DNA of 64,000 bases, from positions 309,852-373,851 of the forward strand of contig JACPGT010000002.1 of assembly GCA_016188965.1 (NCBI GenBank), read 5' to 3'. A program made the position numbers and the translations under genes. Within the stretch, counting starts at the first letter, position 1; each line of letters opens with the position of its first letter. This document shows positions 1-64,000 of this stretch, piece after piece. Source of the stretch: Microcaldota archaeon (GTDB taxonomy: Archaea > Micrarchaeota > Micrarchaeia > Norongarragalinales > Norongarragalinaceae). Below the pieces are notes generated by a model. The model was given only the letters and a program-made list of their open reading frames with translations. It was not told the DNA's origin and made no database searches.

Positions 1-35
1 CGAAACGCTTCTGGATTCAATCCGAAGCCCGAAAC

Positions 36-152
36 TCCCATCCCTCGCGTTTTTTTTATTTGATTCGCGCACCGATTCGGGGGTTGAGGCCCAGGGCGGG
101 CCAAGGGGGCGGAGCCCCATGGGGCGACCATCCCATCCCTCGCGTTTTTTTT
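36..152. repeat. 22-bp direct repeats bracketing a small structured element (copy 1)
   Basis: Positions 36-57 and 131-152 are identical 22-bp sequences (TCCCATCCCTCGCG followed by eight T). Between them, 58-130 holds a GC-rich segment. It contains GAGGCCCAGGGCGGGCCA (86-103), a short hairpin (GGGGC-GGA-GCCCC) and GGGGCGACC (121-129). The same two conserved blocks occur in reverse orientation at 37717-37761, also between direct repeats. GGCCC/GGGCC inside the first block can pair, so the element appears to form two hairpins. The flanking T runs could also terminate an upstream transcript. Element identity is inference; the repeats themselves are read directly. Confidence 0.75.
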
Positions 153-189
153 CTCCGCATTCCAAGCGGACGCGCCGATGCGAGCGTCT

Positions 190-197
190 TTTATACG
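190..197 (+). promoter_or_regulatory. TATA box for the tryptophanase-like gene
   Basis: TTTATACG is centred about 26 bases upstream of the ATG at 219, the usual archaeal TATA-to-start distance. It therefore predicts a transcript beginning at or next to the start codon (leaderless). Confidence 0.6.
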
Positions 198-218
198 GAC
201 GCGCCATGGTCTCAAAAC

Positions 219-1682
219 ATGGGGCACTCCAAGGCGGATTGGTCGGGCGACTTGCCGCCGTACAAGACGAAGATGACTGAACCGATCCACGCCGCCGGCC
301 TTGGCGTGGCCGATCGGTTGGAACGATTGCAACGCGCGTCCTACAACGTGTTCAACCTCGCGTCCAACGACGTGGCCGTTGACCTGCTGACGGATTCGGG
401 CACTGGCGCCATGAGCCAGGAACAATGGAGCGCCATGTTCCGCGGCGACGAGTCTTACGCCGGCGCCTCCAGCTTCGCCCGAATGGAAAATGCCTTCCAG
501 GACCTGACCGGCATGCGGTTCGTCCTGCCGGCGCACCAAGGACGTGCGGCCGAGCGTAGCCTTTTCGAAGGCCTCCGCCACGTCGGCGTGCTGGATTCCG
601 GTTCGATCATTGCATCCAACGCGTTTTTTGACACGACGCTGGGTTGGGCTTCGCGATTCGCCCGATGCGAAAACCTCTACTGCGACGCGTTCGACCAAGG
701 CCATGGCGTTCCCGCGGCGTTCAAAGGCGATTTGGGTTCGGACCGCCTTCAACGCCTCGTGGCGGAGAACCCGGGCCGAGTCAAGTTGGTGCTGTTGACG
801 GTGACGAACAACTCCGCTGGCGGACAACCCGTCAGCCTGCAAAACATCCTGGAAGTTTCCGCCTTCTGCCGCAAAAACGGCGTCCTGGTTTTCTTGGACG
901 CGTGCCGCTTTGCCGAAAACGCGTACTTCATCAAGACCTGCGAGTCCGGCCAATCCGAGCGGCCCATCCGCGACATCGTCCACGACATGTTTTCGCACGT
1001 CGACGGCGCCACGTTTTCCGCCAAGAAGGACGCCCGCACCAACATCGGCGGCGCTTTGCTGTTTTCTTCCAGCCAGGAACGCCTGTACCGAGCTTGTCGG
1101 CCGTCCATCATCCGTCACGAAGGACTCTACACGTACGGCGGCATGGCGGGCCGCGACATGGAAGCCATTGCGCAGGGCCTGCAAGAAACCACGGAGTTTC
1201 CGTATCTGGAACACCGCGTGGGCCAAGTCGCCTACCTGCACGACCGGTTGGCCCGCCTCGACGTTCCCGTCCTGCGACCGCCGGGCGGCCATGCCGTCTA
1301 CGTCGATGCCCGCGCTTACTTGCCGGCCATTCCCGAACACGAGTACCGCTCCGACACGCTGTCGTTGTTGCTCTACGCGTTGGGCGGCGTCCGCAGCGTG
1401 GCCATCGGCAACCTCATGTACGCGGAAAAAGACGAAGCCGGCCGCATTCTGACGCCGGCCAAGAACGATTTCGTACGCCTGGCCCTTCCTCGCAACGTCT
1501 ATTCGGTGGAACACCTCTCCTACGTCGCACGCGTCTTTCAGCAAATCAACCGCGTCAAACCCCTCTTGGCGCAAGGCGTATGCGTGTCCGGGGATTTCCG
1601 CAACGACCACTTCGACCATTTCGACTGCTCCATGAAACCCGTCGACCCGGATGCCTTCGAACGCGCCGTCCTTTCCCTTTGA
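219..1682 (+). CDS. tryptophanase / tyrosine phenol-lyase family beta-eliminating lyase
   Basis: A PLP-dependent lyase of about 487 residues. The family splits tryptophan or tyrosine into indole or phenol, pyruvate and ammonia. The N-terminal PYKTKMTEPI block matches the family pattern. SAKKDA places the presumed Schiff-base lysine at residue 270 when translation starts at 219, the same number as in bacterial TnaA. FLDACRF supplies the aspartate expected to contact the pyridine nitrogen. An upstream in-frame extension (from 60) runs through the repeat element and is rejected; the TATA box fits the ATG at 219. Tryptophan versus tyrosine specificity cannot be decided by eye. The gene stands alone, followed by a 249-bp gap before the MFS transporter. 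Confidence 0.9.
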   Translation: MGHSKADWSGDLPPYKTKMTEPIHAAGLGVADRLERLQRASYNVFNLASNDVAVDLLTDSGTGAMSQEQWSAMFRGDESYAGASSFARMENAFQDLTGMRFVLPAHQGRAAERSLFEGLRHVGVLDSGSIIASNAFFDTTLGWASRFARCENLYCDAFDQGHGVPAAFKGDLGSDRLQRLVAENPGRVKLVLLTVTNNSAGGQPVSLQNILEVSAFCRKNGVLVFLDACRFAENAYFIKTCESGQSERPIRDIVHDMFSHVDGATFSAKKDARTNIGGALLFSSSQERLYRACRPSIIRHEGLYTYGGMAGRDMEAIAQGLQETTEFPYLEHRVGQVAYLHDRLARLDVPVLRPPGGHAVYVDARAYLPAIPEHEYRSDTLSLLLYALGGVRSVAIGNLMYAEKDEAGRILTPAKNDFVRLALPRNVYSVEHLSYVARVFQQINRVKPLLAQGVCVSGDFRNDHFDHFDCSMKPVDPDAFERAVLSL

Positions 1683-1931
1683 TTCCGGGAACGCCATCGC
1701 GCTTCCGTTTCGGGCCCTGTTGGAACCGTCAGGCAAACCGGAAGCAACACGGCAAAATTCGAGGAGAACACGAACGGCGCCGCTGCATTGCCACGGCCCG
1801 CGGCCATCGCACCCTTTTTTGTTTGCGACCCCGTGACTTTTTTTCCGCGTTCCGCTTGATTTTCAGCAACGCCCGGCGTTTCGCTCGTGTTTTTATCCTC
1901 GTACGGCGTGCTGATATCCGGCGAACCACCC
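1683..1931. other. intergenic region with T runs
   Basis: No convincing gene in 249 bases. Short T runs near 1816 and 1847 could terminate the lyase transcript. TTTTTATCC near 1890 is a possible TATA box for the next gene. Confidence 0.4.
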
Positions 1932-3440
1932 ATGTCGACGCGCAAAACCCAGACTGCCCAGCAACGCCTCTCCGTATCGGAAGGCAACGCTTCCGCCTTG
2001 ATGCAGGGATTCGGCACGGAATTCATCTCTCCCTTCGCATTACGCCTGGGAGCCTCGGCCGACCAAATCGGTTTGCTTGCGGCACTGCCCCAGCTGGTCC
2101 ACGCCCTCACGCAATTCCTGGCCCTGCATCTTGTCGCACGTGTGCCGTCGCGTTTGGCCCTCATCCGCATCGTCGTGCTCATCCAAGCCATCCTCTGGCT
2201 GCCGATTGCCGGCCTCGCGCTTTGGACCGGCGCGTCCGCATTCTGGATCTTGTTGCTCCTGGACGTGCTGATTACCGGAGCGTCTGCTCTGGTAAACCCC
2301 TTTTGGACCAGTTGGCTGTCCGAGTGGGTTCCCGCGTCGGGCCGCGGCGCGTTTTTCGGCATGCGCAACAAGCTCAACGGCTTCACCGCCGTAGCCGCCA
2401 TCTTTGCAGGCGGTCTGATTCTCTCTTCATTCGACACTTCGGGGTACGCTTTCGTCGGATTCGCCGTCCTGTTCGCCGGCGCAAGCCTGGGCCGTTTCGC
2501 GTCCTACTATTTCTTTTCACGCTCGAAGGAACTACCGCTCAACGTCTGCCTCGACCTGCATGCCGGCGACGCTTGGAAGCACGCGCACTCGCAGCCCGGC
2601 TTCTGGCTGCTCGTCCGCTATTCCGCCGCGTTCTCGTTCGCCGTAACGCTGGCGTCACCCTTCTTCGTCATCTACCTGCTGAACGTCAAGGGGTTTTCCT
2701 ATGCGGCGTATGCCGTCACCCTCACCGTCGCGGCCCTCTCCTCGTTCCTGGCCATGCCGTATTGGGGCAAGTTGGCCGACCGTTACAGCAACAAGCTGGT
2801 GCTCAACTATTCCTCGCTGGTCATCCCCCTTGTTCCCGTCATGTACATGGCGCCCGTGTCCGAACTGGCGTACTTCGCCCTGGTCGAAATCGTCAGCGGC
2901 ATCGTGTGGGCCGGACAGAAGCTGTCTTCCTTCAACCTGCTCATCGAGAACACGCCGCTGACGCAACGCTCGCGTTTCGTCTCGTATTTCAACATCGCCA
3001 ACGGCTTCGGCACCTTTGGTGGCGCTTTGGTTGGCGGAACCTTGGCCGCCTACCTGTTGGACGCAGATCTTTACTTCATGGGCTTCACCGGCCTTGCCCT
3101 CCTGTTCCTGCTGTCCGCCATCCTGCGCGTCGCCTGCTGGCTGGTCCTCCTGCCGCCCGTCCGAGGCGCCTTGGTGCGCCAGCCGGACGCGCCCCGGCAG
3201 TTCTTCTTCAAAGCCGTCACCATCCTGCCTTTTCGTTCCATGTACTTCGTCATGCAACATGACGCCCTCGGCACGGCCGAAATGATTGGCAAAGGACTGC
3301 ATAAACTGGGGCGGAAAGAAGACCACTGGCTGCACACGCTCGAAGAACGCGAAGCGCACGAAGTCCGCCGCATGGTGCACGTTTTCCGCAGGCACCACCG
3401 GAAACTCCGACGTCTTTTGTTCGAAAAGCGAAGGCATTAA
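1932..3440 (+). CDS. major facilitator superfamily transporter
   Basis: A polytopic membrane protein of about 502 residues with roughly twelve hydrophobic segments and the short basic cytoplasmic loops typical of MFS carriers (for example GRGAFFGMRNKLNG between helices). The C-terminus after the last helix is a highly basic tail of about 70 residues ending FEKRRH, presumably cytoplasmic. The ATG at 1932 is preferred; an in-frame GTG at 1887 would add 15 residues without homology value. Substrate cannot be read from sequence. The next gene starts 24 bases downstream on the same strand. Confidence 0.8.
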   Translation: MSTRKTQTAQQRLSVSEGNASALMQGFGTEFISPFALRLGASADQIGLLAALPQLVHALTQFLALHLVARVPSRLALIRIVVLIQAILWLPIAGLALWTGASAFWILLLLDVLITGASALVNPFWTSWLSEWVPASGRGAFFGMRNKLNGFTAVAAIFAGGLILSSFDTSGYAFVGFAVLFAGASLGRFASYYFFSRSKELPLNVCLDLHAGDAWKHAHSQPGFWLLVRYSAAFSFAVTLASPFFVIYLLNVKGFSYAAYAVTLTVAALSSFLAMPYWGKLADRYSNKLVLNYSSLVIPLVPVMYMAPVSELAYFALVEIVSGIVWAGQKLSSFNLLIENTPLTQRSRFVSYFNIANGFGTFGGALVGGTLAAYLLDADLYFMGFTGLALLFLLSAILRVACWLVLLPPVRGALVRQPDAPRQFFFKAVTILPFRSMYFVMQHDALGTAEMIGKGLHKLGRKEDHWLHTLEEREAHEVRRMVHVFRRHHRKLRRLLFEKRRH

Positions 3441-3464
3441 GAGGCCCGCGTCGTTCTTCCCTTC

Positions 3465-3947
3465 ATGTACGTCGATCGCACCGACCTGGCGGTTTTCGCC
3501 CTACTGGTGTTGGCCGCTTTCGTCGCCTACGTCTTCTACATCGACCCATTGGCCTCCGCGCCCACGGCCCTGACGCCCACGCCCTCTTTCGCAACGGCCG
3601 CGCCCACGGCTGTCGTTTCTGAACTACTCTTGCCCTGCTTGGACTCCGCCCAGCCGGATGCCTGCGCCGGCACCGCCGCTTACGACGCTTCCTCCCTATC
3701 CGCCTGCCAGGATTGGCCCCTACCCGATGCTTGCCGATACTTCTATTTCTCGCAACGCGCCGAACGCGAAAAAGACACGCTGACGCCGCAGCAAGGAATG
3801 CAAGACTGCCTTTCCATCAACAACACCGCCATACGCGCCAGCTGCCTGCAGGAATACGCCATGAAGACCGGAAACCCCGGGTACTGCCAAGCCCTCGAGT
3901 ACGGGATGTTCCGCCAAGCCTGCCTGGACGAGGTGTCCCGCTCATGA
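3465..3947 (+). CDS. small membrane-anchored cysteine-rich protein
   Basis: 160 residues, not recognised. One N-terminal membrane segment (about residues 7-27) is followed by a Ser/Thr/Ala-rich spacer and an outer domain with eight cysteines (pairs such as LPCLDSAQPDAC and ACQDWPLPDAC), which look suited to disulfides. The stop overlaps the ATG of the large surface protein (ATGA at 3944-3947), so the two are probably co-translated and act together at the envelope. No catalytic motif is visible. Confidence 0.65.
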   Translation: MYVDRTDLAVFALLVLAAFVAYVFYIDPLASAPTALTPTPSFATAAPTAVVSELLLPCLDSAQPDACAGTAAYDASSLSACQDWPLPDACRYFYFSQRAEREKDTLTPQQGMQDCLSINNTAIRASCLQEYAMKTGNPGYCQALEYGMFRQACLDEVSRS

Positions 3948-6900
3948 AGATCCCTCTCCTTGCCGCCGTGGTCCTGTTGGTATTCATGGCGTCACAAGCT
4001 TCCGCGGCTTGCACGCTTTCCTGCACGTTCTCCAACTCCGCCGGCCACCCCATCGTGCAAGGCAGCGGCAACTGCGGCGCATCCGGATACTCCACCAACG
4101 TCCTGACCGCCATCGGCGGATGCAGCAACCCCTCCAGTCCCGCCGACACTCCTGGATGGTATTGCGGCAACCTCTACGCTTCCGGCCCGTTGGGCGCCAC
4201 CATTTCATCCGCCACCATGGCCATCAGCGCCTGGGACGGCGGATTCGCCCAAGTCAACTGCGGCCAAGTCACGTCTCCCCCGCCTCAACCCCCTGCGCCC
4301 CAACCGCCTGGTCCTCAACCTCCGGCACCTCAACCTCCGCCCGGACCTCAGCCCCCTCCACCGGGTCCGCAGCCTCCACCTGGTCCCCAGCCGCCTCCGG
4401 CTACGCCGACGCCCTGTCCGCCGACCTACTGCGCCTCGTTAAGCGTCACCCGGCTATCGTCATCCAACCCCTTGGCGGGCCGTTCCTTCAACGCCAACTG
4501 CGTCATGAACGTCTGCGGTTCCAACTCCTACAGCTGCCCCTCCGATGCCCAATGGTCCGCCTCCTACGGCTCCGTCAACCCCGCCAGCGGAGGCTCGACG
4601 TACTGGACCCAATCCGGCACGTCGCCCGTCACCATCACCGCCAGCGTCCCGGCATGCGGCACTACCCAGACGACGTATGACCCGGCCACTTGCACGATTT
4701 CCAGCGTCCGGCCCGTCTACTGGACGCCTTCGCAGCAGACTGATTTGACCGCCGGTGCCTACGCCAACCCCGCGACCGGCCGCGAATTCCAAGCCCTCTG
4801 CAACGACCAATACGGCGAGACCTTTGCCTGCCCTGGCCCCATCAGCTGGACTTCCTCTGCCGGCTCCTTCACGACTTCGCCGTACCACCCCAGTTCCGAC
4901 TATGCGTACTGGCTCGCTTCCGGCACCACCGCTTCGCCGGTCACCATCACCGCCACGTCCCCCACGTGCGGCACGGCCTCCACCTCCTACGCGTTGCCCA
5001 TCTGCTCCGCCATCGTACTCAACCCCCGCCCCGTTCCGATTCCCGCGCCCGTCCTTGACCTAAGCAAGACTTCCCCCGTTCCAACGGAAGACCTCGAATT
5101 CAACTTGCATTGCTCCGACCAGTACGGCGAAAACTATCCCTGCCCCGCCGCGCCGACGTGGACCACCCAATCCGGTATCCTCACCACGTCCTCCCATGAT
5201 GCGACGTCCGACACGTACCTCCAGGCCTGGAACGCCACCAGCGTTTTTGGCCCGTTTGACTTCACCGCCGCCGTGCCCGGCTGCGCCTCCACGACGTGGT
5301 CCTACCGGCCCCCTGCCGTATGTGCCGCGCTTGACCTGTCCTACGGCCCCACGACGACGGAAGACTTCGCCTTAAGCCCCGGCTATACCTCCACCGGCGC
5401 CCAGTTCACCTGGTCACCCAACGGCTTGGAAAACTACATGGACGCATTGCCCGGAAAATTCTGGGGTTACAACTGGACCGTTGAGTGGCGAGACCGTCCC
5501 ACGCCCGACTGGGTTCCATTCCGCATCTTCGGAGCCGCTTGCCAAGACCAATACGGCCAAAACATCGGCTGCCCCACCCTGTATTGGAACGCCACCTCCG
5601 GATATTTCGAGAACACGGCCAGTTCCCAGATTCCCAACCGCTTCGGATTGCCTTCCAACGCCATCGTCTGGCGTTCCGGCAACCGGACCGAATTCAGCAA
5701 CATCACCGCCATCGCGCCCTACTGCGCCGCCAACAACTTATCCTTCGACCTCTACGCCCACAACGCCTGCCGCATCATCCCCGATCCCACTTTTGCCGTG
5801 GACCTCTGCACCCAATACCCCTGGATCCGCGATGACGACCGACTAAGCCGCGCCTGCACTTTGCCCATGGTCAAACTGCCCAACGGAGGCGCCGCCAACT
5901 TCACTGCCCTTTGCCGCGACGACGCCGACCAATGGCTCAACTGCCTTGAGCCGGACTTCGCTTGGCTGGACCCCGACACCAGCGCATCGGTCATTTCCAC
6001 CCAATACTGGCAAGGCGGCAACTACGTCAATGAAGCCGGCGACATGGTGTGGCGTTGGAACCCCTCATTCATGGGCAACAGCGTCGTCACCGTCGCTGCC
6101 AAACAAAGCGACACCTTCGCCACCCTTACCGCCGGCGGGCCCACCCACAACTGCAAAGCCGGCATCATCATCGGCAACCCCGCCCTCGCCTGCGATCTGA
6201 CCGTCACCAACCTCAAACCCGAAGTCGGCCAAACCGTCCAAGGCACCCTCACCTGTCGAGGCCTGGACGGCCCCGCCCCCTGCCCGCCTTTGGACCTGCG
6301 TTTCGACCCTGGCCTCTACGTCCAAATCACGTCCCCCACCACGGCCGACATCACGGCTCTTCAACCCGGCCCCCAGAACCTCACCGCTCGCGACTTCGAC
6401 CCCAACGACCCCAAACTAACCGCCGCCATCCCCTTGTCTTGCCGCGCCGTCATCAACGCCACTCCCTCCGCCACACGCTGCCGCACCCTACCCGTGATTT
6501 CAACCTTCACCGGACAGACTACCGACTTCGCCTCCGTCCTCGCCCAAACCGGCCACCTGGAATCCGTGTCCAACCTCCAGCTTGACAAGCCGGATGTCCG
6601 CATCCAATACGCTTCCGACGTCTTCGCCTGCGGACAGGACTTCGACGGCGGCATCCGCACCGCAACCGGCTTTTTCGCCCTAGACGCACCCCGCTTCCAC
6701 GACTCTCTGGTCCATCCCGCCGCTCCCGTCACCATCACCCTGAAGAGCCTGCCCTACCGCCAGACGCCCAAACTATACGTTTACGACGGCTACGCTCCCG
6801 ATGCCCAAACCGTCATTTCCAAAGGCCGCGATTGCATTACCGCCAACCGCTGCCAAAACGTCCAATACTTGCCCGAAAGCGGCACCCTGACTTTCCAGAC

Positions 6901-7357
6901 CACCGGCTTTTCCAGCTTTGCCGCAAACGACGCCAACCCCGGCACGCCTACTACGCCTCTGCCGCCCAGCGTCCGTTTCGAACTTGATTGCCCCCTGCCG
7001 CAAATCGGACAGAACAAGACACGCGCCTCCACTTTCCTCTACGTCAACGGCACGCCCAGCGCCGACACCGAGATGCAACTCGAATTCTTTCTCAACGACT
7101 CCTACGCCTTCCAAACCACTCCCGCTTCAGTAAACCCGGCCACCGGACGGCACGACTTCACCATCGACACCCGCTACGGCGGCACCTACGCCCTGCGCGC
7201 CTACTCCGGAAAATGGACTAGCAATACCTGCTCCCTTGACGTCTTCGAAGAACAAGCCACTCAAGTTCCCGAAATATCCGAGTGGCTCATACTCGCCGTT
7301 TTCCTGGCTGCCGGCTTCTTGGCCGCATCGCGCCAAGCCAAACCCCACTGGAAATAA
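3944..7357 (+). CDS. large secreted proline-rich repeat surface protein
   Basis: About 1137 residues. An N-terminal signal peptide (MKIPLLAAVVLLVFMASQAS, then ACT) precedes a cysteine-rich domain, a proline-rich stretch at about residues 111-160 built from PGPQPP-like units, and a series of beta-rich repeats. These are marked by a recurring block: LCNDQYGETFACP, HCSDQYGENYPCP, ACQDQYGQNIGCP. A single C-terminal membrane helix (ISEWLILAVFLAAGFLAA) and short basic tail end the protein. Many N-x-S/T sites suggest glycosylation. It is most likely an anchored surface or adhesion protein, translated in coupling with the upstream cysteine-rich protein. Its start overlaps that gene's stop; longer readings beginning inside that gene are rejected. 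Confidence 0.8.
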   Translation: MKIPLLAAVVLLVFMASQASAACTLSCTFSNSAGHPIVQGSGNCGASGYSTNVLTAIGGCSNPSSPADTPGWYCGNLYASGPLGATISSATMAISAWDGGFAQVNCGQVTSPPPQPPAPQPPGPQPPAPQPPPGPQPPPPGPQPPPGPQPPPATPTPCPPTYCASLSVTRLSSSNPLAGRSFNANCVMNVCGSNSYSCPSDAQWSASYGSVNPASGGSTYWTQSGTSPVTITASVPACGTTQTTYDPATCTISSVRPVYWTPSQQTDLTAGAYANPATGREFQALCNDQYGETFACPGPISWTSSAGSFTTSPYHPSSDYAYWLASGTTASPVTITATSPTCGTASTSYALPICSAIVLNPRPVPIPAPVLDLSKTSPVPTEDLEFNLHCSDQYGENYPCPAAPTWTTQSGILTTSSHDATSDTYLQAWNATSVFGPFDFTAAVPGCASTTWSYRPPAVCAALDLSYGPTTTEDFALSPGYTSTGAQFTWSPNGLENYMDALPGKFWGYNWTVEWRDRPTPDWVPFRIFGAACQDQYGQNIGCPTLYWNATSGYFENTASSQIPNRFGLPSNAIVWRSGNRTEFSNITAIAPYCAANNLSFDLYAHNACRIIPDPTFAVDLCTQYPWIRDDDRLSRACTLPMVKLPNGGAANFTALCRDDADQWLNCLEPDFAWLDPDTSASVISTQYWQGGNYVNEAGDMVWRWNPSFMGNSVVTVAAKQSDTFATLTAGGPTHNCKAGIIIGNPALACDLTVTNLKPEVGQTVQGTLTCRGLDGPAPCPPLDLRFDPGLYVQITSPTTADITALQPGPQNLTARDFDPNDPKLTAAIPLSCRAVINATPSATRCRTLPVISTFTGQTTDFASVLAQTGHLESVSNLQLDKPDVRIQYASDVFACGQDFDGGIRTATGFFALDAPRFHDSLVHPAAPVTITLKSLPYRQTPKLYVYDGYAPDAQTVISKGRDCITANRCQNVQYLPESGTLTFQTTGFSSFAANDANPGTPTTPLPPSVRFELDCPLPQIGQNKTRASTFLYVNGTPSADTEMQLEFFLNDSYAFQTTPASVNPATGRHDFTIDTRYGGTYALRAYSGKWTSNTCSLDVFEEQATQVPEISEWLILAVFLAAGFLAASRQAKPHWK

Positions 7358-7369
7358 AACAACTGTTTA

Positions 7370-7393
7370 GGACTCCCTCCACCGCCGGAGTCC
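7370..7393 (+). terminator. hairpin after the surface protein gene
   Basis: GGACTCC (7370-7376) pairs with GGAGTCC (7387-7393) thirteen bases after the stop. It lacks a clean T run, so its role as terminator is tentative. Confidence 0.4.
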
Positions 7394-7435
7394 AAAATCC
7401 TTTAAAGCCCTACTGCCTCCAAACCGGTCTGAAAA

Positions 7436-7447
7436 GCTTAATTAAGC
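7436..7447 (+). promoter_or_regulatory. palindromic TATA element upstream of the histone-like gene
   Basis: GCTTAATTAAGC is a perfect 12-bp palindrome about 36 bases upstream of the ATG at 7478. A TATA box here would give a leader of roughly ten bases that includes AAGGTGG as ribosome-binding site. Confidence 0.45.
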
Positions 7448-7477
7448 CATTTTCCGTGCTTTTGGCAAGGTGGTTTC

Positions 7478-7648
7478 ATGGCATTGGTAGTCAAGTCCGT
7501 AGTCGGAGAAAAAGCCAAGAAAGCCGGCGTCCGCGTCTCGGCCGACTTCTACGACGAAATCGACAAGAAGATCGAATGGATGCTCGGCGAGGCCGTCAAG
7601 CGCTGCAAAGCCAACAAGCGCCAGACGCTCTACCCCTCGGACCTGTAG
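7478..7648 (+). CDS. DUF1931 histone-fold protein
   Basis: 56 residues: MALVVKSVVGEKAKKAG, then VRVSADFYDEIDKKIEWMLG and a basic helix ending RQTLYPSDL. This is the pattern of the DUF1931 single histone-fold proteins found in archaea and some bacteria: valine-rich start, DFYxxLDKKVE-like helix, and a final K/RxTxxPxDL. The family is related to core histones and probably acts in nucleoid binding. It is complete at this size, has its own TATA box and AAGGTGG site, and is followed by a strong T-rich terminator, so it is a single-gene unit. Confidence 0.8.
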   Translation: MALVVKSVVGEKAKKAGVRVSADFYDEIDKKIEWMLGEAVKRCKANKRQTLYPSDL

Positions 7649-7689
7649 ACCCATATCCAAAAAACGATTCCGGCGGTCGCACGACCGCT

Positions 7690-7722
7690 TCTTTTCATTT
7701 TTCTTTTTTTTTTCTCTTGTCG
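7690..7722 (+). terminator. T-rich terminator after the histone-like gene
   Basis: A pyrimidine tract with runs of T (CTTTTCATTTTTC, then ten T) about 45 bases after the stop, as in archaeal oligo-T termination. Confidence 0.6.
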
Positions 7723-7766
7723 CCGTTCATCCACCTCCTTAAATCCCCGTTTTCCTTGATGTTGCC

Positions 7767-8387
7767 ATGGCCCGCACTCCTTCTAGAAAAACGCCGTCCG
7801 CACCGACTCCCACCCAACGCAACGACTGGGCTCACTGGGCAGGTTGGATCGCCATCGTCTCCATCATCGCTTTTGCCGCCTTGGTCAATTTGGCCGTCCA
7901 GAATTATCCCGGATTCTCTTTTTCCGAGAACTTCCTCAGCGACCTCGGCGTATTTCCCGCAAGCGCCGACTACTTCAACTCCGCCGTCATCCTCACCGGC
8001 TTGGGCGTGGCCTTCTTCGCCGTCGCCATCCACAAAAGCCAACGCTACCCCGTCACGCCCGCCGCCTTGTTGTCGTTGGCCGCCGCGGGCTTTCTCTTAG
8101 CCGGCGTCGGCGTCTTCAACTCGGACGTCGAACCCCACCACTTCCTCGCCTCGGGAGGTTTCTTCCTCTTCACCGCCTTGGCCGTCCTGCTGACGGGTTA
8201 CCACTGGGTCCGCAATCACATGGTCCTCGGCTGGATCGGACTTGCCGGCGGCGTGCTTTTGGTGGGCTTCGTCGTCATCGCCGCCCTCTCCCCGCAGCCG
8301 CTACTCCAAAAAATCGCGGTGGGGGCCGTTCTCATCGGTTACTTCATGCTCGCGCTAGGCATCATCCATGACCATTTCAAAAAATAG
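7767..8387 (+). CDS. DUF998-type membrane protein
   Basis: 206 residues with about six membrane helices. The pattern of a basic N-terminus, first helix, then NYPGFSFSENFLSDLG and a HHFLASGGFFLFT block matches the DUF998 family, which includes archaeal membrane proteins of unknown function. Nothing points to a substrate. It ends 12 bases from the convergently read truD. Confidence 0.65.
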   Translation: MARTPSRKTPSAPTPTQRNDWAHWAGWIAIVSIIAFAALVNLAVQNYPGFSFSENFLSDLGVFPASADYFNSAVILTGLGVAFFAVAIHKSQRYPVTPAALLSLAAAGFLLAGVGVFNSDVEPHHFLASGGFFLFTALAVLLTGYHWVRNHMVLGWIGLAGGVLLVGFVVIAALSPQPLLQKIAVGAVLIGYFMLALGIIHDHFKK

Positions 8388-8399
8388 TGCCTTGCGGCT

Positions 8400-9605
8400 T
8401 CAATCAAGCAGCTGATCCAACGCAACCGTCGCATAACTTCCCGACGGCAACGAAAACCTCACGACGGCCGCTTTCATCCCGTCTTGCAGCACGTTGTCTT
8501 CCGCCGAAAAATCTTTCAACGGCACTTCCGTTGCGCGGAAGGTTCCTTTCACGCTTAAGTTCGGCATCGACTTGATTTTGAAGAACTCCGGTTTGAGGCC
8601 TTTTGCTTCCAAGAATTTGGCTTCGTTTTCCGACAGAGCCGTGTCGTAACCGATGATGTGCGCACAAGGCCACCGCACGCTGCCGGAAGCATCCGGTGCC
8701 CCCGCTCCGTTTGCAACCGCTTTTTCCGCTTCCGGAAAACCCAATGCATCCGCTGAACATGAAAAATCACCGGCACTTTTCCCGATGTACTCATTGAACA
8801 ACTGCGACTGGTACGCATGCACCAACATCAACTGCAAATTCGGCGGTAATCTCCGTAGAGCGCCCACGAAATCGGTCGGATGCTCGGCCAAATGCCAAAG
8901 CACCATCTTCTCGTACTTCAAAGGCCCTGGAAAATAGGTCGTGGCTGCTGCAAAGTCTTTTTCTTCCCGCAACTTGGCCCGGGCCTGCGCAAAGTTCTCC
9001 GGCTCCGGCCCCTCGCCCGCGACGTACTCCCACGCCGCTGCCTCGAAGTTGCCTGCCAGCAACATCTTGCCGACCTTCGCCGTGTTGCCCCGCAAACTTC
9101 CGAACCGCTGACGGCCGAAGAAATTCTTCATTCTGAAACCCATAGCGTCAGCACGCTTCTGCAAGCTTTCCGCCGTGACTTTTTTTCCGCAGTTGGCCTC
9201 CGTCAGCGTGATGGTGAACCGGTTGCCGCCCAAATGGCCCATCTTGATGCGGTCCTTCGACTTCCACGCGCCCAAGATCTTGATGTCCTTGATTTCCGCA
9301 GGCAGGATGCGCGACGGCGCCATCGCAAACGCCGAACAGCGCTGCACGGTCACGGCATTCTTGTCCTTGGTGCCGGCAAAGTCAAAACGGCCCGGCTTGA
9401 CGTGCATCTGCACCGCCAACGCCCCCAGTGCCTGCATGGTGTTCCAATCGGTCTTCTGCAGGATGAAATGCGTGAAGTAATCCCGCTCCAACGCCTGGTC
9501 TTCCGGCTTGCCCAAGTCTTGAACCTTATCGACTTGTAAAACCGTGCCGTCGGGCAATATTTCCTCAACAATGAACTCGGAAGGCGATTGAGCCGTGAAA
9601 ACCAT
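8400..9605 (-). CDS. truD: tRNA pseudouridine(13) synthase TruD
   Basis: About 401 residues. TruD converts U13 (U35 in some archaeal tRNAs) to pseudouridine. FAGTKDKNAVTVQR contains the catalytic aspartate at about residue 81 (GTKDKxA motif). NFFGRQRFGS and AYQSQLFNEYI are the other TruD signatures. The ATG at 9605 is used; a TTG two codons earlier is possible. The gene follows the paired hairpins at 9674-9764 and no clear Shine-Dalgarno is seen. Confidence 0.92.
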   Translation of the reverse strand: MVFTAQSPSEFIVEEILPDGTVLQVDKVQDLGKPEDQALERDYFTHFILQKTDWNTMQALGALAVQMHVKPGRFDFAGTKDKNAVTVQRCSAFAMAPSRILPAEIKDIKILGAWKSKDRIKMGHLGGNRFTITLTEANCGKKVTAESLQKRADAMGFRMKNFFGRQRFGSLRGNTAKVGKMLLAGNFEAAAWEYVAGEGPEPENFAQARAKLREEKDFAAATTYFPGPLKYEKMVLWHLAEHPTDFVGALRRLPPNLQLMLVHAYQSQLFNEYIGKSAGDFSCSADALGFPEAEKAVANGAGAPDASGSVRWPCAHIIGYDTALSENEAKFLEAKGLKPEFFKIKSMPNLSVKGTFRATEVPLKDFSAEDNVLQDGMKAAVVRFSLPSGSYATVALDQLLD

Positions 9606-9673
9606 ATTCAATGCACGCTACGCTGTGGAACTGCAACGCTATGCCTATTAGCCCGAGAACACTTTAAAGGGTA

Positions 9674-9716
9674 TAGCAAACCAAGAATGTTTCCCGACTG
9701 AATTCTTGGTTTGCTA
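9674..9716. repeat. 15-bp-stem hairpin with GTTTCCCGACT loop
   Basis: TAGCAAACCAAGAAT (9674-9688) pairs perfectly with 9702-9716 around a 13-nt loop GTTTCCCGACTGA. The outer bases TATAGCAA recur in a hairpin at 61573 and the loop recurs in reverse complement at 61750-61760. No T run follows in either direction, so it does not look like a simple terminator. Confidence 0.8.
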
Positions 9717-9717
9717 G

Positions 9718-9764
9718 ACAGCAAGACTTGACAAATCAGATGGGATAGTTTCAAGTCTTGCTGT
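9718..9764. repeat. 14-bp-stem hairpin adjacent to the previous one
   Basis: ACAGCAAGACTTGA (9718-9731) pairs perfectly with 9751-9764 around a 19-nt loop. Read on the minus strand the loop contains ATCCCATCTGA, resembling the TTCCCGACTGA of the neighbouring loop. Only one base separates the two hairpins. Confidence 0.75.
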
Positions 9765-9792
9765 AATTGCGACCGCTACGCCCCCAATGGGT

Positions 9793-9927
9793 TCAAGTCG
9801 CGGCTTTGGCCGCCAACGAAACCCCAATGGCCGCGACGCCCAAGCCGGCCACTTCCAAACTTGCGCCTGAAGCCGCGACGACCAAAATAATCCCCGCAAT
9901 GACCGCCGTCAATGTAAGCTCATCCAT
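9793..9927 (-). CDS. 44-residue membrane protein
   Basis: A small open frame starting MDELTLTAVIAGIILVV and ending SLAAKAAT, largely one or two Ala/Val/Gly-rich hydrophobic stretches. GGAAGGTGGGAAAT directly precedes the ATG and supplies a good ribosome-binding site. It is the last gene of the minus-strand envelope cluster, 73 bases after the BofA-like gene. Not recognised; its role as an inner-membrane accessory is inference. Confidence 0.6.
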   Translation of the reverse strand: MDELTLTAVIAGIILVVAASGASLEVAGLGVAAIGVSLAAKAAT

Positions 9928-10000
9928 ATTTCCCACCTTCCTTCTTGCATCCAAATTTCCAATTCAACCCTAAGTCACTCGCAACTGCTTTTTCGTCTTA

Positions 10001-10252
10001 TCAGAAGCCCAAACGCGTCACGTGCATCAAGAAGACCAAGACGACTCCCAGGATGCCGCCAATAGCCACCACGCCCACGGATAACCACGTGATGGGAATA
10101 CCGACGTTGAATCCGACGTTCATCAAGAAGAACGCGACGATGCCCAGAATCGAGTTGCCGATGATCGCCAACGGATTCGAGATGAACTTCCAAATCAGGT
10201 AAAGGAAGAACAATGCCACCAATACCGCGCCGACTTCAAAAAATATCGCCAT
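10001..10252 (-). CDS. BofA-like (pro-sigmaK processing inhibitor family) membrane protein
   Basis: 83 residues, about three membrane helices, with NPLAIIGNSILGIVAFFLMN and NVGIPITWLSVGVVAIGGILG. This is the pattern of the BofA family, which is common in archaea although its sporulation role is only known in Bacillus. GAGGTGA lies seven bases before the ATG at 10252. The real archaeal role is unknown; neighbours suggest envelope upkeep. Confidence 0.65.
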   Translation of the reverse strand: MAIFFEVGAVLVALFFLYLIWKFISNPLAIIGNSILGIVAFFLMNVGFNVGIPITWLSVGVVAIGGILGVVLVFLMHVTRLGF

Positions 10253-10290
10253 AATCACGTCACCTCGTTTTTGAATTTTCCATCTTGGAC

Positions 10291-11460
10291 TTATTTTTTC
10301 AACACGACAAAATAGCCGTAACCGCCTACGGCCGCAATGATTCCAAGAGCAATCAATGCGTAGACGAGATTCGCTGTCGGCTCAAGCAGCGTGCGCAAAG
10401 TCGGTCTTTCTTCAGTTGTCTGCCCGATTCCGCTGGTGCCCGCCGTTTTGTTGCTTTCGGCTTTTACCGTAGCTTTCGGAGTCGCGCCGATTCCGCCAAC
10501 CGTCGGCCTAACTTTAAGCGTGTCAGTCGGAGTTGCCGAAGGCCCAAACGTTGGACTAGGAGTCAGCGCCGGTTTGCTTGTAGGTGTGGCCGTCGCGCTC
10601 GCGGATGGCAAGGGAGCCGGCGTAGTCGGATCCGCGTTTCTAGAGGGGTTTGCCGTAGGTGTGGGCGTCGCGTTTGCCGATGCATTTGCCGTAGGCATGG
10701 GAGTAGCGGAACCGCCCGATCCGCTTGAAAGTGTGACGGCATTCGCGTCCAACGTCACGGCAGTCTGGGCCAATGCCCGACCGTTCAGTTTGGCCCCCGT
10801 ATTGATGGCAATCGACGTCTGGGACAAGATGGTTCCTTTCATGTCCGCAGTCGTGCCCAAGGTCGCTTGTCCAAATAGCTGCCAGAACACGTTCTTAGCC
10901 TGTGCCCCTCCGGCAAGCGTGACAATAGCCCCGTTGCCCACGTCTAGATTCTGGGCGATTTGAAAAATCCACACGTCATCCGGACCACCCGAGAGCGTCA
11001 CGCCCGTCGGAATCATCACTCCGGTGCCCCACTTGTACAATCCAGGCCCGATGGTCATGCCGTCGATATTGCCGGCACCCAGCTCCGTCGCGGTCGGGTT
11101 CGAGCGGCCTGCCGCGTCGGTATACGCCGTTTCCATGTCGCTGATGGCGGCAGTCATCTTCGCCGGAGTCGGTGCAGTATAGTCCGCCGCATACGCTTTG
11201 CCCGTGAGCAATGACGACGTGGCGTATTCGTTGGATGAATGCATGATCAGCCCGAAACCGGTAATGGCCGTGCTGTCGATTGGGCTGACGCCGATGTCGC
11301 CGACGATGGAGGTCGTTCCGGTAGTCGAAATACCGGATTTGGACAGGATCGCGAAACTTCCCGCCGTTCCAAGATTTACCGGGGCAGGCCCCGCTGCGCT
11401 GACGGCGGTGGCTAGGAACAGGCCAAATATGATCAACCCTACTAGGGTTTTGTCCGACAT
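10291..11460 (-). CDS. ice-binding-like (DUF3494) surface protein, short copy
   Basis: About 389 residues. A signal peptide (MSDKTLVGLIIFGLFLATAV) is followed by a DUF3494 beta-solenoid domain at about 24-225. Family features are NLGTAGSFAILSKSGIS, GDIGVSP, GLYKWGTGV, VWIFQIAQNL and NVFWQ. Next comes a Thr/Pro/Ala-rich stalk of about 110 residues, one membrane helix and a basic end (VVLKK). DUF3494 proteins bind ice or act as adhesins; which applies here is open. GGGAGG sits eight bases before the ATG. It is paralogous to the longer copy at 11937 and, like it, follows a small Gly/Ala-rich gene (gap 32 bases). Confidence 0.85.
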   Translation of the reverse strand: MSDKTLVGLIIFGLFLATAVSAAGPAPVNLGTAGSFAILSKSGISTTGTTSIVGDIGVSPIDSTAITGFGLIMHSSNEYATSSLLTGKAYAADYTAPTPAKMTAAISDMETAYTDAAGRSNPTATELGAGNIDGMTIGPGLYKWGTGVMIPTGVTLSGGPDDVWIFQIAQNLDVGNGAIVTLAGGAQAKNVFWQLFGQATLGTTADMKGTILSQTSIAINTGAKLNGRALAQTAVTLDANAVTLSSGSGGSATPMPTANASANATPTPTANPSRNADPTTPAPLPSASATATPTSKPALTPSPTFGPSATPTDTLKVRPTVGGIGATPKATVKAESNKTAGTSGIGQTTEERPTLRTLLEPTANLVYALIALGIIAAVGGYGYFVVLKK

Positions 11461-11492
11461 GAAAACGCCTCCCACTTCAACTGATGCTGACT

Positions 11493-11867
11493 CTAATCCG
11501 ACTTCTTGGGCTTGCCGATGAATCCTCCGACTGCATTTCCGACCTTGTGGCCGGCCTTTCCAACGGCTTTTTCGCCCGCTTCACTGACCTGGCCGATGCC
11601 TTTGGCCGTACCGCGCACGGCTTGACCCGCCAAGTCTCCCCCGATGCTGCCGGCTTTGGTCACGGCATGCCCCGTTACGCGGCCCGCCGTTCCAACGGCT
11701 TTGCTGGTTCCGCGCACGGTCTTGCCCAAGACTTCCCCGCCGGCGCTGCCCACGTTTTCAACAATCTTGACCCCGCCTTTCACCGCGTTGCCAACGGCTT
11801 TTGCCGCCACCCTCACGGTTTGGGTCCCTTGTTCCTGGATCGAATGCTTGGTCTTTACCGTCTTCAT
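11493..11867 (-). CDS. Gly/Ala/Val-rich amphipathic repeat protein (module partner B)
   Basis: About 124 residues with no membrane segment. It is built from loose repeats of the type G-x-V-x-G-x-A/V-V-x-G-T-A-K-x-V-G, rich in Lys and short residues, and ends GGFIGKPKKSD. The paralogue at 14493-14762 ends DGFIRQPKKNLN and also directly precedes a DUF3494 gene. GAGGAGG lies ten bases before the chosen ATG at 11867; an ATG at 11876 is too close to it. The composition resembles stress-related (LEA-like) helical proteins, but that is only a resemblance. Function unknown. Confidence 0.65.
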   Translation of the reverse strand: MKTVKTKHSIQEQGTQTVRVAAKAVGNAVKGGVKIVENVGSAGGEVLGKTVRGTSKAVGTAGRVTGHAVTKAGSIGGDLAGQAVRGTAKGIGQVSEAGEKAVGKAGHKVGNAVGGFIGKPKKSD

Positions 11868-11936
11868 GATGCTCATTCCTCCTCGACTATTTTCCATTGC
11901 CTGGCTTTGCTCTGGCAATTTTTCATTGGTTTCACC

Positions 11937-14480
11937 TTACGGCTTACGTAGGAATACGACGTACCCCAACGCGCCCAACACCACCAACCCGATGCCGATG
12001 GCCAGCGGGTTCGCGGCCGTATCCGTAACCAATCCGGTAAAGCTGGCCGGAACGACCGTTGCACTGGCTTGCGCGCTCGGATTGGCACTCGCATCCGGGC
12101 CAATGCCTCCAGTATTTGTACTGGGTCTAGGCGTTACCGTGGGGGTTACACCTGTTGAACTCGGCTGCGCCGAAGGGCGTGGCGTGGATGGGAATCCCGG
12201 GCCGCCAGTGGCCGAAGACGGGCTGGGCGTCGATTGGACATTCGAGGTCGCCGTCGGTGATGAACTGGGCGTGGCACCCGTTCCCCCTCCAGATCCGCCT
12301 GAACTGCTTGGAGTCGGTGTCAGGGTATACGTTGCGAACTCCGTGAAATGCTTGGTCCAGATAACCAAGTCCGCCCCTGCGTTCATCGTACAGTCCGCTC
12401 CAGCGGCCAGCGCATCACCTACCGCTTGCGAGTCGCTCGCACACGTGGCCGTAATCTCGGTAAACGACGTTCCGTTTCGGGAATAACCCACGCGTTTTCC
12501 GGCCTCTCCGGAAATCAAAATCCGCACGCCCTTATCGAACGTCAACGCCATGCTGGAGCCCATTGAAAGCACCAACGAAGTCGTCGAAAGGAATCCGCTT
12601 GGCGGCGTAATGGCTACGCTTGAGGCGGCCATTAATGTCGGCGCCGACAGCGTTCCATCCCACCCATTGCCCGAAATGGTCGTATTGGCCGGAATCTGCA
12701 CGTAGTACATGCCGCTGGATGTGTTGCGGTTCATGGAAAACGCGGCCCCGAATCTCACGATCGTAGCACCGCCGTTCGCCTCCGAAACCAACGAGTAGTT
12801 AAGGAAAACGGGCTTCGACCCACTGACGCTCGGATCGATGGTCAGGTTTTGAGCCGAGGACGTGTTCAGGAACAAGACCTCGATAATCGTGCCATTGACC
12901 AACGTGATTCCGGAATCGGCTATCCATTGGCTGGCGTTCGGCGTGAAGTTGAATACCACAAGGTACTGCGTATTCGATCCCGCGCTGAAGTTCTGCGTCT
13001 GGTTGAACTCGAGAGTGAGGTTGTACCGTGCCGCAACCACGTAGGTTGACGTGTTCGATACGGACGCGCCCGTGGCGACCTGCGACCCGTTGATCTTCAA
13101 CGCCAACGTGCCTTCAGCAAGCGGCTTCGAGCCGCTAATCACGGATTGGTTGCCGATGCCCATGGCCTTGTTCAATTGGAATCCGTCGATGAACAGATTC
13201 AGGGTCATCGAGGCGCGGTTGATGGTCAGGTTGGTCGGGTCGCTTGAAGCGGCCGTCCAGTTCGCGCCCGCGCTTGAATTCACCCGAATCAAGTACGTTC
13301 CCACTGCATGCGTCATGTTGATGATTTTGCTTCCAACGCCTGCGTCAACGCCATCGATCGATATCGTGCAGGTAAGGTCGCTTGCTCCGACTGCCGGGCA
13401 ACCGATCGCACTGACGTTCGTCGCCGTCGTGAAACCGATGCTCCAATTCGCCGAGCTGTTCAGCGAAAGCGTCGGCGTGCCGCGGCTGACGTTGACCATC
13501 GTGGAATTCGATGCGAATGCATAGTTCGCCGTATCCGTGATGTTGATAGTCAGGTTGTAGCTGCCGACTCCCAAGGGCGTCGTGTTCAAGCTGCTGGCAT
13601 TCGTCGCCGTGCCATTCATGTAAAGCACGGCAGTGGGATCATTGCATGATGCCGTTACGTTGAACGTGTAAGGATAGTTCACCGACGCGTTCAAGACCTG
13701 GATCGAGCACGAGCCGTTCGTCTTGACAATCGTGGTGACGCCGCCGGGCGCGTTGACGCTGTTGGCATCCAACGTGACCGCGGTCTGTGATAATGCACGT
13801 CCGTTCAGAGTCGCGCCCGTGTTCAGGACGATTGCGGTCTGATCCAGGATGTTGCCATTGAATACGGCGGTCGTGCCGATAGTGGTCTGATCGCCCACTT
13901 GCCAGAAGATGTTCTGGGCCTGCGCACCGCCGCTTAGGATTACTTGCTTGCCCGACGCGATGTCAAGTGTTTGTGCAATTTGGAAAATCCATACGTCCGT
14001 CGAATTTCCCGACAAGGTGACGTCGGTGGGGATGGTGACGCCGGTGCCCCACTTGTACAGTCCGGGGACCAGGGTCATACCGCCGATGTTGCCCGCGCCC
14101 AATTCGGTAAAGTCCGGCAACGTTCGTCCGGCCGCATCGGTATACGCCGTCTCCATATCACTCACGGCCGTGGTCATGGCCGAGGGCGTCGGAGGCGCGA
14201 AATTGGAGGCATAGACGCTTCCATTGACGAGACTTGACGTCGAGAATCGGTTCGAGGAATCGGCAATCAGGCCGAACCCTGTGATGGCGGTGTGGTCGAT
14301 CGGGCTGACGCCGATGTTGCCGGTGATGGCCGTAGTTCCTGTGGTGGAAATCCCGGATTTCGCGAGAATAACGAAACTGCCCGCGGATCCAAGATTCACG
14401 GCTGCAGGCCCTGCCGCGCTCACGACGCTTGACAGAAGAATGCCCAATACGAATAAACTCAGTACGTTTTTGAATTCCAT
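11937..14480 (-). CDS. ice-binding-like (DUF3494) surface protein, long copy
   Basis: 847 residues. A signal peptide (to about residue 23) and a DUF3494 domain (about 25-240) closely matching the short copy (NLGSAGSFVILAKSGIS, GNIGVSP, GLYKWGTGV, VWIFQIAQTL) are followed by about 450 residues of Asn/Thr/Ser-rich beta domains with many N-x-S/T sites. Then come a Ser/Thr/Pro stalk, one membrane helix (LAIGIGLVVLGALGYVVF) and RKP. It is probably a cell-surface protein anchored at its C-terminus. GGTGAT precedes the ATG by five bases. It follows the small gene at 14493 by 12 bases, forming module A of a tandem duplication. Confidence 0.85.
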   Translation of the reverse strand: MEFKNVLSLFVLGILLSSVVSAAGPAAVNLGSAGSFVILAKSGISTTGTTAITGNIGVSPIDHTAITGFGLIADSSNRFSTSSLVNGSVYASNFAPPTPSAMTTAVSDMETAYTDAAGRTLPDFTELGAGNIGGMTLVPGLYKWGTGVTIPTDVTLSGNSTDVWIFQIAQTLDIASGKQVILSGGAQAQNIFWQVGDQTTIGTTAVFNGNILDQTAIVLNTGATLNGRALSQTAVTLDANSVNAPGGVTTIVKTNGSCSIQVLNASVNYPYTFNVTASCNDPTAVLYMNGTATNASSLNTTPLGVGSYNLTINITDTANYAFASNSTMVNVSRGTPTLSLNSSANWSIGFTTATNVSAIGCPAVGASDLTCTISIDGVDAGVGSKIINMTHAVGTYLIRVNSSAGANWTAASSDPTNLTINRASMTLNLFIDGFQLNKAMGIGNQSVISGSKPLAEGTLALKINGSQVATGASVSNTSTYVVAARYNLTLEFNQTQNFSAGSNTQYLVVFNFTPNASQWIADSGITLVNGTIIEVLFLNTSSAQNLTIDPSVSGSKPVFLNYSLVSEANGGATIVRFGAAFSMNRNTSSGMYYVQIPANTTISGNGWDGTLSAPTLMAASSVAITPPSGFLSTTSLVLSMGSSMALTFDKGVRILISGEAGKRVGYSRNGTSFTEITATCASDSQAVGDALAAGADCTMNAGADLVIWTKHFTEFATYTLTPTPSSSGGSGGGTGATPSSSPTATSNVQSTPSPSSATGGPGFPSTPRPSAQPSSTGVTPTVTPRPSTNTGGIGPDASANPSAQASATVVPASFTGLVTDTAANPLAIGIGLVVLGALGYVVFLRKP

Positions 14481-14492
14481 TATTCATCACCC

Positions 14493-14762
14493 TCAATTCA
14501 GATTCTTTTTCGGTTGCCGGATGAATCCATCCACGGCCCGTCCTGCCTTGCTTCCTGCTCGTCCCATGTCTTCGGCCAGATTACAGCTGGCATTGGAAAT
14601 GATTTTTACCGCGTTGTGGATCGCCGTTCCAATGGCCATCCCGGCTTTTTGGCCCGCATTTTCCGCGTGCCGTAATGAACCGCGTCGTTCATGCCCCGCG
14701 GCGCTTTTCACGCCCGGGGTCGCTTTTTCCCGCACCGCCCGAATCTTTTTTCCAGTTTTCAT
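14493..14762 (-). CDS. small basic Gly/Ala-rich protein (module partner A)
   Basis: 89 residues from ATG 14762 (a GTG at 14777 would add five). The N-terminus is very basic (MKTGKKIRAVREKATPG). The middle has a repeat-like AGQKAGMAIGTAIHNAVKII and the end is GRAVDGFIRQPKKNLN, clearly related to the C-terminus of the 11493-11867 protein. No signal peptide. The shared position directly before a DUF3494 gene suggests the two products work together. Not recognised beyond that. Confidence 0.6.
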   Translation of the reverse strand: MKTGKKIRAVREKATPGVKSAAGHERRGSLRHAENAGQKAGMAIGTAIHNAVKIISNASCNLAEDMGRAGSKAGRAVDGFIRQPKKNLN

Positions 14763-14817
14763 CTTTGGATTCCCCACGTCTTTGTTTGCCCGCCAGGCTC
14801 GTACCGGTTCACCTTGC

Positions 14818-14940
14818 TCAGTATCCCCATCGCATCATTCCCGTGCTCGCGAGAACCATGTACAGGATTACCAGCACGACCAGGAGCAGGACGATGTCGC
14901 TCAAGTCGAAATGGATGTCGCCGACCAGGTCAAATGCCAT
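14818..14940 (-). CDS. 40-residue single-helix membrane protein
   Basis: MAFDLVGDIHFDLSDIVLLL, then VVLVILYMVLASTG and MMRWGY. An acidic N-terminus is followed by one clear membrane helix. GGAG lies eight bases upstream. The ATG overlaps a TGA stop (TGATG at 14938-14942), so it is probably translated by coupling with the short frame before it. Function unknown. Confidence 0.6.
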   Translation of the reverse strand: MAFDLVGDIHFDLSDIVLLLVVLVILYMVLASTGMMRWGY

Positions 14941-15014
14941 CAGTCGATCTCCTCAGCGTCGTCTTCCCAACGGATGCGCTTGCGATGTCGTGGCTTGGAC
15001 GCCTTTTTCCTCAA
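14940..15014 (-). CDS. possible 24-residue basic/acidic peptide
   Basis: A TTG-started frame encoding RKKASKPRHRKRIRW followed by EDDAEEID. The TTG overlaps the stop of the upstream 39-residue gene (TTGA) and its stop overlaps the next ATG (TGATG). The basic-then-acidic arrangement repeats that of the upstream gene, which argues for a real product. A competing ATG frame in this stretch (29 residues from 15033) shows no such features. Start codon and expression are uncertain. Confidence 0.3.
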   Translation of the reverse strand: MRKKASKPRHRKRIRWEDDAEEID

Positions 15015-15130
15015 TCGTAGTCACTGTCTTGGTCACTTTCATCGTCACTACCCCCATACCGGTTCCAACTGCCCGATTTCTTGGCCCGACTTGATTTTTT
15101 CCACTTACCTGACATCCGCATTCCCCTCAT
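15011..15130 (-). CDS. 39-residue basic/acidic peptide
   Basis: MRGMRMSGKWKKSSRAKKSG, then SWNRYGG and SDDESDQDSDYD: a strongly basic first half and strongly acidic tail. The ATG overlaps the TGA stop of the holin-like gene (ATGA at 15127-15130), so it sits in a tight translational chain. No known family recognised; a charge-segregated peptide of this kind could bind nucleic acid or the neighbouring membrane proteins (inference). Confidence 0.5.
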   Translation of the reverse strand: MRGMRMSGKWKKSSRAKKSGSWNRYGGSDDESDQDSDYD

Positions 15131-15444
15131 CGCATTCCACTTTTTTGAAAATGCAACACCGCTCCAACCAAGGCGATGCCCAAACCGACGGCAAAGTACC
15201 CCAATCCGGGCAAGTCCAATGCCGCCTCCAAATAACGGCCTGCGCCGAATCCCATCCAAATCACTCCGGTAATCAGAAGGCTGGCGGTGAGCCCCGCCCG
15301 TATCAGCACCGGGGCCGCCCGCTCCAGACCTTCTTCAACCCCGCATGCGACCGAGTTTGAAATCTTTTCCTCCACAATGGCCGAAACGCTCACCACGCTG
15401 CGGATGCCGTCGACAAATGCCCCGATGCCCTTGAGAAGGTCCAT
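15127..15444 (-). CDS. holin-superfamily / YqjE-like two-helix membrane protein
   Basis: 105 residues. An N-terminal amphipathic part (MDLLKGIGAFVDGIRSVVSV) is followed by two membrane helices (SLLITGVIWMGFGAG and YFAVGLGIALVGAVLHF). It directly follows the DUF883/YqjD-like gene (six-base gap, GAGGA inside that gene's end), the same order as yqjD-yqjE in enterobacteria, where YqjE is in holin superfamily III. Sequence similarity is structural rather than exact, so the name is tentative. Confidence 0.5.
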   Translation of the reverse strand: MDLLKGIGAFVDGIRSVVSVSAIVEEKISNSVACGVEEGLERAAPVLIRAGLTASLLITGVIWMGFGAGRYLEAALDLPGLGYFAVGLGIALVGAVLHFQKSGMR

Positions 15445-15450
15445 GCGTTA

Positions 15451-15666
15451 TCAGTTCCTCTTGGACAACAGCGTGCCAATGATGACTCCGCCCGCAAAAG
15501 CGCCCAATACGAACGCCCACGGGTGTTCCCGGATCATGCCTTCCGCATTCTGCTTCTGCTCCAAGGCGTATTCCTTCGCATCATTCGCGTAACCGCTTGC
15601 CGTATGGACCGCCTTGTGCAATTCGTTTTCCATGTTTTGCTCCACTTGTCTTGCTGCCATATCCAT
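15451..15666 (-). CDS. DUF883 / YqjD-ElaB-like tail-anchored protein
   Basis: 71 residues from ATG 15666, with GAGGTGG four bases upstream. A charged helical part (RQVEQNMENELHKAVHTASG, then YALEQKQNAEGMI) is followed by REHPWAFVLGAFAGGVIIGTLLSKRN, the hallmark C-terminal helix of the DUF883 family (xxHPWxAxGxAxGxGxxxGxLLxRR). In bacteria such proteins tether ribosomes to the membrane in stationary phase or stress. The role here is inferred from family and neighbours. Confidence 0.7.
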   Translation of the reverse strand: MDMAARQVEQNMENELHKAVHTASGYANDAKEYALEQKQNAEGMIREHPWAFVLGAFAGGVIIGTLLSKRN

Positions 15667-15765
15667 TCCACCTCGATTTTTCCGTCCTTTCATTTCCATT
15701 CCTATCGCCCCCATCGTCCGGTGGTTTTATTCCCTCCGGATGCCTGCGTGGACTTTTCCGACTCC

Positions 15766-17148
15766 TTACGAGATTCGGATGGCGTTTCCCACCGTTGCTC
15801 CGCCCGTTCCGCTGACGACGACCACCTTGCCGTTGGTTTCAATCGTCACGTTCGCGTTGACCGGAACGATCAGGTTGACGCCCACGTTTCCGTCCACGCC
15901 CATGCCCACTTTGACGGACGTCCGCACGCTACCGCCGATGATGCGGATGTTGACGTTTCCCCGTCCGTCCGATTCATCCGGTTCCCGGATTACGGTGGCG
16001 TTGCTGCGCGTTTCCAACCGGATTACCGGCGTCATGATGTACTTGCCGTTGCCCGTCATGTGGATGGATTCGTTGGCCGCAAAGTCAAACACGGCCGTAG
16101 CCGTGGCATTGGCGCGCACCTGCATTTCGCCCATGATCTTCAGCTCGCCGGACGGCAATTTGGCGTCATGCGATCCATTCGCATCCGTCACCGTGACTTT
16201 GGAAATGCCCAGGCGCAGCTGGTCGTAGGTATCCGCGGTCAAGTTCGCATCCGCCAAAGCCATCACGTTGCCCGTAGCGTTCAATTCCAAAAGGTCGAAC
16301 GTCTTTGAAGTCGTGGATGCGTCCACCCAACCCCGGGTAGCGCTGTGCAAGCGCACTGAATCCACGGTGATGTTCACGCTGGTGATGGTGCCCATCGAGC
16401 CTGCCGGGTCGGCGATCCCGATCACGGCACGTCCCGTGCCGCTGGCAAGGATCGTTCCCGCAGTCAGGATCGAAACCTGGCCGTTTGAAGACACGGACAG
16501 GTTCACGTCGGCCGGAATCGAGCGGCCCACGCCGACATTGCCGTTGATGTCCATGCCCACTTTGGCATTCATCACGATGTTGCCGCTTGAAACCAACACC
16601 TTATTGTTGCCGGTCACCTGCACGTTCGCATCCGTACGCGTCTCCGTCTTGATTACCGGCGCCAGGATGTACGTGCCTTTCCCGGTCAAGTGCAAAGACT
16701 CGTCCGCCACGAAGTCGAACAACACACTTGACGTCGAATTGCTCTTCACGACCAAGTTGCCGACGATTTTGACCGTACTGGACGGCATCTTGGCTTCATG
16801 TTCCCCTTGGGCATCCGTCACCACGACGCGTGAAATGTGGATGTTCATCTGGGTGTAGGTTCCATTGGCAAGCTTGGCATCCGCCAGAAGCTCGGCGTCC
16901 CCACTGGCCCGCAACGTCATCAAGTCAATGGTCTTCGGGGTCGAGGATACCGTAACCCATCCTTGGGCTTCGCTGTGCACCTGGACGCTGTCAATGGTCG
17001 TCCTCACGCTGGTGATGGTGCCCATATTGGCCGCGGCATCCTTGGCCGCGAAAACGACCCGCCCATCGCCTGAACTGCTCGCGGTACCCGAACTTCCAAC
17101 GCATCCGAACAACAACAATGCGGCGAACAAAACCCCAAACAAGACCAT
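15766..17148 (-). CDS. lipoprotein with two DUF4382 domains
   Basis: About 460 residues. MVLFGVLFAALLLFGC ends in a lipobox (LFGC, Cys16), so it is probably a lipid-anchored surface protein. Two homologous DUF4382 domains follow (about 30-180 and 235-390). Each has ITSVxxTxDSVxxHS, a GW, a TxDLxxL block and an IxPVIxxETR end. An aspartate-poor tail of repeated NVxVxGxxV stretches closes it. The family is common in bacterial and archaeal envelopes but has no proven function. The start is uncertain: TTG 17226 and GTG 17205 are in frame, and the TATA box near 17262 is nearer to those. Confidence 0.7.
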   Translation of the reverse strand: MVLFGVLFAALLLFGCVGSSGTASSSGDGRVVFAAKDAAANMGTITSVRTTIDSVQVHSEAQGWVTVSSTPKTIDLMTLRASGDAELLADAKLANGTYTQMNIHISRVVVTDAQGEHEAKMPSSTVKIVGNLVVKSNSTSSVLFDFVADESLHLTGKGTYILAPVIKTETRTDANVQVTGNNKVLVSSGNIVMNAKVGMDINGNVGVGRSIPADVNLSVSSNGQVSILTAGTILASGTGRAVIGIADPAGSMGTITSVNITVDSVRLHSATRGWVDASTTSKTFDLLELNATGNVMALADANLTADTYDQLRLGISKVTVTDANGSHDAKLPSGELKIMGEMQVRANATATAVFDFAANESIHMTGNGKYIMTPVIRLETRSNATVIREPDESDGRGNVNIRIIGGSVRTSVKVGMGVDGNVGVNLIVPVNANVTIETNGKVVVVSGTGGATVGNAIRIS

Positions 17149-17257
17149 TTTTGAACCCGATTCCACTTCAAACCACCCAAAACCTTTTCGACTTCCTGCG
17201 CCCACGCGCTCTCTTTCTTTTTCCAACTTTCCGCAACGGCTGCGTTTTTTTTCTGTT

Positions 17258-17266
17258 TCTATATTG
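17258..17266 (-). promoter_or_regulatory. TATA box for the lipoprotein transcript
   Basis: On the minus strand CAATATAGA lies just beyond the upstream gene's terminator. It predicts a transcript start near 17235 and hence a separate promoter for 17148 onward. Confidence 0.45.
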
Positions 17267-17272
17267 TAAATA

Positions 17273-17299
17273 AAAAATCCGGGGCCCGAACGACCCCGG
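17273..17299 (-). terminator. stem-loop plus T run
   Basis: On the minus strand CCGGGG pairs with CCCCGG around nine bases and is followed by six T. It ends the transcript coming from 18.3 kb. Confidence 0.65.
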
Positions 17300-17311
17300 T
17301 TACGATGCTTC

Positions 17312-17428
17312 CTACGTTTTCATGATGCGCTTGCCGGCGGCCCGATTCCGGACGCGGCCTTTCCCGCCCTTGCCTTTTGCGGCGCGCCGAATCGCGGCGG
17401 CCATCCGCGTTCCCCTGGTTTTTTTCAT
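17312..17428 (-). CDS. 38-residue strongly basic protein
   Basis: MKKTRGTRMAAAIRRAAKGK, then GGKGRVRNRAAGKRIMKT. About a third of residues are Arg or Lys and none are acidic. GAGGTG lies eight bases before the ATG and a hairpin terminator lies 13 bases after the stop, so the frame is well delimited. It resembles nucleic-acid-binding tails or small ribosome-associated basic proteins, but no family is recognised. Confidence 0.6.
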   Translation of the reverse strand: MKKTRGTRMAAAIRRAAKGKGGKGRVRNRAAGKRIMKT

Positions 17429-17472
17429 CAATTATACACCTCGTGATCCGAAATCCCCGATTGGGGCGGGTT

Positions 17473-17910
17473 TTAATTCCCCCGATTGCTGGTTGAACGC
17501 TGCGTCCGCGTCTGCTCGACATGCTGACCCGGCTTGTACCGGCCGCTAGACTTGCTGCGGTTCTGATCGGACGTCGTCGTCGTGCTTTCACTGCTGCTGC
17601 GCGATTCCATGCCGCTACCGTAGAAATACCCGGCAATGAACATCAGAATCGACAGGACAATCAACAATGCAGGCAAGCCGACGTAGATGGCCGGCAGAAG
17701 CAAGCCGGGAATGTCCGCTTTCAGCTGGATCAATTCGTTCGGCATCGTCACGCCGCACGCTTGCAATTTCGCGGCCTGTTCCGTAGACGCGAACGCCACG
17801 GCGGCATTCACGATGCCAGTCGTGTAACTGACGACCATGATGGTCGTTGAGGCAATAAGCAAAATGACTGTCAGAACAAGGATTCCTGATATCGCGTTAT
17901 TCTTACCCAT
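17473..17910 (-). CDS. membrane protein with hydrophilic Ser/Thr tail
   Basis: 145 residues. Two hydrophobic segments (ISGILVLTVILLIASTTIMV and LLLPAIYVGLPALLIVLSIL) are separated by a loop of about 45 residues with one Cys. A disordered Ser/Thr/Arg/Gln-rich tail of 50 residues follows. GGAGATGG precedes the ATG. Not recognised. It lies between the Lmo0937-like gene and the basic 38-residue gene in the same transcript. Confidence 0.6.
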   Translation of the reverse strand: MGKNNAISGILVLTVILLIASTTIMVVSYTTGIVNAAVAFASTEQAAKLQACGVTMPNELIQLKADIPGLLLPAIYVGLPALLIVLSILMFIAGYFYGSGMESRSSSESTTTTSDQNRSKSSGRYKPGQHVEQTRTQRSTSNRGN

Positions 17911-17942
17911 ACCGTACCATCTCCATTATTTTCCAAATTCTC

Positions 17943-18095
17943 CTACAGCGATTGCCCTTTGACCAGCCTCACGACGATGAGGATGACGGCAATGACCAGC
18001 AACAGGTGGATCAAACTCCCGACGGACGAGGCAAACGACAAGCCCAGCGCCCAGAGTACCACCAAAATCAGAACCAACGCAACAACCCAATCCAT
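17943..18095 (-). CDS. Lmo0937 / DUF5670 family mini membrane protein
   Basis: 50 residues: MDWVVALVLILVVLWALGLS, then SSVGSLIHLLLVIAVILIVV and RLVKGQSL. Two helices with the WxLGL...GxxIHxLLVIAxxxxxxR pattern identify the small Lmo0937-type proteins, often linked to stress loci in bacteria. The ATG is seven bases after the previous stop. Confidence 0.7.
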   Translation of the reverse strand: MDWVVALVLILVVLWALGLSFASSVGSLIHLLLVIAVILIVVRLVKGQSL

Positions 18096-18101
18096 GATCC
18101 A

Positions 18102-18290
18102 TCAACCCGACAACAAGTCCCGCAGACTAGTCTGCGATTCAACTGCGCTCTGGCGTGCTTTCTTCAGCCGCCCGCGCTCGCTTTCAGTGCTTTGGTGGTT
18201 CGTCCTAGCGTGCCACTTTTTGCCCAAGTATAGAATGCTTCCCACGCCCAAGGCGCCGGCCGTCCAGACCAATGCAACGAACCACTCCAT
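18102..18290 (-). CDS. 62-residue single-helix membrane protein
   Basis: MEWFVALVWTAGALGVGSIL (membrane helix) is followed by a basic, charged tail (YLGKKWHARTNHQ to SLRDLLSG). GGGGAAA lies just before the ATG. It is the first gene of the cluster behind the TATA box at 18394. A longer reading from TTG 18347 is rejected because it runs through a hairpin-containing leader. Function unknown. Confidence 0.55.
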   Translation of the reverse strand: MEWFVALVWTAGALGVGSILYLGKKWHARTNHQSTESERGRLKKARQSAVESQTSLRDLLSG

Positions 18291-18393
18291 TTTCCCCACG
18301 TTCCCCTTCCAGGCCCGGCCGCTTTCAACGGCCCGCTTGAATCCCAACTCGTTACTTTGCTTATTTTCTATTACTAATGTAACATCCTATGTA

Positions 18394-18403
18394 CTATATA
18401 TGG
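18394..18403 (-). promoter_or_regulatory. promoter of the envelope/stress cluster
   Basis: Minus-strand CCATATATAG is a near-ideal TATA box. It gives a leader of about 80 bases before the ATG at 18290, which contains a GGCCG/CGGCC hairpin (about 18318-18335). Confidence 0.65.
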
Positions 18404-18454
18404 CCTTGTATCGCTTTCGTTTACAGATTCAGAGCCGGGCGTACGCTGGACGGT

Positions 18455-18481
18455 AAAAAAACGACGCGGGTTTTTGCCGCG
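18455..18481 (-). terminator. terminator of the wHTH-like gene
   Basis: On the minus strand CGCGG pairs with CCGCG around a seven-base loop, then seven T follow, immediately after the stop at 18484. Confidence 0.7.
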
Positions 18482-18483
18482 GA

Positions 18484-19161
18484 TCAGAGGTAATACTTGA
18501 AGTTCTTCTCAAAAAGCGCGGTGAACTTCGTGTAGTCCGCCGGGTGGGCACGTATCTGCGCCTCGTACAACGTCGTGATCAAGTCGTACGCCTTCTTTTG
18601 CTCGGCGTTCAGAGTCTGCATCAGCACGGGTTTTCTCCGGTACGCCTCGGTCTTCCAGGCCACCGAAAGCACGGCATCCATGATCTTCCAGATTTTTTCC
18701 TTGGAAATCGACTCAATCCGTTCGGCCGCTTTTATCGGATTTGCCTCGTTCTTTGCACAGAGGAAGTAATAGTTGAATTTCGAGCCGACCAATTTGGAAA
18801 ACTCCGGCGAGCTGGTCACGTTCCAGATTCCGGTCGAAAACGGCGTCAGGAACGGGTCGTTCACCAGCCCATGGCGCTCGTCGTAATGGATGAAGTACTG
18901 GCGCCAGATCGCCTCGAGGTTCGCCTCGGTCAGGTAATACTTGTGGATGGCAGAGCCGAAAAACAAGTCTCCGGCGTCGAGTTTGTCAATGGAAAGCAGG
19001 TTCTTCACGCCCAATTTTTCGAAGCGCTCGCGCCAATGCTTCTGACCTGCCGATTTGATGCCCAACATCCGGCCAATCTGGCCTTTGGTCATGCGCTTGG
19101 GCATGGACCAGATTAGGGCCAAGAGAATCTCCTCATCCGTGTAATTGGCGGCTTTCGGCAT
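18484..19161 (-). CDS. hypothetical protein with N-terminal winged-helix-like region
   Basis: About 225 residues. The first 60 (YTDEEILLALIWSMPKRMTK, then GQIGRMLGIKSAGQKHWRER) look like a helix-turn-helix where KGQIGRMLGI would be the turn and recognition start. The remaining 160 residues are helical and aromatic-rich, with no motif recognised. An in-frame GTG at 19170 is an alternative start. Paired ATTACTTA repeats lie upstream at 19184-19219 and suggest autoregulation. Single-gene unit with its own terminator. Confidence 0.6.
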   Translation of the reverse strand: MPKAANYTDEEILLALIWSMPKRMTKGQIGRMLGIKSAGQKHWRERFEKLGVKNLLSIDKLDAGDLFFGSAIHKYYLTEANLEAIWRQYFIHYDERHGLVNDPFLTPFSTGIWNVTSSPEFSKLVGSKFNYYFLCAKNEANPIKAAERIESISKEKIWKIMDAVLSVAWKTEAYRRKPVLMQTLNAEQKKAYDLITTLYEAQIRAHPADYTKFTALFEKNFKYYL

Positions 19162-19183
19162 TTTCTTCACGCTCTCCCATACG

Positions 19184-19219
19184 ATTACTTAGTATCTTAC
19201 ACCCTATTACTTAATAGGG
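19184..19219. promoter_or_regulatory. candidate operator upstream of the wHTH-like gene
   Basis: ATTACTTAGTA (19184-19194) and ATTACTTAATA (19206-19216) start 22 bases apart, two helical turns. The second lies inside the inverted repeat CCCTATTACTTAATAGGG (19202-19219). The site overlaps the likely promoter of the minus-strand gene. Confidence 0.5.
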
Positions 19220-19447
19220 ACATGTGTTCGGGATGGGCATTTGGCGCATTAATCCCCTGCGGGTTTGTTCATGTGCCCTTGAAGTGGCCGAATCACCCTC
19301 ATTTCATCCCCAAACTCGTTTTTTCAACCGAAATGGTGCTTATTTCACGCCCGTTCGGGGGCAGCCATTTGGCGGATCGAATCCCTTCGATGCTTCGTAT
19401 TCCGGCAGGTCCAAGGCTTATTCTATATGTTAGACTACTATTATGCT
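19220..19447. other. non-coding stretch with an imperfect direct repeat
   Basis: No convincing gene. GTTCGGG followed by CATTTGGCG and ATCCC occurs at 19226-19255 and again at 19353-19385 with small differences. TTCTATATG at 19421-19429 is the likely TATA box of the permease gene. Confidence 0.45.
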
Positions 19448-20440
19448 ATGAATTTAATTCACAGGCTTCAATTGCGCGATTACTTGTTCTGGGCCGTGGT
19501 CTTGGGTCTCATCGCACTATCGGCGTTCATGGTCTTGCCGTTTGTCACCGCCATCATATCCGCCTACATACTGGCTTACCTCGTCCGGCCGCTGTTTCTC
19601 AAATTAAGGACGCGTTTCAGCACGCCGGTCTCCGCCCTTGTCTGCATGTTGATCGCCATCGTCCTCGTGATGGTGCCGATCGGTTTGATTTCGCTGGAGA
19701 TTTTCAACCAAGTCTCCGACGTGTCCAAGGACCAGGGTATTTCCAAAATCATCGACGCGTTTGTGGCGCAGCCGTTTTTCAAAAGCGTCCATGTTGATAC
19801 GGCGGGCCTCAAAGCATGGATTACGCAAACCGTGGACGACCTGGTCAACTCCGCGTTCCAATCCATCCCCCATTTTGCCTTGGGACTTATCATCACGTTG
19901 AACGGCATGTTCTACCTGTTGTGCAATTGGGATGCGTTGGTCCTGCGTTTGAAAAAATACCTCCCTTTTCGCAACAATGAGAAAATCATCACGGAACTGG
20001 GTGGCACGGCGGATGCCATCATCCACGGCCACGTGCTGATTTCCGTGCTTGAAGGCCTCATCGCGTTCATCGGCTTTTCTTTGCTTGGGATTCCCGGAAG
20101 CCTCATCTATGCCGTCCTCATCTTCATCCTGGCGTTCGTGCCCAGCATCGGACCGCTACTGGTTTGGGCCCCGTTGGCGCTGTATTACGCGTCCATCGGT
20201 CAAATCTCCACTGCTGTCGGAGTCTTCCTGACCGGCCTGATTCTGATGATCGGTATTGAATTCATCTTTTACACCCGATTCGTCGGCTCGCGCGCCCACA
20301 TCCACCCGTTCATCATGCTGTTGGGCGTGCTAGGCGGCATCGGCGTTTTCGGGATTTTCGGCTTCATCATCGGCCCCCTGTTGCTGGCCAATTCCATCGA
20401 AATCATCGAATTGGCGATAGAATCCCATAAGAAGAACTGA
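19448..20440 (+). CDS. AI-2E family (PerM/YdiK-like) permease
   Basis: About 330 residues with seven to eight helices. The N-terminal pair of helices, the loop LVRPLFLKLRTRFSTPVSAL and the C-terminal GSRAHIHPFIMLLGVLGGIG with FGFIIGPLLLA are the family signatures. Members export signals or ions in bacteria; the archaeal substrate is unknown. The ATG at 19448 fits the TATA box 23 bases upstream (leaderless); an ATG at 19427 lies inside that box. Confidence 0.85.
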   Translation: MNLIHRLQLRDYLFWAVVLGLIALSAFMVLPFVTAIISAYILAYLVRPLFLKLRTRFSTPVSALVCMLIAIVLVMVPIGLISLEIFNQVSDVSKDQGISKIIDAFVAQPFFKSVHVDTAGLKAWITQTVDDLVNSAFQSIPHFALGLIITLNGMFYLLCNWDALVLRLKKYLPFRNNEKIITELGGTADAIIHGHVLISVLEGLIAFIGFSLLGIPGSLIYAVLIFILAFVPSIGPLLVWAPLALYYASIGQISTAVGVFLTGLILMIGIEFIFYTRFVGSRAHIHPFIMLLGVLGGIGVFGIFGFIIGPLLLANSIEIIELAIESHKKN

Positions 20441-20473
20441 GGCCGCCTCATCAAGCCGAACTCATTTCCGGAA

Positions 20474-20497
20474 GTCTGCGCTTTTTTTGCGCGCAGC
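20474..20497 (+). terminator. hairpin with T7 loop
   Basis: CTGCGC pairs with GCGCAG around TTTTTTT and GC about 35 bases after the permease stop. TGAGGC-C-GCCTCA at the stop itself is a second small palindrome. Confidence 0.4.
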
Positions 20498-20556
20498 CCT
20501 CGACTTCACGGACCAATTCCCGCGTAATTAATTATCTTCGGAATGTACATTGGTAT

Positions 20557-21414
20557 ATGGCGAAATCCTTGCTCGTTCGTTTTGCCGGCGTCCTCTTCAA
20601 CGCCCTCAAATGGCTTGTTATCCATCTCTTTAGCCTGCTCAAATGGCTCGTTCTGGCCGTATGGTCGGCCTTGACGTGGCTCTTCCGCATCGGCAAACAA
20701 GCCGCGACGGCAGCAAAAGCGGCGCACGCCGAATCCAAACGCCCCTCTTCCAGTGCCTCGTTTGAGGCGTTGTCCGATGTCCAGTCCCTTCAAGGCGACT
20801 TGACGGCTTTTGAAAACGGGCTTTACGCGCGCAAAAGCGCCATCGGCCTCATCTTGGGCGCCCGCGGCACCGGAAAATCCGCGTTAGGCATGCGCATCCT
20901 GGAAAACGTTTCAGCCCGCACGAGCCGACCCGTGTACGCCATGGGGTTTGACCGCCTGACGCTGCCGCAATGGATGCAAACCGCGGAAAACCTGGCCGAT
21001 GTGAAAAACGGAGCCTTCCTATTGGTGGATGAAGGTGGCATCACGTTTTCCTCCCGCAGCTCGATGTCGTCGGCCAACAAACTCTTAAGCGAACTGCTCC
21101 TCATTTCGCGTCACAAGGACATTTCCGTCCTGTTCATCTCGCAGAACTCCTCGAACCTGGAAGTCAACGCCATCCGCCAAACCGACTACCTCCTTCTCAA
21201 ACAGCCTTCTTTGCTCCAGCTGGGGTTTGAGCGAAAGAACATCCGCGACATCTACGCCGAAGTCAAGACTTCATTCGATGCGCTTGCCAAAAGCCACCGA
21301 GGCCTGGTCTACGTCTATTCCGACTCCTACCGCGGCTTTGCCGAGAACGGTTTGCCCTCATTCTGGACCGAACGCGTCAGCAAGGCCTTCAAGAACAAGG
21401 CAAGCGGACAATAG
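20557..21414 (+). CDS. membrane-anchored P-loop ATPase (Zot/FtsK-like)
   Basis: 285 residues. Two N-terminal hydrophobic amphipathic segments (about 5-45) and an Ala/Ser linker precede an ATPase domain with Walker A GARGTGKS (101-108) and Walker B AFLLVDE (153-159). Then comes a sensor-like ISQNSSNLEVNAIRQTD. The overall order resembles Zot-like and HerA/FtsK-superfamily enzymes of viruses and plasmids, but the exact family is not settled. TAATTAATTATC lies 27 bases before the ATG (leaderless). It neighbours a PIF1 helicase and a retropepsin, consistent with an accessory region. Confidence 0.65.
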   Translation: MAKSLLVRFAGVLFNALKWLVIHLFSLLKWLVLAVWSALTWLFRIGKQAATAAKAAHAESKRPSSSASFEALSDVQSLQGDLTAFENGLYARKSAIGLILGARGTGKSALGMRILENVSARTSRPVYAMGFDRLTLPQWMQTAENLADVKNGAFLLVDEGGITFSSRSSMSSANKLLSELLLISRHKDISVLFISQNSSNLEVNAIRQTDYLLLKQPSLLQLGFERKNIRDIYAEVKTSFDALAKSHRGLVYVYSDSYRGFAENGLPSFWTERVSKAFKNKASGQ

Positions 21415-21426
21415 GCGGATTGCGAT

Positions 21427-21840
21427 TCACGCTTCGATTACCGTATGCATCGCGCCTTTTTCCTTACGGAAGGAAATCGTCGCCTGTTCGAAGAAGTTCT
21501 GGCCGATGATGGGCATCTGAACCTTGTTTTCCGCCGACATGACGTAGAACGAAAGCAGGAATTCCTTACCGATACCCTCGACGCGGATGGCAACTTCCTT
21601 AGTCACGCCGATGATTTCCAAACAGTTCTTACCGCAGACGCCTTCGCATTTGTTGTCCGTGAATCTCTGACGGAATTCCAACTCCTCGTGCTGCCGGAAA
21701 GCCTCCGATACCAACGAAACGCTTGCTCCTGAATCAATCAAGCACAACACGTTCTTTCCTTTCGGAAAGTCGAACGGAACCAACGGACGCGCCGGAACGC
21801 CATACTCCAGCGTAACGAAGGGAAAAGAACGGATTCCCAT
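21427..21840 (-). CDS. retropepsin-like aspartic protease
   Basis: 137 residues. CLIDSGASVSLV carries the D-S/T-G catalytic triad (about 36-38). The C-terminal MPIIGQNFFEQATISF matches the hydrophobic-hydrophobic-G motif and following strand of retropepsins, which act as dimers. The start at ATG 21840 is preferred; a GTG three codons earlier is possible. It follows the DUF5678-like gene by 12 bases and is probably co-transcribed. This pairing recurs in archaeal genomes as far as I recall, but its function is unknown. Confidence 0.75.
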   Translation of the reverse strand: MGIRSFPFVTLEYGVPARPLVPFDFPKGKNVLCLIDSGASVSLVSEAFRQHEELEFRQRFTDNKCEGVCGKNCLEIIGVTKEVAIRVEGIGKEFLLSFYVMSAENKVQMPIIGQNFFEQATISFRKEKGAMHTVIEA

Positions 21841-21852
21841 GCGGCCCACCGT

Positions 21853-22062
21853 TCAATAGACGTACGCCGACTTTGGATTCCGAGGTATCTTGACGATCAG
21901 GAAATCCTTGCTTTCCAAAAACGGCGAAAGCTTGGCGTATTCCTTTGAGTGAGACTTGACGCCGGACGGGCCGATGGCCAGCCACTGATCCTTATACTTG
22001 CTACCGAGCTTCGGACCATTCTTCTGCAGCCACTGCATGGCTTTCTGGACTTTCTTCATCAT
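21853..22062 (-). CDS. DUF5678-like small protein
   Basis: 69 residues: a helical, Lys-rich start (MMKKVQKAMQWLQKNGPKLG), then KYKDQWLAIGPSGVKSHSKE and a final KDFLIVKIPRNPK. This is the WxAIxxxxVxxxGxxxxE...KVP arrangement of DUF5678 domains. The TATA box on the minus strand (AATATATGAC near 22086) is 24 bases from the ATG (leaderless). It leads the two-gene unit with the retropepsin. Confidence 0.6.
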   Translation of the reverse strand: MMKKVQKAMQWLQKNGPKLGSKYKDQWLAIGPSGVKSHSKEYAKLSPFLESKDFLIVKIPRNPKSAYVY

Positions 22063-22141
22063 ATCTCATTTCAACTCCGCGTCATATATTGCCTCCCATC
22101 CGCTTGCCTTTTTCTCACAATAAAAACCTACTCGGACCTAC

Positions 22142-22154
22142 TGGCCGGTGACAA
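22142..22154. repeat. 13-bp direct repeat, left of PIF1
   Basis: TGGCCGGTGACAA here is identical to 23738-23750, on either side of the PIF1 helicase gene. Confidence 0.5.
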
Positions 22155-22162
22155 TCCAAATG

Positions 22163-22182
22163 ATAACCATCATCGTGGTTAT
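22163..22182. terminator. hairpin downstream of PIF1
   Basis: ATAACCA pairs with TGGTTAT around six bases. Five T follow on the plus strand. Direction of action is unclear. Confidence 0.4.
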
Positions 22183-22193
22183 TTTTCATTAAA

Positions 22194-23693
22194 TCAAGTT
22201 ACGGTCGGCGTTTGCAACTTGCTTGCCGGCACGAAACCCATCTCTATGACCGGCTTGGGTGCACTTTGGCCGTTCATGAATTTCACTACCCTATCGTCCA
22301 CCATGGCGTGGCGCTTCTCCACTGGCTTTTCCAAGGTAATGCCTTCCAATGACCGGCACCGACTTAACGCGACGTAAAGTTGTCCCGGTGCGAACGTGCC
22401 TTGCGTCAAATCCAGTCTTACGCGGTCGAACGTCTTGCCTTGGCTCTTATGGATGGTCAGAGCCCACGCCAAACGCATCGGAAATTGGACGCACGAACCG
22501 ATGGACTGGGCCTTGATTTTTCCGGACGCCACGTCCAAGACCTGCTTGCTGACGTCCCACTTGTACTTTGGGACGTCCACCGCGTTGCCATCCTCCAGAC
22601 GCACCCGCACGAACTGCTTGCCTTCTTCATCCGTGAAAAACGCCGTGACTTTTCCCATGGAGCCGTTGACCCACCGGCCCTTGACGTCGTTGTTCAACAT
22701 CATGACTTGGCAGCCCACTTTCAGATTCAACGTCTGCGGCGCGGGCTGCACGTCCAACCGCCCGCTGATAAAAGAATCCGACCGGTACAGCCGGCCGGGA
22801 AGCAATTCCAGGTTCCGCTGGTTGATCTCATCCGCCACCCGGTTCACCGTCGTCAACGTGACGTCCAACCCGCCGCCCAAACCGGCCTGCACCCGTTCAT
22901 TGAGCAACGCCAATTGCTCGTCGCTCAGCGTGTTGTTCCGGATGGCGTTCAAAATGTCCAAAAACGCGGCGTCCTTCTGGCGGTGTACCTTTTCCAACTC
23001 CACCCGCTCGAACTCCGCCTTTCGGAACGCCTCGGAATCGAAGAAGTACTCGCTGGCATAACGCGCTTTGAACGCCTCCCGTTCCCCACTCACAAGCACC
23101 GGCGGCAACTGATACAAATCTCCGACCAAGATGACCTGAACGCCGCCAAACGGTTTGGACCCATCCCGACCGTTCAAACGCAGGAACTTCTCCACGCAAT
23201 CGAACAAATCCGCCCGCACCATGGATGCTTCGTCAATCACCAGCGTATCCAGCAATGCATACGCCGCCCTTCGTTTCGCCGACACCTTTTTGACCTTGTC
23301 CGGATGCACGTCGGGCTTGAACTTGAAAAACGAATGAATCGTCTCGCCCCTTACATTGAGGGCGGCAATGCCGGTGGGCGCCACCACGGCCACCTTCTTC
23401 CGAGTCTCCGACCGGAACTTGGCCAGGAGAGTCGACTTTCCCGTGCCCGCCTTACCAGTCAGAAGTACATGCCCGCTCCCCTTCTCCAGTTTGTGCAACG
23501 CCAACACAAACTCTTCGGTGAGTTCGATATCGGGGTTGCTCGCAATGGCTTTGGGCGGGACCTTAGACGCGACGGGAAACGCGGAAAACGAAGGAGGGTA
23601 TGACGCGTTAGACGAGCGCGTCGTCGCGCCCGGCTCCAATACCGACTCCGAGTAACGCCTCGGATAGGTCGGGTGACGGTTCAACGCCTGCAT
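22194..23693 (-). CDS. PIF1-family ATP-dependent DNA helicase
   Basis: About 499 residues. Superfamily 1B motifs: Walker A GKAGTGKST (80-88), VVAPTGIAALN, DEASM (motif II), GDLYQLPPV (motif III), and the C-terminal LTIHKSQGKTF and YVALSRCRS. PIF1 enzymes unwind DNA 5' to 3' in replication and recombination and are frequent on mobile or accessory DNA. A TATA box (GAATAAAAG complement) 27 bases before ATG 23693 supports this leaderless start over the TTG at 23750, which would put the flanking repeat inside the gene. Confidence 0.88.
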   Translation of the reverse strand: MQALNRHPTYPRRYSESVLEPGATTRSSNASYPPSFSAFPVASKVPPKAIASNPDIELTEEFVLALHKLEKGSGHVLLTGKAGTGKSTLLAKFRSETRKKVAVVAPTGIAALNVRGETIHSFFKFKPDVHPDKVKKVSAKRRAAYALLDTLVIDEASMVRADLFDCVEKFLRLNGRDGSKPFGGVQVILVGDLYQLPPVLVSGEREAFKARYASEYFFDSEAFRKAEFERVELEKVHRQKDAAFLDILNAIRNNTLSDEQLALLNERVQAGLGGGLDVTLTTVNRVADEINQRNLELLPGRLYRSDSFISGRLDVQPAPQTLNLKVGCQVMMLNNDVKGRWVNGSMGKVTAFFTDEEGKQFVRVRLEDGNAVDVPKYKWDVSKQVLDVASGKIKAQSIGSCVQFPMRLAWALTIHKSQGKTFDRVRLDLTQGTFAPGQLYVALSRCRSLEGITLEKPVEKRHAMVDDRVVKFMNGQSAPKPVIEMGFVPASKLQTPTVT

Positions 23694-23737
23694 ATGACTC
23701 AATTGGCTCAAGAACGAATAAAAGGAAGAAGAGTAGG

Positions 23738-23750
23738 TGGCCGGTGACAA
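23738..23750. repeat. 13-bp direct repeat, right of PIF1
   Basis: TGGCCGGTGACAA, identical to 22142-22154. Confidence 0.5.
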
Positions 23751-23813
23751 CTTCTCTACTACGCTTATTACTTTCCGGTAGGCTTAAATCTGTTGTCTAG
23801 GAATCAAACTAAC

Positions 23814-24380
23814 ATGGCAAAAAATTATCAAAAAAATTCTGGAAATTATAAAAATTCCGGAAAAAACCTTGGGAACGCCATAAACATTAGCGGCAATAAC
23901 AACTCCGTAGTATTGAAACAATATCGACGAAAAAAAGAAACGCCTGTGAGCGTTGGAGCAAATGACTCATACAATTGGGCACTGGACTTAGCAAAGTTCT
24001 TTTTCAAGTTACTCGGCAAGAACTATATTCCGACTTTCGCTATCGTTTCAGTATTGTCGGGAATAATCGCAGTTGTGAGCATTTTCAAGCCAACTCTTTT
24101 TGGTTTTGCATTCAGCGAGATTATCGCAGCGGAGAATAGCTGGCCGACCGGCATTTCCTTGGTCTCTTTAGCTGTTTCGATTGTATTTTTGCGTCTACCT
24201 GAAAAATCGACTTGCCCAAAATGTCGCGTACCCTTTTCGATGTTTGAATCTGATCGGCATTTTATAAAAGAGAAGGAAATTGGCAATGATCTTGTGCGCA
24301 ATTACAAAGTATTTGAAGAATGTGACAACTGCGGATTCAAAGAAAACTATCCTTTTGTCGAAAAAGATACGATAAATTGA
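23814..24380 (+). CDS. AT-rich membrane protein with C-terminal zinc ribbon
   Basis: 188 residues. An Asn/Gly/Lys-rich N-terminus (KNYQKNSGNYKNSGKNLGNA, then ISGNNNSVVLKQY) is followed by two membrane helices (about 75-125) and a four-cysteine domain CPKC...CDNC. Base composition is clearly more AT-rich than its neighbours, suggesting recent arrival. The ATG at 23814 sits 27 bases after TTAAAT (leaderless). No family recognised. Divergent from PIF1. Confidence 0.6.
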   Translation: MAKNYQKNSGNYKNSGKNLGNAINISGNNNSVVLKQYRRKKETPVSVGANDSYNWALDLAKFFFKLLGKNYIPTFAIVSVLSGIIAVVSIFKPTLFGFAFSEIIAAENSWPTGISLVSLAVSIVFLRLPEKSTCPKCRVPFSMFESDRHFIKEKEIGNDLVRNYKVFEECDNCGFKENYPFVEKDTIN

Positions 24381-24425
24381 TTCTAATATTGCCCGTCGTA
24401 AAGCGACTTAGTGTTGTGCGACGAT

Positions 24426-24442
24426 TCTTTTTTTTATTTATA
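24426..24442 (+). terminator. T-run terminator
   Basis: Nine T followed by ATTTATACC end the AT-rich gene and run into the 3' end of the convergent aRF1 gene. Confidence 0.4.
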
Positions 24443-25651
24443 CCTCAAGAACGCCCCTAATCCTCTGAAGGTCGCGTAGAATTGGGCGCCTTCGGCGGTG
24501 TCTTTGGAGATGAATTCGACTGGGACACCTTGCTGCTCGGCGAGGGCCAGGAGGTCTGCCATGACGTCTTGTTCGCCTTCCTTGGAACCGGCTCCGCCTT
24601 TGACTTCAAACTTGCCGCCGCAGGAACAGTCTTGAGGCGTGTAGGATTCGCCGTACACGATCTTTTCCTTCTTGCACGCGCCGCACACTACCGTGAACTT
24701 TTTTAATTCCAGGCCTTCCGTCACCAAAAGGCGTTCGATCTGCTTGTTCTGAAGCTTCGCCTGGATGTCGGTTAAGCCGTAGGCCGCCATGCCGCTGGTG
24801 GAGACTTCCCGCATGAACCGATCCATGAGCTTCTTTTCCAACACGGCTTCCTGGCCCGCGATGATCTCATCAGATTTTTCCAAGGTTTCGCGGATGCCAT
24901 ATTCGTCGGTATAACCCGTGTCCACCACGCCGAGGATCTTCAGTTGGTAGTTCTGGGGGGATTGTTTGACGAAGTCGTGTTTCGCTGGTCCGGGGCCGCC
25001 GACGATGACGCCTTTGAAGTTCTTGATCCCGACAAAGGCATTCATGGCCTCGCCGATGCGGGTGTAGTAGTATTCCACGGCTTCGGTGTGCAGGCGGGAG
25101 TACCTGGCAGCGCTCTGTCCTCCCTTACTTACTTTTTGATGCGCCGTGGAGTTGAGTTGTTTGATGATCTTGATTTTCTTGCCCTGCAGTAAAGCAACGG
25201 TGGCTTCCTTGCCGTCCATGACGACCAAGCCGTAGGTGTCGGTCGAGTCGGCCAATTCTTCCAGCGGTTCGGTCACGAACGTGCTTTCGCAGCGGTAGAA
25301 CTGCGTGTTCAGCGGCATGGGAGGTTCCAGGACGAAGAGTTGGATGTCGGTGCGGCCTTCGACTTCCGAGATGTTGCCGCAGAACAGGGCCATGCCGTTT
25401 TCGGGCGTCTTCTTGTACATCTTCAACTCGTTCAAAATCCGCTCCAAAGCGCCTTGGACGTTCTTTTGGGTGGTTTTCGACTTGATGTTGGCGGCTTGGC
25501 CGTATTCGTCGCGCAGTTTGGCCGCCGTTTCGTGGATGGGGTAGCCGGGCGTGATGTAGACGGTGACTAACTCGGTGCCGCGTCCGCGGAATTTTTTGAG
25601 CGTCTCGATCTTTTTCTTGAAGTCGAATAAGGCTTTGCTGTTGTCGGCCAT
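24434..25651 (-). CDS. prf1: archaeal peptide chain release factor 1 (aRF1)
   Basis: About 405 residues. It recognises all three stop codons and triggers peptide release. The N-domain carries the NIKS motif (ANIKSKTTQKN) and YxCxxxF (FYRCESTF). The middle domain carries GGQSAARYSRLH, the GGQ catalytic loop. The C-domain has CGACKKEKIVYG and a CSCGG pair, a zinc-ribbon-like mini-domain. ATG 25651 is preferred over GTG 25660. A TATA box on the minus strand near 25696 gives a short leader. Confidence 0.95.
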   Translation of the reverse strand: MADNSKALFDFKKKIETLKKFRGRGTELVTVYITPGYPIHETAAKLRDEYGQAANIKSKTTQKNVQGALERILNELKMYKKTPENGMALFCGNISEVEGRTDIQLFVLEPPMPLNTQFYRCESTFVTEPLEELADSTDTYGLVVMDGKEATVALLQGKKIKIIKQLNSTAHQKVSKGGQSAARYSRLHTEAVEYYYTRIGEAMNAFVGIKNFKGVIVGGPGPAKHDFVKQSPQNYQLKILGVVDTGYTDEYGIRETLEKSDEIIAGQEAVLEKKLMDRFMREVSTSGMAAYGLTDIQAKLQNKQIERLLVTEGLELKKFTVVCGACKKEKIVYGESYTPQDCSCGGKFEVKGGAGSKEGEQDVMADLLALAEQQGVPVEFISKDTAEGAQFYATFRGLGAFLRYK

Positions 25652-25708
25652 GTTGAACACTAAGCTTTTGAGTGCATGTAGGATGCCGGACGCGTTATTT
25701 ATGGGTTT

Positions 25709-25921
25709 TTAGAGGGACTTGTGGCGTGGTTTGGCGACGTGTTCCGGGGTGTGTTCGGCGGAGAAGATGCGCTGCAGCAGGAAAATGCGGTTGGCGAGGA
25801 ATTCGAATAAGGCGCAGGAGAGCAGGACCAAGGCGACTTCCTGGTTAAACGCAAGGGAGGCTAGGCCGATGACGGCAAGAATCAAATCCAAGAATCCGGT
25901 CCGGGCGCTATCTTCCAGCAT
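25709..25921 (-). CDS. 70-residue membrane protein
   Basis: MLEDSARTGFLDLILAVIGL, then ASLAFNQEVALVLLSCALFE and a basic tail ending PRHKSL. Two hydrophobic stretches, probably a hairpin. The TATA box near 25949 is 28 bases upstream (leaderless); longer upstream readings are rejected. Not recognised. It lies 57 bases from the aRF1 start. Confidence 0.55.
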   Translation of the reverse strand: MLEDSARTGFLDLILAVIGLASLAFNQEVALVLLSCALFEFLANRIFLLQRIFSAEHTPEHVAKPRHKSL

Positions 25922-26023
25922 GAATGTATGGTAATTTCCGTGGATACTTATAGTTTGTGCAAATCCGGTTTGTCTTAAAGCGGCTCTGCAGCTATTTGTT
26001 GCAATGCGGATGGGGCGGAAACG

Positions 26024-26488
26024 ATGAAAACACGGATGAAGGCGCATTCAAAATTCGCTATCAACCTCCAGCCGCTTGTCGAGCTTGCGGTTCAGTGCGA
26101 TAAGCGCCTTTTGGCCGTTTGGGCGTTGGAATGCGCCGAGCGCGTTTTGCCCGTGTTCGAAGGAGCGCATCCGACCGATTTAAGGCCCCGCATGGCGCTG
26201 GAGACTTTACGGGCCTGGTCTAGGGGCGAGTGCAACGTGACGCCCGCTCGGAAGATAGCGTTGCAGGCGCATGCCGCGGCCCGGGAATCAAAAGGAAAAG
26301 CGCGTTTTGCCGCAAGGGCTGCAGGCCAGGCCGTTTCCGTGGCGCATGCGAAGATGCATGCGGTGGGCGCGGCGTATTACGCGGCTCACGTCTTTTCTGG
26401 CGAGCAGATGTGGCAGTTGGAGCGGCTGCGGGATTTGATGCGGCGGGCGGTTAGCTGCAACAATCCTTGTACATGCCCGACAAAATAG
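26024..26488 (+). CDS. Imm-5-like putative immunity protein
   Basis: 154 residues, helical and Ala/Arg/His-rich: LLAVWALECAERVLPVFE, then DLRPRMALETLRAWSRGE, AAARESKGKARFAARAAGQA and VSVAHAKMHAVGAAYYAAHV. This is the pattern of the Imm-5-like family, annotated in bacteria as putative immunity proteins. No toxin gene is visible beside it, so the immunity role is unproved here; it may be a stand-alone regulator or stress protein. The last codons lie inside the motif CCCGACAAAATAGTC shared with the 61.6-kb hairpins. Confidence 0.6.
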   Translation: MKTRMKAHSKFAINLQPLVELAVQCDKRLLAVWALECAERVLPVFEGAHPTDLRPRMALETLRAWSRGECNVTPARKIALQAHAAARESKGKARFAARAAGQAVSVAHAKMHAVGAAYYAAHVFSGEQMWQLERLRDLMRRAVSCNNPCTCPTK

Positions 26489-26490
26489 TC
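26476..26490. repeat. 15-mer shared with the 61.6-kb hairpin loop
   Basis: CCCGACAAAATAGTC here is identical to 61593-61607, and both copies continue with N-A-G-G. The sequence CTAGCAAAC shortly after (about 26503) echoes the outer stem of the hairpin at 9674. It looks like a decayed member of that family. Confidence 0.55.
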
Positions 26491-26545
26491 GAGGTTTTCT
26501 TTCTAGCAAACGGCGCGAACGTCCCGGAAGTTTTTCGCGGTTTTC

Positions 26546-26576
26546 TGTAAGGTGAACCCGTGATGACGCGGGTCGT
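26546..26576. terminator. stem-loop between convergent genes
   Basis: AACCCG pairs with CGGGTT and is followed by T, with an inner CCCG/CGGG pair. It lies between the Imm-5-like gene and the convergent TrmB gene. Confidence 0.45.
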
Positions 26577-26597
26577 CCGGGTTTTTGGCTCAACGGC

Positions 26598-27332
26598 TTA
26601 TTTTTTGGCGTTTTTCCATAATTCGTCGAAGTAGGCCGCGAAGCTGTCGCGGACTTTTGGGTCTTGGACGACGAAGCACGCGAGGGTGGAGCCGATTACG
26701 TTGATCAGGACGGTGTCGCGGTAGATTTCGATCCAACTGGCGGTGGCGACGGGGTTCCGCATGTAGCGGACTTGGCTAAGCCGGAGTTTTTCGCGTTTTT
26801 TGCCGTAGGGCCGCGCGTCGGCGTTGTAGATGATTTGGAGCGCGCAGCCTTTGGCTTCGCGTCGGTGGTGGAAGTCCAGCAGGAACGCTTCCATCCGTTC
26901 GTTGGCCGCCGCGGGAGCGCCTTGGACGCGCATCACGTCGCCAGGCGCCATGTCGGCCAGGATTTTTTCGCGGAGGAGCCGGAAGGCATGGATGCCTTCG
27001 TGCATGCCGGCGTGCATGGGTTCCTGGGGCCGGATGGCGTTCAGTGCGGGTACGACCGCTTCGATCCTGCGGCGTTTTTCCTCGACGACGTCCAGCAGGG
27101 TTTCTGGCGGGAGGGCTTGGTAGTAGTGCCGTGCGTTGCGAACGATGGTGGATACCAGGCCTTTTTCAAGGAGGCGTTCCAATGCGGCGTAGGCGCGGGA
27201 GCGGTGCAGTCCGGTCTTGCCGGCGAGGGGTCCGGCGGTGGTCGGCCCGCTTTCCAGGAGGCCGACGTAGGCGGCCGTCTCGTTTTCCGTCAGGCCCAAG
27301 CCGCGCAACGCATCCCATTGGCCCCGGTCCAT
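26598..27332 (-). CDS. TrmB-family transcriptional regulator
   Basis: 244 residues. The N-terminal winged helix (LRGLGLTENETAAYVGLLES, then TTAGPLAGKTGLHRSRAYAA and LERLLEKGLV) is typical TrmB. A short coiled coil (about 80-95) and a C-terminal PLD-like sensor domain (to residue 244) follow. TrmB proteins regulate sugar transport and metabolism in archaea. The TATA box centred at 27357 gives a leaderless start. It is divergent from a small membrane protein gene and only about 90 bases away, a plausible target. Confidence 0.85.
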   Translation of the reverse strand: MDRGQWDALRGLGLTENETAAYVGLLESGPTTAGPLAGKTGLHRSRAYAALERLLEKGLVSTIVRNARHYYQALPPETLLDVVEEKRRRIEAVVPALNAIRPQEPMHAGMHEGIHAFRLLREKILADMAPGDVMRVQGAPAAANERMEAFLLDFHHRREAKGCALQIIYNADARPYGKKREKLRLSQVRYMRNPVATASWIEIYRDTVLINVIGSTLACFVVQDPKVRDSFAAYFDELWKNAKK

Positions 27333-27420
27333 ATGCTTTCTTCTGGACCCGGCTTAAATAAAAATGTTGTCCTATTTGGGAGGACGAAAATTAATAGGGG
27401 GTTGGGCTCACCATCGGCTC

Positions 27421-27726
27421 ATGACGTCTTTCCAGGATGCGTTCTCCGAGGGCACCATCGTAAGCCTCGTGTTTGTCCTCGTGTTGGGGGATTTCTTCGT
27501 GGGAACGGCGGGCCGGGCTTCCGACAGTTTCTGGGTCTGGTCGCTTGGTTCAATCATAGCGGTGCCCATGGCGGTTCTCAAGGGTCTTTCGGGAGTCTTT
27601 CCGCTTTTCGGCCCGGTGGCGGCGTTGCTTGCGCTGGGTCTTTTCGTCCAACTGAAGGATTCGTTGGGAAGCGGCGTCTACGCCGCGATCCTCATCGGCG
27701 CCGTCCTCTTGGGCCTGGGCGTCTGA
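27421..27726 (+). CDS. 101-residue membrane protein
   Basis: MTSFQDAFSEGTIVSLVFVL then three hydrophobic helices and a short end (LLGLGV). ATTAATAGG 28 bases upstream predicts a leaderless start at 27421. A GTCCT/AGGAC hairpin sits further upstream. Not recognised. Convergent with the thioredoxin-fold gene, six bases apart. Confidence 0.55.
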   Translation: MTSFQDAFSEGTIVSLVFVLVLGDFFVGTAGRASDSFWVWSLGSIIAVPMAVLKGLSGVFPLFGPVAALLALGLFVQLKDSLGSGVYAAILIGAVLLGLGV

Positions 27727-27732
27727 CGGTGC

Positions 27733-28788
27733 TTACGTGGTTCCGTTGGCCGCGTTGGCGGTCTGGTTGCGGATGGCGGCGAGGATTTCGGGCGGCAGGG
27801 TGGGTTCGGGCAGGCCTTTGCAGAGTTCGGGACGCAGGTCGCAGATGGCGCGTTGGAGTTGGTCTGCGTCGCGGACTTTGGTGATGTATTGGCAGTCGAT
27901 GACGAATGTGGGCGCGCCGGTGACGCCGTAAAGGTCGGCGGCGGCTTCGCTTTCGTCCAAGGCGGCTTCTCCATTCTGTTCGATGCAGAGGGCTCCGTCG
28001 GATTGGGTGAGGTTGAGCACGTCGCGGTTCTCATCCAGCGTGTGGATGTCCAGGCATCGTTGTTGGAGGGCCAGTTTGTCGCCGAATTTGAGGCGGGTCG
28101 CGTTGGCGGCGTCGCCGGAGAGCGTGGAGAACTGCGCGTCGCGGCCAGCGTCGTTGTAGCGCGTGCCGTTGGCATAGTACACGGGCCGGCAGAATGCGCA
28201 GGTGGGCGAGTAGAATTCTTCGACGTTGACTTTGCCGGATTCCTGGCAGCTGGTGTTCTGGATGACTTTGGCCGTGGCGGGTGGGTAGGCCGTCACGCCG
28301 TCGTCGGATTCCTGGAGGGCGAATTGGAGCTGGGCGAGGGAGTTGAAGAAGCCGACGAGTTTGGAGTTGGACGACAAGTCTGATTTGCCGGCGAAGAAGA
28401 CCGGGACGTTGCGCACGCCGGAAGCCAAGGCGGCGCGGGGGTTGTCCTTGATGTCGACGACGTTGAGGCCGATGCCTTGCTGGGCGAGGATCTGGCGGGT
28501 CTGGTCAACGCTGTTGAGCATGTAGTTGTTGTTGCAGAAGGTACAGGATGAATCGTAGAACAGCACGACTTTGGCCGTGACTTGCAGTTCCTGGATTTTC
28601 TGCTCGAGGCTCTGGATGCGCGAAGTTAGCGATGAAAGCAAAGCGGCGTTGTTGCCGTTGGACTGCAGGTCGGCGATTTTGGCGTTGAGGGTTCCGAGTT
28701 GGCTGAAGGAGTAGAACGAAGAGGCGAGTACGACTACGAGGATGACGGCCAACGCGGCGTAAATCATGGTATTCTGTCCGTTCGTCAT
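27733..28788 (-). CDS. membrane-anchored tandem thioredoxin-fold protein
   Basis: 351 residues. One N-terminal membrane helix (about 8-27), a coiled coil (about 33-70), then two thioredoxin-like domains. The first has CTFC (82-85) and a cis-Pro NVPVFF. The second has CAFC (197-200), further cysteines and a cis-Pro GAPTFV. A DsbA-like oxidoreductase acting outside the membrane is likely. It may serve the cysteine-rich surface proteins of this genome (inference). The TATA box near 28848 gives a leader of about 34 bases with GGTG near the start. Confidence 0.8.
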   Translation of the reverse strand: MTNGQNTMIYAALAVILVVVLASSFYSFSQLGTLNAKIADLQSNGNNAALLSSLTSRIQSLEQKIQELQVTAKVVLFYDSSCTFCNNNYMLNSVDQTRQILAQQGIGLNVVDIKDNPRAALASGVRNVPVFFAGKSDLSSNSKLVGFFNSLAQLQFALQESDDGVTAYPPATAKVIQNTSCQESGKVNVEEFYSPTCAFCRPVYYANGTRYNDAGRDAQFSTLSGDAANATRLKFGDKLALQQRCLDIHTLDENRDVLNLTQSDGALCIEQNGEAALDESEAAADLYGVTGAPTFVIDCQYITKVRDADQLQRAICDLRPELCKGLPEPTLPPEILAAIRNQTANAANGTT

Positions 28789-28936
28789 GCTGGAAACACC
28801 CTGGAAAATGCGGATTGTGTGTTGAAAATACGGGTCGGAAGCGGTTTATATTTTCTTCTTTGGCGTCTTTCTCTCGCAAACCGTTAAATTCGTCTGACGG
28901 TTCATGATGTTGGACTCGCGGGGGAGGCCGTTATTC

Positions 28937-29044
28937 ATGAAATGGAAGTGTGGCGTGTGCGGGTACATCCATGAAGGGGACCAGCCTCCGGATCAATGCC
29001 CGGTGTGCGGTTCGCCGAAGGAACAATTCAGCGAAGTGGGCTGA
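28937..29044 (+). CDS. rubredoxin-like protein
   Basis: 35 residues: MKWKCGVCGYIHEGDQPPDQ then CPVCGSPKEQFSEVG. The two CxxCG/CPVCG loops bind one iron as in rubredoxins and the C-terminal domain of rubrerythrin. The size fits the minimal rubredoxin domain. GGGGGAGG lies nine bases before ATG 28937; in-frame ATGs at 28904 and 28907 fit a leaderless start from a TATA box near 28882, adding eleven residues. It is a single-electron carrier, probably in oxidative-stress defence. Confidence 0.85.
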   Translation: MKWKCGVCGYIHEGDQPPDQCPVCGSPKEQFSEVG

Positions 29045-29178
29045 CGTTCAACCGGTTTGCGTTGTCCGTTCGGAGCCGGTTGCCGTTGTTTGACCCGGTC
29101 CACGGCTTTCTTTAGGTCATTCCGATTTTGCCCGGCCTTCCGGCAGTATTAAATCAGTTCCGGGTTTTGTTTTTACTC

Positions 29179-29769
29179 ATGGCCCTTCGCAAGGAGCAAT
29201 CCATGCCGCATCCGGTCCAGCCTATCTTGGACGCGCTTTCGCCTTTGGGCGTGGAGTTGCATCATCAAGTGGAGCCAAGCGAGCTTGTGGAACATGTCGG
29301 GTTGGAAAACCTGCCGGGCGGAATCAAGGCGCGGCTTTCAGGGCAACACTCGGATTCCGTCATCACGTTTTCGTTGGGGGACTCTGCGGATGCCAACACG
29401 TTCGTATGGAACGGTGCCAAGCCCACGACGGGGCTGAAACGCGTTGGGTGGCATTTGGCGCGTCTGCATCATTATTTCAGGGCGATGGATGCGTTGGATG
29501 AAACGAAGGAATCCTATCGTCACCGTCTTTCTGAAGCGGTTCGCAGCGTCCATCCGGATTTGAAGGTCAACGTGAGTTTCGGTCGGCGTCCGGGCGAGGG
29601 TTTCGTTCCGGTCCATCACGTCGTCATCTATTCGGACACGCCACATGGGCGGACGTTCATCCAGAACTTTCATGCGGGAATGCAGGACGTTACCAGCGTG
29701 GATTCCTATGAGGCGTGGAAGTCGCGCCCCAAAGGCATCTGGAAATGGCTTTCCGGCATCTTGGACTGA
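29179..29769 (+). CDS. hypothetical soluble protein
   Basis: 196 residues, no membrane helix. Mixed alpha/beta, with ITFSLGDSADANTFVWNGAK, GWHLARLHHYF and VHHVVIYSDTPHGRTFIQNF. No family recognised. The TATA box TATTAAAT is centred 28 bases before the ATG (leaderless). The tRNA gene follows about 55 bases after the stop. Style and length recall the protein at 37066, but a true relationship is unproved. Confidence 0.6.
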   Translation: MALRKEQSMPHPVQPILDALSPLGVELHHQVEPSELVEHVGLENLPGGIKARLSGQHSDSVITFSLGDSADANTFVWNGAKPTTGLKRVGWHLARLHHYFRAMDALDETKESYRHRLSEAVRSVHPDLKVNVSFGRRPGEGFVPVHHVVIYSDTPHGRTFIQNFHAGMQDVTSVDSYEAWKSRPKGIWKWLSGILD

Positions 29770-29823
29770 GTCAAGGATTCCCGGCGGGTATTTATTACTC
29801 CCCTGACCACTAATAATTTCGAT

Positions 29824-29926
29824 AGCCCCGTCGTCTAGTGGTCAAGGATAGCAGCCTCTGGAGCTGTGGACAGCGGTTCGAATTGTTCGATGGTTAGTAT
29901 CGGGCACGAAAATCCGCTCGGGGCTA
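29824..29926 (+). tRNA. tRNA-Gln(CTG) with apparent T-loop intron
   Basis: Acceptor AGCCCCG (29824-29830) pairs with CGGGGCT (29919-29925), discriminator A. The D-stem is GTCT/GGAT. The anticodon stem GCAGC/GCTGT holds the loop CTCTGGA, so the anticodon is CTG. The T-stem AGCGG (29872-29876) pairs with CCGCT (29914-29918), but the loop holds TTCGAA plus about 30 extra bases (29883-29912). Removing them restores TTCGAAT and a 73-nt tRNA. Within the extra bases TTCG (29886-29889) can pair with CGAA (29907-29910), followed by AAT, as in part of a bulge-helix-bulge. TTTATTA about 30 bases upstream is the promoter. The intron call is inference. Confidence 0.8.
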
Positions 29927-29956
29927 TATTTCCAGTATGAATTCATAGGTGATTTC

Positions 29957-30193
29957 GTGGGACGTATCAAGGGAAGACACATCAAGACGGCTGCCAACGC
30001 GCTGATCAAGCACTACGAGGCCCAGTTGTCGGCTGATTTCGAGCAGAACAAGCTCGTCGTCCGCCAGTTGAACCTGCTTCCGGGCAGCAAGAAGGAACGC
30101 ATGAAGCTGGCCGGCGAAGTGACGTCCATCATGGCCCGCCGCGCCCCTAAGCCTGCTTCGGTTGCTGCCGTAAAACCGCAGGCAAACCCTTAA
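29957..30193 (+). CDS. rps17e: 30S ribosomal protein S17e
   Basis: 78 residues starting with GTG, preceded by AGGTGAT. MGRIKGRHIKTAANALIKHY, then FEQNKLVVRQLN and SKKERMKLAGEVTSIMARR are typical of archaeal S17e. The Ala/Pro/Lys tail is a little longer than usual. It is an archaeal/eukaryal small-subunit protein. It lies between the tRNA and the pyrimidine genes and may share a transcript with either. Confidence 0.93.
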   Translation: MGRIKGRHIKTAANALIKHYEAQLSADFEQNKLVVRQLNLLPGSKKERMKLAGEVTSIMARRAPKPASVAAVKPQANP

Positions 30194-30305
30194 AACGAAA
30201 CTTCCCGTAAGCCAATCCGAACGAAAAAACCGTTTTTGCGGCTTGCCGAGGATTCGTGGCTGAAGGCTGCGGTGCGGTTGGAGACTTTGTTGAGGCTTTA
30301 GCGTC

Positions 30306-31202
30306 ATGGACCTGATTACCACTCGCACGTTGTCCAAGGCCTTCATCGAGGACATCCTCCAGAAAGCCCAGGGGTACGAGAAAGCCGCGCGAGCGAAGAA
30401 GAATTTGACCGTGTTGAAGGGCAAGACGCTGGCCACCTTGTTTTTTGAACCCTCTACGCGTACGCAGATGTCGTTCCAGGCCGCTATGTTGCGCCTGGGT
30501 GGCAACTTCGTGGGTTTTTCCGATCCGAAATCCACATCGGCGTCCAAAGGCGAGACGTTGGCGGACACCATCCGCGTAGTGGAAGGTTACGCGCATGCCA
30601 TCGTAATGCGCCACGCCGTGGAAGGCGCGCCGGCAAGAGCTGCCGAATTGACGGATTTGCCCGTCATCAATGCCGGCGACGGGTCGAACCAGCACCCCAG
30701 CCAGGCGTTGTTGGATCTTTTCACGCTCCAGCAGGAAAAAGGCAAGATTGACGGCCTCACGGTCCTTCTCGCCGGCGACCTCAAGTACGGCCGCACCGTT
30801 CACTCGCTGATGTATGCCTTGTCGCATTACGACGTGGACATCCAGTTGTTCTCGCCGCCGAGCCTCAAGATGCCGGAGTCCATTGTCAACGACGTCAAGG
30901 AGCGCGTGTCGGTCAAGGAAGTGACGGATTTCGGTGATGCGGACGTGGTGTATGCCACGCGCGTGCAGCGGGAACGCTTTGCCGACGCCGAGGAATACCA
31001 GCGCAGCTTATACACGATTGACGAGGCGATGCTTTCCAAGATCAAGTCGGATGCCATCATCCTGCACCCGTTGCCGCGCGTGAAGGAAATCGCGCCGGAA
31101 GTCGACTTGGATTCCCGCGCCAAATACTTCCAGCAGAGTTTCTACGGCGTGCCCACGCGCATGGCCATCCTGGAAACGCTCATCGGTGCTTCAAATGATT
31201 GA
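30306..31202 (+). CDS. pyrB: aspartate carbamoyltransferase, catalytic chain
   Basis: 298 residues. It condenses carbamoyl phosphate with aspartate, the committed step of pyrimidine synthesis. FFEPSTRTQMSFQAAMLRLG is the carbamoyl-phosphate site. NAGDGSNQHPSQALLDLFT and the C-terminal HPLPR complete the family signature. The stop overlaps the start of pyrI by eight bases. It is first in pyrB-I-F-E-C. TTAAAAC near 30190 may be its promoter, or it may read through from S17e. Confidence 0.96.
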   Translation: MDLITTRTLSKAFIEDILQKAQGYEKAARAKKNLTVLKGKTLATLFFEPSTRTQMSFQAAMLRLGGNFVGFSDPKSTSASKGETLADTIRVVEGYAHAIVMRHAVEGAPARAAELTDLPVINAGDGSNQHPSQALLDLFTLQQEKGKIDGLTVLLAGDLKYGRTVHSLMYALSHYDVDIQLFSPPSLKMPESIVNDVKERVSVKEVTDFGDADVVYATRVQRERFADAEEYQRSLYTIDEAMLSKIKSDAIILHPLPRVKEIAPEVDLDSRAKYFQQSFYGVPTRMAILETLIGASND

Positions 31203-31659
31203 TCCGAAAGAAAGCGCATATCTGAAAGCCAAGAAGATTGAGACGGGCACCGTGATTGACCACGTGCCGAAAGGCATGGCCCTCAAGGTGCTGCGCGTGT
31301 TGGGCATCGAGGATGATTTTCCCGGCACCGTCACCGTCCTGATGAACGTGCCGTCGTCGCATTACGGCTTCAAGGACATCATCAAGATCGAAGGCCGCTT
31401 ACTGGCAAAGAAGGAAATCGCCAAGATGGCCTTGATGGCGCCAGCGGCCACCGTCAACACCATCCAGAACTTCACCGTGGTGGACAAATACGTCGTGCAG
31501 GTTCCCTCCGTTTTGGAAGGCGTGGTCATGTGCCCGAATCCGACGTGCATCACGCGTTCGGAAGGCACGCCGCGGTTGTTGGTCGAAAATGCTTCACCCG
31601 TGCGGCTGCGCTGTGCGTATTGCGAGAAAGTCTATGGCGATAAGGACATCACGTATTAA
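31195..31659 (+). CDS. pyrI: aspartate carbamoyltransferase, regulatory chain
   Basis: 154 residues. The N-domain (ETGTVIDHVPKGMALKVLRV) binds nucleotide effectors. The C-domain has four zinc cysteines (CPNPTC...CAYC) that contact PyrB. ATG 31195 overlaps the pyrB end. Presence of PyrI implies an allosterically controlled holoenzyme, as in other archaea. Confidence 0.95.
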   Translation: MIDPKESAYLKAKKIETGTVIDHVPKGMALKVLRVLGIEDDFPGTVTVLMNVPSSHYGFKDIIKIEGRLLAKKEIAKMALMAPAATVNTIQNFTVVDKYVVQVPSVLEGVVMCPNPTCITRSEGTPRLLVENASPVRLRCAYCEKVYGDKDITY

Positions 31660-31709
31660 TTCACGCAATCGATCGATGTGCGGGGAAAATTGCAGGAGCT
31701 GACATTTGC

Positions 31710-32423
31710 ATGTTCCGGGATCGGATGGAGAACGAAGCGCAACTGCGCAACAGCCGCCTCATCTTGGCGTTGGATGAGCCGGATTTCAAGAAAGCCTTCA
31801 CCGTCTTGAAGAAAAGCGCCAAATACTTGTTGGCCGTCAAGCTGCATCCGGAAATGCCGGCGATTTGGGGCAAGAAACCCGCCGCAATCGTGGCCAAATT
31901 CCACCAACTCGTTCCCTTCGTCATCCTTGACGCTAAGCTTGCCGACATCGGTTCCAGCAACGCGTTCAAATCCGAGTACCACTTCCAACAAGGCTACGAC
32001 GCTATTATTTGTCACGGATTCCCGGGCAAGGAAAGCGTCCAGGCCGTCCAGACTGTCGCCCAATCGCCTGCACTGGCCGTCAGTGGCCCTCGCGGCGTCT
32101 TTTTGTTGGCCGCCATGACGTCCCCGGGCCACTTATTTTCCGAAGTCACGGCGCAGAAATTGGCGCAAATGGCGCAAGAGCTCAACGTGGACGGCATCGT
32201 CGCACCAGGCAACCAATACGACCTGTTGGCCAAAATCCACTCCTTTGCTCCGCAAATTCCTATCCTGTCGCCGGGCATCGGCACGCAAGGCGGCGATGCC
32301 AAATTGGCCGCGCAAAGCGGCACGAAGTGCGCCATTGTCGGCCGCTCTATTTTGAACGCCGAAAAACCGGGTCTGGAGGCACGGCGGATGTGCCAGGCCA
32401 TCAACGAGGTTCTCACATTATGA
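31710..32423 (+). CDS. pyrF: orotidine 5'-phosphate decarboxylase
   Basis: 237 residues. It decarboxylates OMP to UMP. LILALDEPDF holds the first substrate aspartate and LDAKLADIGSS is the D-x-K-x-x-D catalytic array. LSPGIGTQGGDAKLA and VGRSILNA form the phosphate site. GGAG lies upstream of the ATG; ATG 31725 is an alternative. The stop overlaps pyrE (ATGA). Confidence 0.95.
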   Translation: MFRDRMENEAQLRNSRLILALDEPDFKKAFTVLKKSAKYLLAVKLHPEMPAIWGKKPAAIVAKFHQLVPFVILDAKLADIGSSNAFKSEYHFQQGYDAIICHGFPGKESVQAVQTVAQSPALAVSGPRGVFLLAAMTSPGHLFSEVTAQKLAQMAQELNVDGIVAPGNQYDLLAKIHSFAPQIPILSPGIGTQGGDAKLAAQSGTKCAIVGRSILNAEKPGLEARRMCQAINEVLTL

Positions 32424-33118
32424 CGACTACGACGCAAACCGTGGCCTTGAAGCCGTACCAAATCCAGCTCGTCGAATTCCTCTTAGCCCAGGGTGTACTG
32501 CAGTTCGGCGAGTTCAAGCTTAAATCCGGGCGATTGAGTCCGTATTACTACAACGCGCGCAACCTGAACACGGGCGAGGCTCTGTCCAAGATCGGCCAAG
32601 TCTATGCGGAAAAAATCGCGTCGGATCTCAAAGAGACGAACGTTATTTTCGGACCCGCTTACGCCGGCATCCCACTGGTTGCCGCAACCGGCGTGCAATT
32701 GGCCCAGATGGGCAAGAACGTCCGCGTGGCGTACGACCGCAAGGAAGCGAAAACGTACGGCGATGCTAAGACCGGCTCGGTCATCATGGGCGACGTCAAA
32801 GCGGGCGACCACGTCTTGCTGGTCGACGACATGGTCACCACCGGTGGCACTAAGCTGGAAGTCAAGGACAAGATTTTGCAGAACATTCCCGGGGTGAACT
32901 TCGTCGGTATCCTCGTCGTGTTCGACCGTAAAGAGAAGGACGATGCCGGCGTGTATTCCGGCGACGCGCTCAAGGCCGCTGGCCTGCCGCTTCATAGCGT
33001 GTTGAACGCTCCGGACTTGTTCGAGTACTTGCACAACCGCGACGTCGGAGGCAAGGTCCACGTGAACGACGCGCATTACGCCGCGTTTCAGGCGTACCGC
33101 AAGCTTTACGGGGCGTAA
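32420..33118 (+). CDS. pyrE: orotate phosphoribosyltransferase
   Basis: 232 residues. It couples orotate to PRPP. The PRPP motif VLLVDDMVTTGGT is intact. FKLKSGRLSPYYYNARNL is the N-terminal substrate loop and IFGPAYAGIPLV the phosphate region. Its ATG overlaps the pyrF stop; a longer frame reading back to 32009 is out of register with pyrF and rejected. OMP made here passes to PyrF, so gene order is not reaction order. Confidence 0.95.
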   Translation: MTTTTQTVALKPYQIQLVEFLLAQGVLQFGEFKLKSGRLSPYYYNARNLNTGEALSKIGQVYAEKIASDLKETNVIFGPAYAGIPLVAATGVQLAQMGKNVRVAYDRKEAKTYGDAKTGSVIMGDVKAGDHVLLVDDMVTTGGTKLEVKDKILQNIPGVNFVGILVVFDRKEKDDAGVYSGDALKAAGLPLHSVLNAPDLFEYLHNRDVGGKVHVNDAHYAAFQAYRKLYGA

Positions 33119-33123
33119 GATTC

Positions 33124-34494
33124 ATGTCGCCTGGTGGGCGTTTCCTTCTCACGCACGCCCGCATCGTGGCGCACGGCAATTCCTTGCAGGACGCCGAAAT
33201 CTTAGTCGAGGGCGAAAGAATCGCGGGCGTAGGCAAACCCGGCGAATTGCATGTCCCAACGGATGCCATCGTCGTGGATGTGCGCAAACACCTTGTTCTG
33301 CCTGGTTTGATCGACCCCCATGTCCATTTGCGGGATTCCGGCGTGCCCCATGCGGAAGAGCGGCAGAAGGAAGACTTCGTTTCCGGAACGAAGGCCGCCG
33401 TTGCAGGAGGCGTGACGACCGTCTTGGACATGCCGAACACTCTTCCGCCCACGACGAGCTTGGCGGCGTTTAAAACCAAGCGCGACCATGCGGCAAAAAC
33501 CTCATTTTGCGATTTCGGTTTGTATGCCGGCGCGGCCCAAGACAACCTAGCGGCGGTTCCGGCCATGATCCGGGCCGGTGCGGTGGCGTGCAAGATGTAC
33601 GTCGGCTCGTCCACGGGCAATCTGTTGGTCGCGGAAAGCACTTTGGAAGAGACATTCTTTAAATCCGCGGCCGAGAACGACTACGTCCTGGCCATCCATG
33701 CCGAAGACCAGGCGTGCCTAGAAAAGCATGCCGCGTTCTACGACGACAAGAAAGCGCCGCGCCACAACGAGGTGCGGCCGCCGGAGTGCGCGGAACTGGC
33801 CGTTGCGCGCGCGATCAGCTTTGCCCGCACGTATCGGACCAAAACGTACGTCTGCCATTCTTCCACGGCCGCCGAAGCCGGTTTGATCCGCGCCGCCAAA
33901 GCGGAAGGACTGCCGGTTTTCATGGAAGTCGCGCCGCATCATTTGTTCTTCGACCAATCCGAGCACGACGTGCAGCACAACCGCGTACGGATGAACCCGC
34001 CGTTGCGCTCCAGAGCCGACGTTAAGGCCCTCTGGACCGCGCTGAACGACGGCACCGCGGACACCATCGGGACGGACCACGCGCCGCACACGTTGGAACA
34101 AAAAAGAAAACCATATTGGGAGGCGCCGTCGGGCGTGCCGGGTTTGGAGACGGTGCTGCCGTTGTTGGTCACCGCTGCGTTGGGGGAAAAGACGACTCTT
34201 GAGCGCGTGCAGCAGTTGTGTTGCCAGAATCCGGCCCGCATCTTCGGCCTGCAAGGAAAAGGCCGGCTGGAAGCCGGGTGCGATGCGGATTTGGTTTTCG
34301 TGGATTTGGACGTCGAAAAGGCGGTCGGTGAGTCGACTTTATTCACGCGGTGTGGCTGGTCGCCGTATGCGGGAATGCGGCTACGCGGATGGCCTCTAAA
34401 AACGTATTTAAGAGGCCGTTTGGTTTTTGATCGCGGCCAACCGTTTGGTCATTTTGGAAAAATGGTTTCTCCTTTACAAACGAATACGGCGTAA
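33124..34494 (+). CDS. pyrC: dihydroorotase
   Basis: 456 residues, type I. GLIDPHVHLRDSGVPHAEER provides the HxH zinc site. KMYVGSSTGN contains the candidate carbamylated lysine. HAEDQ, CHSST and DTIGTDHAPHT carry the remaining metal and catalytic residues. It follows pyrE by five bases. Its last 21 bases overlap the opposing membrane gene, so the operon ends here and pyrD-pyrK restart beyond that gene. Confidence 0.95.
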   Translation: MSPGGRFLLTHARIVAHGNSLQDAEILVEGERIAGVGKPGELHVPTDAIVVDVRKHLVLPGLIDPHVHLRDSGVPHAEERQKEDFVSGTKAAVAGGVTTVLDMPNTLPPTTSLAAFKTKRDHAAKTSFCDFGLYAGAAQDNLAAVPAMIRAGAVACKMYVGSSTGNLLVAESTLEETFFKSAAENDYVLAIHAEDQACLEKHAAFYDDKKAPRHNEVRPPECAELAVARAISFARTYRTKTYVCHSSTAAEAGLIRAAKAEGLPVFMEVAPHHLFFDQSEHDVQHNRVRMNPPLRSRADVKALWTALNDGTADTIGTDHAPHTLEQKRKPYWEAPSGVPGLETVLPLLVTAALGEKTTLERVQQLCCQNPARIFGLQGKGRLEAGCDADLVFVDLDVEKAVGESTLFTRCGWSPYAGMRLRGWPLKTYLRGRLVFDRGQPFGHFGKMVSPLQTNTA

Positions 34495-35229
34495 CTTTGA
34501 GGCGATATTCACGCTCGACTCGCCGTTCACATACGTCTGTCGAATTTCCATCGGTTTCAGGCGTTTTGCAATATCCGGATTCTTTGAGAGGGCAGCGATT
34601 ATGGCGTCGGCCGGAATTTCCAGGTTTTCGATTGAGACGTAATAATCTTCTCCATAAACTCCCGCTGATTCCATTGCCCATTTGAAGGCATCGGGGTTCA
34701 ATCCGTTCTTTTCTGCCAGTTTTTCCCATTGTTCCTTGTTTTTGAAAACGAATCCAAGAAAAATGCATTTACCCCGGTTGGGTTGGATTTCAAACGTTAC
34801 CGGAATAATGCGCTCGATGGAATCGTAGGTCATGACTCCTTCGGATATTTGGCTCGTCGTGATTCCTTTTTCGTCAAATGCGATTGCTGGCTCTTTTATC
34901 CTCGGCGCGTTGGAGAAATAGTCCTTGAGCGAATTATACGCCATCCAGCCTGTAATTGGAATAAGTAGGGGTAGGAAAATGAGCCAGCCGGCACTTTGAA
35001 TCGCATACTTTACTATATCCCAATCAATGGGCTTTTCTCCGCGGATTACCTGGTAGGCGTAGGAAAATAGGCTCATTGATGCCAGTAAGGTCCCCACGAA
35101 TAGGAATCCAAAGAATCCGACGACGAACGCACTTTTCTTGTAGAAATCCGCGGGGTGGTAGATTTCGGTACGGGTTTGTTTTTGGGCTTTGTTTTCGGAG
35201 TTTGGACTTGACTTGTTTGGCTCTGGCAT
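34474..35229 (-). CDS. membrane protein inserted between pyrC and pyrD
   Basis: 251 residues. A hydrophilic N-terminus is followed by two membrane helices (about 35-58 and 78-98), then a soluble domain with AIAFDEKGITTSQISEGVMT, resembling bacterial PH-like domains. Composition is more AT-rich than the pyr genes on both sides. It overlaps pyrC by 21 bases and is divergent from pyrD through one shared TATA region. No family confidently recognised; probably a later insertion into the pyr cluster. Confidence 0.6.
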   Translation of the reverse strand: MPEPNKSSPNSENKAQKQTRTEIYHPADFYKKSAFVVGFFGFLFVGTLLASMSLFSYAYQVIRGEKPIDWDIVKYAIQSAGWLIFLPLLIPITGWMAYNSLKDYFSNAPRIKEPAIAFDEKGITTSQISEGVMTYDSIERIIPVTFEIQPNRGKCIFLGFVFKNKEQWEKLAEKNGLNPDAFKWAMESAGVYGEDYYVSIENLEIPADAIIAALSKNPDIAKRLKPMEIRQTYVNGESSVNIASKLRRIRL

Positions 35230-35249
35230 CTATGCCAAACGTATTAAAC

Positions 35250-35260
35250 GAATATAAGTT
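35250..35260. promoter_or_regulatory. shared bidirectional TATA region
   Basis: GAATATAAG is centred about 26 bases from pyrD's ATG at 35281 on the plus strand and the same distance from ATG 35229 on the minus strand, so one AT-rich box may serve both leaderless genes. Confidence 0.45.
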
Positions 35261-35280
35261 AGAACTGTTTGAGAAAAAAA

Positions 35281-36200
35281 TGGTCGACTTATCCAACTCA
35301 TTCCTGGAAAAAACCGCGCCGAATCCGACGGTGTTGGCGTCCGGTTTCATGGGCGTGACCGGCTTGTCCTTGGCGTCCGCTGCGGCGCACGGCGCCGGCA
35401 TGGTCACCATCAAAAGTTTGTCCTTGGAGCCGCGCAAGGGCCATAAGACGCCCGTGATCGTCGGTTTTGAAGCCGGTTTGCTTAACGCCGTTGGTTTGTC
35501 TAATCCCGGCGTGGTCAACGGCGTGGAAGAGCTGAAAGTGGCGAAAAAGAAAGCCGGCGTGCCCGTGATTGCTTCGGTATTCGCGGATACGGCCGAGAAT
35601 TTTGCAAAAGCCGCGGCCGCCGTCATGCCGGCCGAGCCCGACTTTTTGGAAATTGATATTTCATGCCCCAACGTGGATTCGGAATTCGGTATTCCGTTCG
35701 CCGCCGACCCTGGCGCCGCTGCCGACGTCACGAAGGCGTGCAAGAAAGTCATCGGCTCTGTTCCCCTCATTGTCAAGCTCTCACCCAACGTCGCGGCCAT
35801 CGCGCCGGTGGCCAAATCCGTCGAAGCGGCTGGCGCGGACGCGTTGGATTGCATCAATACGCTCAAAGGCATGGTGATTGACCCGGTGGCCCGTCGGCCG
35901 GTTTTGACGAACAAGTTCGGCGGCGTCTCGGGGCCCGCGCTCAAACCCGTGGCCATCCGCTGCGTTTACGAGTGCTACAAGGCCGTGAAGATTCCCATCA
36001 TCGGCACCGGTGGCGTCACGACGGGCAAGGATGCCGTGGAAATGATGATGGCCGGCGCGTCCGCCGTGGGCGTGGGTTCGGCTCTCTATTATCGCGGCTT
36101 GGACGCGTTCAAGTTGATTGCCGGCGAAATGAAGGATTTCATGAAATCCGAAGGTTTCAAATCGCCTAGAGATCTGGTGGGTTTGGCGCATGAAAATTGA
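35281..36200 (+). CDS. pyrD: dihydroorotate dehydrogenase, catalytic subunit
   Basis: About 306 residues. FMN-dependent oxidation of dihydroorotate to orotate. The N-terminal NPTVLASGFMG, EIDISCPNVDSEFG, PLIVKLSPNV and IPIIGTGGVTTGKDAVEMM (FMN phosphate site) fit class 1. The adjacent PyrK points to class 1B, which passes electrons to NAD. ATG 35281 matches the TATA box; an earlier ATG (35233) would place the box inside the gene. The end overlaps pyrK by 11 bases. Confidence 0.93.
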
Positions 36201-37059
36201 TTTGCATCCGGATTCGTTCGCCTTGGACGGTCGCGCCTCCTTTGTCCCGGTGCCTATCCTGCGCATCCGTGATGAAAATCCTCATACGCGCACGTTCTTC
36301 TTCAAGCACCGCTTGCCCGCGAAGCCCGGGCAATTCGTCATGCTCTGGCAGCCCGGATTCGACGAGAAGCCCATGAGCGTGGCGTTTGCCTACCCGGAAA
36401 AGGAAGAATTCGGCCTCACCGTGGCCAAAGTGGGTCCGTCCACCGAGCACCTCTTTTCCTTGAAAAAGGGTGATCGTTTGGGCGTGCGCGGGCCGTACGG
36501 CACTCACTACCGCCTTCCAGGCGCATCGGATGCCGGAATCAAGGCCAAGCACAAGCGCATCATCATGGTCGGCGGCGGCTTCGGCTCCGCGCCGTTGCGC
36601 TTCTTGACGGAACAAGCGGTGGCTTCGGGCTTCCATGTGGACTTCATCCAAGGCGCACGCTCCCAGGACCGGTTGATTCTGCAAAAAGACATCCAAGAGC
36701 TGGGCGCACATTTGCATGTGGCCACCAACGACGGCTCACAGGGCCACAAGGGTCTGGTCACGGAAGTGCTGGAAACGCTGCTGGCCACGAACAAGGGCCG
36801 CTACGATGCCGTGTACACCTGCGGGCCGGAATTGATGATGCAAGCCGTCGGGAAATTGTCTGAAGCACATGGCGTGCCTTGCCAAGTGTCGGTCGAGCGT
36901 TACATGAAGTGCGGTTTCGGCGTGTGCGGTCAATGCGACTGCGGCGGCATGCTCACCTGCGTCGAAGGGCCAGTGGTTTCGTACGATTCGATCAAGAAGA
37001 ATCCGGAATTCGGCGTCTTCCATCGCGACGGCGCCGGCCTTAAGCATTATTTCAAGTGA
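36190..37059 (+). CDS. pyrK: dihydroorotate dehydrogenase electron-transfer subunit
   Basis: 289 residues. An FAD-binding barrel (about 20-110, FVMLWQPGFDEKPMSVAFAY), an NAD-binding domain (IIMVGGGFGSAPLRFL) and a C-terminal 2Fe-2S site CGFGVCGQCDCGGMLTC. It transfers electrons from PyrD to NAD. Its start lies inside the end of pyrD. Confidence 0.93.
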   Translation: MKIDLHPDSFALDGRASFVPVPILRIRDENPHTRTFFFKHRLPAKPGQFVMLWQPGFDEKPMSVAFAYPEKEEFGLTVAKVGPSTEHLFSLKKGDRLGVRGPYGTHYRLPGASDAGIKAKHKRIIMVGGGFGSAPLRFLTEQAVASGFHVDFIQGARSQDRLILQKDIQELGAHLHVATNDGSQGHKGLVTEVLETLLATNKGRYDAVYTCGPELMMQAVGKLSEAHGVPCQVSVERYMKCGFGVCGQCDCGGMLTCVEGPVVSYDSIKKNPEFGVFHRDGAGLKHYFK

Positions 37060-37065
37060 TTTTTG

Positions 37066-37539
37066 ATGGAGCGCGCGGAAGTGGCTGAACGCGTGGCCGA
37101 GACGATGAAAAACTGGGGTTATCGGATCAGCCGAGTGGACACGGCTAGCATGGGACGCCTTGGGAACGGCCAGATTCACGTCACGCGTGGTTTGCATCCT
37201 CAATCTCGATCCCCCATCCGCGCCATCCAGCTTTACTTCGAGGGCCGGCATGAAAACTTGGAGGACTTTTTGGATGCCTTAAAGGACCGTTTGCGTGAGA
37301 CGCATCCGGGTGTTTCGATGCGGTACCACGAGTTTGACGAGTTTACGGGGAGCGACGATTTGCACCATCGCATCATGATGCTTCGCGGCCGTGGTCATCA
37401 TGATGCCGCGGAAACCCTTTTCAAGGAACACCTGGTCAGACGAGTCTCCGTGTTGATTTTTTCACGAAAGCCTTTTCGCAATGACGTTTTCGCGGAAGCC
37501 AAAAAACGTGTGGGAAGACATTTCCGGTTCCAGTCCTGA
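37066..37539 (+). CDS. hypothetical protein after pyrK
   Basis: 157 residues, soluble. Contains AIQLYFEGRHENLEDFLDAL and repeated His/Arg stretches (LHHRIMMLRGRGHHDAAETL). No family recognised. It starts six bases after pyrK's stop and may be co-transcribed. The block AIQLYFE resembles AIELHFDEH in the HD-GYP protein at 43692, perhaps a shared small domain. Confidence 0.6.
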   Translation: MERAEVAERVAETMKNWGYRISRVDTASMGRLGNGQIHVTRGLHPQSRSPIRAIQLYFEGRHENLEDFLDALKDRLRETHPGVSMRYHEFDEFTGSDDLHHRIMMLRGRGHHDAAETLFKEHLVRRVSVLIFSRKPFRNDVFAEAKKRVGRHFRFQS

Positions 37540-37662
37540 CCCATTCGTTCCCGGAACGATGCTACCTTACTTGATAAAAACCACGCCGTTCTCTTTCAAT
37601 TATTGCGTTTGATTCGCAGCTGGTTTCCGGCTTACGCATTCGTCTTTGGGGTGTTTTCGTTT

Positions 37663-37791
37663 ATGCATGTCGGTTTTGTTGGTTTGGGTCGCATGGGTAA
37701 GCACATGGTCTTGCGTGGTCGCCCCGGGGGAATGACTTCCCCCTGGCCCGCCCTGGGCCTCGCCCCCTTCGTGAAGTTTGGAGCTGATTAG
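37663..37791 (+). pseudogene. duplicated 5' fragment of the 6-phosphogluconate dehydrogenase gene
   Basis: Positions 37663-37716 repeat the first 54 bases of the real gene (37793-37846) with two silent changes, beginning exactly at the ATG. After 18 codons the frame enters the inserted element and stops at 37789-37791, one base before the true ATG, giving a 42-codon upstream reading frame. It is either a relic of the original gene start or a small translated leader. Confidence 0.75.
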
Positions 37792-37792
37792 G
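37717..37792 (-). repeat. small structured element, copy 2
   Basis: On the minus strand it carries GAGGCCCAGGGCGGGCCA (37744-37761), a GGGGGAA-GTCA-TTCCCCC hairpin and GGGGCGACC (37717-37725). It has the same conserved blocks and order as 58-130, while the middle hairpin differs in sequence yet stays complementary. It is flanked by the 54-bp duplication. Confidence 0.75.
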
Positions 37793-38752
37793 ATGCACGT
37801 TGGTTTTGTTGGTTTGGGTCGCATGGGTAAGCACATGGTCTTGCGTTTAAAGGCGCAGGGTTTCCGTGTCGCGGTGTACAACCGGTCGCCTGAAAAAGTC
37901 AAGCAGATGGAAGAAAACGGCGTCTCCGGCGCTTACAGTCTCAAGGAACTCGTCCAGAAGCTGGACGCGCCCCGTGTCGTGTGGCTCATGGTTCCGCAGG
38001 GACCCACGGTGGATGAGATGTTGGATGGCATCGTTCCTTTTCTTTCACAAGGCGACGTCGTAGTGGACGGCGGCAATAGTTACTACAAGGACTCCGTCCG
38101 CCGCGCCGCGCAACTGAAGGCTAAGGGCCTTCATTACTTGGACGTCGGCACCAGCGGTGGTTTGGGCGGCGAGAGGCACGGGTATTGCTTCATGGCCGGC
38201 GGAGAGCCCAAGGCCTACGCCGCGGTCGAGCCGGTGCTCAAGGTCCTGGCCGCTCCGGGCGGCTACGGCTTGTTCGGTCCTTCCGGCGCCGGGCACTTCG
38301 TCAAGATGGTGCACAACGGCATCGAGTATGCGTTGCTTCAAAGCTACGGCGAAGGGTTTGAACTTTTGAAGAACGCGCCGGAATTCAAGATCGACTTGCA
38401 CAAGACGGCGCACGTGTGGAACCGCGGCTCGGTCATCCGCTCCTGGTTGCTGGAGTTGGCGGAAGATGCCTTGCAGAAAGACGGCCGGCTTGAGCGAATC
38501 GGTGACTCCGTCGGCGGCGGCAGCACGGGTGAGTGGACGGTGCAGACGGGCATCGAGCAGAAGACGCCCACGCCCATGATTTCGACCGCTTTGAATGCCC
38601 GCTACCGCACGCGGCAGGCTGAAAGCTTTGCGGGCAAGATGGTGGCCGCGTTGCGCAACGAGTTCGGCGGGCATGACGTCGTCCAGACGGACGCGGCGGC
38701 CGGTGTTGCGGTGCCGGCCAACGGCAGCAAAGCGAAAAAAGTCAAAAAATAG
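37793..38752 (+). CDS. gnd: 6-phosphogluconate dehydrogenase (decarboxylating, short form)
   Basis: 319 residues. It oxidises 6-phosphogluconate to ribulose 5-phosphate with NAD(P). The N-terminal dinucleotide fold GFVGLGRMGKHM, DGGNSYYKD and GTSGGLGGERHG, and GAGHFVKMVHNGIEYA with the catalytic Lys and His-Asn, are intact. The length is that of the short (YqeC-like) group. GGAG in the element's end, nine bases before the ATG, serves as ribosome-binding site. The gene therefore stays functional despite the insertion at its start. A Lys-rich tail (KAKKVKK) ends it. Confidence 0.93.
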   Translation: MHVGFVGLGRMGKHMVLRLKAQGFRVAVYNRSPEKVKQMEENGVSGAYSLKELVQKLDAPRVVWLMVPQGPTVDEMLDGIVPFLSQGDVVVDGGNSYYKDSVRRAAQLKAKGLHYLDVGTSGGLGGERHGYCFMAGGEPKAYAAVEPVLKVLAAPGGYGLFGPSGAGHFVKMVHNGIEYALLQSYGEGFELLKNAPEFKIDLHKTAHVWNRGSVIRSWLLELAEDALQKDGRLERIGDSVGGGSTGEWTVQTGIEQKTPTPMISTALNARYRTRQAESFAGKMVAALRNEFGGHDVVQTDAAAGVAVPANGSKAKKVKK

Positions 38753-38759
38753 CCGTTTC

Positions 38760-38810
38760 CGCTTTCTCCTTTTTTTCTCTCTTTTTTTCGTTTTCCTTCT
38801 TTTTCCATTT
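38760..38810 (+). terminator. polypyrimidine terminator
   Basis: Repeated runs of five to seven T (CTTTTTTTCTCTCTTTTTTTCG and on) directly after the dehydrogenase stop, typical of archaeal termination. Confidence 0.65.
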
Positions 38811-38887
38811 TTTCGGTGCCGCTCGTCTTTGACGCGCGTGACGGCTGGGTCTACGACTACGGGGTTGGCGGGGTTTCCTCGGCGGTT

Positions 38888-39340
38888 TCAGATGGGTAGG
38901 TAGGGCCGGCCGAAGAACACGGCTGCCCACAATATCAGGGCTACGATGAAGTGGATGACGCTTTTCTTGGCGTATTCGTGCCAGATGCCTTTTCCTTGGT
39001 AGTCATTCAGCAGGCCTTGGCCTAGGTAGGTGGCCGAGAGGGCCAGGAAGACTTGGGGCAGCATCAGCAACAGGTAGGATTGCGGGACCGCGCCCGTAGT
39101 GTATAGTGAGGCGAACTTGACGCCTTCGATGCCCAACGCCAGGGGGGCGCCATAGCCGAAGAACAGCAGGCTGAAGGAAAAGACGAAGGCCAACGCCAAT
39201 AGTTCGCTGACGACGTCGTTGGGCGAAAAGGCATATGGCGGAGTCAGTTGGACGGGCTCCGGCTGGATCGTGTTGTAGCCGTAGACGCCGGCAAAGGCGG
39301 CGGCCATGACGACGACGGAGAAAATCGCGATGAGTTTCAT
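38888..39340 (-). CDS. 150-residue membrane protein
   Basis: An N-terminal signal-like helix (MKLIAIFSVVVMAAAFAGVY) then three more hydrophobic helices, ending ILWAAVFFGRPYLPI. Not recognised. It is third in a minus-strand set after the 305-residue membrane protein and DUF424, with a ten-base gap. Confidence 0.6.
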   Translation of the reverse strand: MKLIAIFSVVVMAAAFAGVYGYNTIQPEPVQLTPPYAFSPNDVVSELLALAFVFSFSLLFFGYGAPLALGIEGVKFASLYTTGAVPQSYLLLMLPQVFLALSATYLGQGLLNDYQGKGIWHEYAKKSVIHFIVALILWAAVFFGRPYLPI

Positions 39341-39350
39341 GGGGCTTTCA

Positions 39351-39659
39351 CTACAAATAGTAGATGTGGAGGTGGGGGATGCCTTGCACTTTCTTGACTT
39401 GTTTCGTGTCGATGTTGAGGGCTTTGCGGGCGCAGGCCACGGCATTCGGACCCACGGCGTTGACGTTGCGCGATCCCTGCAGCAGGCCTATGGCTTCGTT
39501 TTCGGTCACTTGCATGCCTTCGTAGAACGAGCGATACTTGTCCAAATCCAACGTCACGTCGCCTTCCTTGAGCACTTTTCCGAGCAGTTTCTTGTCGCAT
39601 AATGCCGTTACGTGCCAGACTTGGCCGTGGCGGTCGACGCGTTGGTGGACTTTGGCCAT
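39351..39659 (-). CDS. DUF424 protein
   Basis: 102 residues, a conserved archaeal family. MAKVHQRVDRHGQVWHVTAL, CDKKLLGKVLKEGD, FYEGMQVTENEAI and NVNAVGPNAV, with IPHLHIYYL at the end, match the family outline (basic start, CDxxLLGK, FYxG, NxVG, final xPH). Function is unknown; structures suggest an RNA- or translation-related role, which is inference. Its ATG overlaps the upstream stop (TGATG). A much longer frame reading back to 40418 in this register is a shadow. Confidence 0.75.
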   Translation of the reverse strand: MAKVHQRVDRHGQVWHVTALCDKKLLGKVLKEGDVTLDLDKYRSFYEGMQVTENEAIGLLQGSRNVNAVGPNAVACARKALNIDTKQVKKVQGIPHLHIYYL

Positions 39660-40576
39660 CACCGCCGCGTCGCCCTCCGGAGCGTTTTGGACTTCTTTTT
39701 GGATGCCGGTTTCTTGGCCGTAATGCGGGAAGGCGTGGTGGTGGATGGCTTTTCTTGGTTTTCTTTCTCTTTTCCCGTCAAAGCGGAAAAAGCGTTGGCC
39801 ATGATGTGAAGCTGGACTACCTGGGCCACCATGACGCCGAACACGGCCAGGATGGCGGCGATGCCGAGCAGTGCCAGCGCGGGAAGGCTGGGCGCGTTGA
39901 GGCGCACGCGAAGCGCAAGTAACGCCAGGGCGACGATCAGGATAAGGACGGCCATGACGGCCAGCATCAAGGCGAGGGATACGACCGTTGAGACGACCAG
40001 TGCCAGGAGTACGTCGACGGGTTTTTCGCGGGCCAAATCGACGCTGCGCCGGATGGCTTCCCCCATGTTTTTTCCTTCCAGGGCCACGGCGTACTCGGCG
40101 AATGCCAGGAAGAAAGCCAACGCGAGAGAAACGGCCAGATAGATTACAAGAACCAGGCCGGAGAACGCCGACCCGCTTTCCGCCGCGGTTTGGAAGAGCA
40201 TGCTGGAGGCGAAGCTGATGCCGGAGACGACGACGGCCACGCCCACCATTGAGCCGAGCCGCGGAGAGAACTGCGCCCAGCTCTGCGAAAGGCTTTCGGA
40301 ATGCGCGGCGTTGCGGATGATGGTGCCGGTGATGGCCAGGCTGCCGACGGCGAATGCGACGACGCCGGTGATGAGCACCAGACCGACGACGCCCAACGCG
40401 GGGGGGTTGCGCAGCCACGTGGCCGGATTCGCTGTCAAACCCGAAGCCGAGGCGGTCAGCACGGTAAGCAGGAGCACGGCCAGTGCCACGCCGATGGTGA
40501 AACTGGCGTACAGCAGCGCGGCCTTGGAATGGCGGGCGTAGGAAAAAGCGTCGTCTATGGCCTTGCCGTATTGCAT
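39659..40576 (-). CDS. polytopic membrane protein with Lys-rich tail
   Basis: 305 residues, about six helices, with EGKNMGEAIRRSVDLAREKP between helices and a 40-residue cytoplasmic Lys/Thr tail. This layout is common in archaeal DUF4013-like membrane proteins, but the family is not certain. TTTAAA centred at 40603 gives a leaderless start at 40576 rather than at 40627. First gene of a three-gene set with DUF424. Confidence 0.65.
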   Translation of the reverse strand: MQYGKAIDDAFSYARHSKAALLYASFTIGVALAVLLLTVLTASASGLTANPATWLRNPPALGVVGLVLITGVVAFAVGSLAITGTIIRNAAHSESLSQSWAQFSPRLGSMVGVAVVVSGISFASSMLFQTAAESGSAFSGLVLVIYLAVSLALAFFLAFAEYAVALEGKNMGEAIRRSVDLAREKPVDVLLALVVSTVVSLALMLAVMAVLILIVALALLALRVRLNAPSLPALALLGIAAILAVFGVMVAQVVQLHIMANAFSALTGKEKENQEKPSTTTPSRITAKKPASKKKSKTLRRATRR

Positions 40577-40629
40577 ATTGGGCCTTACGGTGAGGATGCT
40601 TTTAAACGGTGCGGGCTTTTGCTTCATGC

Positions 40630-41337
40630 CTACTTGGCGAGGCGCCGTCGTGCCTGCAGACGGGCCACGATTTGCTCGCGGTTGATGGCGGGGCCCGCGT
40701 ATTTCTGCATGAAGGCGGGGGCCGTCCTGAATCCCTTGAGGGCGACGTGTTTGTGGAATTGCACGCCCCGGTCGTTTTCCTTCCTGCGTTGGATATATGG
40801 TTTATCCGTGTGCTTTTGGGCTGTGTTCAGATGCGTCAGGAACCGGCGTGCCGATTCGTTGCGGGGGTGGGCGGCCTGCCGGGACACTTTTTCAGCGTAG
40901 CGGCGCATGGTACGCAGCATCATGATGCCTTGCTGGGATTCGCCTTGGTTCTGACTGAGTACCTTGTTCTGGACGTGTGCCAGCATCATGGTCTTGTACG
41001 CCTCGTCCGTTAGCTGGTTGGAGGCGATCTTGAACTTGGGGTCGAATTGTTGGATGATGTGGGCGATGGTCAGGCTGTCGAACACGAGGCTGGCCATGGG
41101 GATGGTCGAGGCCAAAAACGTCAGTCCGCGGTGGGCGGCAAAGCTCAAGGGCGTTTCGGCCAGGCTGCGGTTGCGCGCGGCCGCGCTTTCAGACATGCCG
41201 GCGCCGATCTTGCCTAAGACGCCGGGCCTTTTAGGAGCCAGGCGCGATTGGGTCCAACCGGCCTTCGGCTGTCTCCAGAGCATGCTGCCTTTCGTGAACA
41301 GTTTTCCCATCGGTGGTCGGTAACCATACCATGCCAT
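40630..41337 (-). CDS. hypothetical basic protein
   Basis: About 235 residues, rich in Arg, Lys, Gln and His, ending QARRRLAK. One weak hydrophobic stretch (THLASTIPMASLVFDSL region) and long helices. No family recognised. Start uncertain (ATG 41337 or 41310). The TATA box centred at 41395 also faces the divergent cyclase gene. Confidence 0.5.
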   Translation of the reverse strand: MAWYGYRPPMGKLFTKGSMLWRQPKAGWTQSRLAPKRPGVLGKIGAGMSESAAARNRSLAETPLSFAAHRGLTFLASTIPMASLVFDSLTIAHIIQQFDPKFKIASNQLTDEAYKTMMLAHVQNKVLSQNQGESQQGIMMLRTMRRYAEKVSRQAAHPRNESARRFLTHLNTAQKHTDKPYIQRRKENDRGVQFHKHVALKGFRTAPAFMQKYAGPAINREQIVARLQARRRLAK

Positions 41338-41389
41338 CTGGCAAATAAAAGCCGTGAGGATGGAGCGGTTTGGGCGGTGGTGCGTCGAC

Positions 41390-41399
41390 GTTTTATAGT
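41390..41399. promoter_or_regulatory. TATA box between divergent genes
   Basis: GTTTTATAGT is centred 25 bases before ATG 41420 (leaderless cyclase); its complement ACTATAAAAC could drive the opposite gene with a leader of about 30 bases. Confidence 0.5.
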
Positions 41400-41419
41400 T
41401 GGCATCCGTAATGCGCCTC

Positions 41420-42352
41420 ATGGTGTTGACGGCTTGGCTTTCAGCCCTGCTTTTTTTCGCATTGGCGTTACTGTCCTATGCGTTTTTCCGCTCCTGGCAG
41501 GCGTACCGGCGCAGGCGCGACGGCCACCGTTTCCTCAAAGTGGCCGTGGTCTTCGTCGCGCTTTTGGGCGTCTGGCTCGAGTTGTATGGCGCGCCATTCG
41601 AGACGGTGCTGACGCAGTACCGCGTCTTGTTGGCGTTTGTCCCGCTGGTTTTGTTCTTGGCGTACGATCGGTTGGCCCCCTCCTCTTCGGTCGCAGGCCA
41701 TTCTTTGGGCGGTGGGACTGACTTTTTGGAGGCATACGTCAGCCCTCACGTCGTGTCGCAGATCCGGCAGAAAGGCTACGTGACGCTGGGCGGCACGCAC
41801 CGCGAAGTGACGGTGCTCGTAACCGACGTGCGCAATTCGACCGGCATGTGCGTGACGTATCCGCCGGACGTCGTGCTCAAGTCGCTCAACCGTTATTTCG
41901 AGGTCGTCACCGACGCGGTGACGCACCACGGCGGGACGTTGGACAAGCTGACGGGCGACGGGGTGATGGCCGTGTTCAACGCGCCGCGCGATTTGCCGGA
42001 TCACGCGTCCAAGGCGTATGCCGCGGCGTGCGACATCCAGCAGCGCATGGTCAAGGTCAACCACGAACTGTCCGCCGAGCATCTGCCGGTGCTGAACGTC
42101 GGCGTCGGGCTTGATTTCGGCGTGGGCGTGTTGGGCAACATTGGCTCCAAGCACCTGGTGCGTTATACCGTCATCGGCGACGTGGCCAATACCGCGTCGC
42201 GGATCCAGGAATTCGCCAAAGGCGGACAAGTGGCGCTGACGCCGGCGGCGTTCCGTGCGCTGGGCGGCAGGGAAAAAGTCGATGCCAAAGGCGAGAACGT
42301 GCAGGTCAAGGGCAAAGGCATGATGACGATTTACAAGGTGTCCGTGGCATGA
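41420..42352 (+). CDS. membrane-bound class III adenylate/guanylate cyclase
   Basis: About 310 residues. Three N-terminal helices (about 1-24, 41-57, 67-82) precede a class III cyclase domain. VTVLVTDVRNSTGM holds the first metal Asp (136), LDKLTGDGVMAVF the second (180) and a purine-site Lys. GNIGSKHLVRYTVIGDVANT and ASRIQEF hold the transition-state Asn and Arg. All catalytic positions look intact, so cAMP or cGMP production is plausible. ATG 41411 is an alternative start. Its stop overlaps the next gene. Class III cyclases are uncommon in archaea. Confidence 0.85.
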   Translation: MVLTAWLSALLFFALALLSYAFFRSWQAYRRRRDGHRFLKVAVVFVALLGVWLELYGAPFETVLTQYRVLLAFVPLVLFLAYDRLAPSSSVAGHSLGGGTDFLEAYVSPHVVSQIRQKGYVTLGGTHREVTVLVTDVRNSTGMCVTYPPDVVLKSLNRYFEVVTDAVTHHGGTLDKLTGDGVMAVFNAPRDLPDHASKAYAAACDIQQRMVKVNHELSAEHLPVLNVGVGLDFGVGVLGNIGSKHLVRYTVIGDVANTASRIQEFAKGGQVALTPAAFRALGGREKVDAKGENVQVKGKGMMTIYKVSVA

Positions 42353-42858
42353 GGCGTATCCGGCTTCCGGAGGAATTTTCGCTGCCGCGCGTGCTGGACG
42401 GTCCATCGGCGTTGGCGCTCTTTGCCGCGTCAGCGACGTTGCTGGCATGGATGCCCATGGCGTTTTCCGTTGAGGGCTTCGCGGTCCGGTTCTTCCTGGC
42501 CGTGGTGGGGTTGGCCGCGGTCTTGGCTTCGGTGTGGCTGGTCCTCCAATTGTTCAAGTCGCGCATCGCGTGGAGCTGGTTCTTTGCGCCCGTTTTGGGC
42601 AACTTGATGCTGGCTTTGGCGGCGGCGTTGGTCCTGCGCGCCTTAGCCGTCCTTCTGGAAGCCGCGTTGCGCTTTTCGGTTTTGTCCCACGTAGTCTTCT
42701 CGCTGACGCCGTTGGTTGTCCTGGTTACGTTCGGCTGGACCGTGGAAAAATCCACCCAGCTTCCTGAACGACCGGCCGCTTGGATAGGCTGGACGTCGGT
42801 CGTCCTGTTGGCCGTGGCGTTGTACGCCGTCGACCATTTCGCGCCGCTTTGGAGTTGA
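42349..42858 (+). CDS. membrane protein coupled to the cyclase
   Basis: 169 residues, about five helices, no motif. The ATG overlaps the cyclase stop (ATGA), so they are co-translated; it may anchor or modulate the cyclase (inference). Not recognised. Confidence 0.6.
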   Translation: MRRIRLPEEFSLPRVLDGPSALALFAASATLLAWMPMAFSVEGFAVRFFLAVVGLAAVLASVWLVLQLFKSRIAWSWFFAPVLGNLMLALAAALVLRALAVLLEAALRFSVLSHVVFSLTPLVVLVTFGWTVEKSTQLPERPAAWIGWTSVVLLAVALYAVDHFAPLWS

Positions 42859-42967
42859 TTTTTTTGAGTGGTTCTTTCGGCTTCTTTCATTTCCGGAGGG
42901 GTACTTTTTTTCCCAGTCTTGCAAGGCTTTTTATGCCCCTTTCGCAGATGTATGGGTTTGAGTGCCG

Positions 42968-43639
42968 ATGATTGAACCTGCTCCGATCCATTATGACCGC
43001 ATTTACCGCTTTGCCGAGGGACGCGTGCGGGGTGAGTTGAAGACCAAACTTCCGACCGGCCTGTATTACCACCGGCCTTTCCATACGCGTGACGTGGTCC
43101 GGGTGGCCGAACGCATTGGCGAAATGGCGAGAAAACGCGGCGCTTTGACGGAACGTGAAGTGTGGCTGCTCAAGCTGGCCGCGCTTTACCACGACGTGGG
43201 TTTCACGCATCAAGTCAAGGAAAACGAGCCGTTCGGAGCCCAATGCGCCGTCGGTGAGTTGGGGCAGTTAGGCTTGAGTTCGGAGGACCTGGAATTGGTC
43301 GCAGCCGCGATATTGGATACGGCGTTGGTCCGCCATCCGCGTCCTGATTTGGAAACCTATCATCAGGCCCCGCAGACCAAATTGGGCAAGTACTTGTGCG
43401 ATGCGGACTTGGCAACGCTTGGCCGCAAGGATTTCTTCAAGACCAACGAATGGTACCGCCGTGAACACAATCATCCGTTGCCCACCCAGGAGCATCTCAG
43501 CGAGGAGGAAAACCTCCGGCGGGTCCATCCGTTCCTGTTGGGCCATCGGTGGCACACGCGCGAGGCCGAGTCGCTCTTCGAGGAGACTAAAAAGCAGAAC
43601 ATCCGGGAACTACGACGGCGCCTGGGTTTGCTGGTTTGA
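42968..43639 (+). CDS. HD-domain phosphohydrolase
   Basis: 223 residues. YHRPFHTRDVVRVAERIGEM then KLAALYHDVGFTHQ: the H...HD...D pattern of metal-dependent HD hydrolases. RREHNHPLPTQEHLSEEENL follows. Its length matches stand-alone HD proteins acting on nucleotides. The TATA box TTTTTATG near 42930 gives a short leader; GTG 42962 is an alternative start. It lies between a nucleotidyl cyclase and an HD-GYP protein. Confidence 0.8.
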   Translation: MIEPAPIHYDRIYRFAEGRVRGELKTKLPTGLYYHRPFHTRDVVRVAERIGEMARKRGALTEREVWLLKLAALYHDVGFTHQVKENEPFGAQCAVGELGQLGLSSEDLELVAAAILDTALVRHPRPDLETYHQAPQTKLGKYLCDADLATLGRKDFFKTNEWYRREHNHPLPTQEHLSEEENLRRVHPFLLGHRWHTREAESLFEETKKQNIRELRRRLGLLV

Positions 43640-43691
43640 TTCACGTTCCGGCCTCTTTCGGCCGGTGGATTCTTGGGTCTGTTCGTATACC

Positions 43692-45821
43692 TTACGGCGC
43701 GGGCCGGAGGGGTTCTTCCTCTTTTATTTCCAACAGGACGTTGGGGTTGGGTGGTTTGACTTCTACGTCCCGCGTGATTTTGCGTTTGGATAGGTGCGGC
43801 CACCAGTCCTTGACGTAATTCGTGCCGTGCGTGACGACGCGGAGGGGGTTGAATCGTTCGGTCTTCCGTTCAGGCGCGGGCAACTCGTCGTCTTCGATTT
43901 TCGGATATATTTCCCGCAGGTCTTTCTCGGTGATGTGTTGAAGCACTTCGGCCACTTCCGGGTCGAAGTGTCCGGTCCAGAAGCCTTGCTGTAGCCAGCC
44001 GGGCTTCCATTCGCCGCTTTGCTCGTCGTGCGTGCCGGCGAGGAATTCCCAGGACAATTGGCGCTTGCCCATGGGCATGTCTCGGGTCAACCTGCCTTTG
44101 CGCAGTTGCGGTAGCCAGGCTTTCAGGTATTGGACGCCTTCGGTGAATACTTTTCGTGCTTCGAATTTTTCGGCGGCGTGGTCAATGCGGCGGGGGTACG
44201 GCCGGTCCAGGATGAACGCGTCCAAGATGTCGGCCAGGGCCGCGATTCTAGCTTCGATGGGAATCTGCTCTCCCTTGAGTTTTTTCGGATAGCCTTTGCC
44301 GTCGAATCGTTCATGGTGGTATAAGGCCACGTTCTGCATCGTTCTTGGGAATCGGTTTTCGGCCAGGACTTCTTCCGCGTGTTCGGGGTGTCGTTGGATT
44401 TGTTCGCGTTCGCCGATGTCCAGGACGCCTTCTTTGTGAAGCAGTTCCGTTGCGATGCCGATCTTGCCTAAGTCGTGCACGTCGCCGGCTTCCTGCAGCC
44501 CGTTGATGAATTCGCGGCTGAACCGGCTTTCTCCGGTCTTTTTTCGGTGGAGCCGGTCCATGATGAGCGCGATTTTCTTCATCCATTTTCCGACGCGTTC
44601 CGAGTGGTGGCGCGTGTAGGGGTCGTGGTCTTCCAGTTGCTTGATGCGTGATTTGACGTTGATTTTCGCTTGGTGATCCAGCTGTTCGGTGAACCAGTTC
44701 TGCACGATGCGGTCGTTGATGTCCCGGTCTTGCAGTATTTCCTGGAATTTGAGGGCGAGTTGGCGCGGGATCTTGTCCAGATGGATGGCATGCACGGCGG
44801 CGACATGGTTTTCCGGCAGCAGCAATTTGTGCTCGAACTGCCGTCGGAGGTCCGGCGTGATGATGCCCAGCGGAACGATGAGTTCGCCGAATGGCGCGGT
44901 GGGTCCTTCCCCGGGCTTGGCCAAGTGTTCGTCGACCATTTTGCTCCGGTTATCGTCTTCGTGGAGGTTGGCCGTGAAGGAAAATCCCGATTTGCCTTCT
45001 TCGTTGAGTCCGCCGTTCCACCATCGGACTATCCGTTTGGTCGAATCCGTCAAGGGCATGACTGGCAGGTGTTGGACCCGGCGGCCCCAGGGCGCTTCAG
45101 GCCCGGCTTCGGCTTTGTATTCCACGAGATCCGTCCGCATGTCCGTTCCTCGAGGTGATTTCATCGGATCCGGCGAGGTTTGCATGGCTAACGCCACGGT
45201 GCCGCGCACGTGGGCCCCTGCTTCCTTCTGTTTTTGGGTGAATGCCACTTCGGGAAGGAGGCGGGCGAGCAATTGCATCAGGGGGTAGGCGGAACGGCCA
45301 GGGTCGGATTCGCCGCGGATTGCCTCCTTGAGTTGGTGCAAGTCATGTGCGCTTGGAAGCAGGGTCGTGTTCCGTTGGATGAGGTCTTGGGCGATGCGTT
45401 TGGCATTCAAGTCGCGTGACGAGTCCAGCACTAAGGGACTGACACGGTATTGCTCTGCCAACCTTTCGATTTCAGCTTTTTGGCCGTCCGTCAAGTCTCC
45501 GCGTATGATGATGTTTTGGCCCCATCCGCCGCGGTGTCCATCCTTTACTCCGGTTCCTTCGATGGCGTGGTCCATCATTTCCCGTATTTTCTTGGCGCTG
45601 AACCGGTTGTGTTCGTCGAAATGCAGTTCGATGGCCTTCACGCCGGTTTCGTACTTCCAGTTCCTTGAAATCTCGGCGGCAATGCGACTCGCGTTTTGTT
45701 GGGATTTCGGGTTCGGTTCATGGAGGACCGTCAAACTGAGCCGGTTGGCCATCCGGCCGAAGCTTCCGGCCACCATTTTTGTGGGCAGGAAACCGGGTGG
45801 GGTCCTTTCTTCGGCGGGCAT
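43692..45821 (-). CDS. large HD-GYP domain protein
   Basis: 709 residues. An uncharacterised N-terminal region (about 25-380) is followed by an HD-GYP domain (about 395-560). DVHDLGKIGI gives HD at 449-450, then HPEHAEEVL, and YHHERFDGKGYPKKLKGEQI is the GYP-like block, with ARIAALADILDAF. HD-GYP enzymes cleave cyclic dinucleotides; that substrate is unproved in this organism. The C-terminus contains a repeated block (YLKAWLPQLRKGRLTRD and YVKDWWPHLSKRKITRD). ATTAAAAC 26 bases upstream gives a leaderless start. Confidence 0.85.
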   Translation of the reverse strand: MPAEERTPPGFLPTKMVAGSFGRMANRLSLTVLHEPNPKSQQNASRIAAEISRNWKYETGVKAIELHFDEHNRFSAKKIREMMDHAIEGTGVKDGHRGGWGQNIIIRGDLTDGQKAEIERLAEQYRVSPLVLDSSRDLNAKRIAQDLIQRNTTLLPSAHDLHQLKEAIRGESDPGRSAYPLMQLLARLLPEVAFTQKQKEAGAHVRGTVALAMQTSPDPMKSPRGTDMRTDLVEYKAEAGPEAPWGRRVQHLPVMPLTDSTKRIVRWWNGGLNEEGKSGFSFTANLHEDDNRSKMVDEHLAKPGEGPTAPFGELIVPLGIITPDLRRQFEHKLLLPENHVAAVHAIHLDKIPRQLALKFQEILQDRDINDRIVQNWFTEQLDHQAKINVKSRIKQLEDHDPYTRHHSERVGKWMKKIALIMDRLHRKKTGESRFSREFINGLQEAGDVHDLGKIGIATELLHKEGVLDIGEREQIQRHPEHAEEVLAENRFPRTMQNVALYHHERFDGKGYPKKLKGEQIPIEARIAALADILDAFILDRPYPRRIDHAAEKFEARKVFTEGVQYLKAWLPQLRKGRLTRDMPMGKRQLSWEFLAGTHDEQSGEWKPGWLQQGFWTGHFDPEVAEVLQHITEKDLREIYPKIEDDELPAPERKTERFNPLRVVTHGTNYVKDWWPHLSKRKITRDVEVKPPNPNVLLEIKEEEPLRPAP

Positions 45822-45859
45822 GCAATGCTTGATGGAAGGCGGGTTTTAATTGATTAGGT

Positions 45860-47281
45860 TTACGCATTCGGCTCCTTCTTGCGTACGACGCCTGCATTTG
45901 CGTTGACTTCGATCCAATCACCGGTCTTGTATGTCCGCGTGGCGCTTTTCGTGCCCACGATGCAGGGTTTGCCGAATTCGCGGGCGATGATGGCGGCGTG
46001 GCTGACGGTGCCGCCTTCGTCCGTCACGATGGCGCACGCTTTTCGGACGATGGCCAACTGGTTCGGCTGGGTCATGGCGACGATCATCACGCCGCCTTCC
46101 GGGAATGCTTTTTCGTCGCGTTCGAGTTCTTCCAGGCTTCCCACGGTCACGACATATGCGGGTCCCTGGACGTGGCCGGGGTGTGCGACCATGCCGTGCA
46201 AGGGTTCCAGCGGTTCCGGCGGTTGGATGGAGAGCTGTTTTTTCAGTGCTTCGGCGTCCTGTGGGCCGTAGAGCGTCCGGCGGCCGTTTTGGTTGCGGAC
46301 GGCGTAGGCAAAGCGGCGTTGGCGCACGACGTCGGGGGTAAGCGGTTTTCCGTGGAGCAACGCGTTTTCCAAGTCTTCAAGGCCGTACGCATATGCAAGG
46401 TCCAACAGGGGCACGCCAAGTCGGCGGGCGATGTGCTGGAACAGCGGCAGGAATCGGAAGTCCGCTCCGGCCCAGTGGGCCTTGAGTTCCAGCCTCTCGA
46501 GGGCAAGGTGTTGCAATAGGTGGCATCGCTCGGCCGTGGTGGCGTCCAGCTGGCTAAAAAGTCGGTCTTGCTCGTGCTTGAGCTTGACTTTGCTTTCGAT
46601 TGTTCCGTGAAGCGGTGTTTTTCTTTCTTTTTCCAGTCTTTCCTTGAGAAAACGCAGCGGCGAGGCCGAATCGTAGGTCTGGTAGAACAGCCAGGCGTGT
46701 TTTTCGGCGTGGGCTTTCAAGTCGGCTTCCGTTAGGGCGGCTTTGGCCAGAAGTGCGCGAAAATCGTCCTGTTCGCGGGAAATGATGTCGTCGTCGACGG
46801 GTTGGACCAGTTGGCAGAACGCCGCGTCCGCACCAGCTGCAAACGCTTCGTCGGTTTTCTCGCGGATGGCCGCTTCCAGCGCGTGGGTGCCGGCCGGCTG
46901 GGTGGCGACGAACAATGCTCCCAATTCTTGGATGTGCCGGGTGAGTCTTTCCATGAAGCGGTAAAGTTCTTCGTCTTGAGCCGTGTTCAGGTCGGCGGCC
47001 TTAAATTCGGCGTAAAATGCGTTCATGCGGTTGCCCGCGTCGCGGCAGCGGCGGAAGTACTCTTCGGCAAACGCGGGTTCCAGCAGTCTTGTGCCCGATC
47101 GTTTCCATTCTTCCATCATGGAGTTGGAAACGTAGGCTTCGGCTTTGCCGTGGCGTACGAAGGCGACGTAATCGACCTGCTTCGGCTTTCCGAACGCGTA
47201 GGGCCCGTACGTGAAGCACGATCGGTCATAGATGGAGGAGAACGTGTGCGCGCCTGCCCATTGGAATTCGTAATCGGTCAT
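45860..47281 (-). CDS. PEP-utilising enzyme mobile-domain protein
   Basis: 473 residues. The C-terminal part (about 375-470) is the swivelling phosphohistidine domain of PEP synthase and PPDK, with GGTVSHAAIIAREFGKPCIV carrying the catalytic His. The larger N-terminal part is helical and has no ATP-grasp or PEP-barrel motif. It is therefore not a complete PEP synthase; such proteins may be phosphocarriers or specialised kinases. TTTAAA 25 bases upstream of the ATG (leaderless). Confidence 0.8.
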   Translation of the reverse strand: MTDYEFQWAGAHTFSSIYDRSCFTYGPYAFGKPKQVDYVAFVRHGKAEAYVSNSMMEEWKRSGTRLLEPAFAEEYFRRCRDAGNRMNAFYAEFKAADLNTAQDEELYRFMERLTRHIQELGALFVATQPAGTHALEAAIREKTDEAFAAGADAAFCQLVQPVDDDIISREQDDFRALLAKAALTEADLKAHAEKHAWLFYQTYDSASPLRFLKERLEKERKTPLHGTIESKVKLKHEQDRLFSQLDATTAERCHLLQHLALERLELKAHWAGADFRFLPLFQHIARRLGVPLLDLAYAYGLEDLENALLHGKPLTPDVVRQRRFAYAVRNQNGRRTLYGPQDAEALKKQLSIQPPEPLEPLHGMVAHPGHVQGPAYVVTVGSLEELERDEKAFPEGGVMIVAMTQPNQLAIVRKACAIVTDEGGTVSHAAIIAREFGKPCIVGTKSATRTYKTGDWIEVNANAGVVRKKEPNA

Positions 47282-47355
47282 GGTTTTGGCCTGTTTGCAA
47301 CAGTTTAAAATGCCAGGAATGGCTATTTGCTACAATCCTTATAACGGATGATTTT

Positions 47356-48681
47356 ATGGACCTTTCCCCGCCCAAAGGAATGCGCGACTTTTTGCCCGGC
47401 GACGCCTCGCGGCGCGAGTGGATTGCGGATACGCTCAAGCGCGTGTTCAAGGCGTACGGATTCGTGCCGTTGGAGACGCCGGTCGCGGAGCGTTTCGAAG
47501 TGTTGTCGTCCAAATTCGCCGGCGGCGAGGAGATTTTGAAGGAGACGTATCGCTTCCAGGACCAAGGAAAGCGTGAATTGGGTTTGCGGTATGATTTGAC
47601 GGTTCCATTGTGCCGCGTGTTTGCCGGCAACGCCCAGCTGGCCAAGCCGTTCAAACGCTACCAGATCGCCCCGGTCTTCCGCGACGGCCCCTTGAAGAAA
47701 GGCCGTTACCGCGAATTCGTGCAATGCGACGTGGACACTCTCGGCGTTTCTTCTGTAGTGGCTGAAGCCGAGATCCTAGCCTTGGCCGCACACGCCTTTA
47801 CCGCCTTGGGCCTGGGCGTGGTATTCAAGGTCAACGACCGCAAGTTGCTCAACGGCTTGCTGGAAGACACCGGAATTGCCAAGGAAAAGCAAGCCGGCGC
47901 GTTGCTGTCACTGGACAAGCTGGAAAAAATCGGGTCCCAAAGCGTGTTGGCTGAACTGGAAAAAGAGCGCGGCGTGTCTGCAGCCGCTGGCAAGAAACTG
48001 CTATCCTTGTTTGAAAAAGCCGGTTCCGGGCCGAACGCCTTGGCGGCCATTGCCAAGTCGATGAAGTCGGTCGAAGGCAAGCAAGGCGTCGACGAACTGA
48101 CCCAATTTTTTGATTTCCTCGAGGCGTTCGGCGTCCAGAATGCGGAATTCGTACCGTCATTGTCCCGCGGGTTGAACTACTATACCGGCATGGTCTATGA
48201 AGCGTTCCTTTCCCCGGATGCGTCCACGTCGTCTTCGATTACGTCCTCCTTGGCCGCCGGCGGCCGTTATGACCAAATGGTCGGCGACTTTTCCGGCAAG
48301 AGCGAACCGGTGCCGGCCGTGGGCATTTCCTTCGGCCTGGACGTCATCGGCGAGGCGTTGATCGAAAAGAGCGCCGCTTCGGCCGGCATGAATCCGGGCA
48401 CGGCTTCGGCGAAGGTCTTCGTCATCCCGGTGGGCGAGACGCTGCCGGTCTGCATTCGCATCGCCCAACAACTGCGCAACGCCGGCATTTCCGTGTTGTT
48501 GGACTTGGCGGGACGAGGGGTCAGTAAGAACCTGCAGTGGGCGGCCAAACAGGGCCTGCCGTACGTGCTGATCGTGGGCGAGCAGGAAGTCAAGGATGGC
48601 AAATATACGTTGCGTGACTTGTTGGCCGGTACGGAAAAGAAACTGGCACTTGCGCTGTTGGAAACGACACTGCAGTCGTGA
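47356..48681 (+). CDS. hisS: histidyl-tRNA synthetase
   Basis: 441 residues. Class II synthetase. The N-terminal PPKGMRDFLP, motif 2 region FKRYQIAPVFRDGPLKKGRY, LSRGLNYYTGMVYEAF (histidine site) and the C-terminal anticodon-binding domain are complete. Confidence 0.96.
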   Translation: MDLSPPKGMRDFLPGDASRREWIADTLKRVFKAYGFVPLETPVAERFEVLSSKFAGGEEILKETYRFQDQGKRELGLRYDLTVPLCRVFAGNAQLAKPFKRYQIAPVFRDGPLKKGRYREFVQCDVDTLGVSSVVAEAEILALAAHAFTALGLGVVFKVNDRKLLNGLLEDTGIAKEKQAGALLSLDKLEKIGSQSVLAELEKERGVSAAAGKKLLSLFEKAGSGPNALAAIAKSMKSVEGKQGVDELTQFFDFLEAFGVQNAEFVPSLSRGLNYYTGMVYEAFLSPDASTSSSITSSLAAGGRYDQMVGDFSGKSEPVPAVGISFGLDVIGEALIEKSAASAGMNPGTASAKVFVIPVGETLPVCIRIAQQLRNAGISVLLDLAGRGVSKNLQWAAKQGLPYVLIVGEQEVKDGKYTLRDLLAGTEKKLALALLETTLQS

Positions 48682-48728
48682 ATACGGTACTTCGTTTTTC
48701 CCAGTACGGACTCTTTTGGGTTTTGCCG

Positions 48729-49970
48729 TCATTCCGTCAGGTTACCGGATGGTGCCTGTGCGGGCAATATTTCAGTTGCGAGGAGTCGTTCCGCTTCCAG
48801 TTCGAGTTCGCGTCGCTGCCCGGCGATCGTTTCGGATATCGCGGCGGCTTTCTTTTCAAGGGTTTCGTTGAATCGTTCGGTTTCCTTCAGGGAGTTCGTT
48901 ATGGCTTCTTTTCGGTCCTGGAGGCTCCGCAGGGCGGCCAGTTGGTGTTCGATTTCAATCCTGTTTTCGCGGGCTTGTTCGAATTCGTCGGCCCACGCGT
49001 TGCGTTTTTCGATGAATTCGGTGATGGCCGGATTTTCGGAGTCGGCTGCAAGCTCCGCCAGAAGGGGCGCCAATTCTTCGGTGTCCAGGAGGCAGTCCTT
49101 GAGGAAGTCTTCTTTGACGGATAGGTACCGCTCAGCCGTTTTGGCATGCGCGCCCGGTTCCTTCCCGTGGGCGTATTTTTTCAATGGCCCTTCCAGGGCG
49201 TCCAGCGCTGTGTAGAACCGGTTGCCGGCGTCCGACTCGGCTTTCTTCATTTCGGCCAGGGTGGCCGTGGTCGTATCTAGTTTTTCCGGGTCCGCGTCCG
49301 ATGCCTGCGCTTTTTCCTGTGTCCGGAGGATGTCCTGGCGCGCATGGGTGTCGGCAATCTCGGCTTGGATGCGTTCCAGTTGCCGGTTCAGCGAATCGTC
49401 CGTGCGTTTGCGTTCCACTTCGGCGCAGCTGTCGGAAAAAACGCGTACGGCTTCCAGTTCATGGTGCATGGCCGCGTACCGGTCCGCAAGTTCATTCATG
49501 GTGGAGTTGAATTGCGCCAGGTCCTGCTTGAAAAAAGCGTAGATGTACCGGTTGTCCTTGACGACTTCTTGGATGGCGGCTAGGGTCGAATGGAACGCTT
49601 GGGTGTCGCGCAATAGGCCGTCGAAATCTGTGGGAAATACCAGCGCGTCCAGGTCCGACTGCAAGGCAAGCGTCTTGGTTGCAAAGTCGCGTTGGTGTTG
49701 CAAGGCGATGCGTTCGTGGATGCCCACGTCCTTAGGCGTTGCGTCGGTTACGGTCCGGATGGCTTCTTTGAGGCGGTGGATGGGCTCTTGGGTCAGCCGC
49801 GCGTGAGGCATCGCGGCGTGGACGGCTTGGCTTTTCCAGAACTCGACTTTGGATGCCAGCTTTTCAAACGGTGTGGCGCCTTGCCATGCCGGTTCTTCGA
49901 TTTTTTCCTTTGCAGGCTCCCGAGGCGAAAAAAAGGCGGCAATTCCCTTGAGGAGTTTTCGGAAAACCAT
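48729..49970 (-). CDS. coiled-coil protein
   Basis: 413 residues. The amphipathic N-terminus (MVFRKLLKGIAAFFSP) is followed by almost continuous charged helices with heptad character (about 90-390). No enzymatic motif. A structural or scaffold role is possible; not recognised. Convergent with hisS. Confidence 0.65.
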   Translation of the reverse strand: MVFRKLLKGIAAFFSPREPAKEKIEEPAWQGATPFEKLASKVEFWKSQAVHAAMPHARLTQEPIHRLKEAIRTVTDATPKDVGIHERIALQHQRDFATKTLALQSDLDALVFPTDFDGLLRDTQAFHSTLAAIQEVVKDNRYIYAFFKQDLAQFNSTMNELADRYAAMHHELEAVRVFSDSCAEVERKRTDDSLNRQLERIQAEIADTHARQDILRTQEKAQASDADPEKLDTTTATLAEMKKAESDAGNRFYTALDALEGPLKKYAHGKEPGAHAKTAERYLSVKEDFLKDCLLDTEELAPLLAELAADSENPAITEFIEKRNAWADEFEQARENRIEIEHQLAALRSLQDRKEAITNSLKETERFNETLEKKAAAISETIAGQRRELELEAERLLATEILPAQAPSGNLTE

Positions 49971-50114
49971 GCGTGGACTGTTTTCTCCGGCGGTCCTTAT
50001 CTGGTTTTTCGTTGGCGCCCGGTTTTTTTCCCCGTTATCGTTTTGTCCCGTCGAGGAAGCGTTCGGGCCGATGGGGTCCGGCGGCGGGTTTTCTGGCTCG
50101 AACGCGCCGTCTTG
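49971..50114. other. intergenic region with T runs
   Basis: T-rich patches occur on the plus strand but no clear hairpin. The coiled-coil gene and ileS are both on the minus strand; no obvious TATA box is seen. Confidence 0.3.
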
Positions 50115-53114
50115 CTATTCTTTCTTTTCGAAACTGAACGAGAAGTCGACGTCTTCCGCTTTTTCTTCGTTCGCCTGTTTTTCGTGGGCGAAATCGACGT
50201 CCGAAGCCGTGACGGCGTCTTTCAGCGATTCGGTGTTCTTCTGGAGGAATTCGAGGAACTTCGTGTCGGACACGTGCAATTGCAGCGCGATGACGTCCTT
50301 GACGTTCAAGTTTGCGGCCTTACGTTGCGCCTGGATGGCGCGCGTCAGTTCGCGGAAACGCGCCAGGTTGATTAAACGGTCGTCGCGGGCGGTATCCAGG
50401 TAGACGGCGGCATCCTTGACGCCGGCCAAGTCCTTTTTCACCATGGTGCCGGCGTCTTCCGGCGCGTGCTGATAGTACGTCACCTGCAAAGCGTTGAGGC
50501 TGTTCAGGAGGATTTTCTGCAGGCGGACCACGGCTTTTTCAACCGTGGCATCGCCCGTGACGAGCACCTGCTTGACGGGCCAGCGCAATTTGATTCCGGC
50601 GTCTTTTCGGGCGGCGTTCGCGCCTTCGGTGACGGCCATGGCCGCACTCATGACGGCTTCCAGGTCGGCGTCGCTTTTCGCAGCATCGGCAACCGGGTAG
50701 TCTTGGTAGTGGATGCTGGCGGTGTGGCCCAATCGGTGCCAGAGGTACTCCGACATGAACGGCGTGATGGGTGCGTACAGCAGGGCGAGTTTTTCCAGCG
50801 CGTAGTGCATCAGGTCGAAGCATGCAGCGGCGGATTCGTCGGATCCTGCCGCCCGGTCGCGGATGAGCTTGATGTACCAACGCGAGAAGTCATTGACCGT
50901 GAAGTCGACCAGCTTGCGGCCCACGTGGTGGAATTCGAATTTTTCGTAGTGGCCCAGAATTTCCGACGTCAGGGTGTTCAGGCGTGAGGCCAGCCACGCG
51001 TCTTCCGGGCTTTTGAGGTCCGGCGCTTTGGGTTTGTAGCCTTCCGGCTTGTAGGCGTCGTAGAACGCATAGGCGTTCCAGAGGATGTTGAGTGCCTTGT
51101 AGACTTCCTTGGCGGAAAGGAATGAGAATTTTTGCACGTCCCACGGCGCGATGTCCCAGCAGTAGTATAGGCGCATCACGTCGCCGCCCAGCTCCTTGAG
51201 CGCGTCTTGAGCCCAGACGACGTTGCCGACGGATTTAGACATCTTCTCGCCTTTCTCGTCGACGACCCACCCCATCATGGATACGTTCTTGTAGGCGGGT
51301 TTGTCAAACGCGGCCATGGCGGTGAACAATTGTACGTAGAACCATCCGCGAACTTGGTCCTGCGATTCGACGACCAAGTCGGACAAGCCGTTTTCCTCAA
51401 GGCGCCGGTCGAACCATTCCTTGTTCTGGAAGGGATAGCCTACGCTTGCCCAGGATGCGATGGAGGAGTCGAACCAGACGTTGAAGATGTCCTTGATGCG
51501 GTGCATCTGCTTTCCGCATTCGCATTTGAGCGCAATGGAGTCCACGGTGTGCCGGTGCAAGTCATCCAGTTCCCCGGGATCCGACGTGGCGCGTTTTCGC
51601 AATTCGTCGACCGAGCCGATGACTTCCTTGCGTCCGCACTCGCCGCAGGTCCAGATGGGCATGGGGATTCCCCAGAAGCGCTGCTGCGAGATGCACCAAT
51701 CGGTGGCGTCAGCCAACCAGTTGTTCAACGCCTCTTTGCCGAAGTCCGGCATCCAGTTCACGGCCGCATTGGCTGCCAACATCTTGTCTTTGATTGAGTC
51801 GATGCCCAAGTACCACTGGCGGCTGACGCGGAAGACCAACGGATTCTTGCAGCGCCAACAGAGCGGATAGCTGTGGCGGACGGTGCCGGCATGCAGCAGG
51901 CTTCCTTGGGTTTTGAGCTTCTCGCTTACCGCCGCGTTGGCTTTCTTGAAGAACTGGCCTTGCAGGAAGGAAACGTTGGCGTCGAATTCGCCTTTCTCGT
52001 TGACCGGCGAGAGCACCGGAAGCTTGTAGTGTTTTCCGAAGAAGTGGTCGGTCTGGCCATGACCCGGCGCGGTGTGCACCAAGCCGGTGCCGTCGTTCAC
52101 GGTGACGAATGGTTGGAATTCTTCTTCCACTTTCTGGCCCGTCTGGTGCTTCTTGTACTGCTTCTTGGCCATCAAGGGGATGCTCAAGTACACGCGGTAA
52201 GCGCGGTCGTCTTTCTGCGTCTGCGTCACTTGTTCACACGGCACGATGGGTTCGTATCGCAAGCCGTCAAGCGATGTGCCGGCAAACGTCTCGACGACTT
52301 CGTACTCCACGCCGCAGACGTCCTTGAGCACGGCGCTCGCACGCTTTTGCGCCAGGATGTAGTATTCGTCGCCCACTTTGGCTTTGACATATTGCTCGGA
52401 GCCTGCCGCGGCGATGGCCACGTTGGACGGCAGCGTCCAGGGCGTCGTGGTCCAGACCAATAGATACTCGTTGTTTTTTCCGTAGACTTTGAACTTGAGG
52501 TAGACGGACGGGTCGGTGACTTCCTTGTAGCTGTCGGAAACTTCGTAGCCCGACAATGCCGTTTCGCAGTGGGGGCACCAATGGATGCTCTTGTTGCCTT
52601 CCACCAGCAATCCTTTTTCGTGCAGTCGTTTGAGCGTCCACCACGCCGATTCGATGTAATACGGCTTGTAGGTGAAATAGGGCTCAAAATAGCCGCGCCA
52701 AGCGCCGAGGCCGTCGTAGACGGACAGCCAGATTTTCTCGTTGTTGATGACTTTCTGCAAGCATAGGGCGTCGAACTTGTCGATGCCCATCTTTTCGACA
52801 TCTTGCTTGCTGGTCACTCCCAACTCTTTTTCGACCATGACTTCGACCGGCAGGCCGTGGCAGTCGAATCCGGCTTGGATTTTGGCATCGTACCCTTGCA
52901 TGTAGCGTAGGCGCGTCCAGATGTCCTTGCACGTAGTTGCCTTGACGTGGCCGACGTGGGGCGAGGCGTTGACGTACGGCGGGCCGTCCAGTAAGTAGAA
53001 TGGTTTGGCGCCTTCGCGGTGGGCCGCGAGGCCTTGCGGAATCTGGTGTTTCTGCCAGTAGCGGCGTACTTCCGCTTCCAAATCATGAGGATTGTATTGG
53101 GTGAATTTTTTCAT
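50115..53114 (-). CDS. ileS: isoleucyl-tRNA synthetase
   Basis: About 999 residues. PPYVNASPHVGHVKA is the HIGH-type motif and GEKMSKSVGN the KMSKS loop. DCHGLPVE and the editing-domain TTPWTLPSNVA are intact. Zinc-like cysteines (CGECG) lie in the insert. ATG 53114 is preceded by GGAGGAG about twelve bases upstream. The leader contains a CCGCC/GGCGG hairpin (53163-53179) and the TATA box is near 53204. Confidence 0.96.
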   Translation of the reverse strand: MKKFTQYNPHDLEAEVRRYWQKHQIPQGLAAHREGAKPFYLLDGPPYVNASPHVGHVKATTCKDIWTRLRYMQGYDAKIQAGFDCHGLPVEVMVEKELGVTSKQDVEKMGIDKFDALCLQKVINNEKIWLSVYDGLGAWRGYFEPYFTYKPYYIESAWWTLKRLHEKGLLVEGNKSIHWCPHCETALSGYEVSDSYKEVTDPSVYLKFKVYGKNNEYLLVWTTTPWTLPSNVAIAAAGSEQYVKAKVGDEYYILAQKRASAVLKDVCGVEYEVVETFAGTSLDGLRYEPIVPCEQVTQTQKDDRAYRVYLSIPLMAKKQYKKHQTGQKVEEEFQPFVTVNDGTGLVHTAPGHGQTDHFFGKHYKLPVLSPVNEKGEFDANVSFLQGQFFKKANAAVSEKLKTQGSLLHAGTVRHSYPLCWRCKNPLVFRVSRQWYLGIDSIKDKMLAANAAVNWMPDFGKEALNNWLADATDWCISQQRFWGIPMPIWTCGECGRKEVIGSVDELRKRATSDPGELDDLHRHTVDSIALKCECGKQMHRIKDIFNVWFDSSIASWASVGYPFQNKEWFDRRLEENGLSDLVVESQDQVRGWFYVQLFTAMAAFDKPAYKNVSMMGWVVDEKGEKMSKSVGNVVWAQDALKELGGDVMRLYYCWDIAPWDVQKFSFLSAKEVYKALNILWNAYAFYDAYKPEGYKPKAPDLKSPEDAWLASRLNTLTSEILGHYEKFEFHHVGRKLVDFTVNDFSRWYIKLIRDRAAGSDESAAACFDLMHYALEKLALLYAPITPFMSEYLWHRLGHTASIHYQDYPVADAAKSDADLEAVMSAAMAVTEGANAARKDAGIKLRWPVKQVLVTGDATVEKAVVRLQKILLNSLNALQVTYYQHAPEDAGTMVKKDLAGVKDAAVYLDTARDDRLINLARFRELTRAIQAQRKAANLNVKDVIALQLHVSDTKFLEFLQKNTESLKDAVTASDVDFAHEKQANEEKAEDVDFSFSFEKKE

Positions 53115-53162
53115 CCGTTTCAGGTCTCCTCCGGGTAATCGGCTCCGGCGTAACGTCAAAAG

Positions 53163-53208
53163 CCGCCATCAGCGGCGGATGGATAGATGGAAAGACGATT
53201 TATTAACT
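53163..53208 (-). promoter_or_regulatory. ileS promoter and leader hairpin
   Basis: Minus-strand GTTAATAAAT near 53204 is the TATA box. CCGCCGCTGATGGCGG (about 53164-53179) folds at the start of the leader, about 50 bases before the ATG. Confidence 0.45.
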
Positions 53209-53289
53209 CTAATCTTCCTAGTTGGCCAAAGACGCGCCGAACGTTCAGGGACGTGGCCGCCGTTTTTCGTGTTTTGAAGGTCGTCAAGT

Positions 53290-54720
53290 ATGCCATTGAA
53301 GAACAAGAAGGCCGGGAATTTCACCGAGTGGTATTTGGAGTTGGTCGAGTCCGCCGAGCTGATGGACTATTCGCCCATCCAAGGCTGCATGACCATCCGC
53401 CCCCGCGCCTACGCCGTCTGGGAGGCCTACCAGGCCCTGCTGAATGCCAAGATGAATGCGGACGCCGTTTCCAACGCGTATTTTCCCATGTTCATTCCCG
53501 AGTCGTTCCTGACCAAGGAAGCGGCGCACTTCGAAGGCTTCGCGCCGGAAGTGGCTTGGGTCACCCAAGGCGGCAACGAGGAACTCGCCGAAAAACTCGC
53601 GGTGCGGCCCACGTCCGAGACCATCATGTACCACCACTTCGCCAAGTGGATCCACAGCTGGCGCGACCTGCCGCTGAAGGTCAACCAGTGGTGCAACGTC
53701 ATCCGCTGGGACACCAAGACGCTCAAACCCTTCTTACGCACGCGCGAATTCCTCTGGCAGGAAGGCCACACCGCCCATGCCACGGAAAAGGACGCCGACG
53801 AGATGACGTTGCGGGCGCTTCATTGGTACCGCGACTTGTGCGAGAACTATTTGGCTCTGCCGGTGCTCATGGGCCGCAAGAGCGAAAGCGAGAAGTTCCC
53901 CGGCGCCTTGTATACGACCACGATCGAAGCGCTCATGCCGGATGGCAAAGCGCTGCAATGCGGCACGAGCCACCAACTGGGCCAGAACTTCGCCAAGATG
54001 TTCGAAGTGAAATTCAAGGACCAAAACGAAGGCCAGACGTACGCTTGGCAGACGTCCTGGGGCACGTCCACGCGGTTGTTGGGCGCCTTGTTCATGACGC
54101 ATTCGGACGACAAGGGCCTCGTGCTGCCGCCGCGCATCGCGCCGCTGCACGTGGTCATCGTTCCCATTGCCAAGGAGCAGGCAGACCGTGACATGGTCAT
54201 GGGTGCGGCCAAGCGGGTCCGCGATGCATTGTCCGAGGCCAAGCTTTCCGTGCATGTCGACGACCGCTCCGAGCGCAGTCCGGGCTACAAGTTCAACGAG
54301 TGGGAACTCAAGGGTATTCCCGTCCGCATCGAGATCGGCATGCGTGACTTGGCCGAACAGGCCGTCACCGTCGTGCGCCGCGATTCGGGCGCGAAAGAAT
54401 CGCTTCCGGAAAGCCAGTTGGCCCTCAAAGTTCCCGCAATGCTTGAGGACATCCAGAAAAGCTTGCTGGACAAGGCCACGGCTTTCTTGAAGGCCAACCT
54501 TCGGCCGGCATCCAACTTGACCGACTTGACCAAAACGTTGGAGGACGGCAAGGGCTTCGTCTTTTCGCCCTGGTGCGGCGACCCGCGTTGCGAGGAGGCC
54601 ATCAAGGAAGAGACCGGCGCCACCATTCGCCTGATTCCCTTCGAGGACGCGCCGAACGGCGGATGCGTCATGTGCGGCAAAGCCTCCCAGCGCACGGCGT
54701 TCTTCGCCCGGAGCTATTGA
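53290..54720 (+). CDS. proS: prolyl-tRNA synthetase (archaeal/eukaryal type)
   Basis: 476 residues. FTEWYLELVESAELMDYSPI is the archaeal N-terminus. RPTSETIMYHHFAKWI is motif 2 region, WQEGHTAHATEKDA and CGTSHQLGQNFAKMF follow, and the C-terminal zinc-like CGDPRCEE...CVMCGK is present. The bacterial editing insert is absent, as expected for this type. ileS is divergent. Confidence 0.96.
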   Translation: MPLKNKKAGNFTEWYLELVESAELMDYSPIQGCMTIRPRAYAVWEAYQALLNAKMNADAVSNAYFPMFIPESFLTKEAAHFEGFAPEVAWVTQGGNEELAEKLAVRPTSETIMYHHFAKWIHSWRDLPLKVNQWCNVIRWDTKTLKPFLRTREFLWQEGHTAHATEKDADEMTLRALHWYRDLCENYLALPVLMGRKSESEKFPGALYTTTIEALMPDGKALQCGTSHQLGQNFAKMFEVKFKDQNEGQTYAWQTSWGTSTRLLGALFMTHSDDKGLVLPPRIAPLHVVIVPIAKEQADRDMVMGAAKRVRDALSEAKLSVHVDDRSERSPGYKFNEWELKGIPVRIEIGMRDLAEQAVTVVRRDSGAKESLPESQLALKVPAMLEDIQKSLLDKATAFLKANLRPASNLTDLTKTLEDGKGFVFSPWCGDPRCEEAIKEETGATIRLIPFEDAPNGGCVMCGKASQRTAFFARSY

Positions 54721-54946
54721 AACGCACGCGGCTTCGTCTGCGTTTGCTTCGGCTCTGTATGGTCGCGTCCGCTTCAGTTTGCCCGAATTCCGGTCACCGC
54801 CTTTTTTTTAAGACGCCTCGCATTTTTTTCCTTGTTTTTCGGCGGCTGCCTGTCGGTTCTCGGCATTTTCTCGCGGTGCCCGTTTTTTTCTCTTCATCCG
54901 TAATCCGTAAATACTGGTCCGCCGTCCGTATTCCGGTCGGAATGCG

Positions 54947-55165
54947 ATGGGCCCGGATAGTTTCGCGTTGGACGTGGCCGAGAATCCCCAGAAGCCGGTT
55001 GACCCGTTCCTGCACCGCTCGTTCCAATCCTCCATCCTGGACGTGGTCGCCGCGGCATCCTTCATAGGCGCGGTCTATTTCCTCGTTATCGAACAGAATC
55101 TACCCGCGTCCGTGGTGCTCTTCATCACATTCGCGTTCGCTTTCCGGCCGGCTCACTTCCGTTGA
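54947..55165 (+). CDS. 72-residue membrane protein
   Basis: MGPDSFALDVAENPQKPVDP is hydrophilic, then one long or two short helices (ILDVVAAASFIGAVYFLVIE, SVVLFITFAFAF) and RPAHFR. TAAATACTG near 54908 may be the TATA box. Not recognised. Confidence 0.5.
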   Translation: MGPDSFALDVAENPQKPVDPFLHRSFQSSILDVVAAASFIGAVYFLVIEQNLPASVVLFITFAFAFRPAHFR

Positions 55166-55225
55166 TGCGTCCGCCGCTTTCCAGTCGCAAACCATTTGTA
55201 GCCATTCGTGCATGTACGATAGGCC

Positions 55226-56095
55226 ATGACGTTCACCTGGTTTGATTATGCCGTGGCCTCCACGTTGTTCACGGCCGCTTTCTGGCTTTTATGTCGGCGG
55301 CTGCTCAAGGACGAGGCGGACCATGAGATCTTCGCCATCTTCATGCAATTGGTGCCCATCGTTTTCTGGCTGCCGCTGCTGGCGTTCGAGCCCGTGCGGC
55401 TTCCATCCGTGGACGTCGGCTGGCTGTTCGTGGTCCTGGCCGGTTCCGCGTGGGCATTGCAACAAGTGATGGCGTTCAAGAGCCTGCGCTTCACCGCGGC
55501 TTCCATCCGCGAGCCGATCTACCAGACCAAGTTGCTTTGGGCCGCGCTTTTCGCATTCCTGCTGGTGGCGGAGGGCTTCACGCCCTCCAAATGGGCCGGG
55601 TTTGTCTTTCTTCTGGCCGGTGCTTTGGTCATTGCCTACCGCCATCCGCCCGGCGAATCCAGTCCGCAAGGGGTGGCGTTGGTCGTGTCCAGTGCCGCTT
55701 TGACGGGCTTGGCGTACGTCTTGGACAAATTGGCTTTGTCGCATTTCAGCGTGACTTCGTACGCCATCCTGGTGTCCGTGTTGTCAGGCGGGTTCATTGC
55801 GTTGCACGCGGCCCGCCACGGCTTGCTCAGACGCTTGGCGTTTTTCGGCCGCCGCCACGTCAAGACCATTCTGTTGGCGTCCCTGATGGGCGCGGTGTCG
55901 TACTGGCTTCAGATCAAGGCCGTTTCCTTGGGCCCCGTGGGTACCATCGCGGCTCTGCTTGAGTTGTCGATGGTGTTCACCACGCTGGGCGGCATCGTCT
56001 TGCTGCAAGAGCGGCAAGCCGTGGGCCGCAAACTCGTCGGCATCGGCTTGGCCGTAGTCGGAGCGCTGATGTTGCGCGGCTTTTTTCCGGCTTGA
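55226..56095 (+). CDS. EamA/DMT-superfamily transporter
   Basis: 289 residues, ten helices in two homologous halves. FKSLRFTAASIREPIYQTKL and IKAVSLGPVGTIAALLELSM occupy the equivalent positions before helices 4 and 9. The second half ends GGIVLLQERQAVGRKLVGIG. Substrate unknown. ATG 55226 chosen; no clear Shine-Dalgarno. Confidence 0.85.
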   Translation: MTFTWFDYAVASTLFTAAFWLLCRRLLKDEADHEIFAIFMQLVPIVFWLPLLAFEPVRLPSVDVGWLFVVLAGSAWALQQVMAFKSLRFTAASIREPIYQTKLLWAALFAFLLVAEGFTPSKWAGFVFLLAGALVIAYRHPPGESSPQGVALVVSSAALTGLAYVLDKLALSHFSVTSYAILVSVLSGGFIALHAARHGLLRRLAFFGRRHVKTILLASLMGAVSYWLQIKAVSLGPVGTIAALLELSMVFTTLGGIVLLQERQAVGRKLVGIGLAVVGALMLRGFFPA

Positions 56096-56110
56096 TTCGG
56101 ACGGGCTGTT

Positions 56111-57730
56111 TCAACCCATGAGCATGAGCCCGAGGCCAAGGGCGCAGAGCAATCCGGCGAAGAACAACGTCAGCATTTTCTGACGGCTTTTCAGCGTCTG
56201 GCCGCCGGCTTGCAGCGTATCTAAGGCCACGTGTTGGCCGAATCCTCGGAAGAACCAGCCGTTGGCCGCCGCCTTCTGGCCCACGAGGGCTTTGGCTTTG
56301 CTGACGGCGAAGAACAGGTCCCCTAAAACGGGGATGGCGTGTTGGTAATCCAGGTATATCAATCCGGTTTTGTCCTGGAACATGAAGTCTTCCGACAAGG
56401 CGAAGCCGGGCACTCCGCGGCCGATCAATTCGCCGTCAAGCGAGCATGGCTTGCCGCGCACGGGTGAGGCGTACACGTCGGCCATGAGCTGGTCCACGCT
56501 CACGTTCGGCCGGCTGGCCACGGAAGGAAAACGGTACAACCCGGCGCCAAGCAAGCCGAAGCCTCCGATGAGAAGTCCCAAGCCCAACGCGACGCCGAAC
56601 GATCCCGTGCCGAGGCCGGCGATGAATCCGACGAAACCCAACAGGAGGCCGGCTTTGGAGACCAGCCAATCGGTGACGAATTCCTTGTAGTGCCTATTTT
56701 TGTCGAAGGCGAAATTCTTCGCTGCCGCCACGTCGAACAACGGCTTCTTCTCGCCGGCCAAGAGCGCTTGGATGCGTTTGCCCGTCAGCGGGTGGCTTGA
56801 GCTTAATTCCAGCCAGAACGCCCAAAGGTTGTGGAAGTCGTACACCATGGCGGAAACGACCGTGTTGCGGTCGCCGTTCTGCACGTAGTCCGACCCGACC
56901 AGGCCGAAGTTCTTCGCGTTCTTGTGGTCGAAAATGCCCAGCGTCCGCGTGCCTTCCATTAGGTCTTTGGTCTTCTCCGAGTTGCTCGATGAGACGATGC
57001 CGTACGCGATTTTGACCAATGCCGACGCCAGGGCGTTGCCGGAGCTGGTCTTTTCCTTGGAATACTCGTCCGCCCAATACTCACGTGTGCGGCTCAAGTA
57101 AAGCAGGATGTACGTCCCGACGTAGTAGAATACGAGCGAAATGACGCCGATGATCATCAGGTACCCGGATCCCTTGCGGTCCGAATCGCCCGACGTGCGC
57201 GTGAAGACGCGGCCGATGGTGTACAGCGCGGTGAGGATGAACGCGCCCAGCGTCATGACGATGAAGTCGCGGTGGACGATATGGCCCAATTCGTGCGCGA
57301 TGACAGCTTTCTGTTCATCTTCGTTCAACAGCTTGGTAATGCCGCGGGTGAATATCAGGCGGGCATTCCAGTAGTCCGAACCGTATGTGAACGCTTGCGG
57401 GTTGTCGTCCTCGATGATGGCGACGCGCGGGGCGCTGATTTTCTCGTTCTTGCATGTTTCGAACACGAAGTCCGACAATTCGGGATACCGCTGGATGAAC
57501 TCTTCCTCGGTGAGAAACTTGGCGCCGTACAGCCAGCCGTACATCCAGTCGTTGATTTTCGGCCCGATCCGCCAGACCAATATGAACAGGATGGCTTCCA
57601 ACAGAAGCATTCCGCCAAGTCCGAACGCGCCGTACAGGTCGCCGAACCAGAAGACCAATGCCGAAATGATGAACAAGAACAGCCCCAACAGGCTGAGCGA
57701 TAAAATCGATGCCAACGCGACGCGGACCAT
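56111..57730 (-). CDS. htpX: HtpX-like M48 membrane metalloprotease
   Basis: 539 residues. Two N-terminal helices, then HELGH (146-150) zinc motif, two more helices and REYWADEYS with the third zinc ligand. The C-terminal part holds extra helices and an E3-ligase/GIDE-like region, longer than bacterial HtpX. It degrades damaged membrane proteins. GGAGGT lies seven bases before ATG 57730; readings starting at 57934 or 57814 are rejected. Confidence 0.88.
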   Translation of the reverse strand: MVRVALASILSLSLLGLFLFIISALVFWFGDLYGAFGLGGMLLLEAILFILVWRIGPKINDWMYGWLYGAKFLTEEEFIQRYPELSDFVFETCKNEKISAPRVAIIEDDNPQAFTYGSDYWNARLIFTRGITKLLNEDEQKAVIAHELGHIVHRDFIVMTLGAFILTALYTIGRVFTRTSGDSDRKGSGYLMIIGVISLVFYYVGTYILLYLSRTREYWADEYSKEKTSSGNALASALVKIAYGIVSSSNSEKTKDLMEGTRTLGIFDHKNAKNFGLVGSDYVQNGDRNTVVSAMVYDFHNLWAFWLELSSSHPLTGKRIQALLAGEKKPLFDVAAAKNFAFDKNRHYKEFVTDWLVSKAGLLLGFVGFIAGLGTGSFGVALGLGLLIGGFGLLGAGLYRFPSVASRPNVSVDQLMADVYASPVRGKPCSLDGELIGRGVPGFALSEDFMFQDKTGLIYLDYQHAIPVLGDLFFAVSKAKALVGQKAAANGWFFRGFGQHVALDTLQAGGQTLKSRQKMLTLFFAGLLCALGLGLMLMG

Positions 57731-57810
57731 GAAACCGACCTCCGAAAAGCGGGGATTGCTAAAGAAGGCAGTGTCCGGTTTTAAACGCGTGGCTCCGGCG
57801 AGGTGACGGT

Positions 57811-57924
57811 TCATTCGTCGTCCGCGTCCGGCTCGGGCACGAAATCCGGCTGCGGCACCGGGCGGCGGCTCCAGGGAAACGGAGGCGTCAACGGTTTGCA
57901 AATACGGTCCGGGTGGGAAAACAT
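57811..57924 (-). CDS. possible 37-residue peptide upstream of htpX
   Basis: MFSHPDRICKPLTPPFPWSR then RPVPQPDFVPEPDADDE: proline-rich with an acidic end, one Cys. Its ATG lies 27 bases from TATATTAA (leaderless position), and htpX follows after about 80 bases. It may be a small protein or only a leader of the htpX transcript. Confidence 0.35.
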   Translation of the reverse strand: MFSHPDRICKPLTPPFPWSRRPVPQPDFVPEPDADDE

Positions 57925-57999
57925 GGGCGTGCAAGGTATTGGATGTCCTATATTAATGCGTTGCGTTCATTCCGGACGGTTCGGCCAGAGGGTTTCATA

Positions 58000-58146
58000 T
58001 TATTTCAGGCTGATCCAGTCGAAATGGACTACGATCCCGGCCACGAATAGGACAGAGCCGATCAAAAGCTCGCCCAGTAGCGCCAAAGCGGCGCCGACGA
58101 TGATCATGCCGATATCTAGGTAGTAGTAACCGCTGTGGCCGTGCAT
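58000..58146 (-). CDS. 48-residue membrane protein (MHGHS type)
   Basis: MHGHSGYYYLDIGMIIVGAA, then LALLGELLIGSVLFVAGIVV and HFDWISLK. Two helices between His-rich ends. It aligns along its length with the next gene's product (MRGHSEIMYLEMIAMALGAL ... GVGAAVHF). A CCGGCG/CGCCGG hairpin (about 58157-58172) lies just upstream. Not recognised. Confidence 0.6.
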   Translation of the reverse strand: MHGHSGYYYLDIGMIIVGAALALLGELLIGSVLFVAGIVVHFDWISLK

Positions 58147-58213
58147 AGGTGGTTTTCATCCGGCGGATGCGCCGGTTTCCGGTTTTTTCACATCCGCTAG
58201 CGCGACGCCGAAT

Positions 58214-58450
58214 TTAAAGTGCAAACCCGCCAGCGGCGGTTGGCAATGGCTTTATCTGGCTATTCTTGCGGTCCATGCGGCCAGCGGGGTTAAAACCGGT
58301 GCCGAATCCGCCCATCCCGAAATGGACTGCCGCGCCGACGCCGAAGAGGATGAGGCCCGTGAGGGTATCCCCGCTGATGAACAGCAAAGCACCCAGGGCC
58401 ATGGCGATCATTTCCAGGTACATGATTTCGGAGTGTCCACGCATGCGCAT
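58214..58450 (-). CDS. 78-residue membrane protein (MRGHS type)
   Basis: Paralogue of the 48-residue protein with a longer polar C-terminal tail (MGGFGTGFNPAGRMDRKNSQ and on). The ATG overlaps the FTR1 stop (TGATG), so it is translated in coupling with the iron permease; ATG 58444 is an alternative. A role as a small permease partner is inference. Confidence 0.6.
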   Translation of the reverse strand: MRMRGHSEIMYLEMIAMALGALLFISGDTLTGLILFGVGAAVHFGMGGFGTGFNPAGRMDRKNSQIKPLPTAAGGFAL

Positions 58451-59301
58451 CACTTCTTGCGGCCCCGTTGGGGCGTTTTCTTGGCTGGCGCGTTCGCCGC
58501 CTGGGCGGGCCGGACCCAGGTGCGATAGGCCAGGGCCACGATGCCGATGTACGCAAAATAGGAGAATGCTTCCAGTTCGAAAGGATCGCCGTTGTACCCG
58601 AACAACGCTTTGGCAAAGGTGCCCATCGTGCTTTTCTCATCCAGGAAACCGTTGGTATTCCACACCTTGCCGTAGGGCGTTGGCAATAGGCCGACTTCTT
58701 GGAATTCGTGCACGCCATGCGCCGTCAGGCCGGCGGCAAAAAGGATCAGAAGGATGCTGGTGGCGCTGAAGATGGTCTTGAGTTGGAAGCGCAAAGCCGT
58801 CTTGAACACCAAAAAGCCGATGACGATAGCGGAGCCTACGCCCAAGCCGGCCAGCAGAAGGGATGCGTTGCCTTCGGCGGCAAATAATGTCGCGCCCATG
58901 AACAGGACTGTTTCAACGCCTTCGCGATACACGGCGAAAAATGACATGGCCGCCAGGCCGATGTTTTTTCCCGTGGACACGTGTTGGTTGACTTTGTGTT
59001 CGATTCGTTGCGTGAATTGCGTCTGCGTGGCCATCCAGAAGATGACGTACGTCAAAATAGCGGCCGCGGCTAGCATCGTGATGCCTTCGAAGATTTTTTC
59101 CGTGTTGCCGGTAAAGCCTCCGGCCACTTGGTTGAATAGGACGGCGGTGACTACGCTGGCCAGGACTGCCAATGCCGCGCCTCCGAGCACGTGGCCGTTG
59201 AGGTGGCGGTTGTCCGTCTTGTGCAGGTACGCTAGGATGATGCCGAGGATGAGCGTGGCTTCCAGCGTCTCGCGGAACGGGATGAGGAATGCGCTGACCA
59301 T
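58450..59301 (-). CDS. FTR1-family iron permease
   Basis: 283 residues, about seven helices. The two R-E-x-x-E motifs, FRETLEATL (about 9-17) and VYREGVETVLF, provide the ferric-ion ligands. A basic tail (KKTPQRGRKK) ends it. TTTTAAAG at 59327-59334 is the TATA box, so the transcript starts at or next to ATG 59301. The palindrome CTTAACCATTGTTAAG lies between box and start, where a repressor would block transcription. Divergent from the HTH-ferritin regulator. Confidence 0.9.
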   Translation of the reverse strand: MVSAFLIPFRETLEATLILGIILAYLHKTDNRHLNGHVLGGAALAVLASVVTAVLFNQVAGGFTGNTEKIFEGITMLAAAAILTYVIFWMATQTQFTQRIEHKVNQHVSTGKNIGLAAMSFFAVYREGVETVLFMGATLFAAEGNASLLLAGLGVGSAIVIGFLVFKTALRFQLKTIFSATSILLILFAAGLTAHGVHEFQEVGLLPTPYGKVWNTNGFLDEKSTMGTFAKALFGYNGDPFELEAFSYFAYIGIVALAYRTWVRPAQAANAPAKKTPQRGRKK

Positions 59302-59306
59302 CGGGA

Positions 59307-59357
59307 CTTAACCATTGTTAAGAAGCTTTAAAAGGATAACGACGTTACACTGTTAAG
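59307..59357. promoter_or_regulatory. candidate operator in the FTR1/regulator intergenic region
   Basis: CTTAAC-CATT-GTTAAG (59307-59322) is a perfect 6-4-6 inverted repeat between the FTR1 TATA box and start. A third GTTAAG occurs at 59352-59357 on the regulator's side. Confidence 0.55.
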
Positions 59358-59392
59358 GGTTCCACAAACGCTGTTTGGAAGGGGTAGGGTTT

Positions 59393-60163
59393 ATGGTTCG
59401 ACGCTCGACGGAATCGGTTTTGCAGGCATTGCGCGCCGTGTTGGCCAAGGAACTGGTGCTGGGCCGCGGATTTTCCCGTGCCCGCGCCGCCCGCCTTCTC
59501 AATGTCACTCCCCCGGCCGTATCGCAATATGTTTCCGGCAAACGGGGAGGCGTATTGGCCGTAGAAATCGAGCACGACAAAGCCCACATGGAGTACGTTC
59601 ACCAACTGGTCCAGGACGCCTTGGCCACGCCTTCGGATCGGCCCGACCGCATCAGCAGCCTTCTCTTGAAAACCGCCGAGAAAATCGCCGCCCGCCTGGA
59701 CTCATCCATTGGCGCCCGCGTGCCTACCGAGCCGCTGGTCAGCGAGACACAACGCCGCGCGAGCCTGCAACTGTTGCGCAAACGGATGGATGAGGAACAC
59801 GCGGCCGCCGCTGGCTCCATGAAGTTCGCCCAAGCCTGTCCCGATGAGCGCATTGCCGCCATGTTCCGCCAGATTGCCTCTGACAGCTTGCGCCATGCCG
59901 ATACGATGGCCGTGTTGATCAACTACGTTGAGCATCCCGAAAGCCTGCACAACGTCCGCCTTCCCAGCAAGGACGCGGTGCAGACGATGCTGGACGCGGA
60001 AGAATCCGCCGACGAGGCCGACATCGCGCCGCTTAAAGCCCGTTTGGGTCCAGCGGCACGCCTTCTGATCGAATCGGTGGATGCGGATGAGCGCAAGCAT
60101 GTGCTTCTGCTCAAGGGCCTCATGACGCTGATTGACGAGCAGAATAAACTCGGCAAGACGTGA
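59393..60163 (+). CDS. HTH regulator with ferritin-like C-terminal domain
   Basis: 256 residues. The N-terminal helix-turn-helix is at about 25-52 (FSRARAARLLNVTPPAVSQY, then VSGKRGG). The C-terminal two-thirds are helical with ferritin-like metal motifs: RKRMDEEHAAAAGSMKFA, MFRQIASDSLRHADTM (the usual Glu of ExxH is Ser) and VDADERKHVLLL (ExxH). This suggests a diiron or iron-sensing domain controlling DNA binding, with FTR1 as the obvious target. TTG 59375 is in frame but ATG 59393 follows GGGGT. Confidence 0.7.
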   Translation: MVRRSTESVLQALRAVLAKELVLGRGFSRARAARLLNVTPPAVSQYVSGKRGGVLAVEIEHDKAHMEYVHQLVQDALATPSDRPDRISSLLLKTAEKIAARLDSSIGARVPTEPLVSETQRRASLQLLRKRMDEEHAAAAGSMKFAQACPDERIAAMFRQIASDSLRHADTMAVLINYVEHPESLHNVRLPSKDAVQTMLDAEESADEADIAPLKARLGPAARLLIESVDADERKHVLLLKGLMTLIDEQNKLGKT

Positions 60164-60184
60164 GGCGGCCTGGCGGGTTGCGCA

Positions 60185-60799
60185 TTATGGCCCGAAGCCC
60201 AGCTTCTTAAGTTCTTCTTCGGCCTGTTTGGCGTTCTTGAACACGATGCCCTGGATGCCCAGTTTCTTGGCCGCCTCCACGTTCTCCGCCGTGTCGTCCA
60301 GAAAGACGGTGTCTTCGGGTTTGGCGTTGAGGTCCTTCAGCACGATTTCGAACAATTTGGGATCCGGCTTCTTGATCCTATACTGCCCGGAATAGTAGAC
60401 GTAGTCATAGGTGTGCGCGAAATCCCACTTGCGCGACCACATGTTGAACAACTCGGGCCCCATGTTGGTCAGCGCGGCCACCTTGTATTTCTTGCGCAAG
60501 CGCTGGATCAAATCGCGGGTCCCTTCGATCTCGTACAACGCCTCGATGTTGAAGTCGCCGGCGATGTACACGCCATGGATGTCGAACACCACCGTCTTAT
60601 GCACGGCGTATTTCTTGACGAGCGGCCGGGCGGCCGACGCGACCAAGTAGCCCACGGCGGCCAGCAGGAATCCGGAGAGCACGTCGCCGAATGCCAGCGG
60701 CAACAAAAGCACGGACGCGATGACTGTCAGCACGAGGTGCAGCCAGTCCACGAACGGGCTCCAGGTCCTTTTTTGGGCCTTAGGGGTGGTATTCTTCAT
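60185..60799 (-). CDS. membrane-anchored HAD-superfamily protein
   Basis: 204 residues. Two N-terminal helices (about 20-60), then a HAD domain: TVVFDIHGVY (motif I), VAALTNMGPE (motif II), IKKPDPKLFE (motif III) and VFLDDTAENVEAAKKLG (motif IV). Motif I reads D-I-H rather than D-x-D, replacing the usual acid/base aspartate, so activity may be altered. Substrate unknown. Confidence 0.75.
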   Translation of the reverse strand: MKNTTPKAQKRTWSPFVDWLHLVLTVIASVLLLPLAFGDVLSGFLLAAVGYLVASAARPLVKKYAVHKTVVFDIHGVYIAGDFNIEALYEIEGTRDLIQRLRKKYKVAALTNMGPELFNMWSRKWDFAHTYDYVYYSGQYRIKKPDPKLFEIVLKDLNAKPEDTVFLDDTAENVEAAKKLGIQGIVFKNAKQAEEELKKLGFGP

Positions 60800-60950
60800 G
60801 CCATCCTTTCAGGTATTCTTCCATTTTAAGCCGCGCGCATAGGCTCGTGGCGGTTGAGAAAAAATAAACCCAATCCCTATATTCGCCTCCTGCGCTTTGC
60901 ATGCCGAGGTGTTAAATACTTAAATGGTCAAATGGCTAAGTGGTGAAGAC

Positions 60951-61187
60951 ATGAAGACCACCATCATCCTCGAGGAGGCAGTTTACCGGAAAGTCGTCGA
61001 GGAAGCCGTTCGAAAATATGGCAATACCCGAAGCATTTCGACGGTAGTCAATGACATATTGAAACACGCGCTTTTCAAGGCAAAAACAAGCGAACCTAAA
61101 ACCTGGCGCGATGTCTGGGGAACCTTCAAGACCGATACGCCCACTCAAAAACTGAAGGATTTGGCTCGTGAGGGTTGGGGTCCATGA
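60951..61187 (+). CDS. vapB: VapB-type antitoxin
   Basis: 78 residues. MKTTIILEEAVYRKVVEEAV then STVVNDILKHALFK is a ribbon-helix-helix-like start. The acidic-basic tail ends with WRDVWGTFKTDTPTQKLKDL for toxin binding. TTAAAT about 28 bases upstream (leaderless). Its stop overlaps vapC. Confidence 0.75.
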   Translation: MKTTIILEEAVYRKVVEEAVRKYGNTRSISTVVNDILKHALFKAKTSEPKTWRDVWGTFKTDTPTQKLKDLAREGWGP

Positions 61188-61558
61188 CTTTTTTCCTTGA
61201 CACGTACGCCATTGTCGAGATTTTCAGTGGCAATCCGGCGTTCGAGCCATTCGTCGATTCCCCCAGCACCTGCACCGTATTCAATGCAGTCGAGGCCTAC
61301 TTCATCTTCCGTTCAAAGGATCGCAAAGACCTTGCACGCAATGCATTGATTTTGGCCCACCGCAATGCCGCAGAGCTTTCCAAAGAAATCATCCAAAAGG
61401 CCATGGATTTTCGTGCCGACTTCAACGCCAAAAACCGCAAAAACGCGCTTTCCTACGCCGACGCCATCGGCTACACCTATGCGTTGGAAAACCGCTTGGA
61501 ATTCGTGACCGGCGACGATGCTTTCAAAGGACTCAAAGGAGTACGGTTTCTCAAATGA
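61184..61558 (+). CDS. vapC: VapC-type PIN-domain toxin
   Basis: 124 residues. The PIN metal-binding residues are visible: FLDTYA (Asp6), NAVEAY (Glu), SYADAIGY (Asp) and TGDDAF (Asp). It is expected to be an RNase, restrained by the overlapping antitoxin (ATGA overlap). Confidence 0.82.
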   Translation: MTFFLDTYAIVEIFSGNPAFEPFVDSPSTCTVFNAVEAYFIFRSKDRKDLARNALILAHRNAAELSKEIIQKAMDFRADFNAKNRKNALSYADAIGYTYALENRLEFVTGDDAFKGLKGVRFLK

Positions 61559-61572
61559 TTCCGGCTCTTCCT

Positions 61573-61769
61573 ATAGCAATCCCGGAAACTAACCCGACAA
61601 AATAGTCCAGGATTGCTATCTACTACAGCACAAATTCAACGGAATTTGTGTGGCAGCACAAAATACTCGATTTTGTGTGGCCTTGCAAACTGCAACGGTT
61701 TGCAAGACCCCACAATTTCCGCAGAAATTGTACGGAACCACGAGAATGAGTCGGGAAACTTTCGTGGTT
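61573..61769. repeat. array of six consecutive hairpins
   Basis: Six perfect stems in 197 bases. ATAGCAATCC 61573-61582 pairs with 61610-61619. CACAAATTC 61629-61637 pairs with 61642-61650. CACAAAAT 61657-61664 pairs with 61670-61677. CTTGCAAAC 61682-61690 pairs with 61698-61706. ACAATTTC 61712-61719 pairs with 61724-61731. AACCACGA 61736-61743 pairs with 61762-61769. The first loop holds CCCGACAAAATAGTC (also at 26476). The last holds the reverse complement of GTTTCCCGACT (also at 9689). No gene lies here. Function unknown: structured RNA, transposon end or recombination site are possible. Confidence 0.8.
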
Positions 61770-61857
61770 TAGTATAATGTTCGCCCGCAAAGACGTTGAA
61801 CCCGTGACCCAAACGTTTAATTGGGGGGGCAATTGTTTTTCTAGGTGAACTTTAGAC

Positions 61858-63042
61858 ATGGCCCGAAAACCAGCTGCACCTGCCGTACATCCTCGAAAGC
61901 TCAACGTGTTTTTGAGCGACCTGAAAAAAGCGGGTCATTCGCTCCATCCGGCGTGGGCCGTAGAGGGCCCTGTAGTGAGCCAGCACGTCACGGAAGATGG
62001 ACGCGGCGTCTCGGAATGGCGCAAAGGATGGGGTCCTTCCGAATCCGTGAGTTGGAGCCATCGTTCGATGCTACCGGGAAGCCGGCAGTATTCGTTGACG
62101 GTCAACGGAGCCACCCAGACGCATCTGACCAACGGCTCCGTTGACTCGCCGGCAAGCTTTTCACTCACGTACGTGACGAAGGAAGGCCATGAAAAGTCCT
62201 ATACAATTCACTCTGACCCTGCTCTGGATACTTTCGAATCTCGCCGTTTGAATAAGTCCGGCGGCCTGTTCAGCCGAACGAGGTTTTCATACCGGGATCG
62301 CGGCGATGACGAATACCAGGCTGGCAAGGTCAGCCATGAAGAGCGCGCAGCGCTGATGGATTTGGTCCGACGCCACGTCGGCCCGGATTCACTGCCGCTA
62401 CCCAGTGATTCTCCAGGCGGTAATCCGGAGTATCTGCCAATTCTGAGGGATGCCGCGGCTCGCCAGCGCGTTCCGTTCCTTCAATGGCTGCACGGCACGC
62501 CTTCCCAGGACCGACTGCTTCCGGACTTCATCCGCGAACTGCGGACGCACAAAAAGACCATCCGATTGGGCGAAGGACGGGACCCCGCTTCCCTCCCGGA
62601 CTTGTTCGCCGATCGCGAGGATGAGTTTTCCACCCCTACGAGCATGCGATGGAACACCGAAGGAACATTGCCTTCCAGGCTCAAGTATGGACTAAGCCTG
62701 TCCTCCCACAGCCGGAGGCATCTGACGACCCAGGCTGAAGACGCGCTTGTCGACGTCCATTTGCACTTGGAGCATCCGGACGGACGCCGCCAATGGTATC
62801 GGGTAAGTTCCAATCCTCGTTTTGACGCACTGCATTTTGAGCATGCGCCCTCACAAGAAGAATCACTCCTTCCCAATGAACGCTCGCTCGTGCTGGGCCT
62901 TTTATCCCACCACACGGAGCTAAAGTCGCTGGCACTTCCGCGCACCACCCCTTTGGGCCAAAAAAAGGACGAGTTCCAGACCGCGGCCAATCGTGAGCGG
63001 ACTCGTGCCGCTCAATGGCTCAATGGTCAGCTGCGCGTCTGA
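61858..63042 (+). CDS. hypothetical protein with internal duplication
   Basis: 394 residues, soluble, His/Ser/Arg-rich. Two similar halves can be seen. About 50-175 has SLTYVTKEGHEKSYTIHSDP, ALDTFE and HEERAALMDLVRRHVG. About 260-375 has DVHLHLEHPDGRRQWYRVSS, RFDALHFE and NERSLVLGLLSHH. No family recognised. TTTAATTG near 61817 gives a short leader. The start codon lies directly after the hairpin array. Confidence 0.65.
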   Translation: MARKPAAPAVHPRKLNVFLSDLKKAGHSLHPAWAVEGPVVSQHVTEDGRGVSEWRKGWGPSESVSWSHRSMLPGSRQYSLTVNGATQTHLTNGSVDSPASFSLTYVTKEGHEKSYTIHSDPALDTFESRRLNKSGGLFSRTRFSYRDRGDDEYQAGKVSHEERAALMDLVRRHVGPDSLPLPSDSPGGNPEYLPILRDAAARQRVPFLQWLHGTPSQDRLLPDFIRELRTHKKTIRLGEGRDPASLPDLFADREDEFSTPTSMRWNTEGTLPSRLKYGLSLSSHSRRHLTTQAEDALVDVHLHLEHPDGRRQWYRVSSNPRFDALHFEHAPSQEESLLPNERSLVLGLLSHHTELKSLALPRTTPLGQKKDEFQTAANRERTRAAQWLNGQLRV

Positions 63043-63055
63043 TTTTCGCTTTGGG

Positions 63056-64000
63056 TCATGCCTCGGCCTTTAGGCCAGGGGAGGCTGTCCTTTGTTTTTC
63101 AGTGGGGTCTGGATAAACGTCGATGCGTGGATCCCAAATCTTGCGCCAATACGCTTTTTGGGCTTTTTCCGTCTTCGGGTGGCGCCAAGTGTTCCAACCG
63201 TCTTGAAGCGTCTTGCCTTTGGCCGCATTCAACAGCTTCGAAGTCGGCCTCCAGTCCAGGCCCAAGGCATCGCAGAGCGGCTTGAAGATGAAGCAGCGGA
63301 TTTCGATGCTTTTGCGGATCAATTTCTCTTCGCTCAATGCCAACAACTCTTTCCATTGGCGGCTGCCGTTTTCCGCCAAGTTTTGGGTCAAATTCCGGAT
63401 TTCGTCCAAGTCTTCCACGGCTTTCCCGTCTTTTTCCAAACGCCAAGCCTTCAGGCCGAAAATGGGATCGCCCACATAGTTGCCGTGGCAGGCAATCAGC
63501 GTGGTGGAAAAAGAGACGTCTTGGTAAATGCAATACAGCTTGACGTGGTCCGCCGCCGCTTGGAAGCGAGGCCATAGCAGCGTAGGGAACAAATGGCGCA
63601 TTTCCTTGACGACCAGGATACGGCCGCCGCCCAACGGGTACGGCCCGTAATTCTCGATTCCGTTGCCCATGTAGTAATCCAAGTAAAGCGCGGTCGAGAG
63701 GTTGTATGCCGCGTTGTAGAGCCGGCCCAATGCCCTTGCGGAATCCGGAGTCCCTGTTTGGAACGTCTTTGCCCGTATGGCGGCCAGGTCCAGCTTGGGC
63801 CGGGTGGATCCCTGAATTCCGAACAAGTCGCCCGGCTCCATCTGGGCGTTGAGCAATTGGTAGAAAAAATCGGCGTATTCCAGTCGTTTTTCCTGGGGCC
63901 ACTTGGCCACTTTGACGTCTTCTAGCGTAAAGAAGAGGTGTTCGCGGCACAAGTCCGGCGGGAAGAATTGGGCTATCGTTGCATACGGAATATTTTTTTC
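63056..64000 (-). CDS. hypothetical protein, truncated by the window edge
   Basis: At least 314 residues; the frame stays open to the right end (first visible residues EKNIPYATIAQFFPPDLCRE), so the true start lies outside. Contains GDLFGIQGSTRPKLDLAAIR, SARALGRLYNAAYNLSTALY and YPLGGGRILVVKEMRHLFPT. Mixed alpha/beta, no membrane helix, no motif recognised. A TTG at 63952 is not needed as start. Confidence 0.6.
   Translation of the reverse strand, partial: EKNIPYATIAQFFPPDLCREHLFFTLEDVKVAKWPQEKRLEYADFFYQLLNAQMEPGDLFGIQGSTRPKLDLAAIRAKTFQTGTPDSARALGRLYNAAYNLSTALYLDYYMGNGIENYGPYPLGGGRILVVKEMRHLFPTLLWPRFQAAADHVKLYCIYQDVSFSTTLIACHGNYVGDPIFGLKAWRLEKDGKAVEDLDEIRNLTQNLAENGSRQWKELLALSEEKLIRKSIEIRCFIFKPLCDALGLDWRPTSKLLNAAKGKTLQDGWNTWRHPKTEKAQKAYWRKIWDPRIDVYPDPTEKQRTASPGLKAEA

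Follow-up and report, generated by a model that had tools for sequence, protein, structure and literature searches.

At the start of the 64,000-nt stretch of Micrarchaeota DNA analysed here (the window), a short structured segment stands between two copies of the same sequence, which raises the question of what kind of element this is and how the two copies arose. An earlier note, made from the sequence alone, had described perfect 22-bp repeats around an element of about 75 bp, core blocks of this element that recur in reverse at 37717-37761, and direct repeats at this second site as well. The 22-bp repeats are present at 36-57 and 131-152, the core blocks were found in inverted orientation at 37717-37768, and the second site is flanked by a 54-nt repeat with 96% identity (37663-37716 and 37793-37846). 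The proposed size had to be corrected: an element is present, but its structured part, in the following called S, comprises about 50 nt (79-129) and is preceded by a spacer of 21 nt. The annotated parts of the window are:

1-49, plus strand: 3' part of the complete tRNA-Ser(GCT) gene (cloverleaf fold without insert)
36-57, plus strand: first 22-bp repeat, consisting of the T-arm/acceptor 3' end of the complete tRNA and T8
58-78, plus strand: 21-nt spacer separating the restored gene end from the structured element
79-129, plus strand: structured element S, T-type (69.1 bits; covariation)
130-152, plus strand: native tRNA 3' end, now displaced, which begins within the T-loop and directly after the 3' end of the element
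37663-37716, plus strand: native 5' end of the 6-phosphogluconate dehydrogenase gene, now displaced (54 nt; identity with 37793-37846, 96%)
37717-37768, minus strand: second structured element S, G-type (75.7 bits; orthologous site empty in genome G002)
37769-37792, minus strand: spacer
37793-38752, plus strand: complete 6-phosphogluconate dehydrogenase-like gene, its 5' end brought by the element (PF03446, 1.5e-46; PF00393, 1.5e-23)

The complete tRNA-Ser(GCT) gene begins 67 bases upstream of the window (coordinate -66). Its T-loop holds an intron-like insert of 31 nt (window positions ~5-35), and after removal of this insert the tRNA has a length of 85 nt and folds into a perfect cloverleaf. 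ARAGORN and Rfam did not detect this tRNA at the window start. Introns occur in many tRNAs of the genome and are overlooked by ARAGORN with default settings; the displaced tRNA-Ser 3' end does not contain the 31-nt insert of the complete copy. S at 79-129 is composed of a purine tract, the hairpin P2 (GGCCC AGGGC GGGCC), the hairpin P3, the sequence GGGG and the 3' end CGACC, in this order. The 3' end CGACC of the second S adjoins the displaced 6-phosphogluconate dehydrogenase copy, which differs from the complete gene at two positions, both synonymous. An Rfam search of the window gave no match, and a covariance model of S gave 13.4 bits as the next best score after the two copies listed above.

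This model goes back to a first genome search with the 117-nt stretch, which revealed six places; the six copies were aligned, and two hairpins and a provisional third helix were defined by hand. A covariance-model search had been suggested by the earlier note, and it yielded about 27 copies in the 1.37-Mb Micrarchaeota genome to which the window belongs (E ≤ 1; 22 of them at E < 1e-4). Among sixty relatives, copies numbered 10, 6 and 11 in two congeners and a member of a different genus of the family, a third genus contained one weak copy, and no copy was found in the remaining genomes. A second covariance model, applied to 301 genomes of the phylum, detected S in these five genomes and no others; all of them are Candidatus Micrarchaeota MAGs from groundwater. 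The IMG/VR contigs gave no match to the S pattern. Pattern matches in Nocardioides and Myxococcales contigs were discarded as chance hits, which were weak (20.8 bits) or absent under the covariance model. The inserts between the repeats are about 70-250 nt long and gene-free, all 34 matches to a pattern of the 5' half were short complete S, and none of the copies sampled had a long insert. A search for an autonomous S with a gene inside P3 was likewise negative. Misassembly is an unlikely source of the repeats, since the same arrangement occurs at about 40 loci of independently assembled genomes. Almost identical enlarged S of 110 nt are located at three unrelated targets (L018, L019 and L024), and tandem and composite insertions were found at L013, L039 and L042. 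S modules have therefore switched targets, each with an end that fits its own target.

For the analysis of the flanks all copies were oriented with the element 3' end GGGGCGACC, and the right flank was aligned to the left flank. A clear repeat of a gene end was detected at 40 of the 49 loci, starting not more than 5 nt from the 3' end of S (in 33 cases at nt 1) and extending over 22-115 nt. Both repeats of the window are such gene ends: the 22-bp repeat comprises the 3' end of tRNA-Ser(GCT) and its T-run, the 54-bp repeat the 5' end of the gene for 6-phosphogluconate dehydrogenase. S targets T-loops of tRNAs and, in protein genes, either the 3' or the 5' end. Rfam placed tRNAs beside 10 of 16 loci tested, and a few more tRNAs were identified by eye; apart from tRNA, only SRP and weak tmRNA matches were obtained around these 16 copies. 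The complete gene lies 5' of S and the truncated copy 3' of S, whatever the reading direction of the gene. Exceptions are L017, L024 and L026 with the complete gene on the 3' side, which are composites with a second element in opposite orientation. At 3'-end and 5'-end targets alike, the orientation of S follows the direction from complete copy to remnant and not the direction of the gene. As the orientation is fixed to the complete and displaced copies and not to transcription, these data suggest that S acts as (single-stranded) DNA. A function as RNA regulatory element or terminator was rejected because the direction of S relative to the gene is not constant.

Two further observations were made at such gene ends. 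The gene end at L032 encodes a PEP-synthase-like domain with around ten or more paralogues in each of the genomes G000, G001 and G002, an unusual number for a 1.3-Mb archaeon. At L111 (G000, contig C4, ~125.6 kb) a divergent S-like element directly follows the stop codon of an L049-type gene, with an eroded copy of the gene end behind it.

A comparison of the complete and displaced copies of 21 protein genes revealed 84 differing codons, 68 of them synonymous and 16 not; both copies of the gene ends were therefore functional until recently. In addition, the orthologues of ten target genes were compared across G000, G001 and G002. For each clearly resolved target, at least one congener has a single gene end and no element. 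The sites in 6-phosphogluconate dehydrogenase, a thiI-like gene, an lpd-like gene and the L008 gene are empty in G002, those in trpG and the L049 gene in G001, that in atpD in G000 and G002, and those in trxB and uS10 in G000 and G001. The displaced trxB and uS10 ends of G002 resemble the native ends of G000, and the displaced thiI start of G000 retains upstream sequence in common with G002. In the L008/L034 gene the end types are seemingly swapped between the two congeners G000 and G001, as judged by eye, and trpG was hit in G000 and G002 at different points by different S. Because the differences are mostly synonymous and congeners have empty sites with a single gene end, the comparison shows that S imports a foreign gene end and that the native end is displaced.

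These results bear on the interpretation given in the earlier note. The proposal of a small non-autonomous mobile element with selection on its structure gained support from the additional copies in the genome and in its relatives. As anticipated there, the repeat is present once at orthologous loci that lack the element, and the contrary arrangement with two repeats and no element did not occur among the orthologues compared. The idea of target duplications of varied length was abandoned: the repeats are gene ends, one imported and one native and displaced, since their divergence is mostly synonymous, the displaced copy resembles the native ends of congeners and the repeats abut the 3' end of S. 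A duplication of the target site with subsequent decay of one copy was also rejected, as the differences are mostly synonymous.

The two gene-end copies differ unevenly along their length: mismatches amount to 18% over nt 1-6, fall to 8% over nt 7-20 and reach about 22% over nt 24-46. Shared identity next to the junction is as short as 5-6 nt (L016, L035). In remnants at tRNAs, GTT or GTTC is often followed by 1-3 additional nt. A comparison of the junctions across loci revealed no common sequence, no common arm sequence and no fixed target tetranucleotide. By analogy, a short tolerant stretch beside a required identical one recalls overlap and arm in a tyrosine-recombinase site, or an annealing seed.

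According to the earlier note the middle hairpin varies in sequence and stays complementary, and the analysis of 54 distinct copies confirmed this. P2 and P3 covary strongly, with changes on both sides at 12 of 17 pairs. Both-side changes were counted in 90 cells versus 32 ± 4.5 after shuffling, and the signal disappeared when the partner was slid by one column. A helix P1 (GGTCG/CGACC), suggested by the first folds, was dismissed, as its central pair fails in 32 of the 54 copies. The P2 loop and the terminal 4-6 nt of S are complementary. We found six end types (CGACC, CTTAG, CTTAC, ATTAC, ATCC and AACC), each with a fitting P2 loop; the pairs of end and loop are GGGGATTAC/GTAATC, CTTAC/GTAAGC, CTTAG/CTAAGC, ATCC/CGGAT and AACC/CGGTT. 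The common end CGACC with the loop GGNCG forms four of five pairs with a central mismatch, and all five pairs in L041. In most of the minor end types the gene-end repeat abuts the new end.

When reversed, the purine tract 5' of P2 has the sequence of the P3 5' strand, as with GGAGGAA in L017 and GGGGGAAG in L007. This mirror relationship gave 219 matches versus 200 ± 3.8 in shuffled data (0 of 10000 shuffles as high), the run lengths of tract and P3 correlate with a rho of 0.83, and all 13 copies with T/A at the tract end have A at the P3 base, and no other copy has it (table 13/0/0/32), all three values being calculated with kinship of the copies ignored. An antiparallel purine-motif triplex (G.G-C, A.A-T, T.A-T) needs a mirror-symmetric purine strand, and perhaps the tract forms a purine triplex on P3. 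Not in agreement with such a triplex is a C that faces a C-G pair in five copies. Different elements (L018, L019, L024, L025, L027, L028, L029, L032 and L033) have the same extra hairpins, among them GCGATGG...CCATCGC and CCGACGGTC...GACCGTCGG, within their P2 or P3 loops, like nested cargo.

A second family with the same layout of tract, guide loop, P3 and end terminates with GCGGTTC(CG). A strict pattern of this family matched 3, 2, 1 and 3 times in the four main carriers and twice in G010, where the first family is absent; reversed control patterns gave no match. A gene-end repeat is present at the second-family loci L134, L139, L141 and L143. With the same layout and with gene-end repeats in a second family, the elements form a class and not one family. 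More element families with this layout and other ends (GCGGTTCCG; TGGTCC-like) were noticed at L015, L017, L022, L024, L040, L051, L054 and L134-L144. Often they share a tRNA with an element of the first family, and the elements at the two ends of such a composite face outward.

The genes of the carriers were inspected for a possible enzyme; all genomes are incomplete MAGs, so the absence of an enzyme is weak evidence. Within this limit, no reverse transcriptase (PF00078) was found in 11 genomes including the carriers, no Y1 HUH transposase (PF01797) in G000, G001, G002, G008 and G006 (71-90% complete) at E ≤ 0.01, and Cas1 (PF01867) only in the non-carrier G003 and in no carrier. The routes via these three enzymes were set aside, as no such gene was found in the incomplete genomes of the carriers. 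TnpB is present in the carriers G002 and G008 and in the non-carrier G003, and was not found in the incomplete genomes G000 and G001. A TnpB-like gene lies directly upstream of an L008-type target gene at L129 (G002, contig C32, ~1.0-1.2 kb), and this site is empty in G002. The tyrosine recombinases of G000, G001 and G002 are 50-60% identical to those of non-carriers. A 403-aa tyrosine recombinase of G000 was discarded as element-specific enzyme, since relatives also occur in non-carriers; it looks resident, as the distance to thiI is about 6 kb in G000 as well as in G002. The search thus gave no enzyme specific to the carriers. A provirus-like block at L085 (~6100-16000; G000, contig C1, ~254-264 kb) with a small tyrosine recombinase and ATPase-like and repetitive proteins adjoins the tRNA that carries copy L026.

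We are highly confident that the S elements are mobile and gene-less and replace gene ends. Our best reading, to which we give about an even chance, is that they are integrative mini-elements mobilised in trans, with S as their 3' end. The mobile unit would consist of the end of a conserved host gene from a relative, a spacer of 0-70 nt and the S of about 50 nt, sometimes enlarged by extra hairpins, so that the whole element may comprise about 50-150 nt. It would insert inside the same gene of a new host, the imported end would complete the gene, and the native end would be left as a remnant starting at the 3' end of S. We assume that S is folded as single-stranded DNA and that its 3' terminus is selected via pairing with the P2 loop, perhaps with participation of the purine triplex on P3. 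A recombinase acting in trans would join the end of S to the target beside the near-identical stretch (~nt 7-20), and a circular or linear DNA form would move between cells. That integration is single-stranded, loop-coded and carried out by such a recombinase could turn out either way, and a first guess for the enzyme is a tyrosine recombinase that acts on a folded strand. The observations behind the best reading are the copies and their anatomy, the empty sites, the import of the gene end, the covarying hairpins, the loop-to-end complementarity and the mirror coupling. Against it stand the lack of a carrier-tied enzyme, with tyrosine recombinases in carriers and non-carriers alike, the central mismatch between loop and end in the main type (except L041) and the exceptions L017, L024 and L026. 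Furthermore, crossover arms without common sequence are ill-suited to a classical tyrosine recombinase, and no excised form of the element was seen.

Foreign gene ends with synonymous differences are also the signature of homing in fungal mtDNA (PMC3630166), and S or its transcript might direct a nuclease in trans to the empty gene, with repair of the double-strand break copying S and the gene end. The structured 3' end directly abutting the target sequence recalls the flank of TnpB/omega-RNA as guide, and TnpB is encoded in two carriers (G002 and G008). We consider homing unlikely, however, as the filled allele keeps an intact near-identical target in the complete gene, which the nuclease would recut, as no TnpB was found in G000 and G001 despite their many copies, and as the direction of S relative to transcription is not constant. 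Ordinary homologous recombination by a single crossover with circles or linear fragments of gene end and S is distinctly unlikely. The role of S would be limited to defining a single fragment end, for instance as a hairpin for processing or replication, and the resulting structure would be that of a Campbell integration with the repeat as homology, in line with the near-identical stretch at nt 7-20; yet junction identities down to 5-6 nt (L016, L035) and repeats of 22-115 nt are very short for this process, and the loop-to-end code is left unexplained.

Single-strand transposition of the IS200/IS605 or REP type, with a Y1 HUH transposase in trans, the P2 loop as guide and the 3' end of S as right-end cleavage site, would account for the loop-to-end code, which resembles the base-pairing recognition of IS608 (PMC5934647). 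The four main carriers gave no PF01797 match, elements with a single S have no left-end hairpin with its own guide, there is no fixed target tetranucleotide, and carrying gene ends is foreign to that mechanism, so that we regard it as very unlikely. It is highly improbable that the elements descend from larger integrated plasmids or viruses by deletion of everything except an attachment region. Integration is classically found at tRNA genes and conserved gene ends, and a provirus-like region lies near copy L026, but the approximately 27 copies are uniform, no sampled case has a long insert, the spacers are uniformly short and the IMG/VR contigs contain no S.

Returning to gene-less, gene-end-replacing mini-elements mobilised in trans, we see slightly less than an even chance that they represent a new class of mobile DNA of 50-150 nt, with a single structured 3' end that is defined by a loop-to-end code and stabilised by a purine-motif DNA triplex, and with a target set by the carried end of a host gene instead of a fixed sequence. 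If true, this would be selfish DNA without gene, inverted repeats or target duplication that nevertheless edits conserved genes, such as those for tRNAs, ribosomal protein uS10, ATPase subunit D and trpG, by swaps of gene ends between species. Foreign gene ends can thus occur in these archaea, a point of importance for gene trees. If carried homology sets the target and the end by the loop code, the machinery would be a programmable DNA-insertion system, and with the carried end of a host gene as target determinant one machinery could serve any number of targets.

In the open-access papers searched, with their limited coverage, we found no described mobile element that replaces gene ends without a gene of its own. 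Among the closest known systems are the mobile ORFs at gene ends in fungal mtDNA, known from atp6 of Allomyces and from atp6, atp9, cox2 and nad3 of Glomus (PMC3630166). As in these ORFs, S carries a foreign gene end, a hybrid gene is made, the native end is left downstream, and the flanking copies differ mainly at synonymous sites (PMC3630166). The fungal ORFs encode a homing endonuclease and comprise hundreds of bases (PMC3630166), whereas S elements have about 50-150 nt and are gene-free, and their inserts are too short for a homing endonuclease gene. Unlike the fungal ORFs (PMC3630166), S is archaeal, occurs also at 5' ends and in T-loops of tRNAs, and has a conserved fold. With archaeal integrative elements of tRNA genes (SSV-type, plasmid integrases) S shares the insertion into T-loops or gene ends and the element-borne copy that restores the gene; in contrast to them it has neither integrase nor cargo, and the target varies from copy to copy while S is constant. 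Like MITEs, the elements are short, gene-less and present in many copies, but those with a single S have no terminal inverted repeats and no target-site duplication.

The attC cassettes and CTX phage substrates of tyrosine recombinases resemble S in the folded strand, the conservation of structure over sequence and the one fixed recombination end. No attC consensus boxes were seen in S, and unlike integron cassettes it has no cassette gene and no array and targets many host genes instead of attI. By inspection, S junctions follow no GTT rule outside tRNAs, and carriers contain tyrosine recombinases with no assignment to IntI. With IS200/IS605 (IS608) and REP elements S has in common a subterminal hairpin, an end chosen by an internal guide and a design that suits single-stranded DNA. 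It differs from them by the guide in the P2 hairpin loop, the missing left end, the lack of a fixed target tetranucleotide and the carried gene ends, and no Y1 transposase was found in the carriers. Taken together, S fails defining features of each family tested and is partly like the gene-end ORFs of fungal mtDNA (PMC3630166) and partly like IS608 in its end recognition (PMC5934647).
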